Source: an uncultured Lachnospiraceae bacterium (GTDB lineage: Bacteria > Bacillota > Clostridia > Lachnospirales > Lachnospiraceae). From it: a stretch of 50,201 nt of DNA. The stretch spans positions 1 to 50,201 of the forward strand of contig CACZBW010000025.1 of NCBI GenBank assembly GCA_902779575.1, in the 5' to 3' direction. Under the pieces are notes generated by a model. The model did no database searches, had not been told where the DNA came from, and worked only from the letters and a program-made list of their open reading frames with translations. Below are positions 1-50,201 of the stretch, in pieces (position 1 is the stretch's first letter; each line of letters opens with the position of its first letter). Made by a program: the position numbers and the translations under genes.

Positions 1-117
1 AAGGATTCTGAGCTGAGGAGACCGGCTGACCATCGGAGGACCAGGTCCGGCTGCATAAAACAGCCTGCGGCAAAAGCCGCATCAGGAAGCCCGTGACTTT
101 AGTCATGGGAGGTTCAC
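1..117 (+). mobile_element. Right end of an IS200/IS605 (IS1341/TnpB) type element, omega-RNA-like scaffold
   Basis: Two tight hairpins sit here: GCGGC/GCCGC at 67-71 and 76-80 around an AAAA loop, and CCCGTGACT/AGTCATGGG at 90-98 and 101-109 around a TT loop, followed by AGGTTCAC at 110-117. The second hairpin plus GGTTCAC is the hallmark I associate with the right end of TnpB-carrying IS605-family elements, where the same DNA is transcribed as the 3' scaffold of the TnpB guide RNA. The tnpB gene itself would lie outside the window to the left. The homology of the next gene to DUF3793 begins only just after this end, so the element seems to sit inside that gene. The exact boundary (near 117) is inferred. 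Confidence 0.6.
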
Positions 118-606
118 GGTGAGGTGCGTAAACTGAACAGAATGCTCCATGAAAAGGGGATACGTATCTTAGTGCTTCGGCGGACAGATAGAAATGTGCT
201 GCTTTACGTATACCGGCCTGATTACCTGGACAGGGATTTAGGATGTCCGCTGGCGAAGCAGATCCTTGAAAGCAGAGGATATTGCTGCAGCAGTTCCGGG
301 AAATGCATTGCCCAGCTGATCCGGCATATGGCGGAAGATGGCAAGTTTCCACACGAGGTAGGCCTGTTCCTGGGATATCCGCCGGAGGATGTGCGATGTT
401 TTATGGAGGATACCAGGCGGGGTGTGAAATGCACAGGCTGCTGGAAAGCATACGGAAATGAAGAGGAGGCAAAGAGGACGTTCAGAAAGTACAGAAAATG
501 TACGGAAGTGTACCGCAGGGAGTTTTCAAAGGGCAGATCCCTGCTCCAGCTGACGGTCAGGACAGATCGTTCAGGCTGGCGGGATGCAGATAAAGTAAGA
601 AAGTGA
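118..606 (+). pseudogene. DUF3793 family protein, 5'-truncated by the upstream element
   Basis: The readable frame (GTG at 124, about 160 residues) matches the C-terminal three quarters of DUF3793 proteins: the LRKLN-type start of the conserved block, YVYRPDYLDRDL, FPHEVGLFLGYPPEDV near residues 75-90, the KCTGCWKAYG motif near 102-111, and YRKCTEVY...GRSLLQLTV at the end. The family normally has about 40 more N-terminal residues with a conserved CAPTLAG-like segment; here that part is absent and a stop lies in frame at 100-102, inside the IS605-type right end. A GGGAGG at 107-112 could still initiate translation at the GTG, so a shortened product is possible. Function of the family is unknown; it often neighbours flavodoxins and metal-related genes. 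Confidence 0.75.
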
Positions 607-938
607 TGACATAAAGAAAGGGGAACCTAGATGCTGATGAAGAGATGGTAAAAAATGTCATCACACTTTTCTGCGAAGAAAATCTGGCTGAGATGGCAGG
701 GGAAGAGCAAGAGAATGCGGCATAGTTGTTATATGGACGAATTTGTCACGGAAGATCTGCTATCCGGTGAAAAGGAAATGATATGAACACACTCCCGGTT
801 GCGAGGATAAAACTGCGTCCGGGAGTATTTATTTGCTGAGTACATCCTGATAAGTTCATCATATATTCTTGAAATTACAATGTAAACTGTTAAAAATGAT
901 AATAGCAACGTGTTAAAATTGTAATCGGAGGCTTTGCA
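607..938. other. Intergenic stretch with short decayed frames
   Basis: No full gene is visible. Two short frames read MVKNVITLFCEENLAEMAGE... (from 645, 26 residues) and MDEFVTEDLLSGEKEMI (from 733, 17 residues); neither has a recognised relative and both may be remnants. A terminator-like hairpin follows at 791-834, and an AT-rich stretch at 860-925 precedes the LysR fragment and could hold its promoter. Confidence 0.4.
791..834 (+). terminator. Rho-independent terminator candidate
   Basis: ACTCCCGG at 791-798 pairs with CCGGGAGT at 819-826, followed by the T-rich TATTTATTT. It closes the DUF3793 remnant region before the LysR stub. Confidence 0.55.
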
Positions 939-1127
939 ATGAACTTTTCGTCGATGGAGTATTTCTCAGTGCTTGCACAGGAACGCAACTTTACACGGGC
1001 TGCAGAACGGCTTCACATTACCCAGCAGTCTCTCAGTTCCCATATAATAGGGCATCCGTCTCCTGCCGGCTTTTTCCTGCAGGAGATGGATGCAATACCT
1101 GCGTTATTTATCCGTTATCTGCGATGA
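939..1127 (+). pseudogene. LysR-type regulator, N-terminal helix-turn-helix stub
   Basis: The first 35 residues are a typical LysR DNA-binding start (MNFSSMEYFSVLAQERNFTR, then AAERLHITQQSLSSHI). Homology stops abruptly at about 1044, in the middle of the recognition helix region, and the remaining 27 codons (GHPSPAGFF...) are unrelated, including a 15-bp inverted repeat. LysR proteins are about 300 residues with an effector domain; none of that is present. The upstream ribosome site (CGGAGG before the ATG) is intact, so a short peptide might still be made, but it could not be a functional regulator. Confidence 0.8.
1052..1093. repeat. 15-bp inverted repeat (hairpin)
   Basis: GCATCCGTCTCCTGC (1052-1066) and GCAGGAGATGGATGC (1079-1093) form a stem with one wobble position around a 12-nt loop. 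It lies just beyond the stop of the antisense sugar-binding-protein fragment, so it may be that gene's old transcription terminator, although no T-run follows on the minus strand. Confidence 0.5.
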
Positions 1128-1148
1128 TTCCATGTGATAAAGCCTGTA

Positions 1149-1425
1149 TTATTCTGCTTTCTCTTCATAGTTGCCGAAGCCCTGGAAATCATTCACATTC
1201 TCAGCGTCCACAACAGAAACCGGGATGATGTAATCCTGTTCGATCTCTTCGCCGTTCAGGTTCTGAATCATAACCTGGATGGCTTCCTTGATCATGGCCG
1301 GATCATAGGTGACGGAGAACAGGTCATATCCTTCCGGTCTGGCGATTGTCTGATGCTTATCCTTCAGGACAGCATAAATCTCAGCAAGTCCGGAGGAGCC
1401 GGCAAGCGCCTGCAGCTCTTCATGA
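1149..1425 (-). pseudogene. Sugar ABC transporter substrate-binding protein, C-terminal fragment
   Basis: Reading the minus strand gives about 90 residues ending at TAA (complement of 1149-1151): HEELQALAGSSGLAEIYAVL, then a stretch containing YDLFSVTYDPAMIKEAIQVM and NGEEIEQDYIIPVSVVDAEN. This pattern (DPAMIxxAI...LNGEE...IIPVxVV...NV) is the C-terminal lobe of periplasmic-binding-protein family sugar receptors such as RbsB-like proteins. The frame is closed upstream by stops, so the N-terminal 200 or more residues are missing. It lies back to back with the LysR stub, suggesting a deletion or rearrangement that fused the remains of two genes. Confidence 0.6.
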
Positions 1426-1613
1426 CAGCTGCGGGTTTCTCAATATTATCAAACAGAAAAGAAAAGAGTGTTCGATATGTCCTGATCACTTTTTTTAAAG
1501 TGTCCATTAAGTCCGAAGGGGTATGGCATCCTCTTTTTATCTGTGCTATTTTTTCCCCGACGTAAGGCAGATGAAAAGAATATCAGATTAAACCTGAAGG
1601 AAGGCAATGTGAC
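1426..1613. promoter_or_regulatory. Upstream region of the condensation/carrier/ligase trio
   Basis: AT-rich leader before the ATG at 1614. It contains a short inverted repeat CACTTT-TTTT-AAAGTG at 1487-1502 preceded by AGTGTTCGATATG at about 1467-1479. A related AGTG-AAA-CGATATG lies on the minus strand upstream of the TetR gene (5425-5450 area). The pair could be binding sites of that regulator; this is a weak inference. GGAAGG before the ATG serves as ribosome site. Confidence 0.3.
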
Positions 1614-2999
1614 ATGAGAAAAGAATATCCGCTTACCGCGGCGCAGAAGATACATGACCAGTGGATCAGGGAGTACAAAACACAGCAGGTGTCCGGAGTC
1701 AGCAGTGTTGCGGCTCTGAAATCCCCCCTTGATTTCGGACTGCTGAAGAAATGCATTCAGCTTGAGATTGAACGCTATGGCTGTCTGCGGCTCCGTTTTA
1801 CAAAACCGGATGCAGACGGTGATACGAAACAGTACATCGCAGAAAGAGATCCGAGAGACATCCCGCTGAAGGACCTTTCCGGCATGACCCTGAAGGAAGC
1901 CGACGATCTGATGCAGAGCTGGGCTTATGAAACTCTGGACGGGTACGACCGGCCGATGTTCGATATTTATATGATGAAGCTGCCGGAGGGATATAACGGC
2001 TTCTTCATCCATATGGATCACAGGCTGATCGATTCCTGCGGACTGGTAGTGATGGTAAATGATCTGATGCAGCTTTACACTCATTACCGCTTCGGCTCGG
2101 AATATCCGAAGGATCTCGCTGATTTTGAGACAGTTCTCGAATCAGATCTGAAGAAGGCTTCAAATGAAAAGCGCTTCGCAAAGGATAAGAAGTTCTGGGA
2201 CGATCAGCTGGACGCGCTCGGCGAACCGCTCTACTCAGATGTTCAGGGACCCTCTGTTCTGGAAGCGGCAAGGAAGAAGCATAAGAATCCGGACCTTAAG
2301 GCTGCTGATATTGAGAGAACACAGCTTTTTGTGGCTGTGAAAGATTATGTCCTGGAGCCGGCGCCGACAAAAGGCCTGATTGATTTCTGCATGAACCACC
2401 AGCTGTCCATGACCAATCTTCTGCTGCTCGGAATCCGGACCTATCTTTCCAAGGTGAATAACGGCCAGGAGGATATCACGATCGAGAATTTCATTTCCCG
2501 CCGTTCCACCCATGATGAGTGGACTTCCGGCGGAAGCAGGACGATCATGTTCCCCTGCCGCACGGTGATTGCTCCGGAGACCTCCTTCATGGAGGCAGCC
2601 TATGAGATCCAGAACGTGCAGAACCGGATCTACATGCACAGCAATTACGATCCGGCCCTGATCCGGGAGGAGATGAAACGCCGCTACCATACGCCGGAGG
2701 ATACGGCCTATGAAAGCTGCTATCTGACATACCAGCCGATGCCTGTGAAAATGGACAATCCGTTTTTAAAGGATATACCGATGCACAGCAAATGGTTTGC
2801 AAACGGTGCGGCGACAAAGAAGATGTACCTGACCGTATCCCACACCGAAAACGGCGGGATGAATTTTTCCTATCACTATCAGACTGCATCCCTCACAGAG
2901 AAGGATATGGAGCTTCTGTACTACTACATGATGCGGATTCTCTTCACCGGGATCTCGCATCCGGACATGAGTATCGGTGAAATCATGGAAACCGTATAA
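1614..2999 (+). CDS. Free-standing condensation-domain protein (NRPS C-domain fold)
   Basis: A 461-residue single-domain member of the chloramphenicol-acetyltransferase-like condensation superfamily, which joins a carrier-bound acyl donor to an amine or alcohol acceptor. The N-terminal YPLTAAQ motif matches the C-domain start. The catalytic motif HHxxxDG appears as DHRLIDS at 135-141: the key second His (H136) and Asp (D140) are kept, while the first His is Asp and the Gly is Ser. The length is that of a single C domain without fused A or T domains. It is followed 34 bp later by its likely carrier protein and then an adenylating ligase, forming a three-gene operon. Donor and acceptor are unknown; WS/DGAT-like or PapA-like acyl transfer is an alternative. 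Confidence 0.8.
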   Translation: MRKEYPLTAAQKIHDQWIREYKTQQVSGVSSVAALKSPLDFGLLKKCIQLEIERYGCLRLRFTKPDADGDTKQYIAERDPRDIPLKDLSGMTLKEADDLMQSWAYETLDGYDRPMFDIYMMKLPEGYNGFFIHMDHRLIDSCGLVVMVNDLMQLYTHYRFGSEYPKDLADFETVLESDLKKASNEKRFAKDKKFWDDQLDALGEPLYSDVQGPSVLEAARKKHKNPDLKAADIERTQLFVAVKDYVLEPAPTKGLIDFCMNHQLSMTNLLLLGIRTYLSKVNNGQEDITIENFISRRSTHDEWTSGGSRTIMFPCRTVIAPETSFMEAAYEIQNVQNRIYMHSNYDPALIREEMKRRYHTPEDTAYESCYLTYQPMPVKMDNPFLKDIPMHSKWFANGAATKKMYLTVSHTENGGMNFSYHYQTASLTEKDMELLYYYMMRILFTGISHPDMSIGEIMETV

Positions 3000-3033
3000 A
3001 GGATATTTGTCGAATCAAAAAGGAGAAAGAAAA

Positions 3034-3270
3034 ATGGATAAAGCAGTTGAATTTAAAAATATTGTTGCGCAGTACACGGAGATCGCGGCAGAGGATATGA
3101 CCGATGAGATGCGTTTCCGCGAAGATCTTGGATTTTCTTCCCTGGACTTTATGTCCTTCCTCGGCGAGCTGGAGGATACATTTGACGTAGAGCTGGAGCA
3201 GGAGGATGCCCTTGAAGTCCGCACGCTCGGCGAAGCGCTGGAAATGCTGGACAGACTGACGGAGGAATAA
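3034..3270 (+). CDS. Acyl/peptidyl carrier protein
   Basis: A 78-residue acidic carrier protein. The phosphopantetheine motif is DLGFSSLDF, with Ser36 (before Leu37) as attachment site, in place of the common GxDSL. The ATG at 3034 is chosen over an upstream in-frame ATG because AGGAGA at 3021-3026 sits at proper distance and the carrier fold starts here. It would shuttle the activated acyl or aminoacyl group between the ligase encoded immediately downstream (stop TAA directly followed by the ligase ATG) and the upstream condensation protein. Too divergent from fatty-acid AcpP context (no fab genes nearby) to be the housekeeping carrier. Confidence 0.85.
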   Translation: MDKAVEFKNIVAQYTEIAAEDMTDEMRFREDLGFSSLDFMSFLGELEDTFDVELEQEDALEVRTLGEALEMLDRLTEE

Positions 3271-4800
3271 ATGATGAGGACGATCGGAGAACTTCTGGAT
3301 CATGCACTGGAGTCGTATGCGGATCTGCCGGCGGTGCGCTGGCTGAAAAAGAAAGAAGTTCTGGAGAGAAGCTACAGAGAACTCGGTGAGGATATTTCCG
3401 CAGTCCGGAACGGACTCGCGGAGGAAGGATTCCACAGGGATCATATCGCCCTGATCGGAACTTCCTCCGTTGAATGGGTGACCGCGTATTTTGCGGTGAC
3501 AACGGGCGAAAATGTGGCGGTGCCTCTGGACGCCGGCCTTCCGGCTGAGGATCTTCTTGAACTTTTGAACCGCGCACATGCGAAGGCTCTGTTTCTGAGT
3601 CCGAAAAATAAAAGCCTGGCAGAACAGGTGCGTGTCAGCTGCCCCGGGATTCAGAAGATCTGGCTTCTTTCAGAAGAAAAAGACGCTGATCTGGAGACCA
3701 TCGAAGCAGTAAAGGCAGCAGGTGCCGGAAAAGCAAACCTGTTCCATGGCAGGCCTGAAGATACAGCCACCATTATCTACACTTCCGGGACTACCGGAAA
3801 GAACAAGGGCGTCATGCTGACGCAGGAGAATATTGCCCAGAACGTGGAATCGGTACAGTATGAAAAAGAACCCGGCTGCGTGATGATGAGCGTGCTGCCG
3901 GTCCACCATGCCTTCTGCCTCGTGATGGACTGGATGAAAGGCTTTTCTCTCGGCGCCGTTGTCTGCATCAATGATTCCTTCATGCACATGGTGCGGAATA
4001 TGGGCATCTTCAAGCCGGAAGTAATGCTGATGGTTCCCCTGATGATCGAGATGATTCACAAGAGGCTATCCGCCGCGGATCCTGCGATCCCGAAGAATAT
4101 ACTTGCCGAAAAGGTATTCGGAGGAAATTTAAAGATCATTTTCACCGGAGGCGCGCATCTCGATCCTTACTATATCGACCAGCTGGCGGAATACGGCGTG
4201 GATGTCCTTGAAGGGTACGGCATGTCGGAATGTTCTCCTGTTATCAGCAGCAATATGCCGGACCATCATAAAAAAGGCTCCATCGGCAGGCCGGTCCCGA
4301 ACGCCGAGGTACGCATTGAGAACGGCGAGATCCAGGTCCGCGGCAGCAGCGTGATGAAGGGATATCTCGATATGCCGAAGGAAACGGAAGAGACCCTGAA
4401 GGACGGCTGGCTCCATACCGGCGACAAAGGCTACCTGGACGAGGACGGCTTCTTATTTATCAACGGGCGTGTGAAAAACCTGATCATCCTCTCAAACGGC
4501 GAGAATATTTCCCCGGAGGAGATCGAGAACAGGCTTGCACTGGACCCGCTGGTCGGAGAAGTGGTGATTACCGGGGAAAATAACGGACTGACCGCCCGTA
4601 TTTATCCGGATCAGGATCTGGTCCAGATAAAGCATCTGTCCGGAGACGCCGTCAGGGCAGGCCTTCAGGATGTTATTGACGGCTTTAACAAGTCACAGCC
4701 CAGCTACCGCCAGATTACGGGTCTTGTGGTGAGAAAGAATCCCTTCATCCGGAACGCAACGGGGAAAATTAAGAGAACCGAGGCGGAAGTGGACGGATAA
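3271..4800 (+). CDS. AMP-forming acyl/aryl ligase (ANL superfamily), carrier-protein loading enzyme
   Basis: A 509-residue adenylate-forming enzyme. Visible signatures: P-loop IIYTSGTTGKNKGVM at about 168-182, the GYGMSECSP motif (A5) near residue 316, GWLHTGDKGYLDEDGFLFI (A7) near 385, the hinge GRVKNLIILSNGENISPEEI (A8), and the catalytic lysine of A10 in ATGKIKR (K499). It resembles long-chain acyl-CoA synthetases more than amino-acid adenylation domains, so the activated substrate is probably a carboxylic or fatty acid loaded onto the adjacent carrier protein. The start codon directly follows the carrier stop, implying translational coupling. Only 6 bp separate its stop from the convergent TetR gene. 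Confidence 0.85.
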   Translation: MMRTIGELLDHALESYADLPAVRWLKKKEVLERSYRELGEDISAVRNGLAEEGFHRDHIALIGTSSVEWVTAYFAVTTGENVAVPLDAGLPAEDLLELLNRAHAKALFLSPKNKSLAEQVRVSCPGIQKIWLLSEEKDADLETIEAVKAAGAGKANLFHGRPEDTATIIYTSGTTGKNKGVMLTQENIAQNVESVQYEKEPGCVMMSVLPVHHAFCLVMDWMKGFSLGAVVCINDSFMHMVRNMGIFKPEVMLMVPLMIEMIHKRLSAADPAIPKNILAEKVFGGNLKIIFTGGAHLDPYYIDQLAEYGVDVLEGYGMSECSPVISSNMPDHHKKGSIGRPVPNAEVRIENGEIQVRGSSVMKGYLDMPKETEETLKDGWLHTGDKGYLDEDGFLFINGRVKNLIILSNGENISPEEIENRLALDPLVGEVVITGENNGLTARIYPDQDLVQIKHLSGDAVRAGLQDVIDGFNKSQPSYRQITGLVVRKNPFIRNATGKIKRTEAEVDG

Positions 4801-4806
4801 AAAGGA

Positions 4807-5394
4807 TCAGCTGGCAGCCGTATTCAGATACGGCAGGATTCCTGAAACAAAAATACGGGCCAGAATATCGGCGATTTCTTCAGCGGGGGACGCAAAGTCC
4901 TCCGCTATCCATTTATGCAGAACCCCGAGCGTACTGCCGATGGCGCCGGCTACAAAGTAGGAAAACGATGACGGATCACTTTCTCCGAACGAAGCCGAGA
5001 TATTTGATATATCTGTCACGTACTTATGAAACATCGTGATGGCTTTTTCAAAAAAGGCGTCCCCCCGCGGCGTCTGCAGCAGGCTGGCAAGGAAAGGATT
5101 TTTTCTCGTATAGTTGCAGATCGCAAGATAATAAGAGCGGCACATATCCCGGTTATTCTTCGCATGGAAGCTTTCCATCAGCCTGAAGATATCGCTGATC
5201 GTCCTGTCCTCCGCGGCGAGCACCAGGGAAGGGATATTTTCATAATGATTATAGAAGGTGCTGCGCACGATCCCCGCCTTCTTGACCACGTCGGAAACCG
5301 TGATTCTGTCTACGCTCTTTTCCTTCAGCAGAAGAAAGAAGGCGTCATAGATCGCGTCCTCCACCGTGCTGTATCTCTCATCCGCTTCTTTCAT
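4807..5394 (-). CDS. TetR/AcrR family transcriptional regulator
   Basis: A 195-residue TetR-type repressor. The N-terminal helix-turn-helix (residues about 10-55) includes ITVSDVVKKAGIVRSTFYNHYENI, the typical recognition-helix signature; the C-terminal part is a variable ligand-binding and dimerisation domain. GGGAGG lies at proper distance upstream of the ATG. It is tail-to-tail with the ligase gene and 48 bp downstream of hflX on the same strand. The most natural target is the condensation/carrier/ligase operon, with a fatty-acid-like effector; this is inferred from position only. Confidence 0.85.
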   Translation of the reverse strand: MKEADERYSTVEDAIYDAFFLLLKEKSVDRITVSDVVKKAGIVRSTFYNHYENIPSLVLAAEDRTISDIFRLMESFHAKNNRDMCRSYYLAICNYTRKNPFLASLLQTPRGDAFFEKAITMFHKYVTDISNISASFGESDPSSFSYFVAGAIGSTLGVLHKWIAEDFASPAEEIADILARIFVSGILPYLNTAAS

Positions 5395-5442
5395 CTTTTT
5401 TCCTCCCGGAAAGTATAATATTCACTGTTTTATCATATCGTT

Positions 5443-6825
5443 TCACTGCGAATCCGCGGCGAGCATCTGCTCGGCCTTTCCCGCGGCGGCAGGGGAGCAG
5501 GAGACCTGCATGAAGATTCCGTCTTCGCGGTATTCGCATGTTTCCACATGCGCGTTTTGAGAGAGGAAGGCCTGGACATTCCCTTTCGCGTACGGGATCA
5601 GAAACTCCCGATACAGGTTGGCACGCTCCAGCTTTTCCAGGATGACCCGGGTGAGCAGTTCGATGGAATCCGGCTCCTTTGCGGAGATATAGAGGTTCTC
5701 ATTTGTTTCTCCGCTGATGTCCGACTCCCTCATGCCGCGCCGCGGGTACTCGATCTGCGGATCCCGCAGGTCCGACTTGTTGTAGACCGTAATGTGGGGG
5801 ATATGTGCCGCGCCGAGAGAAACCAGTGTTTCCTGGGTGGTGCGGATATGGCTGTCGCAGTGCGGATCGGAGCCGTCCACGACCTGTACGATCAGGTCTG
5901 CCTGAGCAGCTTCTTCCAGTGTGGAATGGAATGCTTCCACCAGGCTGGCGGGCAGGTCCTGGATGAAGCCGACCGTATCGGACAGCAGAAATGCGCGCCC
6001 GTTTTCCACGCGGATCTGCCGGATACTGGTATCCAGCGTTGCAAAAAGCATGTCTTCTTCCAATACCTTTTTATTCTCAGCGGAAGAAAGGTCTCCCCAG
6101 TGTTCGATCATCGCGTTCAGGATTGTGGATTTCCCCGCGTTGGTATACCCGACCAGGGCGACGGACGGAAGCTGTGACCGGTTCCGCTTTTTTCGCTGCG
6201 TTTCCCGTTCGCGGCTGACAAGAGCAAGCTCCCGGCGCAGTTCAGCTATCCTCCGGCCGATGGTCCGGCGGTCGAGCTCCAGCTGCTTTTCTCCTTCTCC
6301 CTTGGAGGACAGGGAACCGGAGGCGCCGCCCTGGCGGTTCTGGGTCTCCCACAGGCCGATCAGCCTCGGGCGCAGATACTGAAGCTTGGCAAGCGCTACC
6401 TGCAGCTTGGCTTCCCGGGTCCTGGCACGCCGCTCAAATATTTCCAGGATCAGGCGGGTCCGGTCCGTGACGGGAACGCCCAGAAGCTTCTGGAGATTCC
6501 GCAGCTGGGAAGGGGAGAGGGTGTCATTGAACAGGACACGCGAGATTGACTGGTCCTTTACGATATAGAGGATCTCCTCGGCTTTTCCCTGCCGCACATA
6601 GAGCGCCTGGTCGGCTCTGGGCAGTCTCTGCGAAACTGTCATGACCGGGTCCATGCCGCAGGCTTTCGCAAGCTCTTCAAGCTCGTCCAGGGAATGCGAA
6701 AAGGCGTCCTCTGATTCATAGTCCTTTCCGGCCTGGGTCCAGACGCCGACCAGAAGGACAGGTTCTTTCTCATCATTTTTCAGCCGGGTGCTCAGTATAT
6801 CGTCTTCGCCAAACAATGTGCGCAT
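5443..6825 (-). CDS. hflX: GTPase HflX, ribosome-associated
   Basis: A 460-residue HflX GTPase, which splits or rescues stalled 70S ribosomes under stress. The N-terminal HflX domain includes the glycine-rich GGASGSLSSKGEGEKQLE segment (about 166-183) and the coiled ERETQRKKR linker. The G domain begins with the G1 loop GYTNAGKS at 226-233, followed by G3 DTVGFIQDLP and G4 NKSD. A GAAAGGAT ribosome site precedes the ATG. The C-terminal YxxxLIPY...GxVQAF segment is normal. Housekeeping gene, probably monocistronic or leading into tetR. Confidence 0.95.
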   Translation of the reverse strand: MRTLFGEDDILSTRLKNDEKEPVLLVGVWTQAGKDYESEDAFSHSLDELEELAKACGMDPVMTVSQRLPRADQALYVRQGKAEEILYIVKDQSISRVLFNDTLSPSQLRNLQKLLGVPVTDRTRLILEIFERRARTREAKLQVALAKLQYLRPRLIGLWETQNRQGGASGSLSSKGEGEKQLELDRRTIGRRIAELRRELALVSRERETQRKKRNRSQLPSVALVGYTNAGKSTILNAMIEHWGDLSSAENKKVLEEDMLFATLDTSIRQIRVENGRAFLLSDTVGFIQDLPASLVEAFHSTLEEAAQADLIVQVVDGSDPHCDSHIRTTQETLVSLGAAHIPHITVYNKSDLRDPQIEYPRRGMRESDISGETNENLYISAKEPDSIELLTRVILEKLERANLYREFLIPYAKGNVQAFLSQNAHVETCEYREDGIFMQVSCSPAAAGKAEQMLAADSQ

Positions 6826-7322
6826 GTTATAATCCTTTCAAAACTGTTCCATGCGGATTCCCGTGTTTTTTCATGGGAGAAGCGCGGAAGAGCAGATTTC
6901 TGCTGAATCAGAAAATAAATTACTGACCATTATACCCTACAACAGGAAAAGAAACCATACAGTTTTATTTTTGATCAGTAAACAGCAGCTGAACTTACCG
7001 GATCAGTCAGAAAGGAGAGGAATGTGGCTGCCCGGCTGCGGGCCTTTGGCTTCCCGGATGAGATTATCAGGGATGCCAGTGCATCTGTACAGCAAAAACA
7101 AGTGGGGAATAACGTCTGAGACGATGAAGAAATTATTATATTATTTAATGTAAAAGTTCGCCTTCGTCGATATTTATATATAAATCGCGCATCAACTTTT
7201 TGCAAAAGCTTTTTGTGGTATACAAATCGCATATAAAGTCAAGACTTTTAATCATTTATTATTCTACTATAATGAATAATACCCAATACCTTTAAAAAGA
7301 GGCCATAAAAAGGAGGAATACA
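6826..7322. other. Long intergenic region containing a methyltransferase remnant
   Basis: About 500 bp without an intact gene between divergent hflX and the flavodoxin-like gene. The middle holds a decayed cytosine-methyltransferase-like tail (separate entry). 7150-7320 is very AT-rich, with a TATAAT-like hexamer at about 7268-7273 (ACTATAATG) suited to be the promoter of the gene at 7323. Confidence 0.5.
6982..7153 (+). pseudogene. Possible C-terminal remnant of a DNA cytosine-5 methyltransferase
   Basis: The frame from 6982 reads RKERNVAARLRAFGFPDEII then RDASASVQQKQVGNNV and stops at 7117-7119; a neighbouring frame continues with SETMKKLLYYLM to 7153. The pattern R(x)AARLxxFGFPDxx...xxxKQxGNxV is the C-terminal end of Dcm-type enzymes (motifs IX-X: RLQGFPDxF, YKQxGNSV). 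Upstream the frame is closed by a stop at 6979-6981. If correct, this is a 3' relic of a restriction-modification gene with one frameshift. The stretch is short, so the call is tentative. Confidence 0.4.
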
Positions 7323-8291
7323 ATGGGGAAAAAAGTTGTTGCATTTACTGCAGGAAGGCGCGGCGGAAACTGTGAGATTTATGTAAAGATCGCTCTTGAA
7401 GAGCTGACAAGGATGGGGATCGAGTGTGAGATGATCCGTCTGCATGAATGCGACCTTCGTCCCTGTCTGGACTGCAGCAACGGACCCTGCTATGCAAAAG
7501 GACCTCATGCATGCGTGCTGAAGGATGATGGTCCGTGGCTGGCAGAGAAGTTTCTGGACAGTGACGGTTATCTTCTTGCCGCTCCGGTCTGGTCCCTCTC
7601 TCCCTGCGGCGTTGTTACAGACTTCCGTGACCGTGTCTTCGGACCCAAAATGGATCTTTCGCAGATGGAAGCACACGGTATCCCCGCATGGGCGGAAGGC
7701 CGTGCCAAGCAGCGTCCGGGCGCGCTGATCTCTGTGGGCGGGGCTTTGTCCGAACACTGGACATCCCTTGGCCTTGCCACCCTGTACACAACCACTTTTT
7801 CAGCACAGACAAATATTGTAGACAATATCAACATTTATCAGGTGGCGGATCCCGGTGAAGCGCTGATGAGAAAAGATTATATCCTGAAGGTCCGCTATCT
7901 TGCCCAGAATCTTGGCCATGCGGTCCTCAATCCCCAGAAGGACTGGGAAAACAAATGGCTGGGTGATCTGGAAGACGGAGAAGCATGTCCCGGCTGCCAC
8001 ACCTCCCTTATGATCGCAAAACCCGGCAGGGATTATGTGGAATGTGCGGTGTGCGGAAGAAGAGGCCTTATTACGCTTGATAAGGAGGGGAAAATCAAGT
8101 ATGCCTGGCCGGAGGACAACAGAAACCGCCTGACCATGATGGGCAAATTCGATCATGTGAGAGAGATTGAGCGCCACACGGCGGAAAGATTTGAGCCTCA
8201 CAAAGATGAGATTCAGGAGGAACTGAAGAGATACCGCCAGATGGAGCAGTTTACTGTCAAGGCTCCGTCCAAACAGAAGAAAGCGGAATAA
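7323..8291 (+). CDS. Flavodoxin-like NADPH-dependent FMN reductase with Cys cluster and zinc-ribbon tail
   Basis: A 322-residue protein. Residues 1-190 are a flavodoxin/FMN-reductase fold (KKVVAFTAGRRGGNCEIYV; LLAAPVWSLSPCGVVTDFRDR). Between them CLDCSNGPCYAKGPHAC (about residues 46-62) gives a C-x2-C-x4-C-x7-C cluster reminiscent of iron-sulfur flavoproteins (Isf). The C-terminal part has a CPGCH...CAVCGRRG zinc-ribbon (about 221-245). A paralog with the same architecture lies at 19582-20535, on the far side of the C-glycoside genes. It could deliver electrons to, or reoxidise flavin for, flavonoid or quinone metabolism; the substrate is unknown. AAAGGAGG ribosome site precedes the ATG. Confidence 0.8.
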   Translation: MGKKVVAFTAGRRGGNCEIYVKIALEELTRMGIECEMIRLHECDLRPCLDCSNGPCYAKGPHACVLKDDGPWLAEKFLDSDGYLLAAPVWSLSPCGVVTDFRDRVFGPKMDLSQMEAHGIPAWAEGRAKQRPGALISVGGALSEHWTSLGLATLYTTTFSAQTNIVDNINIYQVADPGEALMRKDYILKVRYLAQNLGHAVLNPQKDWENKWLGDLEDGEACPGCHTSLMIAKPGRDYVECAVCGRRGLITLDKEGKIKYAWPEDNRNRLTMMGKFDHVREIERHTAERFEPHKDEIQEELKRYRQMEQFTVKAPSKQKKAE

Positions 8292-8372
8292 GAAAGCCTG
8301 TAAAGCAGGTATCCTGAACACTGACAGGTGAAAGGGCCTGCTGCCAGTAATTGAAAACATAACCTTATACAG

Positions 8373-8420
8373 AGCAGATCTGACAACGGATAATTTATCC
8401 CGTCGGATCTGCTTTTTTGT
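8373..8420 (+). terminator. Rho-independent terminator
   Basis: AGCAGATC at 8373-8380 pairs with GATCTGCT at 8406-8413 with further pairing toward the loop (GGATAA/TTATCC), followed by TTTTTTG. It ends the flavodoxin-like transcript. Confidence 0.8.
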
Positions 8421-8578
8421 TCCCGGCTGAGATTCTGTTTCTGGTGAACACTTAAAGTGAATCTGATAATAATTGAAACGAAAATGCAAATTACCGGGCA
8501 TGAAGCAGGTGCTACAATAACTGCAAAAGGGTTATTGCAGCATGTTTTTGGATGCGTAACACGGGAGAGTTACTGCTT

Positions 8579-9754
8579 ATGAAGGATAAAAAACATGTAG
8601 AATTTCGTTATTATGATATACCGCAGGGAGACATTGTACTCCCCTTATCAGGCGAAGCCTGGAATAAAGAATACGGGGAAGGAAAAGAAAAACTGCATTT
8701 CCATAATTATTATGAAGTCGGACACTGCTATTCAGGCGAAGGAGAAATGATTCTGGGAGAAAAAGAACTGCATTTTTATCCGGGATGCATCTCCCTGATT
8801 CCAACGAAAGAACTGCATACAACAAACACCTTCGGCAAGAAGGCCGGCTGGGAATGGATGTACTTTGATATTCATGATGTACTGAAAAAGCTTTATCCGG
8901 ACGATGTTATTGATCTGTATGGCCGGATGTATCCTGCATTTTCAGAGATTACCGACTATCTGGACAACAAACCTGAAAAACCCCTTCTGCTTGTCGAATA
9001 TTGTCATTCAATGGGCAACAGTCCCGGTGACTTTAAGGAATATCTTGACCTGACAGAGCAGTATCCTGCCCTGTGCGGCGGTTTTGTCTGGGAATGGTGT
9101 GATCACGCCATTTTCAAGGGGATGGCTGAGAATGGAAAAGCCATGTACTGGTACGGAGGCGATCACGGAGAACTGCAGCATGACGGCAACTTCTGCCTCG
9201 ACGGCCTGGTATATCCCGACAGGACGCCGCATACAGGCCTTCTGGAATACAAAAACGTCCATCGGCCACTGCGGGCTTCCTTTGATCATGACAGGAAGAT
9301 CCTCACCGTGGAAAACCATACGGACTTTACAGACCCTGCCGGAAGCATCAGTGCCATATGGACGCTCACCCTCGATGGCCTCCGGACTGACGGCGGAAGA
9401 TTGACAGACCTTCCTTCCATTGCGCCTCACGGAAAAGGGGAAATTCCGCTGTCCTTCGCGATACCGGACAAAGGAAGATGCTTCCTTACTGTTACCTATG
9501 TTCTCAGAAAGGAATGGTGCAGTCTTCCGGCCGGCCATGAGCTTGGTTTTGATGAAATCAGAATACCCACGGCAGAAGCCAGACCGGCAGCCGCCGCAAA
9601 TATCCTGTCGGCATCCGGCACAGGCGCCCGGATAAGGATCAGGGAAGACGGCAGGTTTCTGCTGTTCGAGGGAGTTAATTTCATCTATAAGCTGGATACC
9701 TTCTCCGGTCTTTTCACCTCCCTGAAAATTCGGTCTTGTGAGCTGCGGACCTGA
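8579..9754 (+). pseudogene. In-frame chimera: AraC-type cupin N-terminus joined to a LacZ (GH2) C-terminal half
   Basis: Residues 1 to about 105 are the sugar-sensing cupin of an AraC regulator (HFHNYYEVGHCYSGEGEM, then GCISLIPTKELHTTN), with no AraC helix-turn-helix. From about 106 the sequence is a beta-galactosidase: DVIDLYGRMYPAF, the nucleophile motif LLVEYCHSMGNSPGD (E140), GGFVWEWCDHAIFKG, GLVYPDRTPHTG and the following domain-4 region. The acid/base half of the GH2 barrel and domains 1-2 are missing, and the C-terminal domain 5 is cut off at residue 391. The ATG at 8579 follows CGGGAGAG. The simplest reading is a deletion joining a regulator to its neighbouring lacZ in frame. It cannot be a working galactosidase. 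Confidence 0.8.
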
Positions 9755-9866
9755 TCTTCTGCCGGGATACCGGGTCTGTGCGGAAAACTATCACTTTTCA
9801 TTTATCCTGAAGCCGGAGATATTGTGAAACAGACGATATTAATTGATATAGAAACGGGGAACTGAC

Positions 9867-11243
9867 ATGAACCAGAAGAAAGAAAAAACTTATTTAAATT
9901 GGTATAACAAAATAGGTTATGGTTCCGGGGATATTGCCGGAAATGTGGTCTATGCTCTTCTTTCAGCGTTTGTCATGATTTTCCTGACAGACACGGTTGG
10001 CATGAATGCGGGCGTTGTCGGCACGCTGATCGCGGTTTCCAAACTCTTTGACGGCGTAAGCGACATTTTTTTCGGATCTTTGATCGATAAGACGAAAACC
10101 AGAATGGGAAAAGCGCGTCCGTGGATGTTCTATGGGTATTTCGGCTGCGCCGTATGCCTTGTTGCAATCTTCTGCATTCCGGCCGGCGTCAGTGCGACAG
10201 CCCAGTATGCCTGGTTCTTTATCGCATATACGCTTTTAAACGCCGGGTTCTATACAGCCAACAACATTGCATACTCTGCTTTGACAGCCCTGATTACCAA
10301 AAACAACAACGAACGCGTGCAGATGGGTTCGATCCGCTTTATGTTCGCTTTTGGCACCAGTATGCTGATTCAGACAATTACGGTCGGGCTGGTGGCTCAC
10401 TTCGGCGGCGGTGCGGCGGCATGGCGTACTGTGGCAATCATCTATGCTGTTGTCGGAGTCATCTCCAACACCATTTCTGTTTTGTCTGTCCGGGAGCTTT
10501 CCGAGGAAGAACTTGCGGAGGGCGAAGAAATACAGCGGGATACAGGTGCGGAAGAAAAATATACCCTCGCAGATGCGTTCAGGCTCCTGGTTCAAAATAA
10601 ATATTATTTAATGATCTGTGCAGCTTTTATCCTGATGCAGATCTATACCGCGACCCTGAATATGGGTATTTACTACATGACTTATGTGCTGAAAAACGCC
10701 AATCTTCTTGGAGTATTCTCATGGGCAATCAATATTCCCATGATCATCGGGCTCCTGTTTACTCCTTTTCTGGTCGCGAAGTTCGGAGGGATGTACAAAC
10801 TCAACTTAATGGGTTACACCCTGGGTACCATTGGACGTCTGGGCGTAGTAATCGCAGGATATATGGGATCCGTGCCGCTGATGCTCATCTGTACAGCCGT
10901 CGCGGCCATCGGCATGAGCCCTCTGCAGGGCGATATGAACGCGCTGATCGCGACCTGCTCAGAATATACCTTCCTCACACATGGAAAACGGGTTGACGGT
11001 ACAATGTATTCCTGCACTTCCCTTGGCACAAAGCTCGGCGGCGGTATCGGCACCGCTCTTGCGGGGTGGCTTCTGGCATTCAGCGGTTATGTCGGAGGCG
11101 CAGCTCAGCAGACTGCGTCCACCCTGAACATGCTCCACATCATGTATCTGTGGATGCCTATGATTTTCAACCTTCTCATCACACTGATCCTGACAAGGCT
11201 CAATGTTGAGAAAGCGAACGAGGAGCTGAGGAAACAAAAATAA
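9867..11243 (+). CDS. GPH family sugar:cation symporter (MelB-like)
   Basis: A 458-residue, 12-helix major-facilitator protein of the glycoside-pentoside-hexuronide family. Recognisable are the N-terminal YGSGDIAGNVVY...FVMIFLTDTVG, the loop 2-3 motif DKTKTRMGKARPWM (GPH R-x-G-x-x-RPW signature, with the cation-site Asp in helix II region), and SYVLKNANLLG. It imports a sugar or glycoside with Na+ or H+. It follows the lacZ chimera by 112 bp, so it may be the transporter of a former beta-galactoside locus. GGGGA precedes the ATG; a strong terminator follows. Confidence 0.9.
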   Translation: MNQKKEKTYLNWYNKIGYGSGDIAGNVVYALLSAFVMIFLTDTVGMNAGVVGTLIAVSKLFDGVSDIFFGSLIDKTKTRMGKARPWMFYGYFGCAVCLVAIFCIPAGVSATAQYAWFFIAYTLLNAGFYTANNIAYSALTALITKNNNERVQMGSIRFMFAFGTSMLIQTITVGLVAHFGGGAAAWRTVAIIYAVVGVISNTISVLSVRELSEEELAEGEEIQRDTGAEEKYTLADAFRLLVQNKYYLMICAAFILMQIYTATLNMGIYYMTYVLKNANLLGVFSWAINIPMIIGLLFTPFLVAKFGGMYKLNLMGYTLGTIGRLGVVIAGYMGSVPLMLICTAVAAIGMSPLQGDMNALIATCSEYTFLTHGKRVDGTMYSCTSLGTKLGGGIGTALAGWLLAFSGYVGGAAQQTASTLNMLHIMYLWMPMIFNLLITLILTRLNVEKANEELRKQK

Positions 11244-11263
11244 TCGGTGACTGAATATTTTTA

Positions 11264-11300
11264 CACCTGCCGGGTAGCCGCCGGCAGGTGTTTTGTTTTA
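11264..11300 (+). terminator. Rho-independent terminator
   Basis: CACCTGCCGG (11264-11273) pairs perfectly with CCGGCAGGTG (11281-11290), followed by TTTTGTTTTA. Ends the symporter transcript. Confidence 0.9.
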
Positions 11301-11380
11301 TACTTTGATAAAGCTGTGATTATGCTGCACGCGGGTCGGATTATATTTTACTCCTGATTTAGAAAGGATTCACAGAGCAG

Positions 11381-11992
11381 ATGGATATTTCAGCAGAAGA
11401 GCAGAAGATTTTTGAAGGAAAATGGTTCAGCCCGGGGCATCCTGACCTGGTCGCCATAAAGAGAAGAGCGCATGATCTCAATACAAGGTACAACGCGACT
11501 TTCGAAGGAGAGACGGAGGAGAGAGAAAGAATACTGCGCGGCCTGATCGGCAGACTGGGAAAAGACTGCCGCCTGCAGGGACCGATTTTTTTCCATTACG
11601 GAACGCACACTGAAATCGGTGACCGCTTCTTTGCCAATTTCAATCTCACGATCCAGGACGACGCGAAAGTAACGATCGGGGATGACTGCAATTTCGGACC
11701 GGGCGTGACAATCGTAACGCCGGTGCATCCCATGCTTGCGGAAGAAAGGCGTCAGCTGAAAGATGTGGACGGAAAGATGAAACATATGTGCCGCGCGAAG
11801 CCGGTGACGATCGGCAGCGACTGCTGGTTTGGCGCGAATGTGGTCGTCTGCCCGGGGGTTTCGATCGGTTCCGGCTGCGTGATCGGGGCCGGAAGCGTTG
11901 TAACGCATGACATCCCGGATAACTGCTTTGCGGCGGGAAATCCCTGCCGCGTGATCAGGGAGATAACAGAGGAAGAAAGGAGTGTGTTATGA
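11381..11992 (+). CDS. Sugar O-acetyltransferase (LacA/Maa/NodL, left-handed beta-helix)
   Basis: A 203-residue hexapeptide acetyltransferase using acetyl-CoA to acetylate a sugar hydroxyl. The N-terminal Maa-type helical cap runs to about residue 55 (LNTRYNATFEGETEERERIL). The hexapeptide coils carry IGDDCNFGPGVTIVTPVHPM with the catalytic His, then AKPVTIGSDCWFGANVVVCPG and the usual GAGSVVTHDIPDNCFAAGNP C-terminal end. Its TGA overlaps the ATG of the next gene (ATGA), so the two are translationally coupled. Confidence 0.9.
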   Translation: MDISAEEQKIFEGKWFSPGHPDLVAIKRRAHDLNTRYNATFEGETEERERILRGLIGRLGKDCRLQGPIFFHYGTHTEIGDRFFANFNLTIQDDAKVTIGDDCNFGPGVTIVTPVHPMLAEERRQLKDVDGKMKHMCRAKPVTIGSDCWFGANVVVCPGVSIGSGCVIGAGSVVTHDIPDNCFAAGNPCRVIREITEEERSVL

Positions 11993-12456
11993 AAAAGGTA
12001 ATTGTCTGCGCCGAGGCTTCGGCAGTGCATCTGAAAAATGTTATTGTCGATTTTCTGACCAGAGAGGGGTATGATTTTTTCGATGCGACTTCCCGGGATG
12101 ACCTCAGCTATATCGAGGCCGGATCCATCATCGGTGAGGGAGTCTCCAAAGGGGAGTATCCGTTCGGAATCGTCATGTGCGGATCCGGGATGGGCGTCAA
12201 CCTGGTAGCCAACCGCTATCCGGGCGTTTACTGCGGACTCTGCGAGTCGCTGCATACCGCAAAGATGGCCCGCACGATCACGAACTGCAACGTGCTGGCA
12301 CTGGGAGGCAATATCGTGGCCTATGATCTCGCCTGCCGCATGGTGAAGGCCTTCCTTGACACGGAGTTCGGCGAGACATTCCCGGAAGACGCGGTTCCCA
12401 GGCTCAGAAAGATGTTCGAAGAGATGGAGTCCGTAGATAAGCTGACGCACAGCTGA
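11989..12456 (+). CDS. RpiB/LacA/LacB family sugar-phosphate isomerase
   Basis: A 155-residue aldose-ketose isomerase of the RpiB fold, acting through an enediol. The phosphate-binding and proton-transfer loop is CGSGMGVNLVANR (the family consensus is CGTGIG) with the catalytic Cys kept; NCNVLALGGNIVAYDLA is the second family signature. The N-terminal MKKVIVCAEASAVHLKN differs from the DHxG motif of true RpiB, where the Asp-His lies, so the substrate may not be ribose 5-phosphate. Galactose-6-phosphate or tetrose-phosphate isomerase activities are other possibilities. AAAGGAG lies ahead of the ATG. Confidence 0.85.
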   Translation: MKKVIVCAEASAVHLKNVIVDFLTREGYDFFDATSRDDLSYIEAGSIIGEGVSKGEYPFGIVMCGSGMGVNLVANRYPGVYCGLCESLHTAKMARTITNCNVLALGGNIVAYDLACRMVKAFLDTEFGETFPEDAVPRLRKMFEEMESVDKLTHS

Positions 12457-12643
12457 GACACGGACCAGTTTCCGGCTTACATGTCTTCGGGCAGAGCATT
12501 TTATGATGCGTCAATCCGCCGGAAGTGTGAACCCGCCGGTATATTCAGTTTATACTGGCGTCAGAGCTTCTGATCATGTATACTATCTGCGGGTGAATCA
12601 TTTATATGATGATAAGTGATATTTTATAAGGAGGAGCACCGAT

Positions 12644-13090
12644 ATGCCAAAGAAAGCAGAAGAAACTGTTGTGAAGGAAGAGACTAAGAAAACGACTGCC
12701 CAGCCGGAAAAATCCGACGCTGCCGTTGCCGCGGAGATCGAAGTGAAAAAGACGGTCCGCAAAGCCGGCCGCAAAGCGAAAGAAGCAGTCGAAGACGCAG
12801 TAAAGCAGGCTGCCGCAAGCGATGCCGCAGCAGCTGCGGAGATCGAAGTGAAAAAGACGGTCCGCAAAGCCGGCCGCAAGGCAAAAGAGGCCGCTGAGAT
12901 GGTTGAGAAAACCATTAAGAAGGCAACACTCAATATTATTATTGAGAGCCCGATGGGCGGCTCCATTTCCACTGACGAGATCGCCGCGAAGGTTCCGAAC
13001 GGCGCTTCGGCGGTCTATGTCCGTGTGGATGAGAATAAGCTTTACTGGGTGAAGGGCAAAGAGACCGGAAGCGTAGATATCTGGGCATAG
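12644..13090 (+). CDS. DUF6465 family protein with duplicated Lys/Ala-rich segment
   Basis: A 148-residue cytoplasmic protein. The first two thirds are charged and probably helical, with two near-identical copies of AAEIEVKKTVRKAGRKAKEA (about residues 28-47 and 64-83), the DNA copies being almost identical from 12731 and 12836. The C-terminal 50 residues form a small beta domain (LNIIIESPMGGSISTDEIAA ... VYVRVDENKLYWVKGKETGS) that matches DUF6465 of Lachnospiraceae. The basic KKTVRKAGRKAK repeats recall histone-like or nucleic-acid-binding tails, but function is unknown. AAGGAGG precedes the ATG. Confidence 0.75.
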   Translation: MPKKAEETVVKEETKKTTAQPEKSDAAVAAEIEVKKTVRKAGRKAKEAVEDAVKQAAASDAAAAAEIEVKKTVRKAGRKAKEAAEMVEKTIKKATLNIIIESPMGGSISTDEIAAKVPNGASAVYVRVDENKLYWVKGKETGSVDIWA

Positions 13091-13181
13091 ACCGCAGCCG
13101 CGGACGACCGGATTTCCGGTCAGCTGCCGGATCCTTCTCTTCAGCCTGAAAAAGACGGAACGATTTATCAGGCAGAAGCAT

Positions 13182-13230
13182 AAAGAACCCTGCATGAAGC
13201 AGTACCGTGCTGTTTCCTGCAGGGTTCTTT
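13182..13230. terminator. Bidirectional terminator
   Basis: AAAGAACCCTGCA (13182-13194) and TGCAGGGTTCTTT (13218-13230) form a perfect 13-bp stem with T-tracts on both strands. It serves the DUF6465 gene from the left and the ThuA remnant from the right. Confidence 0.85.
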
Positions 13231-13233
13231 CCT

Positions 13234-13722
13234 TTAGTAGTAAGGCCAGGGCTTCAGGCGGTTATCACCGCTGCGGTCCGGTTTGTCCAGTGTTACGCTG
13301 CCCGTTGCTGCCCATTCGCAGCCGCGGACGAAAAGACCGACATAGTCGAACCGGCGGAAGGTATCGATTCCGTGACCGATACTGCAGCCGAAGACGCGGC
13401 CTTTTCCGTAGGTATTTTTCCATGCCAGAGGAATGTCCGTGTTGACGCCCGGAAGCTTGTTCTTGTCACCGTCCGGGATATGAACGGGATGATGTGCGGG
13501 CGGCCACCAGGGGACATCGTAAAACTTCACGTCGTCAAAAACGGTCACCAGTACCTTCGGGTCGGTTCCCGGGCACTTCCGCACGCCGCCGAATGCTTCT
13601 GTTATTTTCACGTCGAAACGGCCGGTAGATTCCAGCAGAGTCCGTATTCTCTCGTTGGTTTCCCTGTAGGTATGCTCTATGGTCAGTTTTCCGCTGACAA
13701 TGAGGACTTTGATTTTTTCCAA
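13234..13722 (-). pseudogene. ThuA-like protein with large internal deletion
   Basis: 162 residues where ThuA-domain (trehalose-utilisation, class-I amidotransferase-like) proteins have about 240. The N-terminus KIKVLIVSGKLTIEHTYRET and the C-terminus GVNTDIPLAWKNTYGKGRVF, IGHGID, FVRGCEWAATGSVTLD are well preserved, but roughly 90 residues of the central Rossmann-like core, expected between ITEAFGG and VLVTVFDD, are absent and the frame stays open. Start is a TTG at 13722 behind AAAGGAG. It sits 12 bp after the equally collapsed guanine deaminase gene. Probably non-functional. Confidence 0.7.
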
Positions 13723-13734
13723 AGCAGTCTCCTT

Positions 13735-13968
13735 TCAGATCTGGAACCCGTCAAGGAAGCGGGCAATAATCCGGTCCTTCGTCCCGGTGTAGCAGAAGCG
13801 TTCCACTGTCTGTACGGGACTCAGTTTCATAAAGGGATCTGAGACGCCGTCTATGACAAGCGCGTCAAAGCGGGTTCCTTTCTCAAAACTGCCCACCTTG
13901 CTGTTCTCAAAAACAGCAAGCTCATCTCTTGATTTCGAATAAAGAATGTGGCCGTGATACAGATCCAA
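13735..13968 (-). pseudogene. Guanine deaminase (amidohydrolase) with N- and C-ends fused, core missing
   Basis: Only 77 residues. The first 23 (MDLYHGHILYSKSRDELAVF) match the extreme N-terminus of guanine deaminases, and from about residue 26 the sequence GSFEKGTRFDALVIDG...LSPVQTVERFCYTGTKDRII ARF is the extreme C-terminus, including the final beta-sandwich strands. The whole metal-binding TIM barrel (about 350 residues with the HxH, His, His and Asp ligands) is deleted, yet reading frame is preserved. Non-functional as an enzyme. Confidence 0.7.
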
Positions 13969-14276
13969 AACAGATCACTCCCTGCAGCATGCTGAAATCC
14001 TGATACAGTTTATTATAAATGGAACCTCCCTTTTGATCAATCATTGCGGAATCAGAGTTTTTGATTTTGATTAAACATGTGCGGCTGAAGAATGGTATAA
14101 TGAAAATGAACTGAAGAAAGCAGACCTTAACTGGTCCGGGCGGATAAGGTCCGGTCAGCCGGGACCTTTCCGGGGCAGCGTTCCGGAACCTCAGGCCGGG
14201 GCGGAAGCGGATCCGCGGGGAACTGCCGGCAGGAGATGTACTGTACGGATCGAGTATTATGAAAGGAGGAATGCCT
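13969..14276. promoter_or_regulatory. Divergent intergenic region with extended -10 promoter for the P1 peptidase
   Basis: TATAAT at 14096-14101 is preceded by TGG, giving an extended -10. The remaining 150 bp form a GC-rich untranslated leader ending in AAAGGAGG at 14262-14269. No gene is visible in the stretch. Confidence 0.5.
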
Positions 14277-15371
14277 GTGATAGGAAAAACAGCCGCTGCC
14301 GTTCTGATCGCAGCCATTGCGCTGGGAACTGCTGTTTTTGGAAGGGAGAATTCAGAAGAAAAGGAAACTGAGCAGATGGCAGAGACGGCTGCGGAGATAG
14401 CAATTACTTCGATCGATCAGGTCCGGATCGGACAGGTGGAGAATGCGGAGGCGGGTACCGGCTGCACGGTGTTCGTCTGCGAAGACGGCATGCGCGCGGG
14501 AGTTGATATCCGGGGCGGAGGCCCTGCTTCAAGGGAAACGCCGCTTCTGAATCCTCTGATGTCGGCGCAGGCGGTCCATGCGATTGTTCTCGCCGGAGGC
14601 AGCGCCTTTGGCCTGGATGCCGCCGGCGGCGTCATGCGCTGCCTGGAAGAGAGGGATATCGGTTATGACGTGGGCGTGACAAAGGTTCCGCTTGTTGTGC
14701 AGTCCGACATATTTGACCTGACTGTGGGTGACGGGTCGGTCCGTCCGGATGCCGATATGGGCTACGAGGCGGCGGTGCGCGCGCTGGATGATCCGAATTA
14801 TCAGGACGGCAATTTCGGCGCGGGCTGCGGAGCCACCGTCGGAAAGATTGCCGGCATGGAATACTGTATGAAAACGGGAATCGGCAGCAGTGCCGTGCAG
14901 ATTGGAGATCTGAAAATCGGCGCGGTTGTAGTTCTGAATGCTCTTGGAGATGTGTTCGACTGGAAGACAGGGGAGCAGATCGCGGGAATGCTGACTGCAG
15001 ATAAAGCCGCCCTGCGCAGCACTTCGCAGTATATGAAGAAGAGTCTGGAAGTGGTGGACAACAAGTTCACAGGGAATACGACGCTTGCTGTTATCATAAC
15101 AAATGCCCGCTTCGACAAGGCGCAGCTCTGCAAGATCGCCGGGATGGCCCACGACGGCTACGCCCGTTCCATTCAGCCTGTACATACTTCCGCGGACGGC
15201 GACAGTATTTACGCGCTCTCAGTGGGGGAGCTGCCTGCAGACCAGGATTTTGTCGGAACTTTTGCGGCGGAGCTCATAAGCGAGGCAATTACGAAGGCAG
15301 TCTGGAGCGCGGAAAGCGCCTATGGCTATCCCTGCGCGGCTGAGCTGAATATGCAAAAACCCATTCAATGA
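14277..15371 (+). CDS. P1/DmpA family N-terminal-nucleophile aminopeptidase, membrane-anchored or exported
   Basis: An S58 family peptidase that self-cleaves to expose an N-terminal nucleophile and then removes N-terminal residues from small peptides. A hydrophobic N-terminal segment (IGKTAAAVLIAAIALGTAVF) indicates export. The enzyme core has VRIGQVENAEAGTGCTVFVC, VLAGGSAFGLDAAGGVMRCL, GNFGAGCGATVGK, and the self-cleavage site GNTTLAVIITNA, where the Thr after Asn would be the nucleophile. Start chosen is GTG at 14277, at proper distance from AAAGGAGG; an ATG at 14259 would place the ribosome site inside the gene. About 364 residues. Confidence 0.85.
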   Translation: MIGKTAAAVLIAAIALGTAVFGRENSEEKETEQMAETAAEIAITSIDQVRIGQVENAEAGTGCTVFVCEDGMRAGVDIRGGGPASRETPLLNPLMSAQAVHAIVLAGGSAFGLDAAGGVMRCLEERDIGYDVGVTKVPLVVQSDIFDLTVGDGSVRPDADMGYEAAVRALDDPNYQDGNFGAGCGATVGKIAGMEYCMKTGIGSSAVQIGDLKIGAVVVLNALGDVFDWKTGEQIAGMLTADKAALRSTSQYMKKSLEVVDNKFTGNTTLAVIITNARFDKAQLCKIAGMAHDGYARSIQPVHTSADGDSIYALSVGELPADQDFVGTFAAELISEAITKAVWSAESAYGYPCAAELNMQKPIQ

Positions 15372-15453
15372 CAGTACTGCTCAATTTTTCTGCAATAAAA
15401 TTACGCATATTTGCTGCAAACCTCTGATCACTATTCCGGGAAATGACACATTT

Positions 15454-15481
15454 TTGCAATTTTCGATGATTTTTTTATAAT
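15454..15481 (+). promoter_or_regulatory. Promoter of the C-glycoside gene set
   Basis: TTGCAA (15454-15459), 16-bp spacer, TATAAT (15476-15481). It lies in an AT-rich stretch 95 bp before the first gene of the set, with AAAGGAG ahead of its ATG. Confidence 0.65.
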
Positions 15482-15574
15482 CTGTGAAAAGACATGTTTC
15501 CGGATTGTGAATAGAATGGGAGAAAAGAACTGCCGGAGTACACATGGCCCGGCCCGGAAAGGAGAAGACTTGTC

Positions 15575-16447
15575 ATGTACAGGTATGATAGAAAAGGTCC
15601 GAAGCGCGGCATAGCACTGTACAGTTACTCAGCGGAGTTCGGCCTTACCAAAACACTTGAAGACTGTTTTGAGGATGTTCACGATATGGGCGCGCACGGG
15701 ATAGAGATCCTTGCCAATACACATATTGAGAATTACCCGTATCCTACGGATGAATGGGTCGAAAAATGGTGGAGATTGTGTGACAAGTATGAGATCGTTC
15801 CGGTGGAATACGGCAACTGGATCGACTCCCATGTTCTGGGGGACCGTGACCTGACGACGGAGGAATCCGTGGAGATGCTCAAAAGAGACATCCGTCTGGC
15901 GCACCGCCTCGGCTTTACTGTCATGAGGACAAAGATGCCTGTCATCAATGACCTGCTTGAGCCGGTATTGAACTGGAGAGAGATCATAGAAGGCGCGCTT
16001 CCGCTTGCAGAGGAACTCGGGATAAAGATGTGCCCGGAGATCCACACGCCTTCCAATCTGCATGGCAAACTTGTAACGGATTTCGTTGATTTTATTAAGG
16101 AGACAGGCACTGAAAATTTTGGCCTGAATATCGATTTTTCCGTCTTCCGTACAGAATTCTCCGAGGGTGAGTGGAGAGATCCGAATTATACGCCGAACAA
16201 GCCGGAGGATATTATCCCCCTGCTCCCGTATGTCTACTGCTGCCATGCGAAGTTCATCCATATGAGCGATGATTTCAGGGAGACAACGATCCCTTATCCT
16301 GAGATTATCAGGGTTCTTCAGGAAAACGGTTATGAAGGGTATCTTCTGAGTGAGTACGAAGGCGCGGACAAGTATGAGGATGGCTACGAGGTCGGGCAGA
16401 CACTGAGAAAGCAGCACATCATGCTTAAGAATCTGCTTGGGGACTAA
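15575..16447 (+). CDS. C-glycoside deglycosidase alpha subunit-like (sugar phosphate isomerase/epimerase TIM barrel)
   Basis: A 290-residue AP-endonuclease-2-like TIM barrel. In known gut C-deglycosidases (Dfg of Eubacterium cellulosolvens, Dgp of strain PUE, Car of soil bacteria) such an alpha subunit binds a divalent metal and cleaves the C-C bond of a 3-keto-C-glucoside. Candidate metal ligands are the Glu of MCPEIHTP, the Asp of LNIDFSVF, the His of CCHAKFIHM and the Glu of LLSEYEGAD. Identity is supported mainly by the gene 13 bp downstream, a beta-subunit-type DUF6379 protein. Aglycone specificity cannot be read from the sequence. Confidence 0.75.
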
Positions 16448-16460
16448 GGAGGGATCACAT

Positions 16461-16904
16461 ATGGAAAAACAGGTTATTCAGTCTGTCGGGTTCAGAAATA
16501 CCAAAGACGAAAGCGGCAATATTACCGGTTTTCAGTTCAAAGTGAGACTTCCGTATTACAGAGGTATCTTCCTCTCCCAGATCCGCCCCGGTACACTGTT
16601 TGTTGACGGGGAAAAGATTGAGAAAGACCGGATCGTCTGGCAGATTGACGGGGAAGCGTATACGAACGAAGAGATGCGGACAGATTTCCAGACGCACTGG
16701 TCCGTCACTTCTCCGGCAGTCCTGAAGGTGAAAAAAGAAGGCGGGCTTGCGCAGGGCTTCCACGATCTTAAGTATGGATTCTGCTTTACGTCCTCTTACA
16801 TGCCGCCGGTCATCCAGGATCATCTGGATCCTGACCAGGAGAGCATGGTGTTCATGCCGGAATTCGGACATCATGTCAATGAGAGAAGATTGCTGATCGT
16901 CTGA
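16461..16904 (+). CDS. C-glycoside deglycosidase beta subunit (DUF6379)
   Basis: 147 residues, all-beta. It matches the small beta subunit of C-glycoside deglycosidases: VIQSVGFRNTKDESGNITGF, the KVRLPYYRGIFLSQI block, VDGEKIEKDRIVWQIDGEAY, and the terminal HHVNERRLLIV. The beta subunit completes the active site of the alpha subunit encoded just upstream. ATG at 16461 is preferred over an earlier in-frame ATG because AAGGAGG stands 8 bp before it. Pairing of the two genes is the strongest evidence for C-glycoside metabolism in this window. Confidence 0.8.
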   Translation: MEKQVIQSVGFRNTKDESGNITGFQFKVRLPYYRGIFLSQIRPGTLFVDGEKIEKDRIVWQIDGEAYTNEEMRTDFQTHWSVTSPAVLKVKKEGGLAQGFHDLKYGFCFTSSYMPPVIQDHLDPDQESMVFMPEFGHHVNERRLLIV

Positions 16905-17005
16905 TACTTGCGGGAGCAGTTATTGATGCAGGCAGACAGATCAGATATCAGAGTATAGAAACATCAAAAAAACAGACTTATGTGCACAAAAAGGAGGAAA
17001 TGAAC

Positions 17006-17845
17006 ATGAGTAAGAAGCTTCCTGTAGGAATCCAGGTTTACGGCCTGAGAGATCTTCTGGAGAACACCCCGGAGAATTTTAAAAATGTCATGCAGCAGGT
17101 GAAGGACCTGGGATATGACGGAGTTGAGCTGGCAGGCCTCTACGGTCTCACTCCGGAGTATGTCAAAGAAGTGCTGGACGAAGTCGGACTGATCCCGATC
17201 AGCGCTCATGTTGCATTTGCGGACATGATGGAGGATCTTGACTCTGTTATCTCCGATTACAGCAAGATCGGCGTGAAGTATCTGGTTATGCCCTACATGG
17301 CTGAGGAGTACAGGCCTGTAAACCCGGATGGCTTTAAGCAGTTCCTTCCTCTTCTGAACCAGGTCGGACAGAAGATTCATGATGCCGGAATGACTTTCCT
17401 GTATCACAACCATGATTTTGAATTCGTTAAGATGGAAGACGGACAGTGGGGATATGACGTAATGTTTGATTCCATCCCGCATGACAATCTGATGAGCGAG
17501 CTGGATACCTGCTGGTGCGATGTGGCGACCGGTGACCCGGTGGGCTTCGTCCGCAAGTATACAGACCGTCTCCCGGTTGTTCACCTGAAGGATTACATCA
17601 AGAAGGGTGAAGTCAAGAATATGTACAAGCTGATCGGAATAGAGGAGGAAGATTCCGGGGAAGAGACCGGATACTTCGGCTTCCGGCCGGTAGGATTCGG
17701 ACAGATGATCTGGGAGCCGGTTCTTGAGGCAGCTCTTGAAGCAAACGCGAATTATGTGATCGTAGAGCAGGATGAGCACTATGAGCTTGAGCCGCTGGAG
17801 TGCGCGAGAAGAAGCCGTGAGTATCTGAAGATTCTCGGCTGGTAA
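17006..17845 (+). CDS. Second sugar phosphate isomerase/epimerase (TIM barrel)
   Basis: 279 residues, same superfamily as the alpha subunit but a different branch, close to inosose/3-ketosugar epimerases. Likely metal ligands: His in FLYHNHDFEF, Asp in SELDTCWCDV, His in VVHLKDYIKKG, Glu in YVIVEQDEH. In dgp/dfg-type operons a second such protein accompanies the deglycosidase and may epimerise or isomerise the released or bound 3-ketosugar. Start at 17006 gives 9-bp spacing to AAGGAGG (16990-16996); an ATG at 17000 is a weaker choice. Confidence 0.8.
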   Translation: MSKKLPVGIQVYGLRDLLENTPENFKNVMQQVKDLGYDGVELAGLYGLTPEYVKEVLDEVGLIPISAHVAFADMMEDLDSVISDYSKIGVKYLVMPYMAEEYRPVNPDGFKQFLPLLNQVGQKIHDAGMTFLYHNHDFEFVKMEDGQWGYDVMFDSIPHDNLMSELDTCWCDVATGDPVGFVRKYTDRLPVVHLKDYIKKGEVKNMYKLIGIEEEDSGEETGYFGFRPVGFGQMIWEPVLEAALEANANYVIVEQDEHYELEPLECARRSREYLKILGW

Positions 17846-18018
17846 AGATATTCTGTCAGCAGGCATCATGCATCGATCGCAGGCATATAATCCGCGCGCA
17901 AAAGAGAAAAGCAGAAGTTGATGACTGCTATCAGAACGTGTAAAATATTTACACAGAAATGAAATCCGGAGACCCGGAACACGAAAAGCATAATACATCA
18001 CACGGAAAGGAAATGATC

Positions 18019-19299
18019 ATGAAAGAACTTAGAATTGCCATCATCGGCTGCGGAATGATTTCCCACAGACATATGACAGTCATCGAGAACCTGAAGGCTC
18101 TGGGTTACAAGCTTGAGGTTGTCGCCGCTGCCGAGATCAAGAAGGATCGTCTTCTTGCATGGGGAAAACAGTACGGAATCGCAGAGGAGAATCTCTATCA
18201 GGACTTCAGGGAGATGCTGAAGAGAGATGACATCGACGAAGTCGAGGTCTGTGTACACAATAACCTGCATACCTCTGTCGCGACAGCGGTCATGGCAGCA
18301 GGATTCCCGTGCTATTCCGAGAAGCCGATGGCGGCAAGCTATGCGGACGCGAAGATCCTTTATGACGCACAGAAGAAGTATGGCCAGAAGCTTGCGATCC
18401 AGATCAGCTCGATCTACAATCCGCAGACCCGCATCGCGAAGAAGATGGTTGCGGAAGGAAAGCTTGGAAAAGTTTATCATGCCCGTTCCGTAGGTCACAG
18501 ACGTCAGGGCCGTCCCGGCTATGACATGCCGTTCTTCAGCCAGGATTTCATCGACCCGAATATCGGCGTGCACGGACCGCTGTTTGACCTTGGCATCTAT
18601 CATCTGGCGCAGATGCTCTATGTACTGGGCATGCCGGAGCTTGAGAGCGTATATGGCTTCCAGAGCTGCGATTACTGGACCGATCCGGCGATCGACAAGC
18701 TGGTCGGACGTACCGCGCCGGTGGAGGATCTCGGCGTAGGTATGGCACGCTTCAAGGGCGGCCTGTGCATGGATATCTATGAGGACTGGGCGATCCATAT
18801 GGAAGATATCGGCGGAAGCTTCATCGCGGGTTCTCTCGGCGGACTGAAGTTCCTGGATGTGGACCAGACCGGCGGACCGATGGCTGTTCCGGCAGGCGGA
18901 CAGATCGTGGGCGGCGGCAAGCTGCAGCTTCCGAGACTGGTGTACTACGGCGTGGATTCCGAGGCGAAGCTCTTCGAGACGAAGCTTGACTGCGCGATCG
19001 GCGATGTCACCGGCCAGCAGGAACTCCTGATTCATCCGGAGATGGCGATGTACAACGACAACCAGCTGCAGTGGTACTCCTATCTGTGGGGCGATCTCAC
19101 GGACGAGACCAGAATCGATTCTCCCTATATCGCGATGCAGACCGCATTCCTGTCTGAAGGCGTTGTCCTCTCCAGCGATCTTGGACGCAGCGTGACCGCT
19201 GATGAGATCAGGCAGATGGCCAAATCCATCGCGCTCCGCGATCAGGAGACCGAGTTCGGAACCATTCATTATGACTTTGATGAATACAAGCCGGAATAA
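18019..19299 (+). CDS. Gfo/Idh/MocA family NAD(P)-dependent oxidoreductase
   Basis: 426 residues. N-terminal Rossmann fold with IIGCGMISHRHM, the family signature YSEKPMAASYADAK (catalytic Lys in EKP), and the C-terminal alpha/beta domain with DLGIYHLAQMLYVLG carrying the conserved Asp/His pair. In puerarin-degrading strain PUE the equivalent enzyme (DgpA type) oxidises the sugar C3 hydroxyl before C-C cleavage, which fits this neighbourhood. The start at 18019 is 8 bp after GGAAAGG; an ATG two codons earlier is possible. A hairpin after the stop ends the unit. Confidence 0.85.
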   Translation: MKELRIAIIGCGMISHRHMTVIENLKALGYKLEVVAAAEIKKDRLLAWGKQYGIAEENLYQDFREMLKRDDIDEVEVCVHNNLHTSVATAVMAAGFPCYSEKPMAASYADAKILYDAQKKYGQKLAIQISSIYNPQTRIAKKMVAEGKLGKVYHARSVGHRRQGRPGYDMPFFSQDFIDPNIGVHGPLFDLGIYHLAQMLYVLGMPELESVYGFQSCDYWTDPAIDKLVGRTAPVEDLGVGMARFKGGLCMDIYEDWAIHMEDIGGSFIAGSLGGLKFLDVDQTGGPMAVPAGGQIVGGGKLQLPRLVYYGVDSEAKLFETKLDCAIGDVTGQQELLIHPEMAMYNDNQLQWYSYLWGDLTDETRIDSPYIAMQTAFLSEGVVLSSDLGRSVTADEIRQMAKSIALRDQETEFGTIHYDFDEYKPE

Positions 19300-19350
19300 T
19301 TTTTCCGTTTGCTGTAAATTAATAATGCCGGGGACAGGCAGCTGAGTTTA

Positions 19351-19390
19351 AGGGGCCGGCTCCGGAGAAACGTTCTCCGGGGCCGGCTCT
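19351..19390 (+). terminator. Long GC-rich hairpin after the oxidoreductase gene
   Basis: AGGGGCCGGCTCCGGAGAA (19351-19369) pairs with TTCTCCGG...GGCCGGCTCT (19373-19390) with small bulges. The following ATATTTCTATT is only moderately T-rich. Confidence 0.55.
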
Positions 19391-19581
19391 ATATTTCTAT
19401 TGATGCCCGCCGGGCGGGACAGCGTCAGCCCCCTGAGGCACAGGCCGGTCTGATTGAAGCTGCAGACGGATATCAGGCATAAAATGGATGGACAGAGATG
19501 AAGGATAACCGGGATGTTGGCGCAGAGGAAACTGGATAACAGGATCAGTTAGTCCGAAGCGTTTAGGAAAGGAGCACAAGA

Positions 19582-20535
19582 ATGGCAAAAGTAGTTGCAT
19601 TTTCATTCGGCAGAAAGATGTCCAATACGGATGTTATGCTGAAAGAGGTTCTGAAGAAATGTGAGGAGGCGGGCCATGAGATCCAGTTTGTCCGCCCGGA
19701 TGACCTGGATATCAAGCCCTGTACCGGATGCTGCGCCTGCGTGGTCGGCATCATGTCCGGAAGGAACAATGGAAAATGTGTCCATAAAGATGATTTCCAT
19801 ATTCTGGAAGAAGCGTATTACTCTGCGGACGCCCTGATCATAGGTTCTCCTGTCTATGAGACTTCCCCGAGCGGAACCTTCAAGACTTTCTGCGACCGTT
19901 TCGGGCCGTCCCACGATCTTGCTTTCCTCACGGAAGCGAAAAAAGAACGCCTGGAAAGAGACGGTGAAAACGCGCTTCTGCCGGATGAGAGAGTTTTCAA
20001 ACCTCGCGTAGGCTGCCTTGTAGCGGTCGGCGGAGCCAGGACGGAAAACTGGACGATTTTCACGATCCCGATCATGTATGAGAGCATGATGTCAGCGGGA
20101 GTTGACGTCATTGATACTCATGTGTATTATGGCGCGATGAATGTGCAGCATGTCCTGGGCGTTCCGGAGCAGATGGAGCGCATGGACAGGATGGCGCAGA
20201 ATATCCTGGACGCTCTTGCGGCAGATTCTGAGGATGAGCGGAAGAAATGGCGCGGCACGGAAGAGGGCGCCTGTCCGGTATGCCATCAGAGCATGTTCCG
20301 TGTTCATCAGGGATGCGACAAAGTGGAATGCGCGATCTGCGGCATCGACGGGAAAGTTGCACTTGTGGACGGAAAGATCGTATATTCCTTCTCGCGCGAG
20401 GAGCAGGATCGCAGCCGCATGAAATATGCAGGCAAGCTCGAACACAGAAATGAAATTGCCGACGGCGCGATGACCCAGAAGAAGGTTGAGAATCTGGCTG
20501 AGCTGAAGAAGCCTTATCTGCATATCGGCGAGTAA
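19582..20535 (+). CDS. Flavodoxin-like FMN reductase with Cys cluster and zinc-ribbon tail (paralog of 7323-8291)
   Basis: 317 residues. Flavodoxin fold with KVVAFSFGRKMSNTDVM and ALIIGSPVYETSPSGTFKTF. The cysteine cluster is denser than in its paralog: CTGCCACVVGIMSGRNNGKC (about residues 50-69). The tail carries a zinc ribbon CPVCH...CAICGIDG and the shared ending RSRMKYAGKLEHRNEI. Together with the gene at 7323 it brackets the C-glycoside genes, suggesting roles in reduction of flavonoid-like or quinone-like compounds; this is inference. AAAGGAG precedes the ATG and a terminator follows. Confidence 0.8.
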   Translation: MAKVVAFSFGRKMSNTDVMLKEVLKKCEEAGHEIQFVRPDDLDIKPCTGCCACVVGIMSGRNNGKCVHKDDFHILEEAYYSADALIIGSPVYETSPSGTFKTFCDRFGPSHDLAFLTEAKKERLERDGENALLPDERVFKPRVGCLVAVGGARTENWTIFTIPIMYESMMSAGVDVIDTHVYYGAMNVQHVLGVPEQMERMDRMAQNILDALAADSEDERKKWRGTEEGACPVCHQSMFRVHQGCDKVECAICGIDGKVALVDGKIVYSFSREEQDRSRMKYAGKLEHRNEIADGAMTQKKVENLAELKKPYLHIGE

Positions 20536-20621
20536 ACATATCAACTCCGCCTTTGCGGAATCCGGTCCGGGTGCGCAGCAGCTTCATCTGTCATATTTTA
20601 ACAGTGCTTTTTCTATTCCAA

Positions 20622-20652
20622 AACCTGCCTGCCGGACCGGGCAGGTTTTTTG
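20622..20652 (+). terminator. Rho-independent terminator
   Basis: AACCTGCC (20622-20629) pairs with GGCAGGTT (20640-20647), followed by TTTTT. Ends the second flavodoxin-like gene. Confidence 0.85.
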
Positions 20653-20818
20653 ATGCTGCTGACGCGGCGGCAGAACCATTTTTTCTTCTTCCGGATCCGG
20701 AATAGGGAAGCGCCGCCGCTCATTTTGTAGTATAATCAGGTTGTAACCTGTATACGCAGAAGAGATATACAGATCAGACAGATCATCTGCAGAAGGATCG
20801 GCGGAAGGAGGAATCGTT

Positions 20819-22240
20819 ATGGGGAAAATGCATATAAAAAGGCTGTATGCGCTGCCCGTCATAATACTCGCGGCTGTACTGCTCATTACAATTATGCCTC
20901 AGGCAGCGGCAGCAGTTAAGCAGGAAAAAGATATCCTGACAATATCAGGGCAGGGAAGTGTGGAAGCTGCAGATCTGAATGTGAACAAAGAGACGGTCAG
21001 GGAGATTGTGATAGAAGACGGCATAAGCCAGATCGGATCTGAAGCATTTAAGGATTTTAGCCATTTGGAGAAAGTGACAATTCCTTCGACAGTCAGAAAG
21101 ATCGGCAGCGATGCTTTCCAGGGCTGCAGCGCCCTTAAGACTGTTACGCTGACAGAAGAAAATATTCAGAGCATCGCGGTCAGCTCTTTTCCGAAAAATG
21201 ACAGCCTTCTGATCCGGGTGCCGGCGGGAAGCCGTACATTCAAGAACGGGAAGTGGTATTTCTGGAAAGCTGTCGGGACTTATAAAGTTGTCTTTGAAGC
21301 AGGAGAGCATGGGAAAGCGCCTGACCAGCAGATCGTGGACAGCGGGAAGACAGTACAGAAGCCGGAGGAGCTGAAAGCGGACGGCTATGTTTTCGGCGGC
21401 TGGTTCACGGATAAGGAATATACGGCTGAATATGATTTCGGCAGCGCCGTCACGAAAGACCTCACCCTGTACGCGAAATGGACGAAGAAAACTGAGGATC
21501 AGAAAGGAGACGGGAACACAGATCCGAAGAAGGACGGCAGCCAGGATCCAAAGAAGGACGATAAAACCGATCCGAAGAAGGACGGCGGAACAGATCCGAA
21601 AAAAGACGACAAAACCGGTACGCAGCAGACTGAAAACACCGACGGCAAAAAGGAGAAGAAGAAAAAGAAAGAGAAGGCACCGCAGCCTTACACAGCAGTA
21701 CAGACAGAAGCAATGTTTACGCCGACCGCCGCGGAAAAGAGGCTTCAGACGGTCGTAGTAAAGGATACAGTAACGATAAAGAAGCAGGAACTTCCGGTGA
21801 CCGGAATTGCAGCAGGCGCCTTCCGAAACGATCCCTATCTGAGGAAGCTTGTCATAGGCAGCAACGTAAAAACCATCCTTTCCGGAGCGTTCCAGGGAAC
21901 CAGGAATCTTGCCAGGGTCAGATTCAGCGGGGACAGTCTCGTAAAGATTGACAGCAATGCCTTCCGGGGAGCTAAAAAGCTTCAGAAGGTGGACCTGTCC
22001 GACCAGGCCGGCCTCAGTTATATAGGCGGCGGGGCATTCAAAGACTGCAAAAAGCTGAAAAAGCTTCTGATCAACGGAGACAGCCTGAAATTTGTCGGCA
22101 AGGGAGCCTTCAAGGGCACAAACAGGATGATCCGGGTGATTGTCATCGCGGAGAATGAGAAAATCTATAACAGGACGGTAAAGAAACTCAGTGCCGCGGG
22201 ACTTAAGAACGCCGAGTTTGTCTTCCGGCCGGAGGAGTGA
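20819..22240 (+). CDS. Secreted BspA-like leucine-rich repeat protein with InlB B-repeat and charged linker
   Basis: 473 residues. A signal peptide (LYALPVIILAAVLLITIMPQ, cleavage after AAA) leads into LRR_5/BspA repeats (GISQIGSEAFKDF, RKIGSDAFQGCSALKTV). A Listeria-Bacteroides InlB B-repeat follows (YKVVFEAGEHGK ... GGWFTDKEYTAEYDF ... LYAKW, about 162-222). A low-complexity linker with tandem DPKKDG/DPKKDD units and a poly-Lys stretch (about 228-285) separates a second LRR_5 block (AAGAFRNDPYLRKLVIG, KIDSNAFRGAKKLQKVDL, GKGAFKG). No LPxTG or other anchor is seen, so it may be released or held by charge. Probable surface adhesion or interaction role. Confidence 0.85.
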   Translation: MGKMHIKRLYALPVIILAAVLLITIMPQAAAAVKQEKDILTISGQGSVEAADLNVNKETVREIVIEDGISQIGSEAFKDFSHLEKVTIPSTVRKIGSDAFQGCSALKTVTLTEENIQSIAVSSFPKNDSLLIRVPAGSRTFKNGKWYFWKAVGTYKVVFEAGEHGKAPDQQIVDSGKTVQKPEELKADGYVFGGWFTDKEYTAEYDFGSAVTKDLTLYAKWTKKTEDQKGDGNTDPKKDGSQDPKKDDKTDPKKDGGTDPKKDDKTGTQQTENTDGKKEKKKKKEKAPQPYTAVQTEAMFTPTAAEKRLQTVVVKDTVTIKKQELPVTGIAAGAFRNDPYLRKLVIGSNVKTILSGAFQGTRNLARVRFSGDSLVKIDSNAFRGAKKLQKVDLSDQAGLSYIGGGAFKDCKKLKKLLINGDSLKFVGKGAFKGTNRMIRVIVIAENEKIYNRTVKKLSAAGLKNAEFVFRPEE

Positions 22241-22343
22241 CGGACTGTGAAGACGGATTTTTCTGTACGAGAAAGCCCGAAATCTTCCCTGCCTGTGCAG
22301 GTACGAAACTGAATTCAAATAGCGTATAGAAACAGAACGATAA

Positions 22344-22394
22344 GAAAGCGGGAATGTACATCCGGTCCGGAGCCGGAGCTGCATTCCCGCTTTC
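22344..22394. terminator. Terminator-like inverted repeat
   Basis: GAAAGCGGGAATG (22344-22356) and CATTCCCGCTTTC (22382-22394) form a perfect 13-bp stem. The T-run is short on the plus strand; on the minus strand the stem is followed by TTATCG. Confidence 0.55.
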
Positions 22395-22437
22395 TGCACC
22401 ATAAAGAACTGAACACACTGAATGGAAATCGATATAT

Positions 22438-22453
22438 ATGACAACGATTTCAT
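22438..22453. promoter_or_regulatory. Upstream LacI-type operator
   Basis: ATGACAACGATTTCAT, an imperfect palindrome with the central CG typical of LacI/GalR operators. The identical 20-bp sequence ending AAAG recurs exactly 125 bp downstream. Confidence 0.65.
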
Positions 22454-22523
22454 AAAGAGAAAACATTTTTTGAATCCAATGAGAGAATGCATGAGACAGT
22501 CATAAAAAGCCTGGAAGCAGCTG

Positions 22524-22552
22524 TTGACAACCATACAGGAAGCACCTATACT
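22524..22552 (+). promoter_or_regulatory. Sigma-A promoter of the FAD/CoA operon
   Basis: TTGACA (22524-22529), 17-bp spacer, TATACT (22547-22552): near-consensus. Expected transcription start is about 22558-22560, directly ahead of the downstream operator. Confidence 0.85.
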
Positions 22553-22562
22553 TTAGCCAGAC

Positions 22563-22578
22563 ATGACAACGATTTCAT
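22563..22578. promoter_or_regulatory. Downstream LacI-type operator
   Basis: Second copy of ATGACAACGATTTCAT, at about +4 to +19 relative to the predicted start and overlapping the ribosome-site region. Occupancy would block initiation; together with the upstream copy it could support a repression loop. Confidence 0.7.
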
Positions 22579-22593
22579 AAAGGAGGAAGCTGA

Positions 22594-24747
22594 ATGCGGG
22601 ATTCGGTGATCAGTGCTGCAGGCATGGAATTTCCTCTCTGTCCGGTGAATACACTGATTGTGGGGAGCGGGGCAGCCGGCCTGAATGCCGCTGTCTCTCT
22701 TCTGCGGGAGGGACAGCGGGATATTGCTATTGTCACAGAGGGAAAGAGTATGGGAACTTCCCTCAACACAGGATCGGACAAACAGACTTACTATAAGCTG
22801 ACATGCTGCTCCGGTGAACCTGACAGTGTCCGCCAGATGGCGCAGACTCTGTTTGACGGGGGCGCAGTGGACGGAGACACCGCTCTTGTGGAGGCGGCTT
22901 TGTCCGCGAGGGCTTTTTTCCATCTTGTCGATCTGGGCGTGCCCTTTCCCCATAACGGTATGGGGGAGTATGCAGGATACAAGACAGACCATGATCCTTT
23001 CCGCAGGGGAACATCCGCAGGACCGCTTACCTCGAGGTATATGACGGAGAAACTTCTTGAACAGACTGAGAGAGAAGGGGTAAAGATCTATGACGGGTAT
23101 ACCGTTATTGAACTTCTTACAGCGGAGGAGAAGGGAGAAAAGAGAGTCTGCGGAGCTCTTGCTGTCGGCCGGGATGGAAGATTCCTGGTTTTTTCCGCCT
23201 CCAATATTGTCTATGCGGTCGGGGGAGAAGCAGGAATGTACGCCGCCTCGGTCTATCCGCCCAGCCAGACCGGAGGGCTGGGACCTGCATTCCGGGCCGG
23301 CGCGCTTGGGAAAAACCTTACGGAATCACAGTACGGGATTGCATCCGTGGCTTTCCGCTGGAATCTTTCCGGAAGCTATCAGCAGGTAATCCCGCGATAT
23401 GTCTCCACTGACAGGGACGGACAGGATGAAAAAGAATTCCTCGATCCCTTTTTTGATACAGTACAGCATCTGCTCGGAGCAGTTTTTCTGAAGGGATACC
23501 AGTGGCCGTTTGATCCCCGGAAAATCAGGGAGTATGGTTCTTCTCTGATCGACCTGCTGGTATACAGGGAGACTGTGCTCCTGGGGAGGCGGGTATTTCT
23601 TGATTTTCGCAGGAATCCTTCCGCTTCAGAGGAAAACGGGATATTCCATCCGGAACGTATAGGAGAGGAAGGACGAACTTATCTGGAAAAATCCGGCGTG
23701 GATGCGGAGACTCCGATCGCCCGCCTGAAGCAGATGAATCCGGCAGCCGCAGAACTGTATCTCAGCCATGGGATTAATCTTGAAAAGGAAATGCTGGAGA
23801 TCGCAGTCTGCGCCCAGCATAATAACGGAGGACTTGCAGGCAATGCCTGGTGGGAGAGCAATCTCCGCCATCTTTTTCCGGTCGGGGAGGCGAATGGAAG
23901 CCACGGCGTATACAGGCCGGGAGGCAGCGCCCTTAACGCCGGACAGACGGGAGGCATCCGGGCGGCGGAATATATCGCGCATGTATACAGGGAGGATCCT
24001 TATGACGGGAAGCGGCTGGCAGACCTGTGCGGTGAACAGATCCGGGAGGCGGTTCGGTTCGGGCTCAAGGCCCTGGAAAGGGAGAATTTCATTTCTTCCG
24101 TGAACCTGGGAGCAGTAGAACCCGGTGATGAAACTTTAGCAGCGGCGGAAAGTCTCAGGGATGAAGCTTTAACAGAGGCGGAACAAAGATACGGGGATGA
24201 AGACCCGGGCAGACGGCAGAACGAGAGCATGCTGGATCTGGATTTTGAACGGAAGCTTCTGGGAATCCGCATGTCCCGTTACGGCGCCAATATCCGCAGC
24301 CTGGAGGGCGTGCAGACAGCACTGGCCGGGAACCGGGAACAGCTGCTTAAAATGGAAGGCGGAAAGCTGTCAGACGGGAAGCAGCTTCCGCGCTATTACC
24401 GGCTGAGGGATCTTCTCATTTCCCAGAGGGTTTATTTCGAGGCGATCCGGGACTATATCCTTCATGGCGGCCAGAGCAGAGGATCTTATCTGATCAGCAG
24501 CAGAGATGGAGAACTTCCGCTGGAAGGACTTCCGGAGATCTTCCGGATGAAGGAAGACGGGGGAAACCATGCCGGTGAGATTCAGGAAATCCTCTACGCG
24601 CCGGAGGGAAGCAGAGTCAGCTGGAGAGCAAGGCGCCCGCTTCCTGATGATGAGAACTGGTTTGAGATGGTATGGAGAAGGTACAGAGAAGGAAGCTATT
24701 TTGCAGATACCGGTCTGAATCAGAAAAAGGAGAGTGCGGTCATATAG
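22594..24747 (+). CDS. FAD-dependent oxidoreductase, succinate dehydrogenase/fumarate reductase flavoprotein family
   Basis: 717 residues, first gene of the LacI-controlled operon. The dinucleotide-binding motif NTLIVGSGAAGLNAAVSLLR lies near residues 19-38. The family's substrate and FAD loops include CAQHNNGGLAGNAWWESNLR and LFPVGEANGSHGVYRPGGSA (about 410-447), as in fumarate reductase and APS-reductase A-type subunits. The C-terminal 250 residues form a helical cap unlike the classical subunits. No heme, Fe-S partner or signal peptide is seen, so it is cytoplasmic and probably uses a soluble electron carrier. The substrate is unknown; neighbours point to an organic acid processed via CoA esters. 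Confidence 0.8.
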   Translation: MRDSVISAAGMEFPLCPVNTLIVGSGAAGLNAAVSLLREGQRDIAIVTEGKSMGTSLNTGSDKQTYYKLTCCSGEPDSVRQMAQTLFDGGAVDGDTALVEAALSARAFFHLVDLGVPFPHNGMGEYAGYKTDHDPFRRGTSAGPLTSRYMTEKLLEQTEREGVKIYDGYTVIELLTAEEKGEKRVCGALAVGRDGRFLVFSASNIVYAVGGEAGMYAASVYPPSQTGGLGPAFRAGALGKNLTESQYGIASVAFRWNLSGSYQQVIPRYVSTDRDGQDEKEFLDPFFDTVQHLLGAVFLKGYQWPFDPRKIREYGSSLIDLLVYRETVLLGRRVFLDFRRNPSASEENGIFHPERIGEEGRTYLEKSGVDAETPIARLKQMNPAAAELYLSHGINLEKEMLEIAVCAQHNNGGLAGNAWWESNLRHLFPVGEANGSHGVYRPGGSALNAGQTGGIRAAEYIAHVYREDPYDGKRLADLCGEQIREAVRFGLKALERENFISSVNLGAVEPGDETLAAAESLRDEALTEAEQRYGDEDPGRRQNESMLDLDFERKLLGIRMSRYGANIRSLEGVQTALAGNREQLLKMEGGKLSDGKQLPRYYRLRDLLISQRVYFEAIRDYILHGGQSRGSYLISSRDGELPLEGLPEIFRMKEDGGNHAGEIQEILYAPEGSRVSWRARRPLPDDENWFEMVWRRYREGSYFADTGLNQKKESAVI

Positions 24748-24822
24748 TTTTCGAGGAGCGGCGAAAAAAGCAGGCAGATGTCAGGACATCCGGAAGGAAA
24801 TGCTTCAGAAAGAGGAAAAGGT

Positions 24823-25203
24823 ATGGAGAAAGTGAATATTTTCAGGGATATTGAGGGGACAGAGTTCCCGGCCGGAAGGAGAACGCGGGTCATTATCGGG
24901 GAAAACGGAGCGATGGAAGCAGAGCATTTCTGCCAGGGCTATGTTGTGATTTACCCAGGCGGCTCGATTCCCATGCATGACCATTCAACGGAAGAGACCT
25001 ATACGATCCTGCAGGGAGAGGGACGTATCGTGATCGGGGATGAAGCTGAAACGGTCGGAGCGGGGGATGCAGTGTATATCCGTCCCGGCCTGACGCACGG
25101 TCTGTTCAATACCGGGGAGACGGATCTTCACCTGATGTTTGTCTACGCGCCGAAAATGATCGTTGATCACTGGGCTCAGGAGAAGGCGGGAATTTTAAAA
25201 TAA
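24823..25203 (+). CDS. Small cupin-domain protein
   Basis: 126 residues, single cupin barrel. Motif 1 is GGSIPMHDHSTEETYTILQG with metal ligands H-x-H-x5-E, motif 2 is VYIRPGLTHGLFNTG with the last His. Such proteins bind a divalent metal and serve as isomerases, dioxygenases or decarboxylases. Start at 24823 is chosen because AGAGGAAAAGG precedes it; a frame-open ATG at 24778 has none. Lies between the flavoprotein and LacI genes in the same operon. Confidence 0.8.
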   Translation: MEKVNIFRDIEGTEFPAGRRTRVIIGENGAMEAEHFCQGYVVIYPGGSIPMHDHSTEETYTILQGEGRIVIGDEAETVGAGDAVYIRPGLTHGLFNTGETDLHLMFVYAPKMIVDHWAQEKAGILK

Positions 25204-25329
25204 TCTCCATGAGTGCCGGGGACTGTGTCATGCGGACGGCCTGAATGCTGAAAGAATCCGGCGTTTATGAGAGAACCCGGCTGCCGGATTAAAACATGGC
25301 AGACATTCCGAAAGAAACTGGAGGGAAGA

Positions 25330-26340
25330 ATGGCTACAATCAGGGATGTTGCAAAACTGGCAGGGGTTTCCATGAGTACTGTTTCCAGAACACTGTCAGG
25401 GAAAATATTCGTGGAGGAGAAAACCCGGGAGAAAGTCCTGGAAGCAGTGGAAAAACTTCATTACAGACCAAATCTGCTGGCCAGGGGACTTCGGGCAGGC
25501 AGTACCGGTTCGATCGCTTTTCTGGTACCGGATATCGACAGCCTGTTTTATCCCCGCATCATGAAAAGCCTGGAGAAGGCGGCCTCCCGCAGGGATTATT
25601 CTGTGAGCCTGTACAGTGTGGACAACAGCCTGGAAAAAGAAAAACAGATTCTGAATACCCTTTCGGAACGAGGGGTGGACGGGGTGATCTGCATGAGTAC
25701 AGCAGATGAACCTGCTCATCTGGCGGATTTCCAGAGACAGTATTCCATTCCGGTTGTCCTTGTGAACCGATCCTATTCCGGAGAAGACCTCAGCTGCGTG
25801 ATGACGGATGACGAGGAAGGGGCCTATCTGTCGGCTGTTGAATTGCTGAAAGCAGGACACCGCAGGCTATGCGGAGTATTCGGAAGCTTCTCAAGGGAAC
25901 GTTTCCGCCTTCGTTTTGAAGGCTTCAGAAAGGCAGCTCAGGAATACGGAGTAAGGGAGTCTGAGCTTATTCTGCTCAGGGATGTAAACACCATCCAGGA
26001 CGCTTACGAAGCGATGGGGAATCTTCTGGACCAGGAGATTGGGGAAAAGCCGGACGCTGTATTTACTTCCATGGATATGCTGGCGGTCGGCTGCTACAGC
26101 GCTGCGCAGCAGCGGGGCTATCGGATTCCGGAAGACCTTTCCTTCACGGGATTTGATGATATCTATATCTCAAAATATCTGAATCCGCCGCTCACAACCT
26201 GCCGCAACCCCGCGGATGAACTGGCGGAGGGAGCTATGGAACTGCTGGTAAAGCAGATTGCCGATCCTGCTGTGCGGCAGAAGCTGATGATCAGGGGCTC
26301 GGTCATTCTGAGGGATTCTGTTCTGACAAGGTCAATGTAA
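25330..26340 (+). CDS. LacI/GalR family transcriptional regulator
   Basis: 336 residues. N-terminal helix-turn-helix ATIRDVAKLAGVSMSTVSRT with hinge helix (RPNLLARGLRAG), followed by a periplasmic-binding-protein-like effector domain (SIAFLVPDIDSLFYPRIM; DAVFTSMDMLAVGCYSAAQQ; LSFTGFDDIYISKYLNPPLT). GGAGGG precedes the ATG at 25330; an upstream ATG at 25267 is not used. It is encoded inside the operon whose promoter carries two LacI-type operators, so autoregulation is likely. Confidence 0.92.
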   Translation: MATIRDVAKLAGVSMSTVSRTLSGKIFVEEKTREKVLEAVEKLHYRPNLLARGLRAGSTGSIAFLVPDIDSLFYPRIMKSLEKAASRRDYSVSLYSVDNSLEKEKQILNTLSERGVDGVICMSTADEPAHLADFQRQYSIPVVLVNRSYSGEDLSCVMTDDEEGAYLSAVELLKAGHRRLCGVFGSFSRERFRLRFEGFRKAAQEYGVRESELILLRDVNTIQDAYEAMGNLLDQEIGEKPDAVFTSMDMLAVGCYSAAQQRGYRIPEDLSFTGFDDIYISKYLNPPLTTCRNPADELAEGAMELLVKQIADPAVRQKLMIRGSVILRDSVLTRSM

Positions 26341-26382
26341 GAAAGAAAGGCGCAGAGTCTTCGCTCTGCAAAGAGGAAAATT

Positions 26383-27933
26383 ATGGGAAAAGATAAGTTT
26401 ATGACGGCTCAGGAAGCAGTCCGCATGGTCCGGGACGGAGACAGCATCGCAGTGACCGGAAACGGCGGCGGCATCATGGAGCCGGCCAGCCTGTTCGAGG
26501 CGCTGGAGAAAAGATTTCTGGAGGAAGGACATCCGGCAGGTCTGACCCTGACGCACTCCGCGGGGATCGGAGACAAGGACTGCGGCGGAATCAGCCGTTT
26601 TGCCCATGAAGGGATGATAAAAAGAGTGGTCGGCGGACACTGGGGCTGGTCGCCGAAGATGCAGCAGATGGCAAATGAAAACCGGATTGAGGCCTACAAT
26701 TTCCCGCAGGGGATCATAGCGATGCAGTACCGTGAGATCGCGGCGAAAAGAGTCGGACTGATTACACAGACCGGCCTGAAAACCTTTGTGGATCCCAGGG
26801 TGTCCGGCGGAAAGCTCAATAACGCAGCCAGGGAGGATCTGGTTGAGCTGATTGAGATGGACGGGAAGGAGTGGCTCAGATACAAAACCTATCCGCTGAA
26901 TATCGCCCTGATCCGGGGCAGCATCGGGGACGCGCAGGGAAATATCTCCATGATTTACGAGCCGGCTTATCTGGAAGCGCTGGCGATCGCCCAGGCTGTA
27001 CATAACTGCGGGGGCAAAGTAATCTGCCAGGTAAAATTCGCGGCCCAGGCCGGAACCCTGGATCCCAAACATGTGCGTATCCCCGGTATTCTGGTAGATG
27101 CGGTGGTGGTATGCCCCGACCAGCAGCAGTCCACGGAAGGAGAATACAATCCCGCGCTCACAGGCGATCTGAAAATGCCCTTTGAAGCCATACCGCCCAT
27201 GCCGCTTGACCAGCGGAAGATTGTTGCCAGAAGAGCGGCGATGGAACTCCGCTCCGGCACGATCATCAATCTTGGCTTCGGGATGCCGGACGGAGTCGCC
27301 AGAGTGGCTTCCGAAGAAGGGATCGCAGATCAGGTCAAGATGACGATTGAGCAGGGAATTATCGGGGGCGTTCCCGCGAGCGGCGCGATCTTCGGAGTGG
27401 CTTACAATGCGGACGCCATGATCGACGGCCCTTCGCAGTTCGATTTTTACAGCGGACACGGCCTTGATATGACCTTTCTGGGACTTGCGCAGGCCGACAG
27501 CCGCGGCAATGTGAATGTCAGCAAGTTTGGCCCGACCATTGCCGGCGCGGGGGGCTTTATCGATATCTCGCAGACCGCCAAGAAATGTGTCTTCTGCGGA
27601 ACCTTTACGGCGGCGGGACTGAAAACCGAAGTGAAGGACGGAAAGATCCACATTCTCCAGGAGGGGCGTGTAAAGAAATTCCTGAAAGACGTTGAGCATA
27701 TCACATTCAGCGGAGAGTACGCGAGGGAAAACGGGCAGAGCGTTCTGTATGTGACAGAGAGGGCTGTATTCGAGATGACGCCGGAAGGGCTGGTTCTGCG
27801 CGAAATCGCTCCGGGGATCGATCTTGAGAGAGATGTCCTTGCCCAGATGGATTTTGCACCTCTGATGCCGGATACGCCGAAGCTGATGGATGCCAGAATT
27901 TTCGCGCCGGAGAAGATGGGACTAAAGGGCTGA
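26383..27933 (+). CDS. Acyl-CoA:acetate/3-ketoacid CoA-transferase (fused alpha-beta, YdiF type)
   Basis: 516 residues, both halves of family I CoA-transferase in one chain. The alpha half has VTGNGGGIMEPASLFEALE and the glycine-rich CoA site GGHWGWSPKMQ; the beta half has NLGFGMPDGVARV and the catalytic glutamate in MTIEQGIIGGVPASG, which forms the glutamyl-CoA thioester. It would activate the pathway acid by taking CoA from acetyl-CoA or another thioester. Followed by crotonase and SDR genes, it marks the operon as CoA-dependent acid catabolism. Confidence 0.9.
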   Translation: MGKDKFMTAQEAVRMVRDGDSIAVTGNGGGIMEPASLFEALEKRFLEEGHPAGLTLTHSAGIGDKDCGGISRFAHEGMIKRVVGGHWGWSPKMQQMANENRIEAYNFPQGIIAMQYREIAAKRVGLITQTGLKTFVDPRVSGGKLNNAAREDLVELIEMDGKEWLRYKTYPLNIALIRGSIGDAQGNISMIYEPAYLEALAIAQAVHNCGGKVICQVKFAAQAGTLDPKHVRIPGILVDAVVVCPDQQQSTEGEYNPALTGDLKMPFEAIPPMPLDQRKIVARRAAMELRSGTIINLGFGMPDGVARVASEEGIADQVKMTIEQGIIGGVPASGAIFGVAYNADAMIDGPSQFDFYSGHGLDMTFLGLAQADSRGNVNVSKFGPTIAGAGGFIDISQTAKKCVFCGTFTAAGLKTEVKDGKIHILQEGRVKKFLKDVEHITFSGEYARENGQSVLYVTERAVFEMTPEGLVLREIAPGIDLERDVLAQMDFAPLMPDTPKLMDARIFAPEKMGLKG

Positions 27934-28029
27934 GGTTATGCTGCCGGGACAGACGGGAGCAGGAGTTAACGGCTCCCGCTGTCATGTTTTTGCGGAATAC
28001 AGCCGGACAGGAAAGGAGAACAGGAAGGA

Positions 28030-28809
28030 ATGGAAGGCGTAACACTTGTAAAGAAGAATCATTATGCGGTTCTGACAGTTGACCTGCCGCAGTCCAGGAA
28101 CGCGCTGAGTGTTCCGGTGGTTGAGTATATGAATACACTGGTGGACCAGGTGGCGGAGGACCCGGATCTGCACTGTCTGGTTCTGACGGGCGGAGGGGAG
28201 AAGTCTTTTATTGCCGGAGCGGATATCCGGAAGCTGGTGGAGATGACCCCGGAGGAATCCCGCTATTCGATCGAAGCGGGCCATAAGCTTTTCTCAAAAC
28301 TGGAAACGATGGATATCCCCGTAATTGCGTCCGTCAACGGGTACTGCCTGGGCGGAGGACTGGAACTGGCCATGGCCTGCGATATCCGGATCTGTTCCGC
28401 TAACGCCAGGTTCGGGCTGCCGGAGATCAATATTGCCATGATCCCCGGGTGGGGCGGAACATTGAGACTTGTCCGGCTGATCGGGGAAAGCCGCGCGAAA
28501 AATATGCTTCTAAGAGGAAAAATGATCACGGCCGCGGAGGCGCTGAACTACGGACTGGTTGCGGAAGTTTACGATGATATTGCGGCTCTCAGGGAAAAGG
28601 AAGAGGAGCTGGCGCTTGAACTTGCTGCCAAGGCGCCCATCACCATGAAGCTTGACAAGCGCCTGATCTACGACGCGGCGGGGAAACAGCCGACGGATAT
28701 TGCCCAGAGAGATGCGATGACCCTGGGCTTCCTGTTTACAACCCGCGACGCCAGGGAAGGGCTCAGGGCATTTCTTGAGAAACGGCAGCCTGTTTATGAG
28801 AACCGGTAA
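28030..28809 (+). CDS. Enoyl-CoA hydratase/isomerase (crotonase) family
   Basis: 259 residues. Oxyanion-hole segments are GGGEKSFIAGADIRKLVEM and SVNGYCLGGGLELAMACDIR; LPEINIAMIPGWGGTLRLVR carries the first catalytic position region, with Glu in PEINI and the second position near 134 (GGT), as in hydratases. Adds water to, or isomerises, a double bond next to the CoA thioester. GGAAAGGAG and AGGAAGG stand ahead of the ATG. 96 bp after the CoA-transferase gene, probably the same transcript. Confidence 0.9.
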   Translation: MEGVTLVKKNHYAVLTVDLPQSRNALSVPVVEYMNTLVDQVAEDPDLHCLVLTGGGEKSFIAGADIRKLVEMTPEESRYSIEAGHKLFSKLETMDIPVIASVNGYCLGGGLELAMACDIRICSANARFGLPEINIAMIPGWGGTLRLVRLIGESRAKNMLLRGKMITAAEALNYGLVAEVYDDIAALREKEEELALELAAKAPITMKLDKRLIYDAAGKQPTDIAQRDAMTLGFLFTTRDAREGLRAFLEKRQPVYENR

Positions 28810-28934
28810 CAGACCGGAAGCGTGGTAAGAGTCCGTGCGGCGCTGCTTAACCGGCAGTCAGGCAGTCAGCGGCAGAAGCCGGGGCCATGCCGCAGTGATA
28901 AATATGCATTAAGCAGAGAAAGACAGGGAATCAT

Positions 28935-29702
28935 ATGAAAAAAACAGCGGTGATAACAGGAGGAAGCAGGGGAATCGGATACGGCTGCGCAAAGGCTCTC
29001 GGGCTTGACGGCTATAATGTGGCGATTCTTGACATTAATGCCGAAGCGGATTACAGAGAGAATCTGGATGAGCTGACCGGACTCGGCATTGACTGGTATT
29101 ATATGCAGGGGAGCACGGTCATAAGAGAAGACAGGGAACGTTTTGTAGAAAATGTAGTTGAAAAATACGGCGGGATCGACGTCCTGGTCAACAACGCGGG
29201 CGTCGCCCCGAAAGTCCGCCAGGATATTCTGGAGATGACGGAGGAAAGCTTTGACTACGTCGTTTCAAACAATACCAAGGGCACCATGTTCATGACCCAG
29301 GCTGTCGTGCTGCAGATGCTGAAGCAGCCGGTAAAGGGCTTGCGCAGAGGCGTGATTATCAATATCAGTTCCAGCTCCGTGACCACATCCTCCACCAACC
29401 GGGCGGAATACTGTGTATCCAAGGCGGGGATCACCGCCCTGACCATGGTATATGCGGACAGGCTGGCGGCGGAGGACATTCAGGTATATGAGATCCGGCC
29501 GGGCGTGATCGACACGGATATGACGAAGGTGGTTCATAAAAAATACAGCGACCTGATTGAGCAGGGTGTATTCCCGATCGCGCGCTGGGGAACGCCGGAT
29601 GACATAGGAGGAGCGGTCAGCGCATTCTGCACGGATAAATTCATTTACAGCACCGGCAATTATATTGATCTGGACGGAGGCTTTCATATCAAAAAACTGT
29701 AA
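28935..29702 (+). CDS. SDR family NAD(P)-dependent dehydrogenase
   Basis: 255 residues, classical short-chain dehydrogenase. Cofactor motif TGGSRGIGYG (residues 8-17), NNAGVAP, catalytic Ser in INISSSSVTTSS and the YxxxK pair in AEYCVSKAGITAL, C-terminal RPGVIDTDMT. The Asp at the end of the second strand (LDINA) favours NAD(H) over NADP(H). It could oxidise the hydroxyacyl-CoA made by the crotonase or reduce a ketone precursor. Last gene of the operon; a terminator follows. Confidence 0.9.
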   Translation: MKKTAVITGGSRGIGYGCAKALGLDGYNVAILDINAEADYRENLDELTGLGIDWYYMQGSTVIREDRERFVENVVEKYGGIDVLVNNAGVAPKVRQDILEMTEESFDYVVSNNTKGTMFMTQAVVLQMLKQPVKGLRRGVIINISSSSVTTSSTNRAEYCVSKAGITALTMVYADRLAAEDIQVYEIRPGVIDTDMTKVVHKKYSDLIEQGVFPIARWGTPDDIGGAVSAFCTDKFIYSTGNYIDLDGGFHIKKL

Positions 29703-29749
29703 ATAATGTGAATGGCTCTCCGCGCGGCAGGCCATATATAAGACAGAAT

Positions 29750-29790
29750 CTGCTTCCTGTGTACAGACACAGCGGGCAGGTTTTGTTTTT
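29750..29790 (+). terminator. Rho-independent terminator
   Basis: Interrupted stem from CTGC at 29750 to GCAG at 29776-29779 with TGTGT/ACACA core, followed by GTTTTGTTTTTT. Ends the operon. Confidence 0.7.
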
Positions 29791-29849
29791 TGAGCAGTGA
29801 ATAGTGACTAAAAAAACAAAAAATAATACCATCCTATCGTGAATTATGC

Positions 29850-29978
29850 TATACTTTTTCTAACATGCAGCACGTCTGAGGAGCGGCCTGTTTTACAGGC
29901 GGGCAGGCGGCTGAGCTAAGCAGGCGGATCTGTTTCGGCCTGCCGTGTTCCTACATTTATTTCAGAGGAGGTTCTATT
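29850..29978 (+). promoter_or_regulatory. Promoter -10 and structured leader of the ABC importer operon
   Basis: TATACT at 29850-29855 is a good -10; the -35 is weak. The leader of about 115 nt contains GCCTGT/ACAGGC (29886-29891 and 29895-29900) and a GCAGGC...GCCTGC pairing further on. I do not recognise a known riboswitch. AGAGGAGG precedes the ATG at 29979. Confidence 0.45.
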
Positions 29979-31076
29979 ATGAAAAAGAGATTAGCAGTAT
30001 TGCTTGCCGGACTGATGGCTCTGAGTCTGACTGCTTCGGTCCCGGTATTCGCAGACGAGGCGGAAGGCGCGGATCTGACCGATCTGATCGCGGCGGCTCA
30101 GGAAGAAGGCGAGCTCACAGTATATGGTTCCTGTGAGGAGGAATATCTCTCCGCGGCGTGCGCGAAGTTTGAGAAGACTTACAACATCAAGACCGTCTAT
30201 CAGAGACTTTCCACTTCTGAAGTTTATACAAAGATCTCGGAAGAAGCCGGCAATCCGTCCGGCGACGTCTGGTTCGGCGGAACTACAGACCCCTATAATG
30301 AGGCAGTTGCCGCGGATCTTCTGGAACCCTATGAAGCAGCCAACGCTGTGAACCTGATCGATGAGCAGTATAAGGATCCGACAAACTGCTGGTACGGCAT
30401 CTATAAAGGAATCCTCGGATTTATGGTGAATACGGAAGAGCTTGACCGTCTCGGCCTGGAAGCTCCCGCAACCTGGGATGATCTGACGAAGGAAGAGTAT
30501 GCGGGCTTGATCATGCTTTCCAATCCGAATACAGCCGGTACGGCAAAGCTTGTCATAAACACCATGGTTCAGATGAAGGGCCACGATGAGGCTATGGAAT
30601 ATTTCAAAGCTCTTGACAAGAACGTGATCCAGTACACCAAGTCCGGCTCCGGCCCGTCCAAGATGGTAGGCCCCGGCGAATGCACCATCGGTGTCGGTTT
30701 CCTGCATGACGGTATCTACCAGATCCTTCAGGGTTATGACAACATCGGCCTGATCGTGCCGGAAGACGGAACCTCCTATGAAGTCGGCGCGACGGCAATC
30801 TTCAAGGGCTGCGCTCATCCGAATGCCGCCAAGCTGTGGATCGAGTATGCGCTGACCCCGGACTGCGTCGATATCGCCAAGGAGAACGGCTCCTACCAGT
30901 TCCTGGTTCTGTCAAACGCGACGCAGCCGCAGGAAGCGGAAGATTTCGGCCTTGATCCGAACAATACCATCGATTACGACTTCGAGGATGCGAAGCAGAA
31001 TACCGCCAAGTATGTGGAAGACTTCTTCGCGGCAGTCGGCGGTGAGGATGATGCGGACAGGTTCCTGACAGAGTAA
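29979..31076 (+). CDS. ABC transporter substrate-binding protein (FbpA/PhnS-like, iron or phosphonate/polyamine class)
   Basis: 365 residues. Signal peptide RLAVLLAGLMALSLTASVPV with an AxA site before DEAEG; then the type-II binding fold with EGELTVYGSCEEEYL, GDVWFGGTTDPYNEAV, ATWDDLTKEEYAGLIMLSNP, and VGPGECTIGVGFLHDGI. This matches Fe3+/2-aminoethylphosphonate/putrescine-type receptors. There is no lipobox Cys, unusual for a Gram-positive receptor, which is normally tethered as a lipoprotein. A hairpin separates it from the permease gene. Confidence 0.85.
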   Translation: MKKRLAVLLAGLMALSLTASVPVFADEAEGADLTDLIAAAQEEGELTVYGSCEEEYLSAACAKFEKTYNIKTVYQRLSTSEVYTKISEEAGNPSGDVWFGGTTDPYNEAVAADLLEPYEAANAVNLIDEQYKDPTNCWYGIYKGILGFMVNTEELDRLGLEAPATWDDLTKEEYAGLIMLSNPNTAGTAKLVINTMVQMKGHDEAMEYFKALDKNVIQYTKSGSGPSKMVGPGECTIGVGFLHDGIYQILQGYDNIGLIVPEDGTSYEVGATAIFKGCAHPNAAKLWIEYALTPDCVDIAKENGSYQFLVLSNATQPQEAEDFGLDPNNTIDYDFEDAKQNTAKYVEDFFAAVGGEDDADRFLTE

Positions 31077-31152
31077 GGATATCTGAAGACATCTGATCTG
31101 AATGCGGATGAGACGCCTCCCGCAGGGGCATCATCCGAAAGAAGCTTCAGGC

Positions 31153-31184
31153 AGGGGGACTGCAGTACAGTCCCCCTTTCTCTC
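31153..31184 (+). terminator. Intra-operon attenuating hairpin
   Basis: AGGGGGACTG (31153-31162) pairs with CAGTCCCCCT (31168-31177), then TTTCTCTCT. Placed between receptor and permease genes, it probably lets more receptor than permease be made. Confidence 0.7.
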
Positions 31185-31209
31185 TATTACAGGTGGAAGG
31201 AGAAAGCAC

Positions 31210-32916
31210 ATGGCAAAAAGTCAAAGTGCCAGTCTGGAGAGAAAGAAGTTTTTCGCGGATCCGATCCTGGTCAGCATGATCGTGGTTCTGGTAGTCTTCC
31301 TTCTGCTCTTTATCCTCTATCCGCTTCTCATGCTCCTGATTGACAGCTTCTATACAGAAGGGAAAGTGACTCTGGATGTTTTCAAGAGAGTCCTGAGCAT
31401 GAAGCGGTTCCGCACGGCTTTCGGCAATACGGTCGTGCTGGGATTAATCACCGGGATCTGTTCGACATTGATCGGCCTGCTCTTCGCTTATGTGGAAGAG
31501 TATGTGAAGGTCCGGACAAAGTTCCTGGAAAAGCTGTTTGGCGTTGTCTCGATGCTTCCGGTTGTCTCTCCGCCCTTTGTCCTGTCCCTCTCCATGATCA
31601 TGCTGTTCGGGCGAAGCGGACTGATTACAAGGAAGATTCTCGGCATCTACGACTCGAATGTATACGGGCTGAAAGGCATCGCGATCGTACAGATCATGAC
31701 TTTTTTCCCGGTCTGTTATATGATGCTGAAGGGCCTTTTGAAAAACATTGATCCTTCCCTGGAGGAGGCTACCCGGGATATGGGCGCTTCCAGATGGAAG
31801 GTTTTCACCAGCGTGACGCTGCCCCTGCTGCTGCCGGGTCTTGGAAATGCCTTTCTGGTCACCTTCATCGAATCGGTTGCGGATTTCGCGAACCCGATGC
31901 TGATCGGCGGAGATTATGATACCCTGGCGACGACGATCTATCTGCAGGTGACGGGAGCCTATGACTCGACCGGCGCAGCCGCCATGTCCGTGGTCCTTCT
32001 GAGCCTGACGCTGATTCTGTTCCTGATCCAGAAGTATTATCTGGAGAAAAAGACCGCGACGACCCTTACGGGAAAGGCTTCCAGAGCCCGCATGCCGATC
32101 GAGGACAGATCGGTAACGGTTCCGCTGACTGTTCTCTGCTCCCTGGCCGCGCTCTTTGTCGTTATCATGTACATCATGGTTCCCTTCGGAGCGCTCTTCA
32201 AGCTCTGGGGCAGGGATTATTCCCTGAGCCTGAAATGGTTCCAGTACATGTTCAAGACTTCGGGTCTGAAGGCTTTCCGTGACTCGATTGTACTGTCCCT
32301 GATCGCCGCTCCCCTGACCGCGCTTCTTTCCATGATCATTTCCTATCTGGTCGTCAAGAGGAAGTTCCGTCTGAAGGCATTCATCGAATTTGTTTCCATG
32401 CTGGCGATGGCGGTTCCCGGGACGGTTCTCGGTATCGGATATATCCGCGGATACGCGAACGGCGTTTTCCGTACCGGTTTCATGCAGGGACTCTACGGTA
32501 CCGGACTGATCCTGATTCTGGTTTTTATCGTGCGAAGCCTTCCGACAGGTACCCGGTCCGGTATCTCCGCGCTCAGGCAGATTGATCCGTCGATCGAGGA
32601 ATCCGCTTACGATATGGGCGCCAATTCCGCCAGAGTCTTTCTTACAGTGACGCTTCCGCTGATCAAGGATTCCTTCCTGAGCGGTCTGGTCACCGCATTT
32701 GTCCGCAGCATCACGGCGATTTCCGCTGTCATTCTTCTGGTAACGCCTCAGTACCTGCTGATTACCTGCCAGATCAATGAACAGGCGGAGAAAGGCAATT
32801 ACGGCGTCGCCTGCGCGTATGCGACGGTACTGATCCTGATCACTTACAGCATGGTCATGATCATGAACGCCATCATACGGGTATTCGGAACCAGCAGGAC
32901 CATCAGGGAAGACTGA
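31210..32916 (+). CDS. ABC transporter permease, two fused FbpB-type domains
   Basis: 568 residues with about 12 membrane helices in two homologous halves, each with the EAA cytoplasmic loop that contacts the ATPase (EEATRDMGASRWKVFTSVTL in half 1, EESAYDMGANSARVFLTVTL in half 2). This is the FbpB/ThiP-type fused permease. ATG at 31210 follows AAGGAG; a longer frame from 31102 overlaps the hairpin and is rejected. Confidence 0.92.
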   Translation: MAKSQSASLERKKFFADPILVSMIVVLVVFLLLFILYPLLMLLIDSFYTEGKVTLDVFKRVLSMKRFRTAFGNTVVLGLITGICSTLIGLLFAYVEEYVKVRTKFLEKLFGVVSMLPVVSPPFVLSLSMIMLFGRSGLITRKILGIYDSNVYGLKGIAIVQIMTFFPVCYMMLKGLLKNIDPSLEEATRDMGASRWKVFTSVTLPLLLPGLGNAFLVTFIESVADFANPMLIGGDYDTLATTIYLQVTGAYDSTGAAAMSVVLLSLTLILFLIQKYYLEKKTATTLTGKASRARMPIEDRSVTVPLTVLCSLAALFVVIMYIMVPFGALFKLWGRDYSLSLKWFQYMFKTSGLKAFRDSIVLSLIAAPLTALLSMIISYLVVKRKFRLKAFIEFVSMLAMAVPGTVLGIGYIRGYANGVFRTGFMQGLYGTGLILILVFIVRSLPTGTRSGISALRQIDPSIEESAYDMGANSARVFLTVTLPLIKDSFLSGLVTAFVRSITAISAVILLVTPQYLLITCQINEQAEKGNYGVACAYATVLILITYSMVMIMNAIIRVFGTSRTIRED

Positions 32917-32918
32917 GC

Positions 32919-33035
32919 ATGTCTGACAAATGGGAAACAGCCCTGCCGGACCCGGTGCGCACAGAGGGCATCGCGGAACTGCCGGGAACAGACATGCCGG
33001 TATACAGAGCCGGCAGACCCGCCGGGGAGGATTAA
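32919..33035 (+). CDS. Possible 38-residue small protein between permease and ATPase
   Basis: ATG at 32919 lies 2 bp after the permease stop and the frame runs to TAA at 33033-33035, 3 bp before the ATPase ATG. The peptide begins MSDKWETALPDPVRTEGIAE and is acidic, without a membrane segment. The fit between the two genes is exact, but the ribosome site is weak (AGGGAAG) and no relative is recognised. May be a coupling leader rather than a functional peptide. Confidence 0.3.
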   Translation: MSDKWETALPDPVRTEGIAELPGTDMPVYRAGRPAGED

Positions 33036-33038
33036 ACT

Positions 33039-34115
33039 ATGGCAAAAGAGAAAAAAGGCGTCCGCCTGGAACATATCTCAAAGATTTATCAGGATCCCAA
33101 GACGAAAAAAGAATTTTACGCCGTTCAGGATACGACACTCGATATCGAGCCGGGCACATTTGTGACCCTGCTTGGACCGTCCGGCTGCGGCAAGACGACA
33201 ACCCTGCGCATGATTGCCGGGTTCGAGTCTCCGGATGAAGGAGAAATCTACCTGGGAGGCGAACCGATCAACGCGCTGACGCCCAACAAGCGGGACACCG
33301 CAATGGTTTTCCAGAGTTACGCCCTGCTGCCGCATTATAACGTCTTCGACAATGTGGCGTATGGCCTGAAACTCAGAAAGGTACCCAAAGAGACAATCAA
33401 AGAAAAGGTGACCGCCATTCTGAAGCTGGTGGAGCTTGAGGGTATGGAATCCAGAATGACCAACCAGCTGTCCGGCGGCCAGCAGCAGCGTGTCGCTCTG
33501 GCAAGGGCTCTGGTTCTGGAGCCGGGCGTTCTGCTCTTTGATGAGCCGCTGTCCAACCTGGACGCGAAACTTCGCGTTACCATGCGCACGGAGATCCGCA
33601 AGATTCAGCAGGCGGTCGGTATTACGGCAGTCTACGTCACACATGACCAGTCGGAGGCCATGTCTATCTCTGATAAAATCATTATCATGAGTAAGGGAAA
33701 AGTGGAACAGATCGGCAGTCCGCAGGAAGTATACTATCATCCGAATTCCCGTTTTGTGGCGGATTTTATCGGGGAAGCGAATTTCCTTGACGCTAAAGTC
33801 GAGTCGGTATCCGGGGAAAACGCGGATATCGTCGTGGCCGGGCAGAGACTGACCGTCCGCAACCACACTCATATTCCTGCAGGAAAAGAAGCAGTTCTGG
33901 TCCTTCGTCCGGAAGCCTGCGGATTGGGAAAAGAAGGTCTTCTGGACTGTGAAGTCACCCTGTCCACTTTCATGGGATCATACCAGTATTATCATGCCCT
34001 TGTCGGGAACAAGACAGTGCAGATTACAGATTACAATCCGGTCAACAAGACCATCTACAAGGCAGGGGATAAAGTGAAGCTCAACTTTGATCCGAACGGA
34101 GTCTATATCCTCTGA
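33039..34115 (+). CDS. ABC transporter ATP-binding protein (FbpC/PotA type)
   Basis: 358 residues. Walker A GPSGCGKTT, Q-loop VFQSYALLPHYNVFDNVAYG, signature LSGGQQQRVALARAL, Walker B VLLFDEPLSNLDAKLR, H-loop YVTHDQSEAM. The C-terminal 120 residues form a TOBE/OB-fold regulatory domain (RPEACGLG, TFMGSYQYYHALVG), as in PotA/FbpC/MalK. Energises import by the permease. GGGGAGG precedes the ATG. Confidence 0.93.
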   Translation: MAKEKKGVRLEHISKIYQDPKTKKEFYAVQDTTLDIEPGTFVTLLGPSGCGKTTTLRMIAGFESPDEGEIYLGGEPINALTPNKRDTAMVFQSYALLPHYNVFDNVAYGLKLRKVPKETIKEKVTAILKLVELEGMESRMTNQLSGGQQQRVALARALVLEPGVLLFDEPLSNLDAKLRVTMRTEIRKIQQAVGITAVYVTHDQSEAMSISDKIIIMSKGKVEQIGSPQEVYYHPNSRFVADFIGEANFLDAKVESVSGENADIVVAGQRLTVRNHTHIPAGKEAVLVLRPEACGLGKEGLLDCEVTLSTFMGSYQYYHALVGNKTVQITDYNPVNKTIYKAGDKVKLNFDPNGVYIL

Positions 34116-34123
34116 GCGATGCC

Positions 34124-34166
34124 GTCTGCACCCGATATCTGTCCCGGGACAGTATTGGGTGCAGAC
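34124..34166. repeat. Long inverted repeat after the ATPase gene
   Basis: GTCTGCACCCGATA (34124-34137) and TATTGGGTGCAGAC (34153-34166) flank a perfect palindrome CTGTCCCGGGACAG (34139-34152). The hairpin is very stable but has no T-run on the plus strand; it may stabilise the 3' end of the transcript or act as a terminator remnant. Confidence 0.6.
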
Positions 34167-34243
34167 GTATAGACAGCGGCGCCGATATCATCGGGAGTTA
34201 TTCTCATTTCGGGCAGAAGACGGGTAAAGGGGGAAAATCGGGT

Positions 34244-34990
34244 ATGAGCCAGTACGTTGTTTCCACCAGCGGGAAAATTCTGGACAGCCGTAAAAAAGAA
34301 TATCTGGTTTACGCGCGTTCTCCGGAGGAGGCGGAGTTCCTTGCCCGGAGAACATTCGCGGATGAATATTGTCTGGTGAACCCGCTTGTGGAGACCAGGG
34401 CAAAGAGGCGCATGAGCTGGAAAGTGATTTGCGCTTATCTCACACTGGCAGTCCCGGTTCTTCTTTCCTTTGTAGACTGGAAAATCGGGCACGACACGAT
34501 CTCCATCGCGCCGACTCTGAGGTCGACCCTGCTGGCTGTGATTCTATATTCTGCCTTTGTCATGCGCTTTAAAGGCCTCAGAAGGATCTTTTATGTGATC
34601 GATCTGATTTTTCTGGTTCTGGTTGTTCTGCTGCTCTCTTCCTTTGTCAGCATTCTGATTATCGAGTATGAGATCCCGCTGTTCGGATTCCGGATTGATT
34701 CCTATGTCATCCTGATCGGAGCGGCTGTGCTGGCCTGGCTGGGAGTCAGGCTGATCAGTTCTTTTACATTTCTGACTGTTTTTCTCCTGGCTATGGTAAA
34801 TATGAGCAGGCTCAGCCAGTCTATGGGAAATATCTGGGGACCTGTATATATTCTCTTTTCCTTTATCGGCCTGTGCATGTATCTGGCCTGCGAGCCTGCG
34901 GCACGTGAGACAATCTACGCGGTGCAGCATTTTACCCGGAAGAGAGTCCGCTCCATGCATGAGGATCTTACAGGAGGAGGAAACTGGTGA
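34244..34990 (+). CDS. Multi-pass membrane protein of unknown function
   Basis: 248 residues. A cytoplasmic N-terminal domain of about 60 residues (KEYLVYARSPEEAEFLARRT) precedes six predicted membrane helices between about 65 and 225 (CAYLTLAVPVLLSFV; LLAVILYSAFVM; VIDLIFLVLVVLLLSSFVSI; YVILIGAAVLAWLGV; FLTVFLLAMVNM; PVYILFSFIGLCMYLAC), and a basic tail. I do not recognise a family. The next gene starts 17 bp later and encodes a membrane-anchored partner candidate. Confidence 0.6.
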   Translation: MSQYVVSTSGKILDSRKKEYLVYARSPEEAEFLARRTFADEYCLVNPLVETRAKRRMSWKVICAYLTLAVPVLLSFVDWKIGHDTISIAPTLRSTLLAVILYSAFVMRFKGLRRIFYVIDLIFLVLVVLLLSSFVSILIIEYEIPLFGFRIDSYVILIGAAVLAWLGVRLISSFTFLTVFLLAMVNMSRLSQSMGNIWGPVYILFSFIGLCMYLACEPAARETIYAVQHFTRKRVRSMHEDLTGGGNW

Positions 34991-35006
34991 CAGCGGAGGG
35001 AATGGA

Positions 35007-35462
35007 ATGGGAGTCAGAAGAACCGCGTCAGCTGTGATGCTTGCATTTGCGCTCGGTATGGGAGCAATGTATCTGTATATGAACCAGCCGGGAGGGAGGA
35101 GAACGGCGGTCTCCAATGAGGAGGCACAGTCCGACAAAGAAAACCGTTACCTGACCATCGTCAATAAGACAGGACAGATTATCAATGAGATGCGTGTCAC
35201 GGTCGGCGACGGGTCTGAGATCGAGTCCCTGAAGCAGATCATGCCCGATGAGAAGAGCTATTCCGTGAAGATTCCGGATTCCTTCCGGGAGTACAGCACA
35301 TTCACGGTTACATTTCTGGACCGGTACGGCCTGCTGTACGAGAAGACCGTGGATCAGGCGGCGGAGACCGGACGGACGGAGGTTGTCGTGACGAAGGAAG
35401 ATTACGTGGAGCAGAAGGGCGACTGGAAGAGAAGGGTAGATCAATGGTTCAACGGGGACTGA
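35007..35462 (+). CDS. Small membrane-anchored protein of unknown function
   Basis: 151 residues. An N-terminal membrane segment (TASAVMLAFALGMGAMYLYM) is followed by an extracytoplasmic beta-rich domain (NRYLTIVNKTGQIINEMRVT ... FTVTFLDRYGLLYEKTVD) that resembles small carboxypeptidase-regulatory-like beta sandwiches. Start at 35007 behind GGAGGGA. Its end overlaps the next gene by 19 bp. Confidence 0.6.
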   Translation: MGVRRTASAVMLAFALGMGAMYLYMNQPGGRRTAVSNEEAQSDKENRYLTIVNKTGQIINEMRVTVGDGSEIESLKQIMPDEKSYSVKIPDSFREYSTFTVTFLDRYGLLYEKTVDQAAETGRTEVVVTKEDYVEQKGDWKRRVDQWFNGD

Positions 35463-36025
35463 ACCCGGCAGATTATCAGCTGATCCGAAGCAGAAGGAAG
35501 ACTTTGTCAGTTGAGGTTGGGAAAAGGGGAATTATCATCCGTGCGCCTCTGCATGTTTCCGACGCGGAGATCCGCTCTTTTGTAGCCGGACATGAGAACT
35601 GGATCCGAAAGCATGCGGAGGAATATGAGAAGAAGGCCGGAGAACCGGAGAAAAGCCCTGCGGACAGGCTCAGCCCGCAGGATCTGCGGAGCCTGGCTGA
35701 TCAGGCGCTGACGGTCATACCGGAAAGAGTGGCTTACTATGCGCCGAAGGTGGGGGTGACTTACGGCCGGATCACAATCCGCAATCAGAGAACCCGCTGG
35801 GGAAGCTGCTCCGCAAAGGGCAATCTGAATTTCAACTGCCTGCTGATGCTGGCTCCGCCCCAGGTTCTGGACAGTGTTATCGTACATGAACTGTGTCACA
35901 GAATAGAGATGAATCACTCCGGGCGATTCTATGAGGAAGTGCTCCGTGTATTTCCGGATTACTGGAAATGGCATGGCTGGCTGAAAAAAAATGGCCCGGA
36001 ACTGATAAGGAGAATGACTGGCTGA
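35444..36025 (+). CDS. YgjP-like M48-family metallopeptidase-fold protein (DUF45)
   Basis: 193 residues. Zinc motif HELCH in VIVHELCHRIEMNHSGRFYE with the downstream Glu-containing WKWHGWLKKN region, and the family signature RNQRTRWGSCSAKGNLNFN. Relatives include E. coli YgjP, reported as a nucleotide-processing (UTP pyrophosphatase) protein, and SprT-like proteases; the exact activity here is uncertain. Confidence 0.85.
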   Translation: MVQRGLNPADYQLIRSRRKTLSVEVGKRGIIIRAPLHVSDAEIRSFVAGHENWIRKHAEEYEKKAGEPEKSPADRLSPQDLRSLADQALTVIPERVAYYAPKVGVTYGRITIRNQRTRWGSCSAKGNLNFNCLLMLAPPQVLDSVIVHELCHRIEMNHSGRFYEEVLRVFPDYWKWHGWLKKNGPELIRRMTG

Positions 36026-36147
36026 CACCATACAAATCTGAACCCGTGCCAATTAATTTGTAGTGGAAAATCCGAACATATTTCACTCCTTTTATCCCGG
36101 GATTTGTAAACTTATTATGACATCTTTTTCTTTTTGCTCATTTGCGG

Positions 36148-36176
36148 TTGACTTTCGCGGGGGCTTTCGGTAAAGT
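36148..36176 (+). promoter_or_regulatory. Promoter of the small RNA
   Basis: TTGACT (36148-36153), 17-bp spacer, TAAAGT (36171-36176). Start expected near 36180-36183. Confidence 0.7.
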
Positions 36177-36178
36177 AA

Positions 36179-36279
36179 CATCAGTTCGCTCCGCAAACTG
36201 ATGGCTTTAACCCACCCGTACATAAAACCCACCGCGGAGCGGATCATCCCGCTGGCGTTTCGGCGCCAGCGGTTTTTTT
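36179..36279 (+). ncRNA. Putative structured small RNA, about 100 nt
   Basis: No coding frame fits. A 5' hairpin CATCAGTT/AACTGATG (36179-36186 and 36196-36203) exposes the loop CGCTCCGC (36187-36194), which is perfectly complementary over 8 nt to GCGGAGCG at 36234-36241, so a pseudoknot or kissing structure is possible. Between them lie two AACCCACC motifs (36209-36216 and 36227-36233 region) in an otherwise unpaired stretch, reminiscent of C-rich seeds that pair with ribosome sites. The 3' end is a perfect 9-bp terminator stem. AGCGG (36238-36242) can alternatively pair with CCGCT (36249-36253), competing with both other helices. No known family is recognised. Confidence 0.6.
36249..36279 (+). 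terminator. Terminator of the small RNA
   Basis: CCGCTGGCG (36249-36257) pairs perfectly with CGCCAGCGG (36264-36272), followed by TTTTTTT. Confidence 0.9.
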
Positions 36280-36293
36280 AGTTTTTTTTAAAA

Positions 36294-36428
36294 ATGCGCA
36301 TTGATTTTTTTGAGCACTTGTTATATGCTAAGAGCGAAAAAGAAGAGAGAGCGGAAATTGATTCTTTTGCTGATCAGATTCATTTTGGATGTAACTCCGC
36401 GGTGGGAGATATTACATTGACAGAATAA
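36294..36428 (+). CDS. Possible 44-residue small protein or remnant
   Basis: Frame ATG 36294 to TAA 36426-36428, beginning MRIDFFEHLLYAKSEKEERA, followed by a terminator at 36431-36465. Amphipathic and plausible as protein, but there is no ribosome site ahead of the ATG and the T-tract of the small RNA terminator lies immediately upstream. Could be a decayed gene end. Confidence 0.25.
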   Translation: MRIDFFEHLLYAKSEKEERAEIDSFADQIHFGCNSAVGDITLTE

Positions 36429-36430
36429 GA

Positions 36431-36465
36431 GGAAAGGGCGCGGCCGTCAGGCAGCGCCTTTTTCC
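36431..36465 (+). terminator. Rho-independent terminator candidate
   Basis: GGAAAGGGCGC (36431-36441) pairs with GCGCCTTTTTCC (36454-36465) with one bulge; T-run inside the 3' arm. Confidence 0.6.
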
Positions 36466-36591
36466 GTGAGATACCTTCTTCCGGGCCGGACTTGTCCGGC
36501 AGATACAGAGAAAATAAGCGCCAAAGCGAGTGCCGCAAAGCGCGCGAACAGGCCATTCACTGCGCAGTACTGAGAAACGCCGGAGGACAGA

Positions 36592-37575
36592 ATGGAAGAA
36601 CAAATCGGTTCCGTTGAGCAATATATGAAAAACTGCAGACTCTGTCCCCGGGAATGCGGGGCAGACCGGACCCGCGGCAGAGCAGGCAGGTGCGGGGTCG
36701 GGAGCGGGATTCTGATTGCGCGGGCCGCCCTCCATTTCTGGGAAGAACCCTGTATTTCAGGAAACGCCGGATCCGGTGCCGTATTCTTTACAGGCTGCAG
36801 CCTGGGCTGTATCTATTGTCAGAATGCCCCGATCTCGGGCGTCGGGCATGAAATGCTGGGGAGAGAAGTTACGATCACGCAGCTAGGAGATATATTTCTC
36901 AGGCTTCAGGATAAGCAGCATGCCTCGAATATTAACCTTGTCACTGCTTCCCACTATATCCCGCAGACTGCGGCCGCACTTCTGTATGCGAAGAGAAAAG
37001 GCCTGAGAATTCCGGTCGTCTACAACAGCAGCGGATATGAAAAGGCAGACTCGCTGCGGATGCTAGAGGGACTGGTGGACGTTTATCTGCCGGATTTCAA
37101 ATACATCGATCCGGAGCTTGCATTTCAATATTCACGCGCACGGGATTATCCGGACCGGGTCCGGGAAGCACTGGCGGAGATGTTCCGGCAGACAGGCCCG
37201 GTACGGTTTTCGGATGGAATGGTGACGCGCGGCGTCATTGTGCGTCATCTGCTTCTTCCCGGCCATGTGAAAGACGCGAAAGCGATCGTGAAGGAACTGC
37301 ATGATACATATGCGGATGCGGTCTGTATCAGCCTGATGAACCAGTATACGCCGATGGAGGCGTTGAGGAATGATCCCCTCCTGGGACGGAAGGTAACTGC
37401 CCGGGAGTACAGGCGGCTGATTGATTACGCGATCGAGACAGGAGTTGAGAATGGATTCATACAGGAAGGCGCAACCGCAGAAGAAAGCTTCATCCCGGCC
37501 TGGAACGGGGAAGGAGTCATTTCCTCAGAAGAAAACGAAGAGCTCTGCAGGGCAGGAAAAAGCGTTCAGAGATAA
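36592..37575 (+). CDS. Radical SAM protein (PflA-like / AmmeMemoRadiSam-type)
   Basis: 327 residues. The radical-SAM cluster motif is CSLGCIYC (Cx3Cx2C) near residues 70-77. An N-terminal cysteine set CRLCPRECGADRTRGRAGRC may bind a second cluster. The downstream LLPGHVKDAKAIVKELHDTY and ISLMNQYTPM are typical of the pyruvate-formate-lyase-activating-enzyme-like family often found as a stand-alone gene. Function unknown. GGAGG precedes the ATG. Its last 125 bp overlap the next gene in another frame. Confidence 0.85.
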   Translation: MEEQIGSVEQYMKNCRLCPRECGADRTRGRAGRCGVGSGILIARAALHFWEEPCISGNAGSGAVFFTGCSLGCIYCQNAPISGVGHEMLGREVTITQLGDIFLRLQDKQHASNINLVTASHYIPQTAAALLYAKRKGLRIPVVYNSSGYEKADSLRMLEGLVDVYLPDFKYIDPELAFQYSRARDYPDRVREALAEMFRQTGPVRFSDGMVTRGVIVRHLLLPGHVKDAKAIVKELHDTYADAVCISLMNQYTPMEALRNDPLLGRKVTAREYRRLIDYAIETGVENGFIQEGATAEESFIPAWNGEGVISSEENEELCRAGKSVQR

Positions 37576-39103
37576 GAAAACAGATACGGAAGTCCGGCAG
37601 CAGAGAGAAAAAAGCATACAGAGGGAACAGGAAGGACCAGAGACCGGAAAAAACCGCAGCTCTCTGTGCCCTGTATGGAAAAAATGCGGCGGATGCGATT
37701 ATCAGGGCCTTTCCTATGAAGAGCAGCTTCAGAGGAAAAACCGCCTGGTCCGGAAACTGCTGGGCGATCTTGTGGAACAGATACACCCGGTGATCGGGAT
37801 GGAGCCTCCGCTGCATTACCGCTGCAAGGTACACGCCGTTTTCTCTCATGACCGGAAGGGGAATCCAGTATCCGGAATCTATGAGAAAGATTCTCACAGG
37901 GTCGTACCGGTCGATTCCTGCATGATCGAAGATTCCAGAAGTGATGAGATTATTGTATCCATCCGGGATATGCTCAGGTCTTTCAGAATCCGGACATATG
38001 ACGAAGACACCGGTTTCGGTCTTCTGCGCCATGTACTGGTGAGGAAAGGCCTCGCGACAAACCAGTATATGGTCGTTCTTGTCACAGTGGATCCGGTTTT
38101 TCCTTCAAAAAACAACTTTGTAAAGGCGCTCAGGCAAAAATATCCGGAGATTTCCACGGTCGTTCTGAATATCAACAGTCAGAATACCAGCATGGTCCTT
38201 GGAGAACGCAATATTGTCCTCCATGGACCCGGTTATATTGAGGATGAACTGTGCGGATGCAGATTCCGGATTTCCCCGAATTCTTTTTATCAGGTCAATC
38301 CCGTACAGACAGAGATTCTTTACAGGAAAGCGATTGAATATGCTCATCTTACCGGGAAGGAAGAAGTACTGGACGCCTACTGCGGGACAGGTACGATCGG
38401 CATCATTGCTTCGTCCGGGGCCAGAAAAGTCACCGGAGTGGAACTGAACCCGGATGCGATTCGGGACGCTGTTGTGAACGCGAAAAGAAACCAGCGGTCA
38501 AATATCCGCTTTATACGGGCAGATGCCACTGAATATATGGAGAACGCAGAAGAGATCAGGCCGGATATAGTGATTATGGATCCTCCCCGGAGCGGCAGTA
38601 CAGAGCGGTTTATCCGTGCCGTGGGAAATCTGCGGCCGGAGCGGGTTGTCTATGTATCCTGCGATCCGCAGACACTGGCCAGGGATCTGAGGTATTTCCG
38701 GAAGGTTCATTACAGGGCAGTTGAGGCACAGCCGGTTGATCTGTTTCCATTTACCGGTCACGTCGAGACGTGCTGCCTACTGGTTGCGGAAAATGGTCAA
38801 AAGGCGCTGCGTGTGCCATATGAGGTTCCGGCTGGCCTGCCGAGTGGGACGACGGTAGAGCCACGGGCGGACTCAGACACGTCGTACAGGCGCATAAAGG
38901 AAATTGTGAAGCAGAATACCGGATTGAGCGTCTCATCGCTGTATATCGCCCAGGTGAAAGAGGCCTATGGCATAAAGGAAAGAGACTGTTATAACCGAGG
39001 AAACGGGTCTGGACGGGTGCCTCAGTGCCCAGAGGCAAAACGGGCGGCAATCGAGGACGCTCTTCGCGAAGTTGGATTGCTGCCGGTTGAAAACGAAAAT
39101 TGA
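37451..39103 (+). CDS. rlmD: 23S rRNA (uracil-C5) methyltransferase, RlmCD/RumA family
   Basis: 550 residues. A Lys/Gln-rich N-terminal tail (no TRAM domain) leads to the Fe-S cysteines in CPVWKKCGGC with a fourth in VDSCMIED. The methyltransferase domain has the SAM loop LDAYCGTGTIGIIAS, IMDPPRSGS, the catalytic Cys in VVYVSCDPQTLARDL and the ending LFPFTGHVETCCLL. A C-terminal extension of about 85 residues (YRRIKEIVKQNTGLSVSSLY ... PQCPEAKRAAIEDALREVGL) is common in Lachnospiraceae homologs. AGGAG lies 7 bp before the ATG at 37451. It overlaps the radical SAM gene by 125 bp. An IS1182-type end begins 26 bp after its stop. Confidence 0.88.
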   Translation: MDSYRKAQPQKKASSRPGTGKESFPQKKTKSSAGQEKAFRDKKTDTEVRQQREKSIQREQEGPETGKNRSSLCPVWKKCGGCDYQGLSYEEQLQRKNRLVRKLLGDLVEQIHPVIGMEPPLHYRCKVHAVFSHDRKGNPVSGIYEKDSHRVVPVDSCMIEDSRSDEIIVSIRDMLRSFRIRTYDEDTGFGLLRHVLVRKGLATNQYMVVLVTVDPVFPSKNNFVKALRQKYPEISTVVLNINSQNTSMVLGERNIVLHGPGYIEDELCGCRFRISPNSFYQVNPVQTEILYRKAIEYAHLTGKEEVLDAYCGTGTIGIIASSGARKVTGVELNPDAIRDAVVNAKRNQRSNIRFIRADATEYMENAEEIRPDIVIMDPPRSGSTERFIRAVGNLRPERVVYVSCDPQTLARDLRYFRKVHYRAVEAQPVDLFPFTGHVETCCLLVAENGQKALRVPYEVPAGLPSGTTVEPRADSDTSYRRIKEIVKQNTGLSVSSLYIAQVKEAYGIKERDCYNRGNGSGRVPQCPEAKRAAIEDALREVGLLPVENEN

Positions 39104-39222
39104 AAAGAACAAAAATTATGACTGAAAAAGGGGCTGTGAAAAAAGGGACACAAAAAATCCCAGGCTTTTCACAGCCCCATTCTTGTATTGAAATTATATG
39201 ATGTTTTTCTCTCAAAAGGGTA

Positions 39223-39230
39223 TAACTCCC
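39223..39230. repeat. IS66 target-site duplication, left copy
   Basis: TAACTCCC, repeated at 45496-45503. Eight bp is the standard IS66 duplication. Confidence 0.9.
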
Positions 39231-39276
39231 GTAAATGGTAAATAGTGAGTGCCCCGACAATAGAAAGGGCCGCTTT

Positions 39277-40923
39277 TCAGCGGCCCCGTTTATGACATAT
39301 TTCCGGCAGTTCTTCTGACCAGGGAAGCAGGCGTTCCATCGCTTTTGTTTCTTCCTCGGTACTTGCAAACTCTCTGAGTTTTGGGAGTTCTGTCAGCAGG
39401 TATTCCATGTAATGATAGATGTGCAGGTTATTCGCCCTGGCGGTCTCTACCAGGCTGTATATGACCGCGCTGGCGGTGGCTCCTGATATGGTATCAATCG
39501 TCATCCAGTTCCGGCGTCCGACAGTGAATCCGCGGATAGTCCGTTCCGCACAGTTGTTGTGCATCGGAACTTCCCCATCCTGAAGGAAAACCCGCAGGTG
39601 TTCCTCCTGATTGATGGCGTACCGGATTCCGTCGTAAGTGTCCTGACTCATGAGTATGGATTTATCATCTGCGATTTTATGAACCCACGTGAAGAAGGCG
39701 TCAATAAGCGGACGGACTTTGATCTTCCGCTTCCGTTGACGATCTCTGGGAGACATATCCTTCAGTTTTCCTTCTGCATGGAAAATCGCCGCAATCATCT
39801 GCAGGGCGTCTTCCGCGATCTGGCCCTGTGCCGGATGCTTACTGCCGTCTGCAGCCTTCACTGCATCGGTAAACTTCCGTCTCAGGTGTGACCAGCACTC
39901 TGCGATGGTGATCCCTTCGGCTTTCCGGCTCAGGGTTTTGTATCCCGGAAAACCGTCACAGACCAGGTATCCGTTAAATCCTTCCAGGAAGTTCAATGGA
40001 TGTTCATGATTCCTGGTCTTCTGGTACTCGTAGAGCACAATCGGCCGGTCCCCGTAATACTCTCCGGTACGATAGATCCACATGTAGCTTTTGCATCCGG
40101 CTTTGCGGCCGTCCTTTACCACTTCAACAGTGGTTTCGTCAGCCTGAAGCACATGATATTCCCTGATCAGTGCATGCAGATAATTATAGAACCGTGACAG
40201 ATACCGTTCCGCGCATTTGATCGTCCAGGATGCCATGTTCTGTTCGGAAATACAGACGCCGTTCTGCCGGAAATCCTTCTCAATCCGCCGGTAGGGCTGG
40301 GCGTTGCCATATTTGGCATTGATAATGGCTGCTTCCAGAGACGGGGTGACAATGTTGCCGCGCAGAAGATAGGCAGGCGCCTTCCCTTTGACAAATTTTG
40401 CCTCACCGTTCCTGCTGCGATAGACTGCTATGTGTGTTTCCTCCACCCGCCAGCCGGCAGGGATATAGGCAAGCCTCTGCATGACTTCGTCCGGCATGCG
40501 GCGGCAGTTGTCAGGGGATCCAAACACCCGGATCAGTTCTTCTTCCGGAACATCGATGGTCGGAAGAACATAAACATCGAACTGGCCAAGATCCTGCTCC
40601 TTCTTTCCTTTCGGACGGGGCGTGCGCTTTTTTACTGCAGTTTCTACTGTGGGCTCTTCCGGGTCGGGATCAGTATCATGGATGGCTTCCGCTTCGTTGA
40701 AGTAGATCTCACCATCTTCGTCAAAGCAGCCCTGGCCGCTTATCTGGCTGAGCTTCTCCGTGTGACGGCCAAAACGGTTGCTGTTTGCAAGCGCGATCTG
40801 GCCGGTGGGATAGTCCAGCCGGGAATTGAGTGTATTCAGCTGTTCCTGCATGGAAAGCGTCATGGAAACCAGTGTTTCCTTTGACAGTTCATTCAATTGT
40901 TCTGCAGTCAGATTTCCACTCAT
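39277..40923 (-). CDS. tnpC: IS66 family transposase TnpC
   Basis: 549 residues from the ATG at 40923 (MSGNLTAEQLNELS). N-terminal coiled-coil leucine-rich segment, a zinc-finger-like DUF region, then the DDE catalytic domain with LQADETTVEVVKDGRKAG, the YLVCDGFPGYKTL second Asp and the C-terminal Glu in NNCAERTIRGFTVGRRNW, ending with the IS66 C-terminal signature (YSLVETARANNLHIYHYMEY). An upstream in-frame extension to 41061 is not expected in the family. Appears intact. Confidence 0.92.
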   Translation of the reverse strand: MSGNLTAEQLNELSKETLVSMTLSMQEQLNTLNSRLDYPTGQIALANSNRFGRHTEKLSQISGQGCFDEDGEIYFNEAEAIHDTDPDPEEPTVETAVKKRTPRPKGKKEQDLGQFDVYVLPTIDVPEEELIRVFGSPDNCRRMPDEVMQRLAYIPAGWRVEETHIAVYRSRNGEAKFVKGKAPAYLLRGNIVTPSLEAAIINAKYGNAQPYRRIEKDFRQNGVCISEQNMASWTIKCAERYLSRFYNYLHALIREYHVLQADETTVEVVKDGRKAGCKSYMWIYRTGEYYGDRPIVLYEYQKTRNHEHPLNFLEGFNGYLVCDGFPGYKTLSRKAEGITIAECWSHLRRKFTDAVKAADGSKHPAQGQIAEDALQMIAAIFHAEGKLKDMSPRDRQRKRKIKVRPLIDAFFTWVHKIADDKSILMSQDTYDGIRYAINQEEHLRVFLQDGEVPMHNNCAERTIRGFTVGRRNWMTIDTISGATASAVIYSLVETARANNLHIYHYMEYLLTELPKLREFASTEEETKAMERLLPWSEELPEICHKRGR

Positions 40924-41199
40924 GTCCAACCCCCGCGTTATTATTGACTTTATTATACCAAAAAGCGCGGAAACACACCATTTTCCGGTATCTGCGCGTT
41001 CGTCAGAATGCCTGTGGATATAAGGAAACATGACGCTGATATATGGCTCGGGGGTATTCACTTTTCAAAGTGCAGTCATTTCCCTTAATAAGGTCTCTGC
41101 AGGGCAGACAGGCCGGTTCAGGGAAGAAAATATATGTTGAAGAACGGCGCTTTCAGGTGATAAAAACAGCAAAATATTTTCTCTGTTTTTCACAAACAA

Positions 41200-41388
41200 T
41201 CAGCCGATGCGGGTTGGATTCACTTCTTCGATCAGTCCCGGCTGAAGCGGATTGAACCCTTTCATAAGCCATGTGTATTGCTCCGCAGTCAGTTCTTTTG
41301 CTTCCCGGACGTTCCGCGGCCATTGAAACCGGAATCCCGGAACGAGCCGCTTATAGAGGAGAAGAAATCCGTCTCCTTCGAACAGCAG
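41200..41388 (-). pseudogene. tnpB: IS66 TnpB, C-terminal part (split by RIT)
   Basis: Minus-strand reading gives LLFEGDGFLLLYKRLVPGFR, FQWPRN...LTAEQYTWLMKGFN and ends at TGA (complement of 41200-41202). This continues exactly where the N-terminal fragment at 44853-45041 ends. Confidence 0.85.
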
Positions 41389-41415
41389 TTATTCCGACAT
41401 TTCACTTATTCCGAT
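41383..41415 (+). repeat. RIT left terminal inverted repeat
   Basis: Starts CAGCAGTTATTCCGACATTT and ends ACTTATTCCGAT. Differs by one base (C/T at the 21st position) from the complement of the right repeat. Confidence 0.9.
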
Positions 41416-41511
41416 GATGTTGAGGAAGGAGCGTTGACAGTATCGATATCCACTTGAAAAATATCGGAATAAGTAATTCCCTATCTGTATCAATTACAGG
41501 AGGGAAAAAAC

Positions 41512-42765
41512 ATGCAAACACTCAACAGGATCCCTGATTGGGATTACTTTTCAGAAAATCTGAGGAATAAACTTGGATATTCTGACGCAACTTTGGAAAG
41601 GACAAAAAGCACTTACAACGATTTTGTAAGGAACTATTGCGCTCTTGAAGGAGGTGATGCAGAAACCGCTATTATCCAGGGCATTTCCAAAGCCGGAAAT
41701 GCATACGAGGAGAACGAAATCTCAAAGGATAAACTTGTAAGGATACGACGTTTGGCGTTTCGTATGCTTCAGCTGATAAACGATGGAGAGATATCCTGGA
41801 AGAGAACGCCCTTGTATGGCAGAAGATTTGGAAGCGATTCAAATGAAACATTGCTTACTGCCTTTACGGAAGCAGAGCGGAATAATCACAAGCATGCGAA
41901 ATCTATCATTAAGCGGGATGAGAACATAATCAGGCAGTTTATTCTGTACTCTGAGAGAAACGGGATAGACATTGTTGCAGTAACTGTAACAGACATAATC
42001 GCTTTTCTTTCATATATGAAAACACGCAGGCCAGCTGGGATAAAAAGCACGGCTTCTGCCTTAAAACACTTTTACCAGTACTGTGTTGAGCGAGGGTTGG
42101 TAAATCCAGAGATCATCCGGGCGATAAAACCATGGGACACGCCGCATAAAAGGATATATGGTGTTCTTTCCGCAAAAGAAAAAACGGACCTGATACACGC
42201 CATGGATTCTGATACGGAGATTGGAAAACGTGACAAGGCCATATTTATGCTTGCCATGGACTGTGGGCTCAGAAGCTCTGATATATGCAATCTTACACTC
42301 AACGAGATTGACTGGCGTACAGCATCTGTAAACATTGTCCAGAAGAAAACAGGCAATCCGCTTGCTGTGCCGTTTTCGACAGAAACAGGAAACGCTCTGG
42401 CAGATTATATACTGAATGCACGGGAGTATTCTGCACTTCCATATGTATTCCTGAAGAAGACGTATTGTGATTCCGCAATGACGTCTGCGCTTCTTTGCCA
42501 GAGAATGAAGAAGCTTGTTGAAAAAGCAGGGATACACCATCCTGCTTCGGATAAGATCAGCATGCATACGTTTCGGAGAAGCCTTGGTTCAGAAATGATT
42601 GACTCTGGAGAAAGCCTGGAAATGGTCGCGCAGGTATTAGGACATCGGGACAGGGAGGCAACAAAAGGATATATCTCCATTTCAGAGAGGATGCTCCGTA
42701 AGTGTCCGCTTGATATGCCGCAGTTGAATAAAGCGGAGGTGAACCATGATCCGAATGAAGTTTGA
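41512..42765 (+). CDS. ritA: RIT tyrosine recombinase A
   Basis: 417 residues. An N-terminal SAM-like core-binding domain (about 115-200) and a C-terminal catalytic domain with Arg I in DCGLRSSDICNL, the HxxR box HTFRRSLGSEMI, the third His in LGHRDREATKGY and the nucleophilic Tyr in KGYISIS. The long N-terminal extension is typical of the first protein of RIT trios. AGGAGGG precedes the ATG. Its end overlaps the next gene by 20 bp. Confidence 0.9.
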   Translation: MQTLNRIPDWDYFSENLRNKLGYSDATLERTKSTYNDFVRNYCALEGGDAETAIIQGISKAGNAYEENEISKDKLVRIRRLAFRMLQLINDGEISWKRTPLYGRRFGSDSNETLLTAFTEAERNNHKHAKSIIKRDENIIRQFILYSERNGIDIVAVTVTDIIAFLSYMKTRRPAGIKSTASALKHFYQYCVERGLVNPEIIRAIKPWDTPHKRIYGVLSAKEKTDLIHAMDSDTEIGKRDKAIFMLAMDCGLRSSDICNLTLNEIDWRTASVNIVQKKTGNPLAVPFSTETGNALADYILNAREYSALPYVFLKKTYCDSAMTSALLCQRMKKLVEKAGIHHPASDKISMHTFRRSLGSEMIDSGESLEMVAQVLGHRDREATKGYISISERMLRKCPLDMPQLNKAEVNHDPNEV

Positions 42766-43717
42766 GAGTTCCCTCCGCCAGAAAGAAGAAAGTTTCATTC
42801 AATTCAAAAAGAACTTTGGACATGCTTATGACTCACAGACCTATCATCTCATGGATTTTGACCGGTTCTGCCTGGCGGAATACCCGGAGGCTGAAAGCCT
42901 TACAGAAGAAATGGTAATGAAGTGGTCCGTAATCAAACCGACGGAAAACTCAAACGGATATATCTCCAGGATCACAACGATTCGTCAGTTTGGAAAGTAC
43001 CTTGCCATGCTCGGTGAAGACGCATTTATACTGCCGGACGGATTGAAAGGCGGGGATATGCCGTTAATGCCGTATGTTTTTACCGTGGAATCGCTGAATG
43101 ACTTCTTTCAATATACAGACACGATGGAACACTGTTATCGGTCAGCGGTCAGGCATCTTGTGGCTCCGGTGATGTTCAGATTCATGTATTGCTGTGGGCT
43201 GCGTCCGATAGAAGCACGGCGGATGAAACGAGAAGATGTAAATCTGGATAACGGAAAGGTTTTTATCCGAGAGTCAAAGTTTAACAGAGAACGGGTTGTT
43301 TATGCTCCTGACGAATTAGTTGCATTAGCAAGTGGCTATCTGAGAATCATAACGTCTTTATTCCCGGATAGCGAAGCGATGTTTATTGACAGGAAGGGAC
43401 GTCACATGTCCCGGGATGTACACCAGTATCTTTTTGAGCACTGTCGGGAAGGATCCGGGATAAAAGCATCAGGGACAAGAAATCCCAACCTTTACAGTTT
43501 CAGGCATTCTTTCGCTACACATCGGATATATCGGTGGCGCAAGGAAGGGCTTGATATTGCGTCACTGCTTCCGGGACTCAGTGTTTACATGGGACATACC
43601 AAGTATCAACATACACTGTATTACCTGCATTTTCTTCCAGAGCTTTTCTCCAGTATGGCTGGCTTTGATTATGAGCAATTCTCAGACATCTTGCCGGAGG
43701 TGAGCGGCGATGACTGA
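42746..43717 (+). CDS. ritB: RIT tyrosine recombinase B
   Basis: 323 residues. Catalytic residues: Arg I in CCGLRPIEARRM, HxxR-type box SFRHSFATHRI, GHTKYQHTLYYLHF with the final Tyr. Overlaps recombinase A at its start and recombinase C at its end (8 bp), an arrangement implying coupled translation and joint action on the element ends. Confidence 0.9.
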   Translation: MIRMKFESSLRQKEESFIQFKKNFGHAYDSQTYHLMDFDRFCLAEYPEAESLTEEMVMKWSVIKPTENSNGYISRITTIRQFGKYLAMLGEDAFILPDGLKGGDMPLMPYVFTVESLNDFFQYTDTMEHCYRSAVRHLVAPVMFRFMYCCGLRPIEARRMKREDVNLDNGKVFIRESKFNRERVVYAPDELVALASGYLRIITSLFPDSEAMFIDRKGRHMSRDVHQYLFEHCREGSGIKASGTRNPNLYSFRHSFATHRIYRWRKEGLDIASLLPGLSVYMGHTKYQHTLYYLHFLPELFSSMAGFDYEQFSDILPEVSGDD

Positions 43718-44741
43718 AGAGAGCAGAAAAATGTTTGAGAAAGTGCGTGCTTTCCTTACCGTATATATGCCAAAACAACGTGGGTTGAGCAACAATACAG
43801 TACAATCCTATAAGCAGGCTATAAACCAGTTCCTTGATTTCGTTTCCAATATAAGGAAAGTGAGTTATGAGGATGTGTCTTTCCAGAACTGGGACGCATT
43901 GACTGTGAATGAATTCCTGACATACTTGGAGGATGAACGCTCAGTGTCAGCATCCACAAGAAACCAACGGCTGTTTGCGATCAGGGCGTTTTTGAAGTTT
44001 GCACGGATCTCAACGCCGGAACTGATGGCCTTGTCCATGGATGTATCTGGCATCTTAACTGCTAAAGAACCGAAAAAAGCGGTGGCATTTCTGAGCGAAG
44101 AAGCGATGGCTGTTTTGCTAAAACAACCTGATGAAACCAAGAAGATCGGTCTGCGGGATATGTGCTTTATGATCACTATGTATGATACCGCTGCCAGAGA
44201 TTGTGAAATGCTGAATCTCAGACTGAATTCGCTTGATCTTAACGGGGGATGTCCGAAAGTAAGGCTGGATGGAAAGGGAAACAAGGTCAGGTATGTTCCG
44301 CTCATGAAGAAGACTGCTTGCCATTTGAAAAAATATATTGAAGTGTTCCATGACAACAACAGTACCAAGGGTGATGCATGGCTGTTCTATACCATTTCAC
44401 ATGGAAAGCGAAACCAGATGTCTGATGACAATGTCGCAAGATTTTTGACAAAATACTCAGCTATGGCCCATGCGGAATGCAATGAAGTGCCACAAAAGGT
44501 CACGCCTCATCAGTTCCGGCACACGAGAGCCATGCATTTGTACAGGCATGGCATGTCTCTTCAACTTCTGGCAGAATTTATGGGACATGCGTCAGTAGTT
44601 TCAACTCAGATCTACGCATATGCGGATACTGAAATGAAACGCAAGGCTATCGGAAGGTGTCAAACAGGTGTGGACGTAATAGACGTACCTGATTGGCAGA
44701 GTGATGAAGGGGTAATAAAGAGATTGTACGGTCTTGCTTGA
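43710..44741 (+). CDS. ritC: RIT tyrosine recombinase C
   Basis: 343 residues. Core-binding domain NNTVQSYKQAINQFLDFVSN; catalytic Arg I in DTAARDCEMLNLRL, the box HQFRHTRAMHLYRHG, the third His in FMGHASVVSTQIYAYAD with Tyr nucleophile. Closest in style to XerD-like integrases. All three recombinases keep their active sites, so the element may still be mobile. Confidence 0.9.
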   Translation: MTEESRKMFEKVRAFLTVYMPKQRGLSNNTVQSYKQAINQFLDFVSNIRKVSYEDVSFQNWDALTVNEFLTYLEDERSVSASTRNQRLFAIRAFLKFARISTPELMALSMDVSGILTAKEPKKAVAFLSEEAMAVLLKQPDETKKIGLRDMCFMITMYDTAARDCEMLNLRLNSLDLNGGCPKVRLDGKGNKVRYVPLMKKTACHLKKYIEVFHDNNSTKGDAWLFYTISHGKRNQMSDDNVARFLTKYSAMAHAECNEVPQKVTPHQFRHTRAMHLYRHGMSLQLLAEFMGHASVVSTQIYAYADTEMKRKAIGRCQTGVDVIDVPDWQSDEGVIKRLYGLA

Positions 44742-44802
44742 AAGAACTTATTCCGATAGAATCAAACAGCATATTTGAGTTTTATAGGATGAATTTGGCT
44801 TT

Positions 44803-44835
44803 ATCGGAATAAGTAAAATGTCGGAATAACTGCTG
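44803..44835 (-). repeat. RIT right terminal inverted repeat
   Basis: Complement of the left repeat with one mismatch; ends AATAACTGCTG at 44835. Confidence 0.9.
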
Positions 44836-44855
44836 TAATTCCGATATCGGAATTA
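44836..44855. repeat. Perfect 20-bp palindrome at the RIT right end
   Basis: TAATTCCGATATCGGAATTA is fully self-complementary and built from the same TTCCGAT core as the terminal repeats. No counterpart lies at the left end. Confidence 0.85.
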
Positions 44856-45041
44856 GATCAGTCCTTTGATGCGGTCGGATTTCCGTCCGCAGAACAGAAA
44901 GAGTGTTCCTTTCTCAAGGGGATTGAGGAGGAACTGTTCCTGCACCAGAAGTGAAAGGCCATCGATCCCGGTGCGCAGGTCGGTGAATCCACAGGCGATA
45001 TAGACTTTTCTGATCCCGTGGGCCGTGGCATCCTTAAGCAT
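44853..45041 (-). pseudogene. tnpB: IS66 TnpB, N-terminal part (split by RIT)
   Basis: MLKDATAHGIRKVYIACGFT then DLRTGIDGLSLLVQEQF and LFLFCGRKSDRIKGLI: the first 60 residues of IS66 TnpB, cut after SDRIKGL by the RIT insertion. The ATG at 45041 overlaps the end of tnpA, as is usual. Confidence 0.88.
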
Positions 45042-45399
45042 TGCGAATGACCTCAAGTACATCTGCGATCAGCTGCCGCGGAGTGTCCCGTGTGACAGAG
45101 ATTGTCATATCCCCGGCCGTAATCGTAAGAAGCGGTACAAAAGAGTAAACAGGATTGGAAACTATCCGGCTGGTCATACCAGATACCGGTTCGGGCATAA
45201 CCAGTTCAGCGAATTCCGGTTTTTCTGCCGTTTCAAGAACCATGGTCTGAACCTGCCTGCGTCTGTAATAGAAAGCCTTTACACTGAGATGGTTTTGTCT
45301 GCACCACTCGCGGACAGAAAGTCCGCTGGCAGACTGTTCCCGCAGCATAAGTGCCCAGGCTTGACGGCGCATGTTTCTTACAGTTAAAGATGTGTCCAT
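45034..45399 (-). CDS. tnpA: IS66 accessory protein TnpA
   Basis: 121 residues. Helix-turn-helix region ALMLREQSASGLSVREWCRQ followed by NHLSVKAFYYRRRQV, the recognised IS66 Orf1 start; C-terminal RDTPRQLIADVLEVIRNA. Required with TnpB for IS66 transposition. Intact. Confidence 0.88.
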   Translation of the reverse strand: MDTSLTVRNMRRQAWALMLREQSASGLSVREWCRQNHLSVKAFYYRRRQVQTMVLETAEKPEFAELVMPEPVSGMTSRIVSNPVYSFVPLLTITAGDMTISVTRDTPRQLIADVLEVIRNA

Positions 45400-45495
45400 G
45401 AATTTACCCTCCAGTCTAAATGTTCTTAAGATTCTTAAGAATCATTATTCCAAAATGGGAGAGAATTCTACAGACACTTGATATTTACCATTTAC

Positions 45496-45503
45496 TAACT
45501 CCC
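45496..45503. repeat. IS66 target-site duplication, right copy
   Basis: TAACTCCC, identical to 39223-39230. Confidence 0.9.
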
Positions 45504-45534
45504 CTTACCCCACAGAAGCAAATTTTTTTTGTCT

Positions 45535-47103
45535 TTATGCTGCTTCCTGGAGCCGCTGCTGTTTGTTATGGAATTTATAAAGATTATGCCCGATAGAAAC
45601 CAGTAATAATTCCAACCTGACAGAATTAAGCCCTCTGCGGACGATCCTCTTGTACCAGCGATCGTATTTGATTATGCCAAAAGTGCCTTCTGCCTGTATA
45701 GAACGATTCATTCGAAGCAGTGCTCCATGAATACTTTCGAGGTTATCCAGCACTTCTTTATGCATGGAACTTAATTCTTCATTAATTCGAATTGTCCTGT
45801 TTTTATCTGCTTTCTTACATTTTTCTGCATATGGACACCCGCTGCAGTCTTCACATATATAATACTCATCCTGACGGCCGTACTGGTTTCCCTTGACGGG
45901 TTTCCTAAATGCAAAATTGAAGACTTTTCCGTTTGGACAGACCAGTTGTCCATTTTCATTCTTTTTAAAATTGACAGCACGGAAAGGGTCATTATGATAA
46001 CTTTCATCTGTCGTTTCTTTCTTGTACATGGGAAATTTCATGTACTTTTCCATCCCATGCTGCTCACAAAACAGGTAATTGTTGAATGAACCATATCCGG
46101 CGTCTGCTATAGGATATTTAGGATAGAATCTATACAGTTCGTTAAATTTCTCCATTAACGGTACAAAACAATCCATGTCTGACCGGTACTGCATCACCTC
46201 AACGACAGCAATATATTCATCCGCAACTCCAATCTGAATGTTATACGCTGGAAGAAGCTGGTCATTTCCCATGTAGTCCTTTTTAACCCGCATAAACGTC
46301 GCATCGTGGTCTGTCTTCGAATAACTGTTGCGTTCAGCACCGCAGGTCTCTATCTTCACAACATACTCCTGAAGTTTTTCCAGATATTTTTTCAGCTTCT
46401 CGTAGTAACGCTGCTCCATGCTTTTCCTGCTTCCGCGTCCAGAAACAAAGTTTTTTTCATCCACCTGACAAATAAATGCATATCTGTTAAGAATGGTTTC
46501 AAGACTGTCAGGAGTATATTCTGCATTTGTTTCAATTTTCAAACCGGCATATGCCAGCGTTTTATTCATTTCCTCCAACAGCTCCGTAATCCTGGAAAAA
46601 AGACGGTAACGGGATTTTTCAGTCGCCTTTTTCCAGACCCATGTATACTTGTTGGCATTAGCCTCAAACTTGGATCCATCAATATAAAGATGCTGCAGAT
46701 CAACATTGTCTTCTTTTTCAATATAGGCCATTACCGCTTTGAAAATATCCTGAATAGACTCTCCAATCTCCTCGTTAATAAAATAGCTGAAGCAGCGATA
46801 AGTAGGCGTTTCGTAATCCATCAAATACATGTAGCGGATGTTTGTTTTGCAACGGTCTTCTAATTCTCTCAGGGATGCATACCCCGTATCCATAAAGCCA
46901 AATAAGACTGTCTTAAGCATATTGACACGATTATATCCTGGCCGTCCAGTTTTAACGTATGGTTCCGGCTTCAGATACTTTTCAATTCCGATCTCCTCCA
47001 TGACCTTGTCAAATGCCAGTACTGGATCACAAATATCAAGAATATCTGTAATAAACAGTGGTAATCTTCCTTGCTTTGGGTTATAATAATTTATGGTATT
47101 CAT
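45535..47103 (-). CDS. IS1182 family transposase
   Basis: 522 residues, apparently complete. N-terminal DUF772-type domain (RPGYNRVNMLKTVLFGFMDT; FSYFINEEIGESIQDIF), first catalytic Asp in HLYIDGSKFEANANKYTWVW, second Asp in YPIADAGYGSFNNYLFC, a Cys-rich insert (CEDCSGCPYAEKCKKADK) and the C-terminal Glu in QAEGTFGIIKYDRWYKRIVR, as usual for the family. The IS66 insertion lies just beyond its stop, so the enzyme is not disrupted. A terminator-like hairpin at 47126-47161 shields its 5' side from outside transcription. Confidence 0.92.
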   Translation of the reverse strand: MNTINYYNPKQGRLPLFITDILDICDPVLAFDKVMEEIGIEKYLKPEPYVKTGRPGYNRVNMLKTVLFGFMDTGYASLRELEDRCKTNIRYMYLMDYETPTYRCFSYFINEEIGESIQDIFKAVMAYIEKEDNVDLQHLYIDGSKFEANANKYTWVWKKATEKSRYRLFSRITELLEEMNKTLAYAGLKIETNAEYTPDSLETILNRYAFICQVDEKNFVSGRGSRKSMEQRYYEKLKKYLEKLQEYVVKIETCGAERNSYSKTDHDATFMRVKKDYMGNDQLLPAYNIQIGVADEYIAVVEVMQYRSDMDCFVPLMEKFNELYRFYPKYPIADAGYGSFNNYLFCEQHGMEKYMKFPMYKKETTDESYHNDPFRAVNFKKNENGQLVCPNGKVFNFAFRKPVKGNQYGRQDEYYICEDCSGCPYAEKCKKADKNRTIRINEELSSMHKEVLDNLESIHGALLRMNRSIQAEGTFGIIKYDRWYKRIVRRGLNSVRLELLLVSIGHNLYKFHNKQQRLQEAA

Positions 47104-47125
47104 GACAAAATTATTATACCAAAAA

Positions 47126-47172
47126 AGAACGCCTGCAGGTACTCAAACCTGTAGGCATTCTTTTTATTTTTT
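47126..47172 (+). terminator. Outward-reading terminator hairpin inside the IS1182 end
   Basis: AGAACGCCTGCAGGT (47126-47140) and ACCTGTAGGCATTCT (47147-47161) form a stem with two wobble pairs, followed on the plus strand by TTTTTATTTTTTT. Confidence 0.7.
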
Positions 47173-47351
47173 TACTAGATTTTTAGCAGGACTTTTTTCA
47201 CAGCCCCTTTTCAGACACACCCCCGTCCCCTGTCTTTTTTTGTCAAAATACCGTAATTTTCAGGCAAAATTCTTATAGACATCCGCTTTATTTTGCTTCA
47301 TAATCAACAAAAAAGAAAAGTTCCCACAAGATATAAATCAGGAGGTTCAAA

Positions 47352-49049
47352 ATGAGCACGATCGAAAAAAAAGCATGGTGGAAGGAAGCCGTTATTTATC
47401 AGATTTACCCGCGGAGTTTTATGGACAGCAATGGTGACGGTATCGGCGACCTTTGCGGTATTACATCCCGGCTGGATTACCTGGCAGAGCTTGGCATAGA
47501 TGTGATCTGGCTGTCACCGGTGTACAGTTCCCCCAACGATGACAACGGGTACGATATCTCCGACTACCGGGATATCATGAAGGATTTCGGCAAGATGGAA
47601 GATTTCGACCATCTTCTTGCTGAAGCGCACAAACACAATATCAAAATCGTGATGGACCTCGTTGTGAACCATACCTCTGACGAGCATGCCTGGTTCATCG
47701 AAAGCAGAAAATCCAAAGACAACCCTTACCGCGATTATTACATCTGGAAAGAGCCGCGTGACGGCGGTGCTCCCAACAACTGGCAGTCCTGCTTCAGCGG
47801 TTCCGCGTGGGAGAAGGACGATGCGACCGGTATGTACTACCTGCACTGCTTCTCCAAAAAGCAGCCCGACCTCAACTGGGAGAATCCGGCGGTCCGCGAT
47901 GAAGTATTTGATATGATGAACTGGTGGTGCGAGAAGGGAATTGACGGTTTCCGCATGGATGTCATCAGCATGATCTCCAAAGATCCCGATTATCCGGACG
48001 GCCCGGTGAAGGACGGACTTTATGGCGACCTGATGCCCTATGTCTGCAACGGTCCTCATGTCCATGAATATCTGCAGGAGATGAACCGCCGGGTCCTCAG
48101 CAAATATGACCTGCTGACCGTCGGCGAAGCGGCAGGCGTCACAGTTGACGAAGCAAAGAAATATGCCAACGAAGAAGGCACCGAGCTGAACATGGTATTC
48201 CATTTTGAACATACGGATGCTGTGAGCAATAAGGGGAGTGTCGTCGGAAAATGGACCACCAGGAAACCGGTGCTTGACGATATCCGTCCAATCATGAACA
48301 AATGGCAGACGGAGCTGGAAGGCAAAGCCTGGAACAGTCTTTACTGGGACAATCACGATCAGCCGAGGGCGGTATCCCGGTTTGGCGATGATTCCACAGA
48401 AGAATTCCGCGTTCTTTCCGCCAAAATGCTGGCCACCTGCCTCCATATGATGAAGGGCACCCCGTACATCTATCAGGGAGAAGAAATCGGCATGACCAAC
48501 ACCAGATTCCGCTCTGTCGAAGATTGTCGGGATATTGAAGAAATCAACGCTTATCGTCAGTATGTGACGGATCATCATATGGTGAGCAGCGAAGAGATGC
48601 TGAAATGTTTTGAAACGGTAGCCCGTGACAATGCCCGCACCCCGATGCAGTGGAATTCAGAAAAGAATGCAGGTTTTTCGACCGGCACCCCGTGGATTCC
48701 CGTCAACCCGAACTATACCGATATCAACGCAGAAAAGGCTCTGGCTGACCCGGATTCCGTCTTCTACTACTATCAGAAGCTGATCCGTCTTCGCCATGAG
48801 ACACCGGTGATTGTCTACGGCGTATTTGAACCGCTGCTCACGGATGATCATAATGTTTACGCATGGCGCCGTGTCCTTGGGGATCAGGTGCTGACCGTTG
48901 CCTGCAACTGGTCTGATCAGGATGTATCCTGTGATCTGTTTGAGAACCTGTCCGATGGTTCGGAAGAGCTGATTTCCAATTATAAATCCCATAAGAAAGG
49001 TGTACTGCAGCCTTACGAAGCGCGCGTCATCCTGAGTTCTCTGTCATGA
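47352..49049 (+). CDS. GH13 oligo-1,6-glucosidase / alpha-glucosidase (GH13_31 type)
   Basis: 565 residues, cytoplasmic. Regions I-IV of GH13: DLVVNHTSDEH, GFRMDVISMISK with nucleophile D203, TVGEAAGVTV with acid/base E259, and WDNHDQPRAVSRF with the stabilising D336. A Val directly after the nucleophile (DV) is the known marker for alpha-1,6 preference in this subfamily (alpha-1,4 enzymes have Thr/Ala). C-terminal beta domain is complete. Hydrolyses isomaltose-type oligosaccharides. AGGAGG precedes the ATG. Confidence 0.92.
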   Translation: MSTIEKKAWWKEAVIYQIYPRSFMDSNGDGIGDLCGITSRLDYLAELGIDVIWLSPVYSSPNDDNGYDISDYRDIMKDFGKMEDFDHLLAEAHKHNIKIVMDLVVNHTSDEHAWFIESRKSKDNPYRDYYIWKEPRDGGAPNNWQSCFSGSAWEKDDATGMYYLHCFSKKQPDLNWENPAVRDEVFDMMNWWCEKGIDGFRMDVISMISKDPDYPDGPVKDGLYGDLMPYVCNGPHVHEYLQEMNRRVLSKYDLLTVGEAAGVTVDEAKKYANEEGTELNMVFHFEHTDAVSNKGSVVGKWTTRKPVLDDIRPIMNKWQTELEGKAWNSLYWDNHDQPRAVSRFGDDSTEEFRVLSAKMLATCLHMMKGTPYIYQGEEIGMTNTRFRSVEDCRDIEEINAYRQYVTDHHMVSSEEMLKCFETVARDNARTPMQWNSEKNAGFSTGTPWIPVNPNYTDINAEKALADPDSVFYYYQKLIRLRHETPVIVYGVFEPLLTDDHNVYAWRRVLGDQVLTVACNWSDQDVSCDLFENLSDGSEELISNYKSHKKGVLQPYEARVILSSLS

Positions 49050-50065
49050 TTATGAAGGAAAAAGCGTCCTCGTCCATCAAAACTGCCGGAACCGCATCAG
49101 CACATTCCGGTTCAATCGCACAGAAAAAAACAGCGCTTCCACAGAGTCTTCAGGAAACACGTATGCAGGGGAGCTACACGTTCCCCTGCAGCATGTACTT
49201 TGCCGACTATCGAAAAGACATTCGAGAAAACGGCTTTATCACCAAAACGCACTGGCATGACGCCGTTGAGCTTCTCCATTTTGAAGAAGGGACTTATCTT
49301 CTGACCTACAACACGGAGCAGCTTACCATATCTGAAGAGGCATTCGGTTTTATCGAAAGCGGCCGGCTTCATGCGATCCGGAGCGAAGATGGATATATCG
49401 AACAAGCTGTCCTGTTTGAACCCTCGTTATTATCTGTTTCCACTGTGGATGCTTCCAAAAAAACAATCATCGACCCGCTGCTTCATTCCAGGGTTTCTTT
49501 TCCCAAACTGCTGACCGCTTCGGATCCGGGATTTTCAGAGATTTCGGAGGAATTTGACCGGATCAGAAAAGTCTTTTCCGCTGCGGATGACTGTGAGGGA
49601 GATCAGTACAGGGTGAGCAGTCCTTCGGGGCAGCTGCACACTAAGGCGGCGCTTCTTAATATTCTGGCAGTTTTATATGAAAATAAGCTTCTTACTCCTT
49701 CGGTCGAATCCAATGATCTCCGAGGGGAAGCGCTCAAAAGCGTAATTCTGTACATTGATCAGAATTACTCCCACAGCATTTATCTTACCAGCCTGGCAAA
49801 AATCATGAATATGAGCGAGGAGTACTTTTGCCGATTCTTCAAAAAGGCGATGGGAAAGACGCCCATCACGTATGTCAATGATGTGAGAATGCGCCATGCT
49901 GCCCTTCTTCTTGAAAAATCGGACCTGCCCGTGACGCAGATTGCCCTGGACTGCGGGTGCGTCAACATGGGACACTTTATATCCGAATTTCGGAAGCGTC
50001 TTTCCTGTACGCCTCTGGAATATCGGAAAAAGGCTCAGGAGGCAGAAAGGCTCCGGAATGATTGA
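49046..50065 (+). CDS. AraC family transcriptional regulator
   Basis: 339 residues. N-terminal cupin-like sensing domain (THWHDAVELLHFEEGTYLLT) and C-terminal double helix-turn-helix (YLTSLAKIMNMSEEYFCRFF; VTQIALDCGCVNMGHFISEF; ending SCTPLEYRKKAQ). The ATG overlaps the glucosidase stop (ATGA), so it is co-translated and most likely controls the glucosidase operon in response to a sugar. The N-terminal 40 residues are Ser/Ala-rich and unstructured. Confidence 0.9.
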   Translation: MIMKEKASSSIKTAGTASAHSGSIAQKKTALPQSLQETRMQGSYTFPCSMYFADYRKDIRENGFITKTHWHDAVELLHFEEGTYLLTYNTEQLTISEEAFGFIESGRLHAIRSEDGYIEQAVLFEPSLLSVSTVDASKKTIIDPLLHSRVSFPKLLTASDPGFSEISEEFDRIRKVFSAADDCEGDQYRVSSPSGQLHTKAALLNILAVLYENKLLTPSVESNDLRGEALKSVILYIDQNYSHSIYLTSLAKIMNMSEEYFCRFFKKAMGKTPITYVNDVRMRHAALLLEKSDLPVTQIALDCGCVNMGHFISEFRKRLSCTPLEYRKKAQEAERLRND

Positions 50066-50201
50066 AAACAGATTTCATACGTCTGAACTTATTACAATAG
50101 ATTTATCCTTAGATGAGTAAGAAAGTAGCACTACACTCATCAAAATATACTTAAAGTCTTTGTTTTGCCGCTATGTATTGCATTATTGAAAGCTATGCAG
50201 T
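50066..50201. other. Window end, no gene seen
   Basis: AT-rich 136 bp after the AraC gene without a recognisable gene or hairpin. Confidence 0.5.

Follow-up and report, generated by a model that had tools for sequence, protein, structure and literature searches.

Two predicted small RNAs, one C-rich and the other its complementary neighbour, conserved together in a Lachnospiraceae genus

A predicted C-rich small RNA (RNA-A) and a second predicted RNA on the same strand (RNA-B) lie in the gap between the YgjP and radical SAM genes in the window, the 50,201-nt stretch of DNA analysed here, which comes from an uncultured Lachnospiraceae bacterium of the gut, probably the rumen. By model score, RNA-A and RNA-B are found in an identical set of 12 of the 19 genomes of the genus. 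The best conserved pairing partner found for RNA-A is its neighbour, and since the best-conserved part of RNA-B complements RNA-A, the two RNAs probably bind and control each other. We tentatively favour the view that RNA-B, made from the leader of a radical SAM-rlmD transcript, is a sponge or antagonist of RNA-A, and we put the chance that this is right slightly short of even.

RNA-A, a predicted and conserved C-rich RNA

The features of RNA-A in the window are as follows.

36148..36176, + strand: promoter, with the -35 element TTGACT at 36148-36153, a 17-nt spacer and the -10 element TAAAGT at 36171-36176 (9/12 consensus matches)
about 36183..36279, + strand: RNA-A, predicted transcript of ~97 nt (covariance model; start placed from the position of the -10 element)
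36184..36193, + strand: closing stem, 5′ arm, pairing with 36235-36244 (10/10 pairs, 12/12 genomes)
36235..36244, + strand: closing stem, 3′ arm, pairing with 36184-36193
36209..36216, + strand: first AACCCACC, in the loop (CCCACC invariant in 12/12 genomes)
36228..36239, + strand: CCCACCGCGGAG, made up of the second C-rich motif and the start of the 3′ stem arm; complements RNA-B 36395-36406
36249..36279, + strand: intrinsic terminator and T run (10-bp stem 36249-36272, then seven T)

A sequence-only reading of this DNA had described the near-consensus promoter, the terminator with seven Ts and the two C-rich motifs, and all were confirmed, the second AACCCACC lying at 36226-36233 and CCCACC being the conserved part. 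A generic promoter and terminator scan of the window also lists the RNA-A promoter and terminator. TTGAC-17-TAnnnT was present upstream of RNA-A in 12/12 genomes, with the foot of the stem 6-8 nt past the -10 element. Folding of 102 nt gave -38.6 kcal/mol (z -4.27), and 0/200 shuffles were equally low. With its promoter, closing stem, C-rich loop and terminator, RNA-A looks like a real C-rich sRNA. The C-rich trans-acting sRNAs of Firmicutes are stand-alone, terminated RNAs whose C-rich motifs are single-stranded, and RNA-A is predicted to be built in this way. No pairing partner was identified for its first AACCCACC.

When 98 genomes were searched at the nucleotide level, 48 contained matches (E up to 0.1), the strong ones belonging to the genus. 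The covariance model built from 12 copies scored 95-113 bits in 12/19 genus genomes, all other matches there being at most 23.8 bits, and among 397 genomes of the family it returned, at E up to 0.01, the window's own genome (G000), G018 and one 26.9-bit match to the terminator only. The alignment of the 12 genomes showed that the loop GATGGCTTTAACCCACCCGTACATAAAACCCACC is nearly invariant and that the closing stem keeps all of its 10 pairs in every genome, G-U counted. The compensatory changes that the sequence-only reading had asked for were found in the terminator, where four stem pairs have changes on both sides; in the octamer and closing stem the changes are one-sided only. The covariation score was 0.133; shuffles gave 0.092, and sliding the structure gave no more than 0.048. 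Because the alignments of both RNAs used for the pair counts were fitted to the models, these counts favour the modelled structures. A coding frame in RNA-A (ATGGCTTTAACC...) was rejected, since one-base changes in loop length break it in 4/12 genomes.

The own genome contains no further copies of RNA-A except short weak matches. A search of genome contigs with the double-motif pattern gave 27 stretches, 11 of which are contigs of the other 11 pair genomes; we estimate that the remaining 16, scattered over other taxa, are at about chance level. The matching records point to rumen and other Lachnospiraceae/Clostridia MAGs. Elsewhere in the genus a double CCCACC occurs at six extra sites, all without the RNA-A loop; two of these (G011 C187 and G017 C183) lie outside long open frames. 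Viral contigs gave one match, in an unrelated context, and none for RNA-B. The claim that RNA-A belongs to no known family stood, Rfam 15 scans of the window and of the loci of 12 relatives giving no match at gathering score. The best weak match, to the alphaproteobacterial sRNA ar35 (25.9 bits, E 0.0069; cut-off 45 bits), lies over RNA-B, and the opposite strand of that stretch matches too, at 23 bits. RNA-A may resemble the E. coli rRNA region that RlmD modifies, but none of the readings below draws on this.

The sequence-only reading had further proposed that the loop of a 5′ hairpin is paired to the tail. The complementarity itself is real: ATCAGTT (36180-36186) can face AACTGAT (36196-36202) as the hairpin arms, and the octamer CGCTCCGC (36187-36194) is complementary to GCGGAGCG (36234-36241). 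In the minimum-energy fold, however, the octamer and its flank pair with the 'tail' as the ordinary closing stem, and the 5′ hairpin is absent. As the folding program cannot display pseudoknots, the relatives decide between closing stem and loop-to-tail contact. They keep the octamer pairing only within the longer closing stem, and the 5′ hairpin, with 7/7 pairs in the window, has 2-6/7 in the other 11 genomes. With the hairpin not conserved, the octamer complementarity is no loop-to-tail contact, and the proposed pseudoknot or two-state switch is unsupported. The third pairing, of AGCGG and CCGCT, shows no special conservation either, since 10/12 genomes read CCGCC and lose one of the five pairs. 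What conservation, structure counts, promoters and the Rfam scans support in the earlier reading is an sRNA of no known family with single-stranded C-rich motifs.

Search for targets of RNA-A

The own genome has 20 GGTGGGTT sites outside RNA-A, nearly all within open frames, and none of the 20 was recognised at a ribosome-binding site. Two closely precede an ATG; in one case no long frame goes with it, and in the other the site falls within the last part of a 476-aa frame. A target ranking from one genome was discarded, its top match falling within the end of a frame of 476 aa, where a start is probably mis-set. The site G000:C9:109708-109715 (L135) is the only one in the own genome without an open frame of at least 50 aa over it; an ATG follows 4 nt later, with no long frame.

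The target sample covered 850 kb of the own genome, made up of the window and 800 kb in other stretches. Of the 687 genes predicted in it, 532 have a recognisable ribosome-binding site at the start. At these 532 starts GGTGGG occurred 4 times, versus 1.9 expected, and five other G5T hexamers 2-5 times versus 1.1-1.9. RNA-A duplexes of -20 kcal/mol or lower numbered 161, versus 94-173 for 12 shuffled loops, 3/12 of which reached 161. The 532 gene starts sampled in this one genome show no trace of a ribosome-binding-site regulon. The lack of enrichment weakens the earlier suggestion that RNA-A pairs with ribosome-binding sites, though a conventional regulon may still exist.

RNA-B, a second predicted RNA downstream of RNA-A

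RNA-B, which is absent from the sequence-only reading, begins ~57 nt past the T run of RNA-A.

36301..36329, + strand: promoter-like site of RNA-B (TTGATT, 17 nt, TATGCT; 8/12 consensus matches)
about 36336..36465, + strand: RNA-B, predicted transcript of ~130 nt (covariance model; inferred ends)
36388..36418, + strand: hairpin with GCGGUG in the loop (CUCC-GCGGUG-GGAG)
36395..36406, + strand: core CTCCGCGGTGGG, exact complement of RNA-A CCCACCGCGGAG
36432..36463, + strand: terminator-like hairpin (fold and alignment)

The generic scan of the window, with its cut-offs, lists neither the promoter nor the terminator of RNA-B. The RNA-B model scored 59-93 bits in 12/19 genus genomes and at most 33.1 bits for all else. 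A 13th copy, in G017 and before a radical SAM gene, scored 26.8 bits by the model; it carries CTCCGTGGTGGG, with a different outer stem and a different terminator. TTGnnn-17-TAnnnT (7-8/12 consensus matches) precedes RNA-B in 13/13 copies, the -10 element sitting ~50 nt closer to the core in 10/13. At nominal spacing, transcription would start no more than about 2 nt from the first stem's foot for 12/12 copies of RNA-A and 10/13 of RNA-B.

The longest invariant run of RNA-B, CTCCGCGGTGGGAGA (15 columns across 10 aligned copies), is the RNA-A complement plus its edge. In the structure counts 99.2% of cells were paired, and five pairs had double changes; covariation was 0.240, compared with 0.143 for shuffles and no more than 0.095 on sliding. 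Compensatory changes were seen in the RNA-B hairpin and in the terminators of both RNAs. Outside the genus, 17/397 genomes gave matches of 31-43 bits; the best loci of 8 of these 17 were examined, and these matches were terminator-driven, all without the GGTGGG loop. A leader peptide in RNA-B was rejected, as the start codon is not kept across copies.

Genomic context of the pair

The proposed check in relatives showed that the RNA is conserved, in 12/19 genus genomes, but that its upstream neighbour is not: YgjP lies upstream of RNA-A in two genomes, and three other arrangements are found in the remaining ten. Two + strand frames upstream of YgjP in the window, 34244-34990 and 34905-35462, have no Pfam match and have relatives in G001; the second has no NCBIfam match either. 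Downstream, RNA-B precedes radical SAM or rlmD in 12/13 copies (11/12 pair genomes plus G017).

36592..37575, + strand: radical SAM protein gene, downstream of RNA-B (PF04055, 35.8 bits, cut-off 29.5)
37421..39103, + strand: rlmD, 23S rRNA uracil-1939 methyltransferase, longest frame (TIGR00479, 348.5 bits, cut-off 183.55)

No NCBIfam model scored above its own cut-off for the radical SAM protein. The longest rlmD frame overlaps the preceding gene, so the real start is probably further in. An IS66 family transposase gene lies just past rlmD (39277-41061, - strand; NF033517, 328.6 bits, cut-off 180). The radical SAM frame of G015 (L009) has tandem GNQEQASFQ-like repeats that are missing from the window copy, and in G014 (L004) a long inverted repeat, GGGGACGGTTCTCCGTTTCAC ... 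GTGAAACGGAGAACCGTCCCC, which looks like a repetitive element, lies between RNA-B and the radical SAM gene.

An apparent insertion element follows RNA-B in G005, where radical SAM-rlmD is found at the end of a different contig. In G011 and G018 other gene sets separate RNA-A from RNA-B, the cores being 6.2 and 9.4 kb apart, and both RNAs are kept. The genes in these gaps (L147, L148) read as oligopeptide ABC transport in the former and as sugar ABC transport, a two-component system and an epimerase in the latter.

RNA-B may instead be a target of RNA-A, which would bind the leader and alter its processing, stability or read-through into radical SAM-rlmD. We consider this reading unlikely but serious. 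The position of RNA-B before radical SAM or rlmD favours it, as does the finding that no promoter-like site of at least 8/12 lies between the RNA-B terminator and the N-terminal motif of the gene in 12/12 loci (shortest gap 34 nt, in G011). Among pair-less controls, 3/5 have a promoter-like site in the 180 nt before the motif and 2/5 have none. The reading also agrees with the failure to see a broad set of other RNA-A targets and with the precedent of UpsM and StsR, as described in the excerpts of the reports cited below. However, RNA-B with the 3′ arm of its terminator blocked formed no competing helix of more than 3 bp in 13/13 copies, and a simple antiterminator is therefore not evident. 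The detachment of RNA-B from the operon in G005 and the conservation of the RNA-A loop well past what RNA-B would need also argue against a mere target.

Complementarity and co-occurrence of RNA-A and RNA-B

Across the 19 genomes the pattern CTCCGYGGTGGG occurs 29 times: in the complements of the 12 RNA-A copies, in the 12 RNA-B copies, in the RNA-B of G017 and at four other sites. The reversed pattern is absent. The complementarity extends over 12 perfect bases in G000 and G001; in the other ten pair genomes it is interrupted in mid-duplex by a mismatch, A in RNA-A against C in RNA-B, and amounts to 6+5 bases (seven genomes) or 6+6 (three genomes). When RNA-B was shuffled preserving dinucleotides, 12 perfect bases arose in 0/3000 (G000) and 3/3000 (G001) shuffles, and the one-mismatch forms of the other ten genomes in 1-22/3000. 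Predicted duplex energies were -24.6 to -29.0 kcal/mol, equalled by 1-25/500 shuffles. The net co-folding gain was 0 to -3.8 kcal/mol; it was zero in G014 and G018, where the best co-fold leaves the two RNAs apart. By these calculations the pairing is specific, yet energetically not compelling in every genome.

The central A·C mismatch in 10/12 genomes and the small co-folding gain leave some room for separate roles, each RNA acting on mRNAs or a protein and their complementarity being incidental or a relic. G017, with an RNA-B and no RNA-A found in its 91%-complete assembly, fits such roles. Nevertheless, we hold them to be distinctly improbable, because both RNAs occur in the same 12/19 genomes, the 12-mer is rare elsewhere in the 19 genomes and shuffles seldom match it. 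The co-occurrence is weaker evidence than it appears, as the RNAs are adjacent and one deletion can remove both.

Single-gene trees were made for radical SAM (14/19 genomes) and RlmD (13/19). Both place the pair-less G003, G004 and G006 beside G000 and G001, with supports (85/88 and 91/92) below the mark; the radical SAM tree places the pair-less G007 and G010 beside G005, G011 and G018 (95/94), a region that the RlmD tree leaves unresolved. This interspersion of pair-less genomes makes more than one loss or gain of the pair probable.

That the conserved features are only DNA sites or terminators, with no functional RNA, is very unlikely: although both RNAs are predictions from sequence, the promoter-stem-loop-terminator layout, the covariation and the near-invariant loop speak for RNAs, and the features are kept though the flanking proteins are only ~45-67% identical to those of the window (G001 excepted). 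A switch, in which the 5′ hairpin loop pairs with the tail and the third pairing competes with the terminator, is scarcely credible, all three pairings being drawable in the window but the hairpin and the third pairing lacking pairs in relatives, and the hairpin also being absent from the minimum-energy fold, as described above.

A model for the pair

Returning to RNA-B as a sponge of RNA-A, we infer transcription, an in-cell duplex, a direction of regulation and further RNA-A targets from computed conservation, structure, promoter-like sites, complementarity and co-occurrence. RNA-A would be transcribed independently, its 10-bp closing stem presenting the near-invariant loop with two CCCACC, followed by the intrinsic terminator. 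RNA-B would be a short RNA transcribed in the same direction from a separate promoter immediately downstream, with a hairpin displaying GCGGUG in its loop. First contact would be made between CACC of RNA-A and GGUG in the RNA-B loop, after which the CUCC/GGAG helices of the two RNAs would swap partners, forming 12 bp of duplex or, where a mismatch intervenes, 6+5 or 6+6 bp on its two sides. RNA-B would thereby antagonise RNA-A. Since it would also be the 5′ leader, ended by a terminator, that precedes radical SAM-rlmD in the transcript, the activity of the leader promoter would set the amount of free RNA-A.

Complementarity to the seed of an sRNA, as expected of a sponge, was found in RNA-B, with the A·C mismatch in 10/12 genomes. 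The invariant run of RNA-B is the RNA-A complement, and the RNA-A loop is conserved beyond the need of RNA-B; this asymmetry suggests that RNA-B exists for RNA-A and that RNA-A does more, which is why a sponge or antagonist is favoured. The detachment in G005 and the zero co-folding gains lower this reading slightly. It requires other targets of RNA-A, and none was found in the own genome as sampled. A broader reading, which we regard as unlikely, is a two-RNA cassette of an sRNA and the leader of an rRNA-methyltransferase operon that control each other by loop contact and helix exchange, couple the operon to a regulon and are lost or gained as a unit in one genus.

If the model is true, the locus is a compact sRNA with its partner, with a natural series of one-base mismatches and natural absence in related species, and would let the joint origin and loss of an sRNA and its antagonist be tested directly.

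Comparison with known systems

In a non-exhaustive literature search, the excerpts of which form the basis of this comparison, no sRNA encoded side by side with a complementary partner was described, and no study of a base-pairing sRNA of Lachnospiraceae or the rumen was found. A neighbouring arrangement of qrrX and qrr4 was not borne out by the literature excerpts. As far as these go, IsrR (PMC9410917) has C-rich single-stranded loop motifs and an intrinsic terminator like RNA-A, and RsaE/RoxS and LhrC are likewise C-rich sRNAs of Firmicutes with C-rich motifs in loops; these sRNAs act on Shine-Dalgarno regions, whereas RNA-A shows no such enrichment in the sample and differs in sequence. SpoX and SpoY of Clostridioides difficile provide a clostridial sRNA-sRNA contact, for which the authors call a sponge role possible; unlike RNA-A and RNA-B as modelled, both act on spo0A mRNA, and the excerpted text describes no neighbouring complementary pair (PMC10267692).

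UpsM of Rhodobacter sphaeroides is an sRNA made by termination within a 5′ leader with leaky read-through and is bound by StsR, which acts on UpsM and the dcw leader (PMC5089854, PMC8307010). RNA-B would resemble it, so far as the excerpts describe UpsM, as a candidate leader-terminated sRNA with a second sRNA as partner. The StsR/UpsM system is proteobacterial and Hfq/RNase E based, and in the excerpts of these reports the two genes are not described as neighbours, whereas RNA-A and RNA-B adjoin. When folded, the UpsM leader shows a possible alternative structure, and RNA-B shows none.

The closest Gram-positive precedent is, by analogy, RosA of Bacillus subtilis, a proven G-rich sponge of the C-rich sRNAs RoxS and FsrA and, according to its description in 2021, the first RNA sponge to be confirmed for any Gram-positive bacterium (PMC8216469, as excerpted). 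Rfam scans gave no sequence family common to RosA and RNA-B. RosA, with ~229 nt and three G-rich regions, acts on two or more sRNAs (same excerpts), whereas RNA-B has one G-rich site, adjoins the RNA that it complements and is probably a leader as well. Both are stand-alone G-rich RNAs paired with a C-rich Gram-positive sRNA, the sponge action that is proposed for RNA-B having been proven for RosA (PMC8216469, as excerpted).
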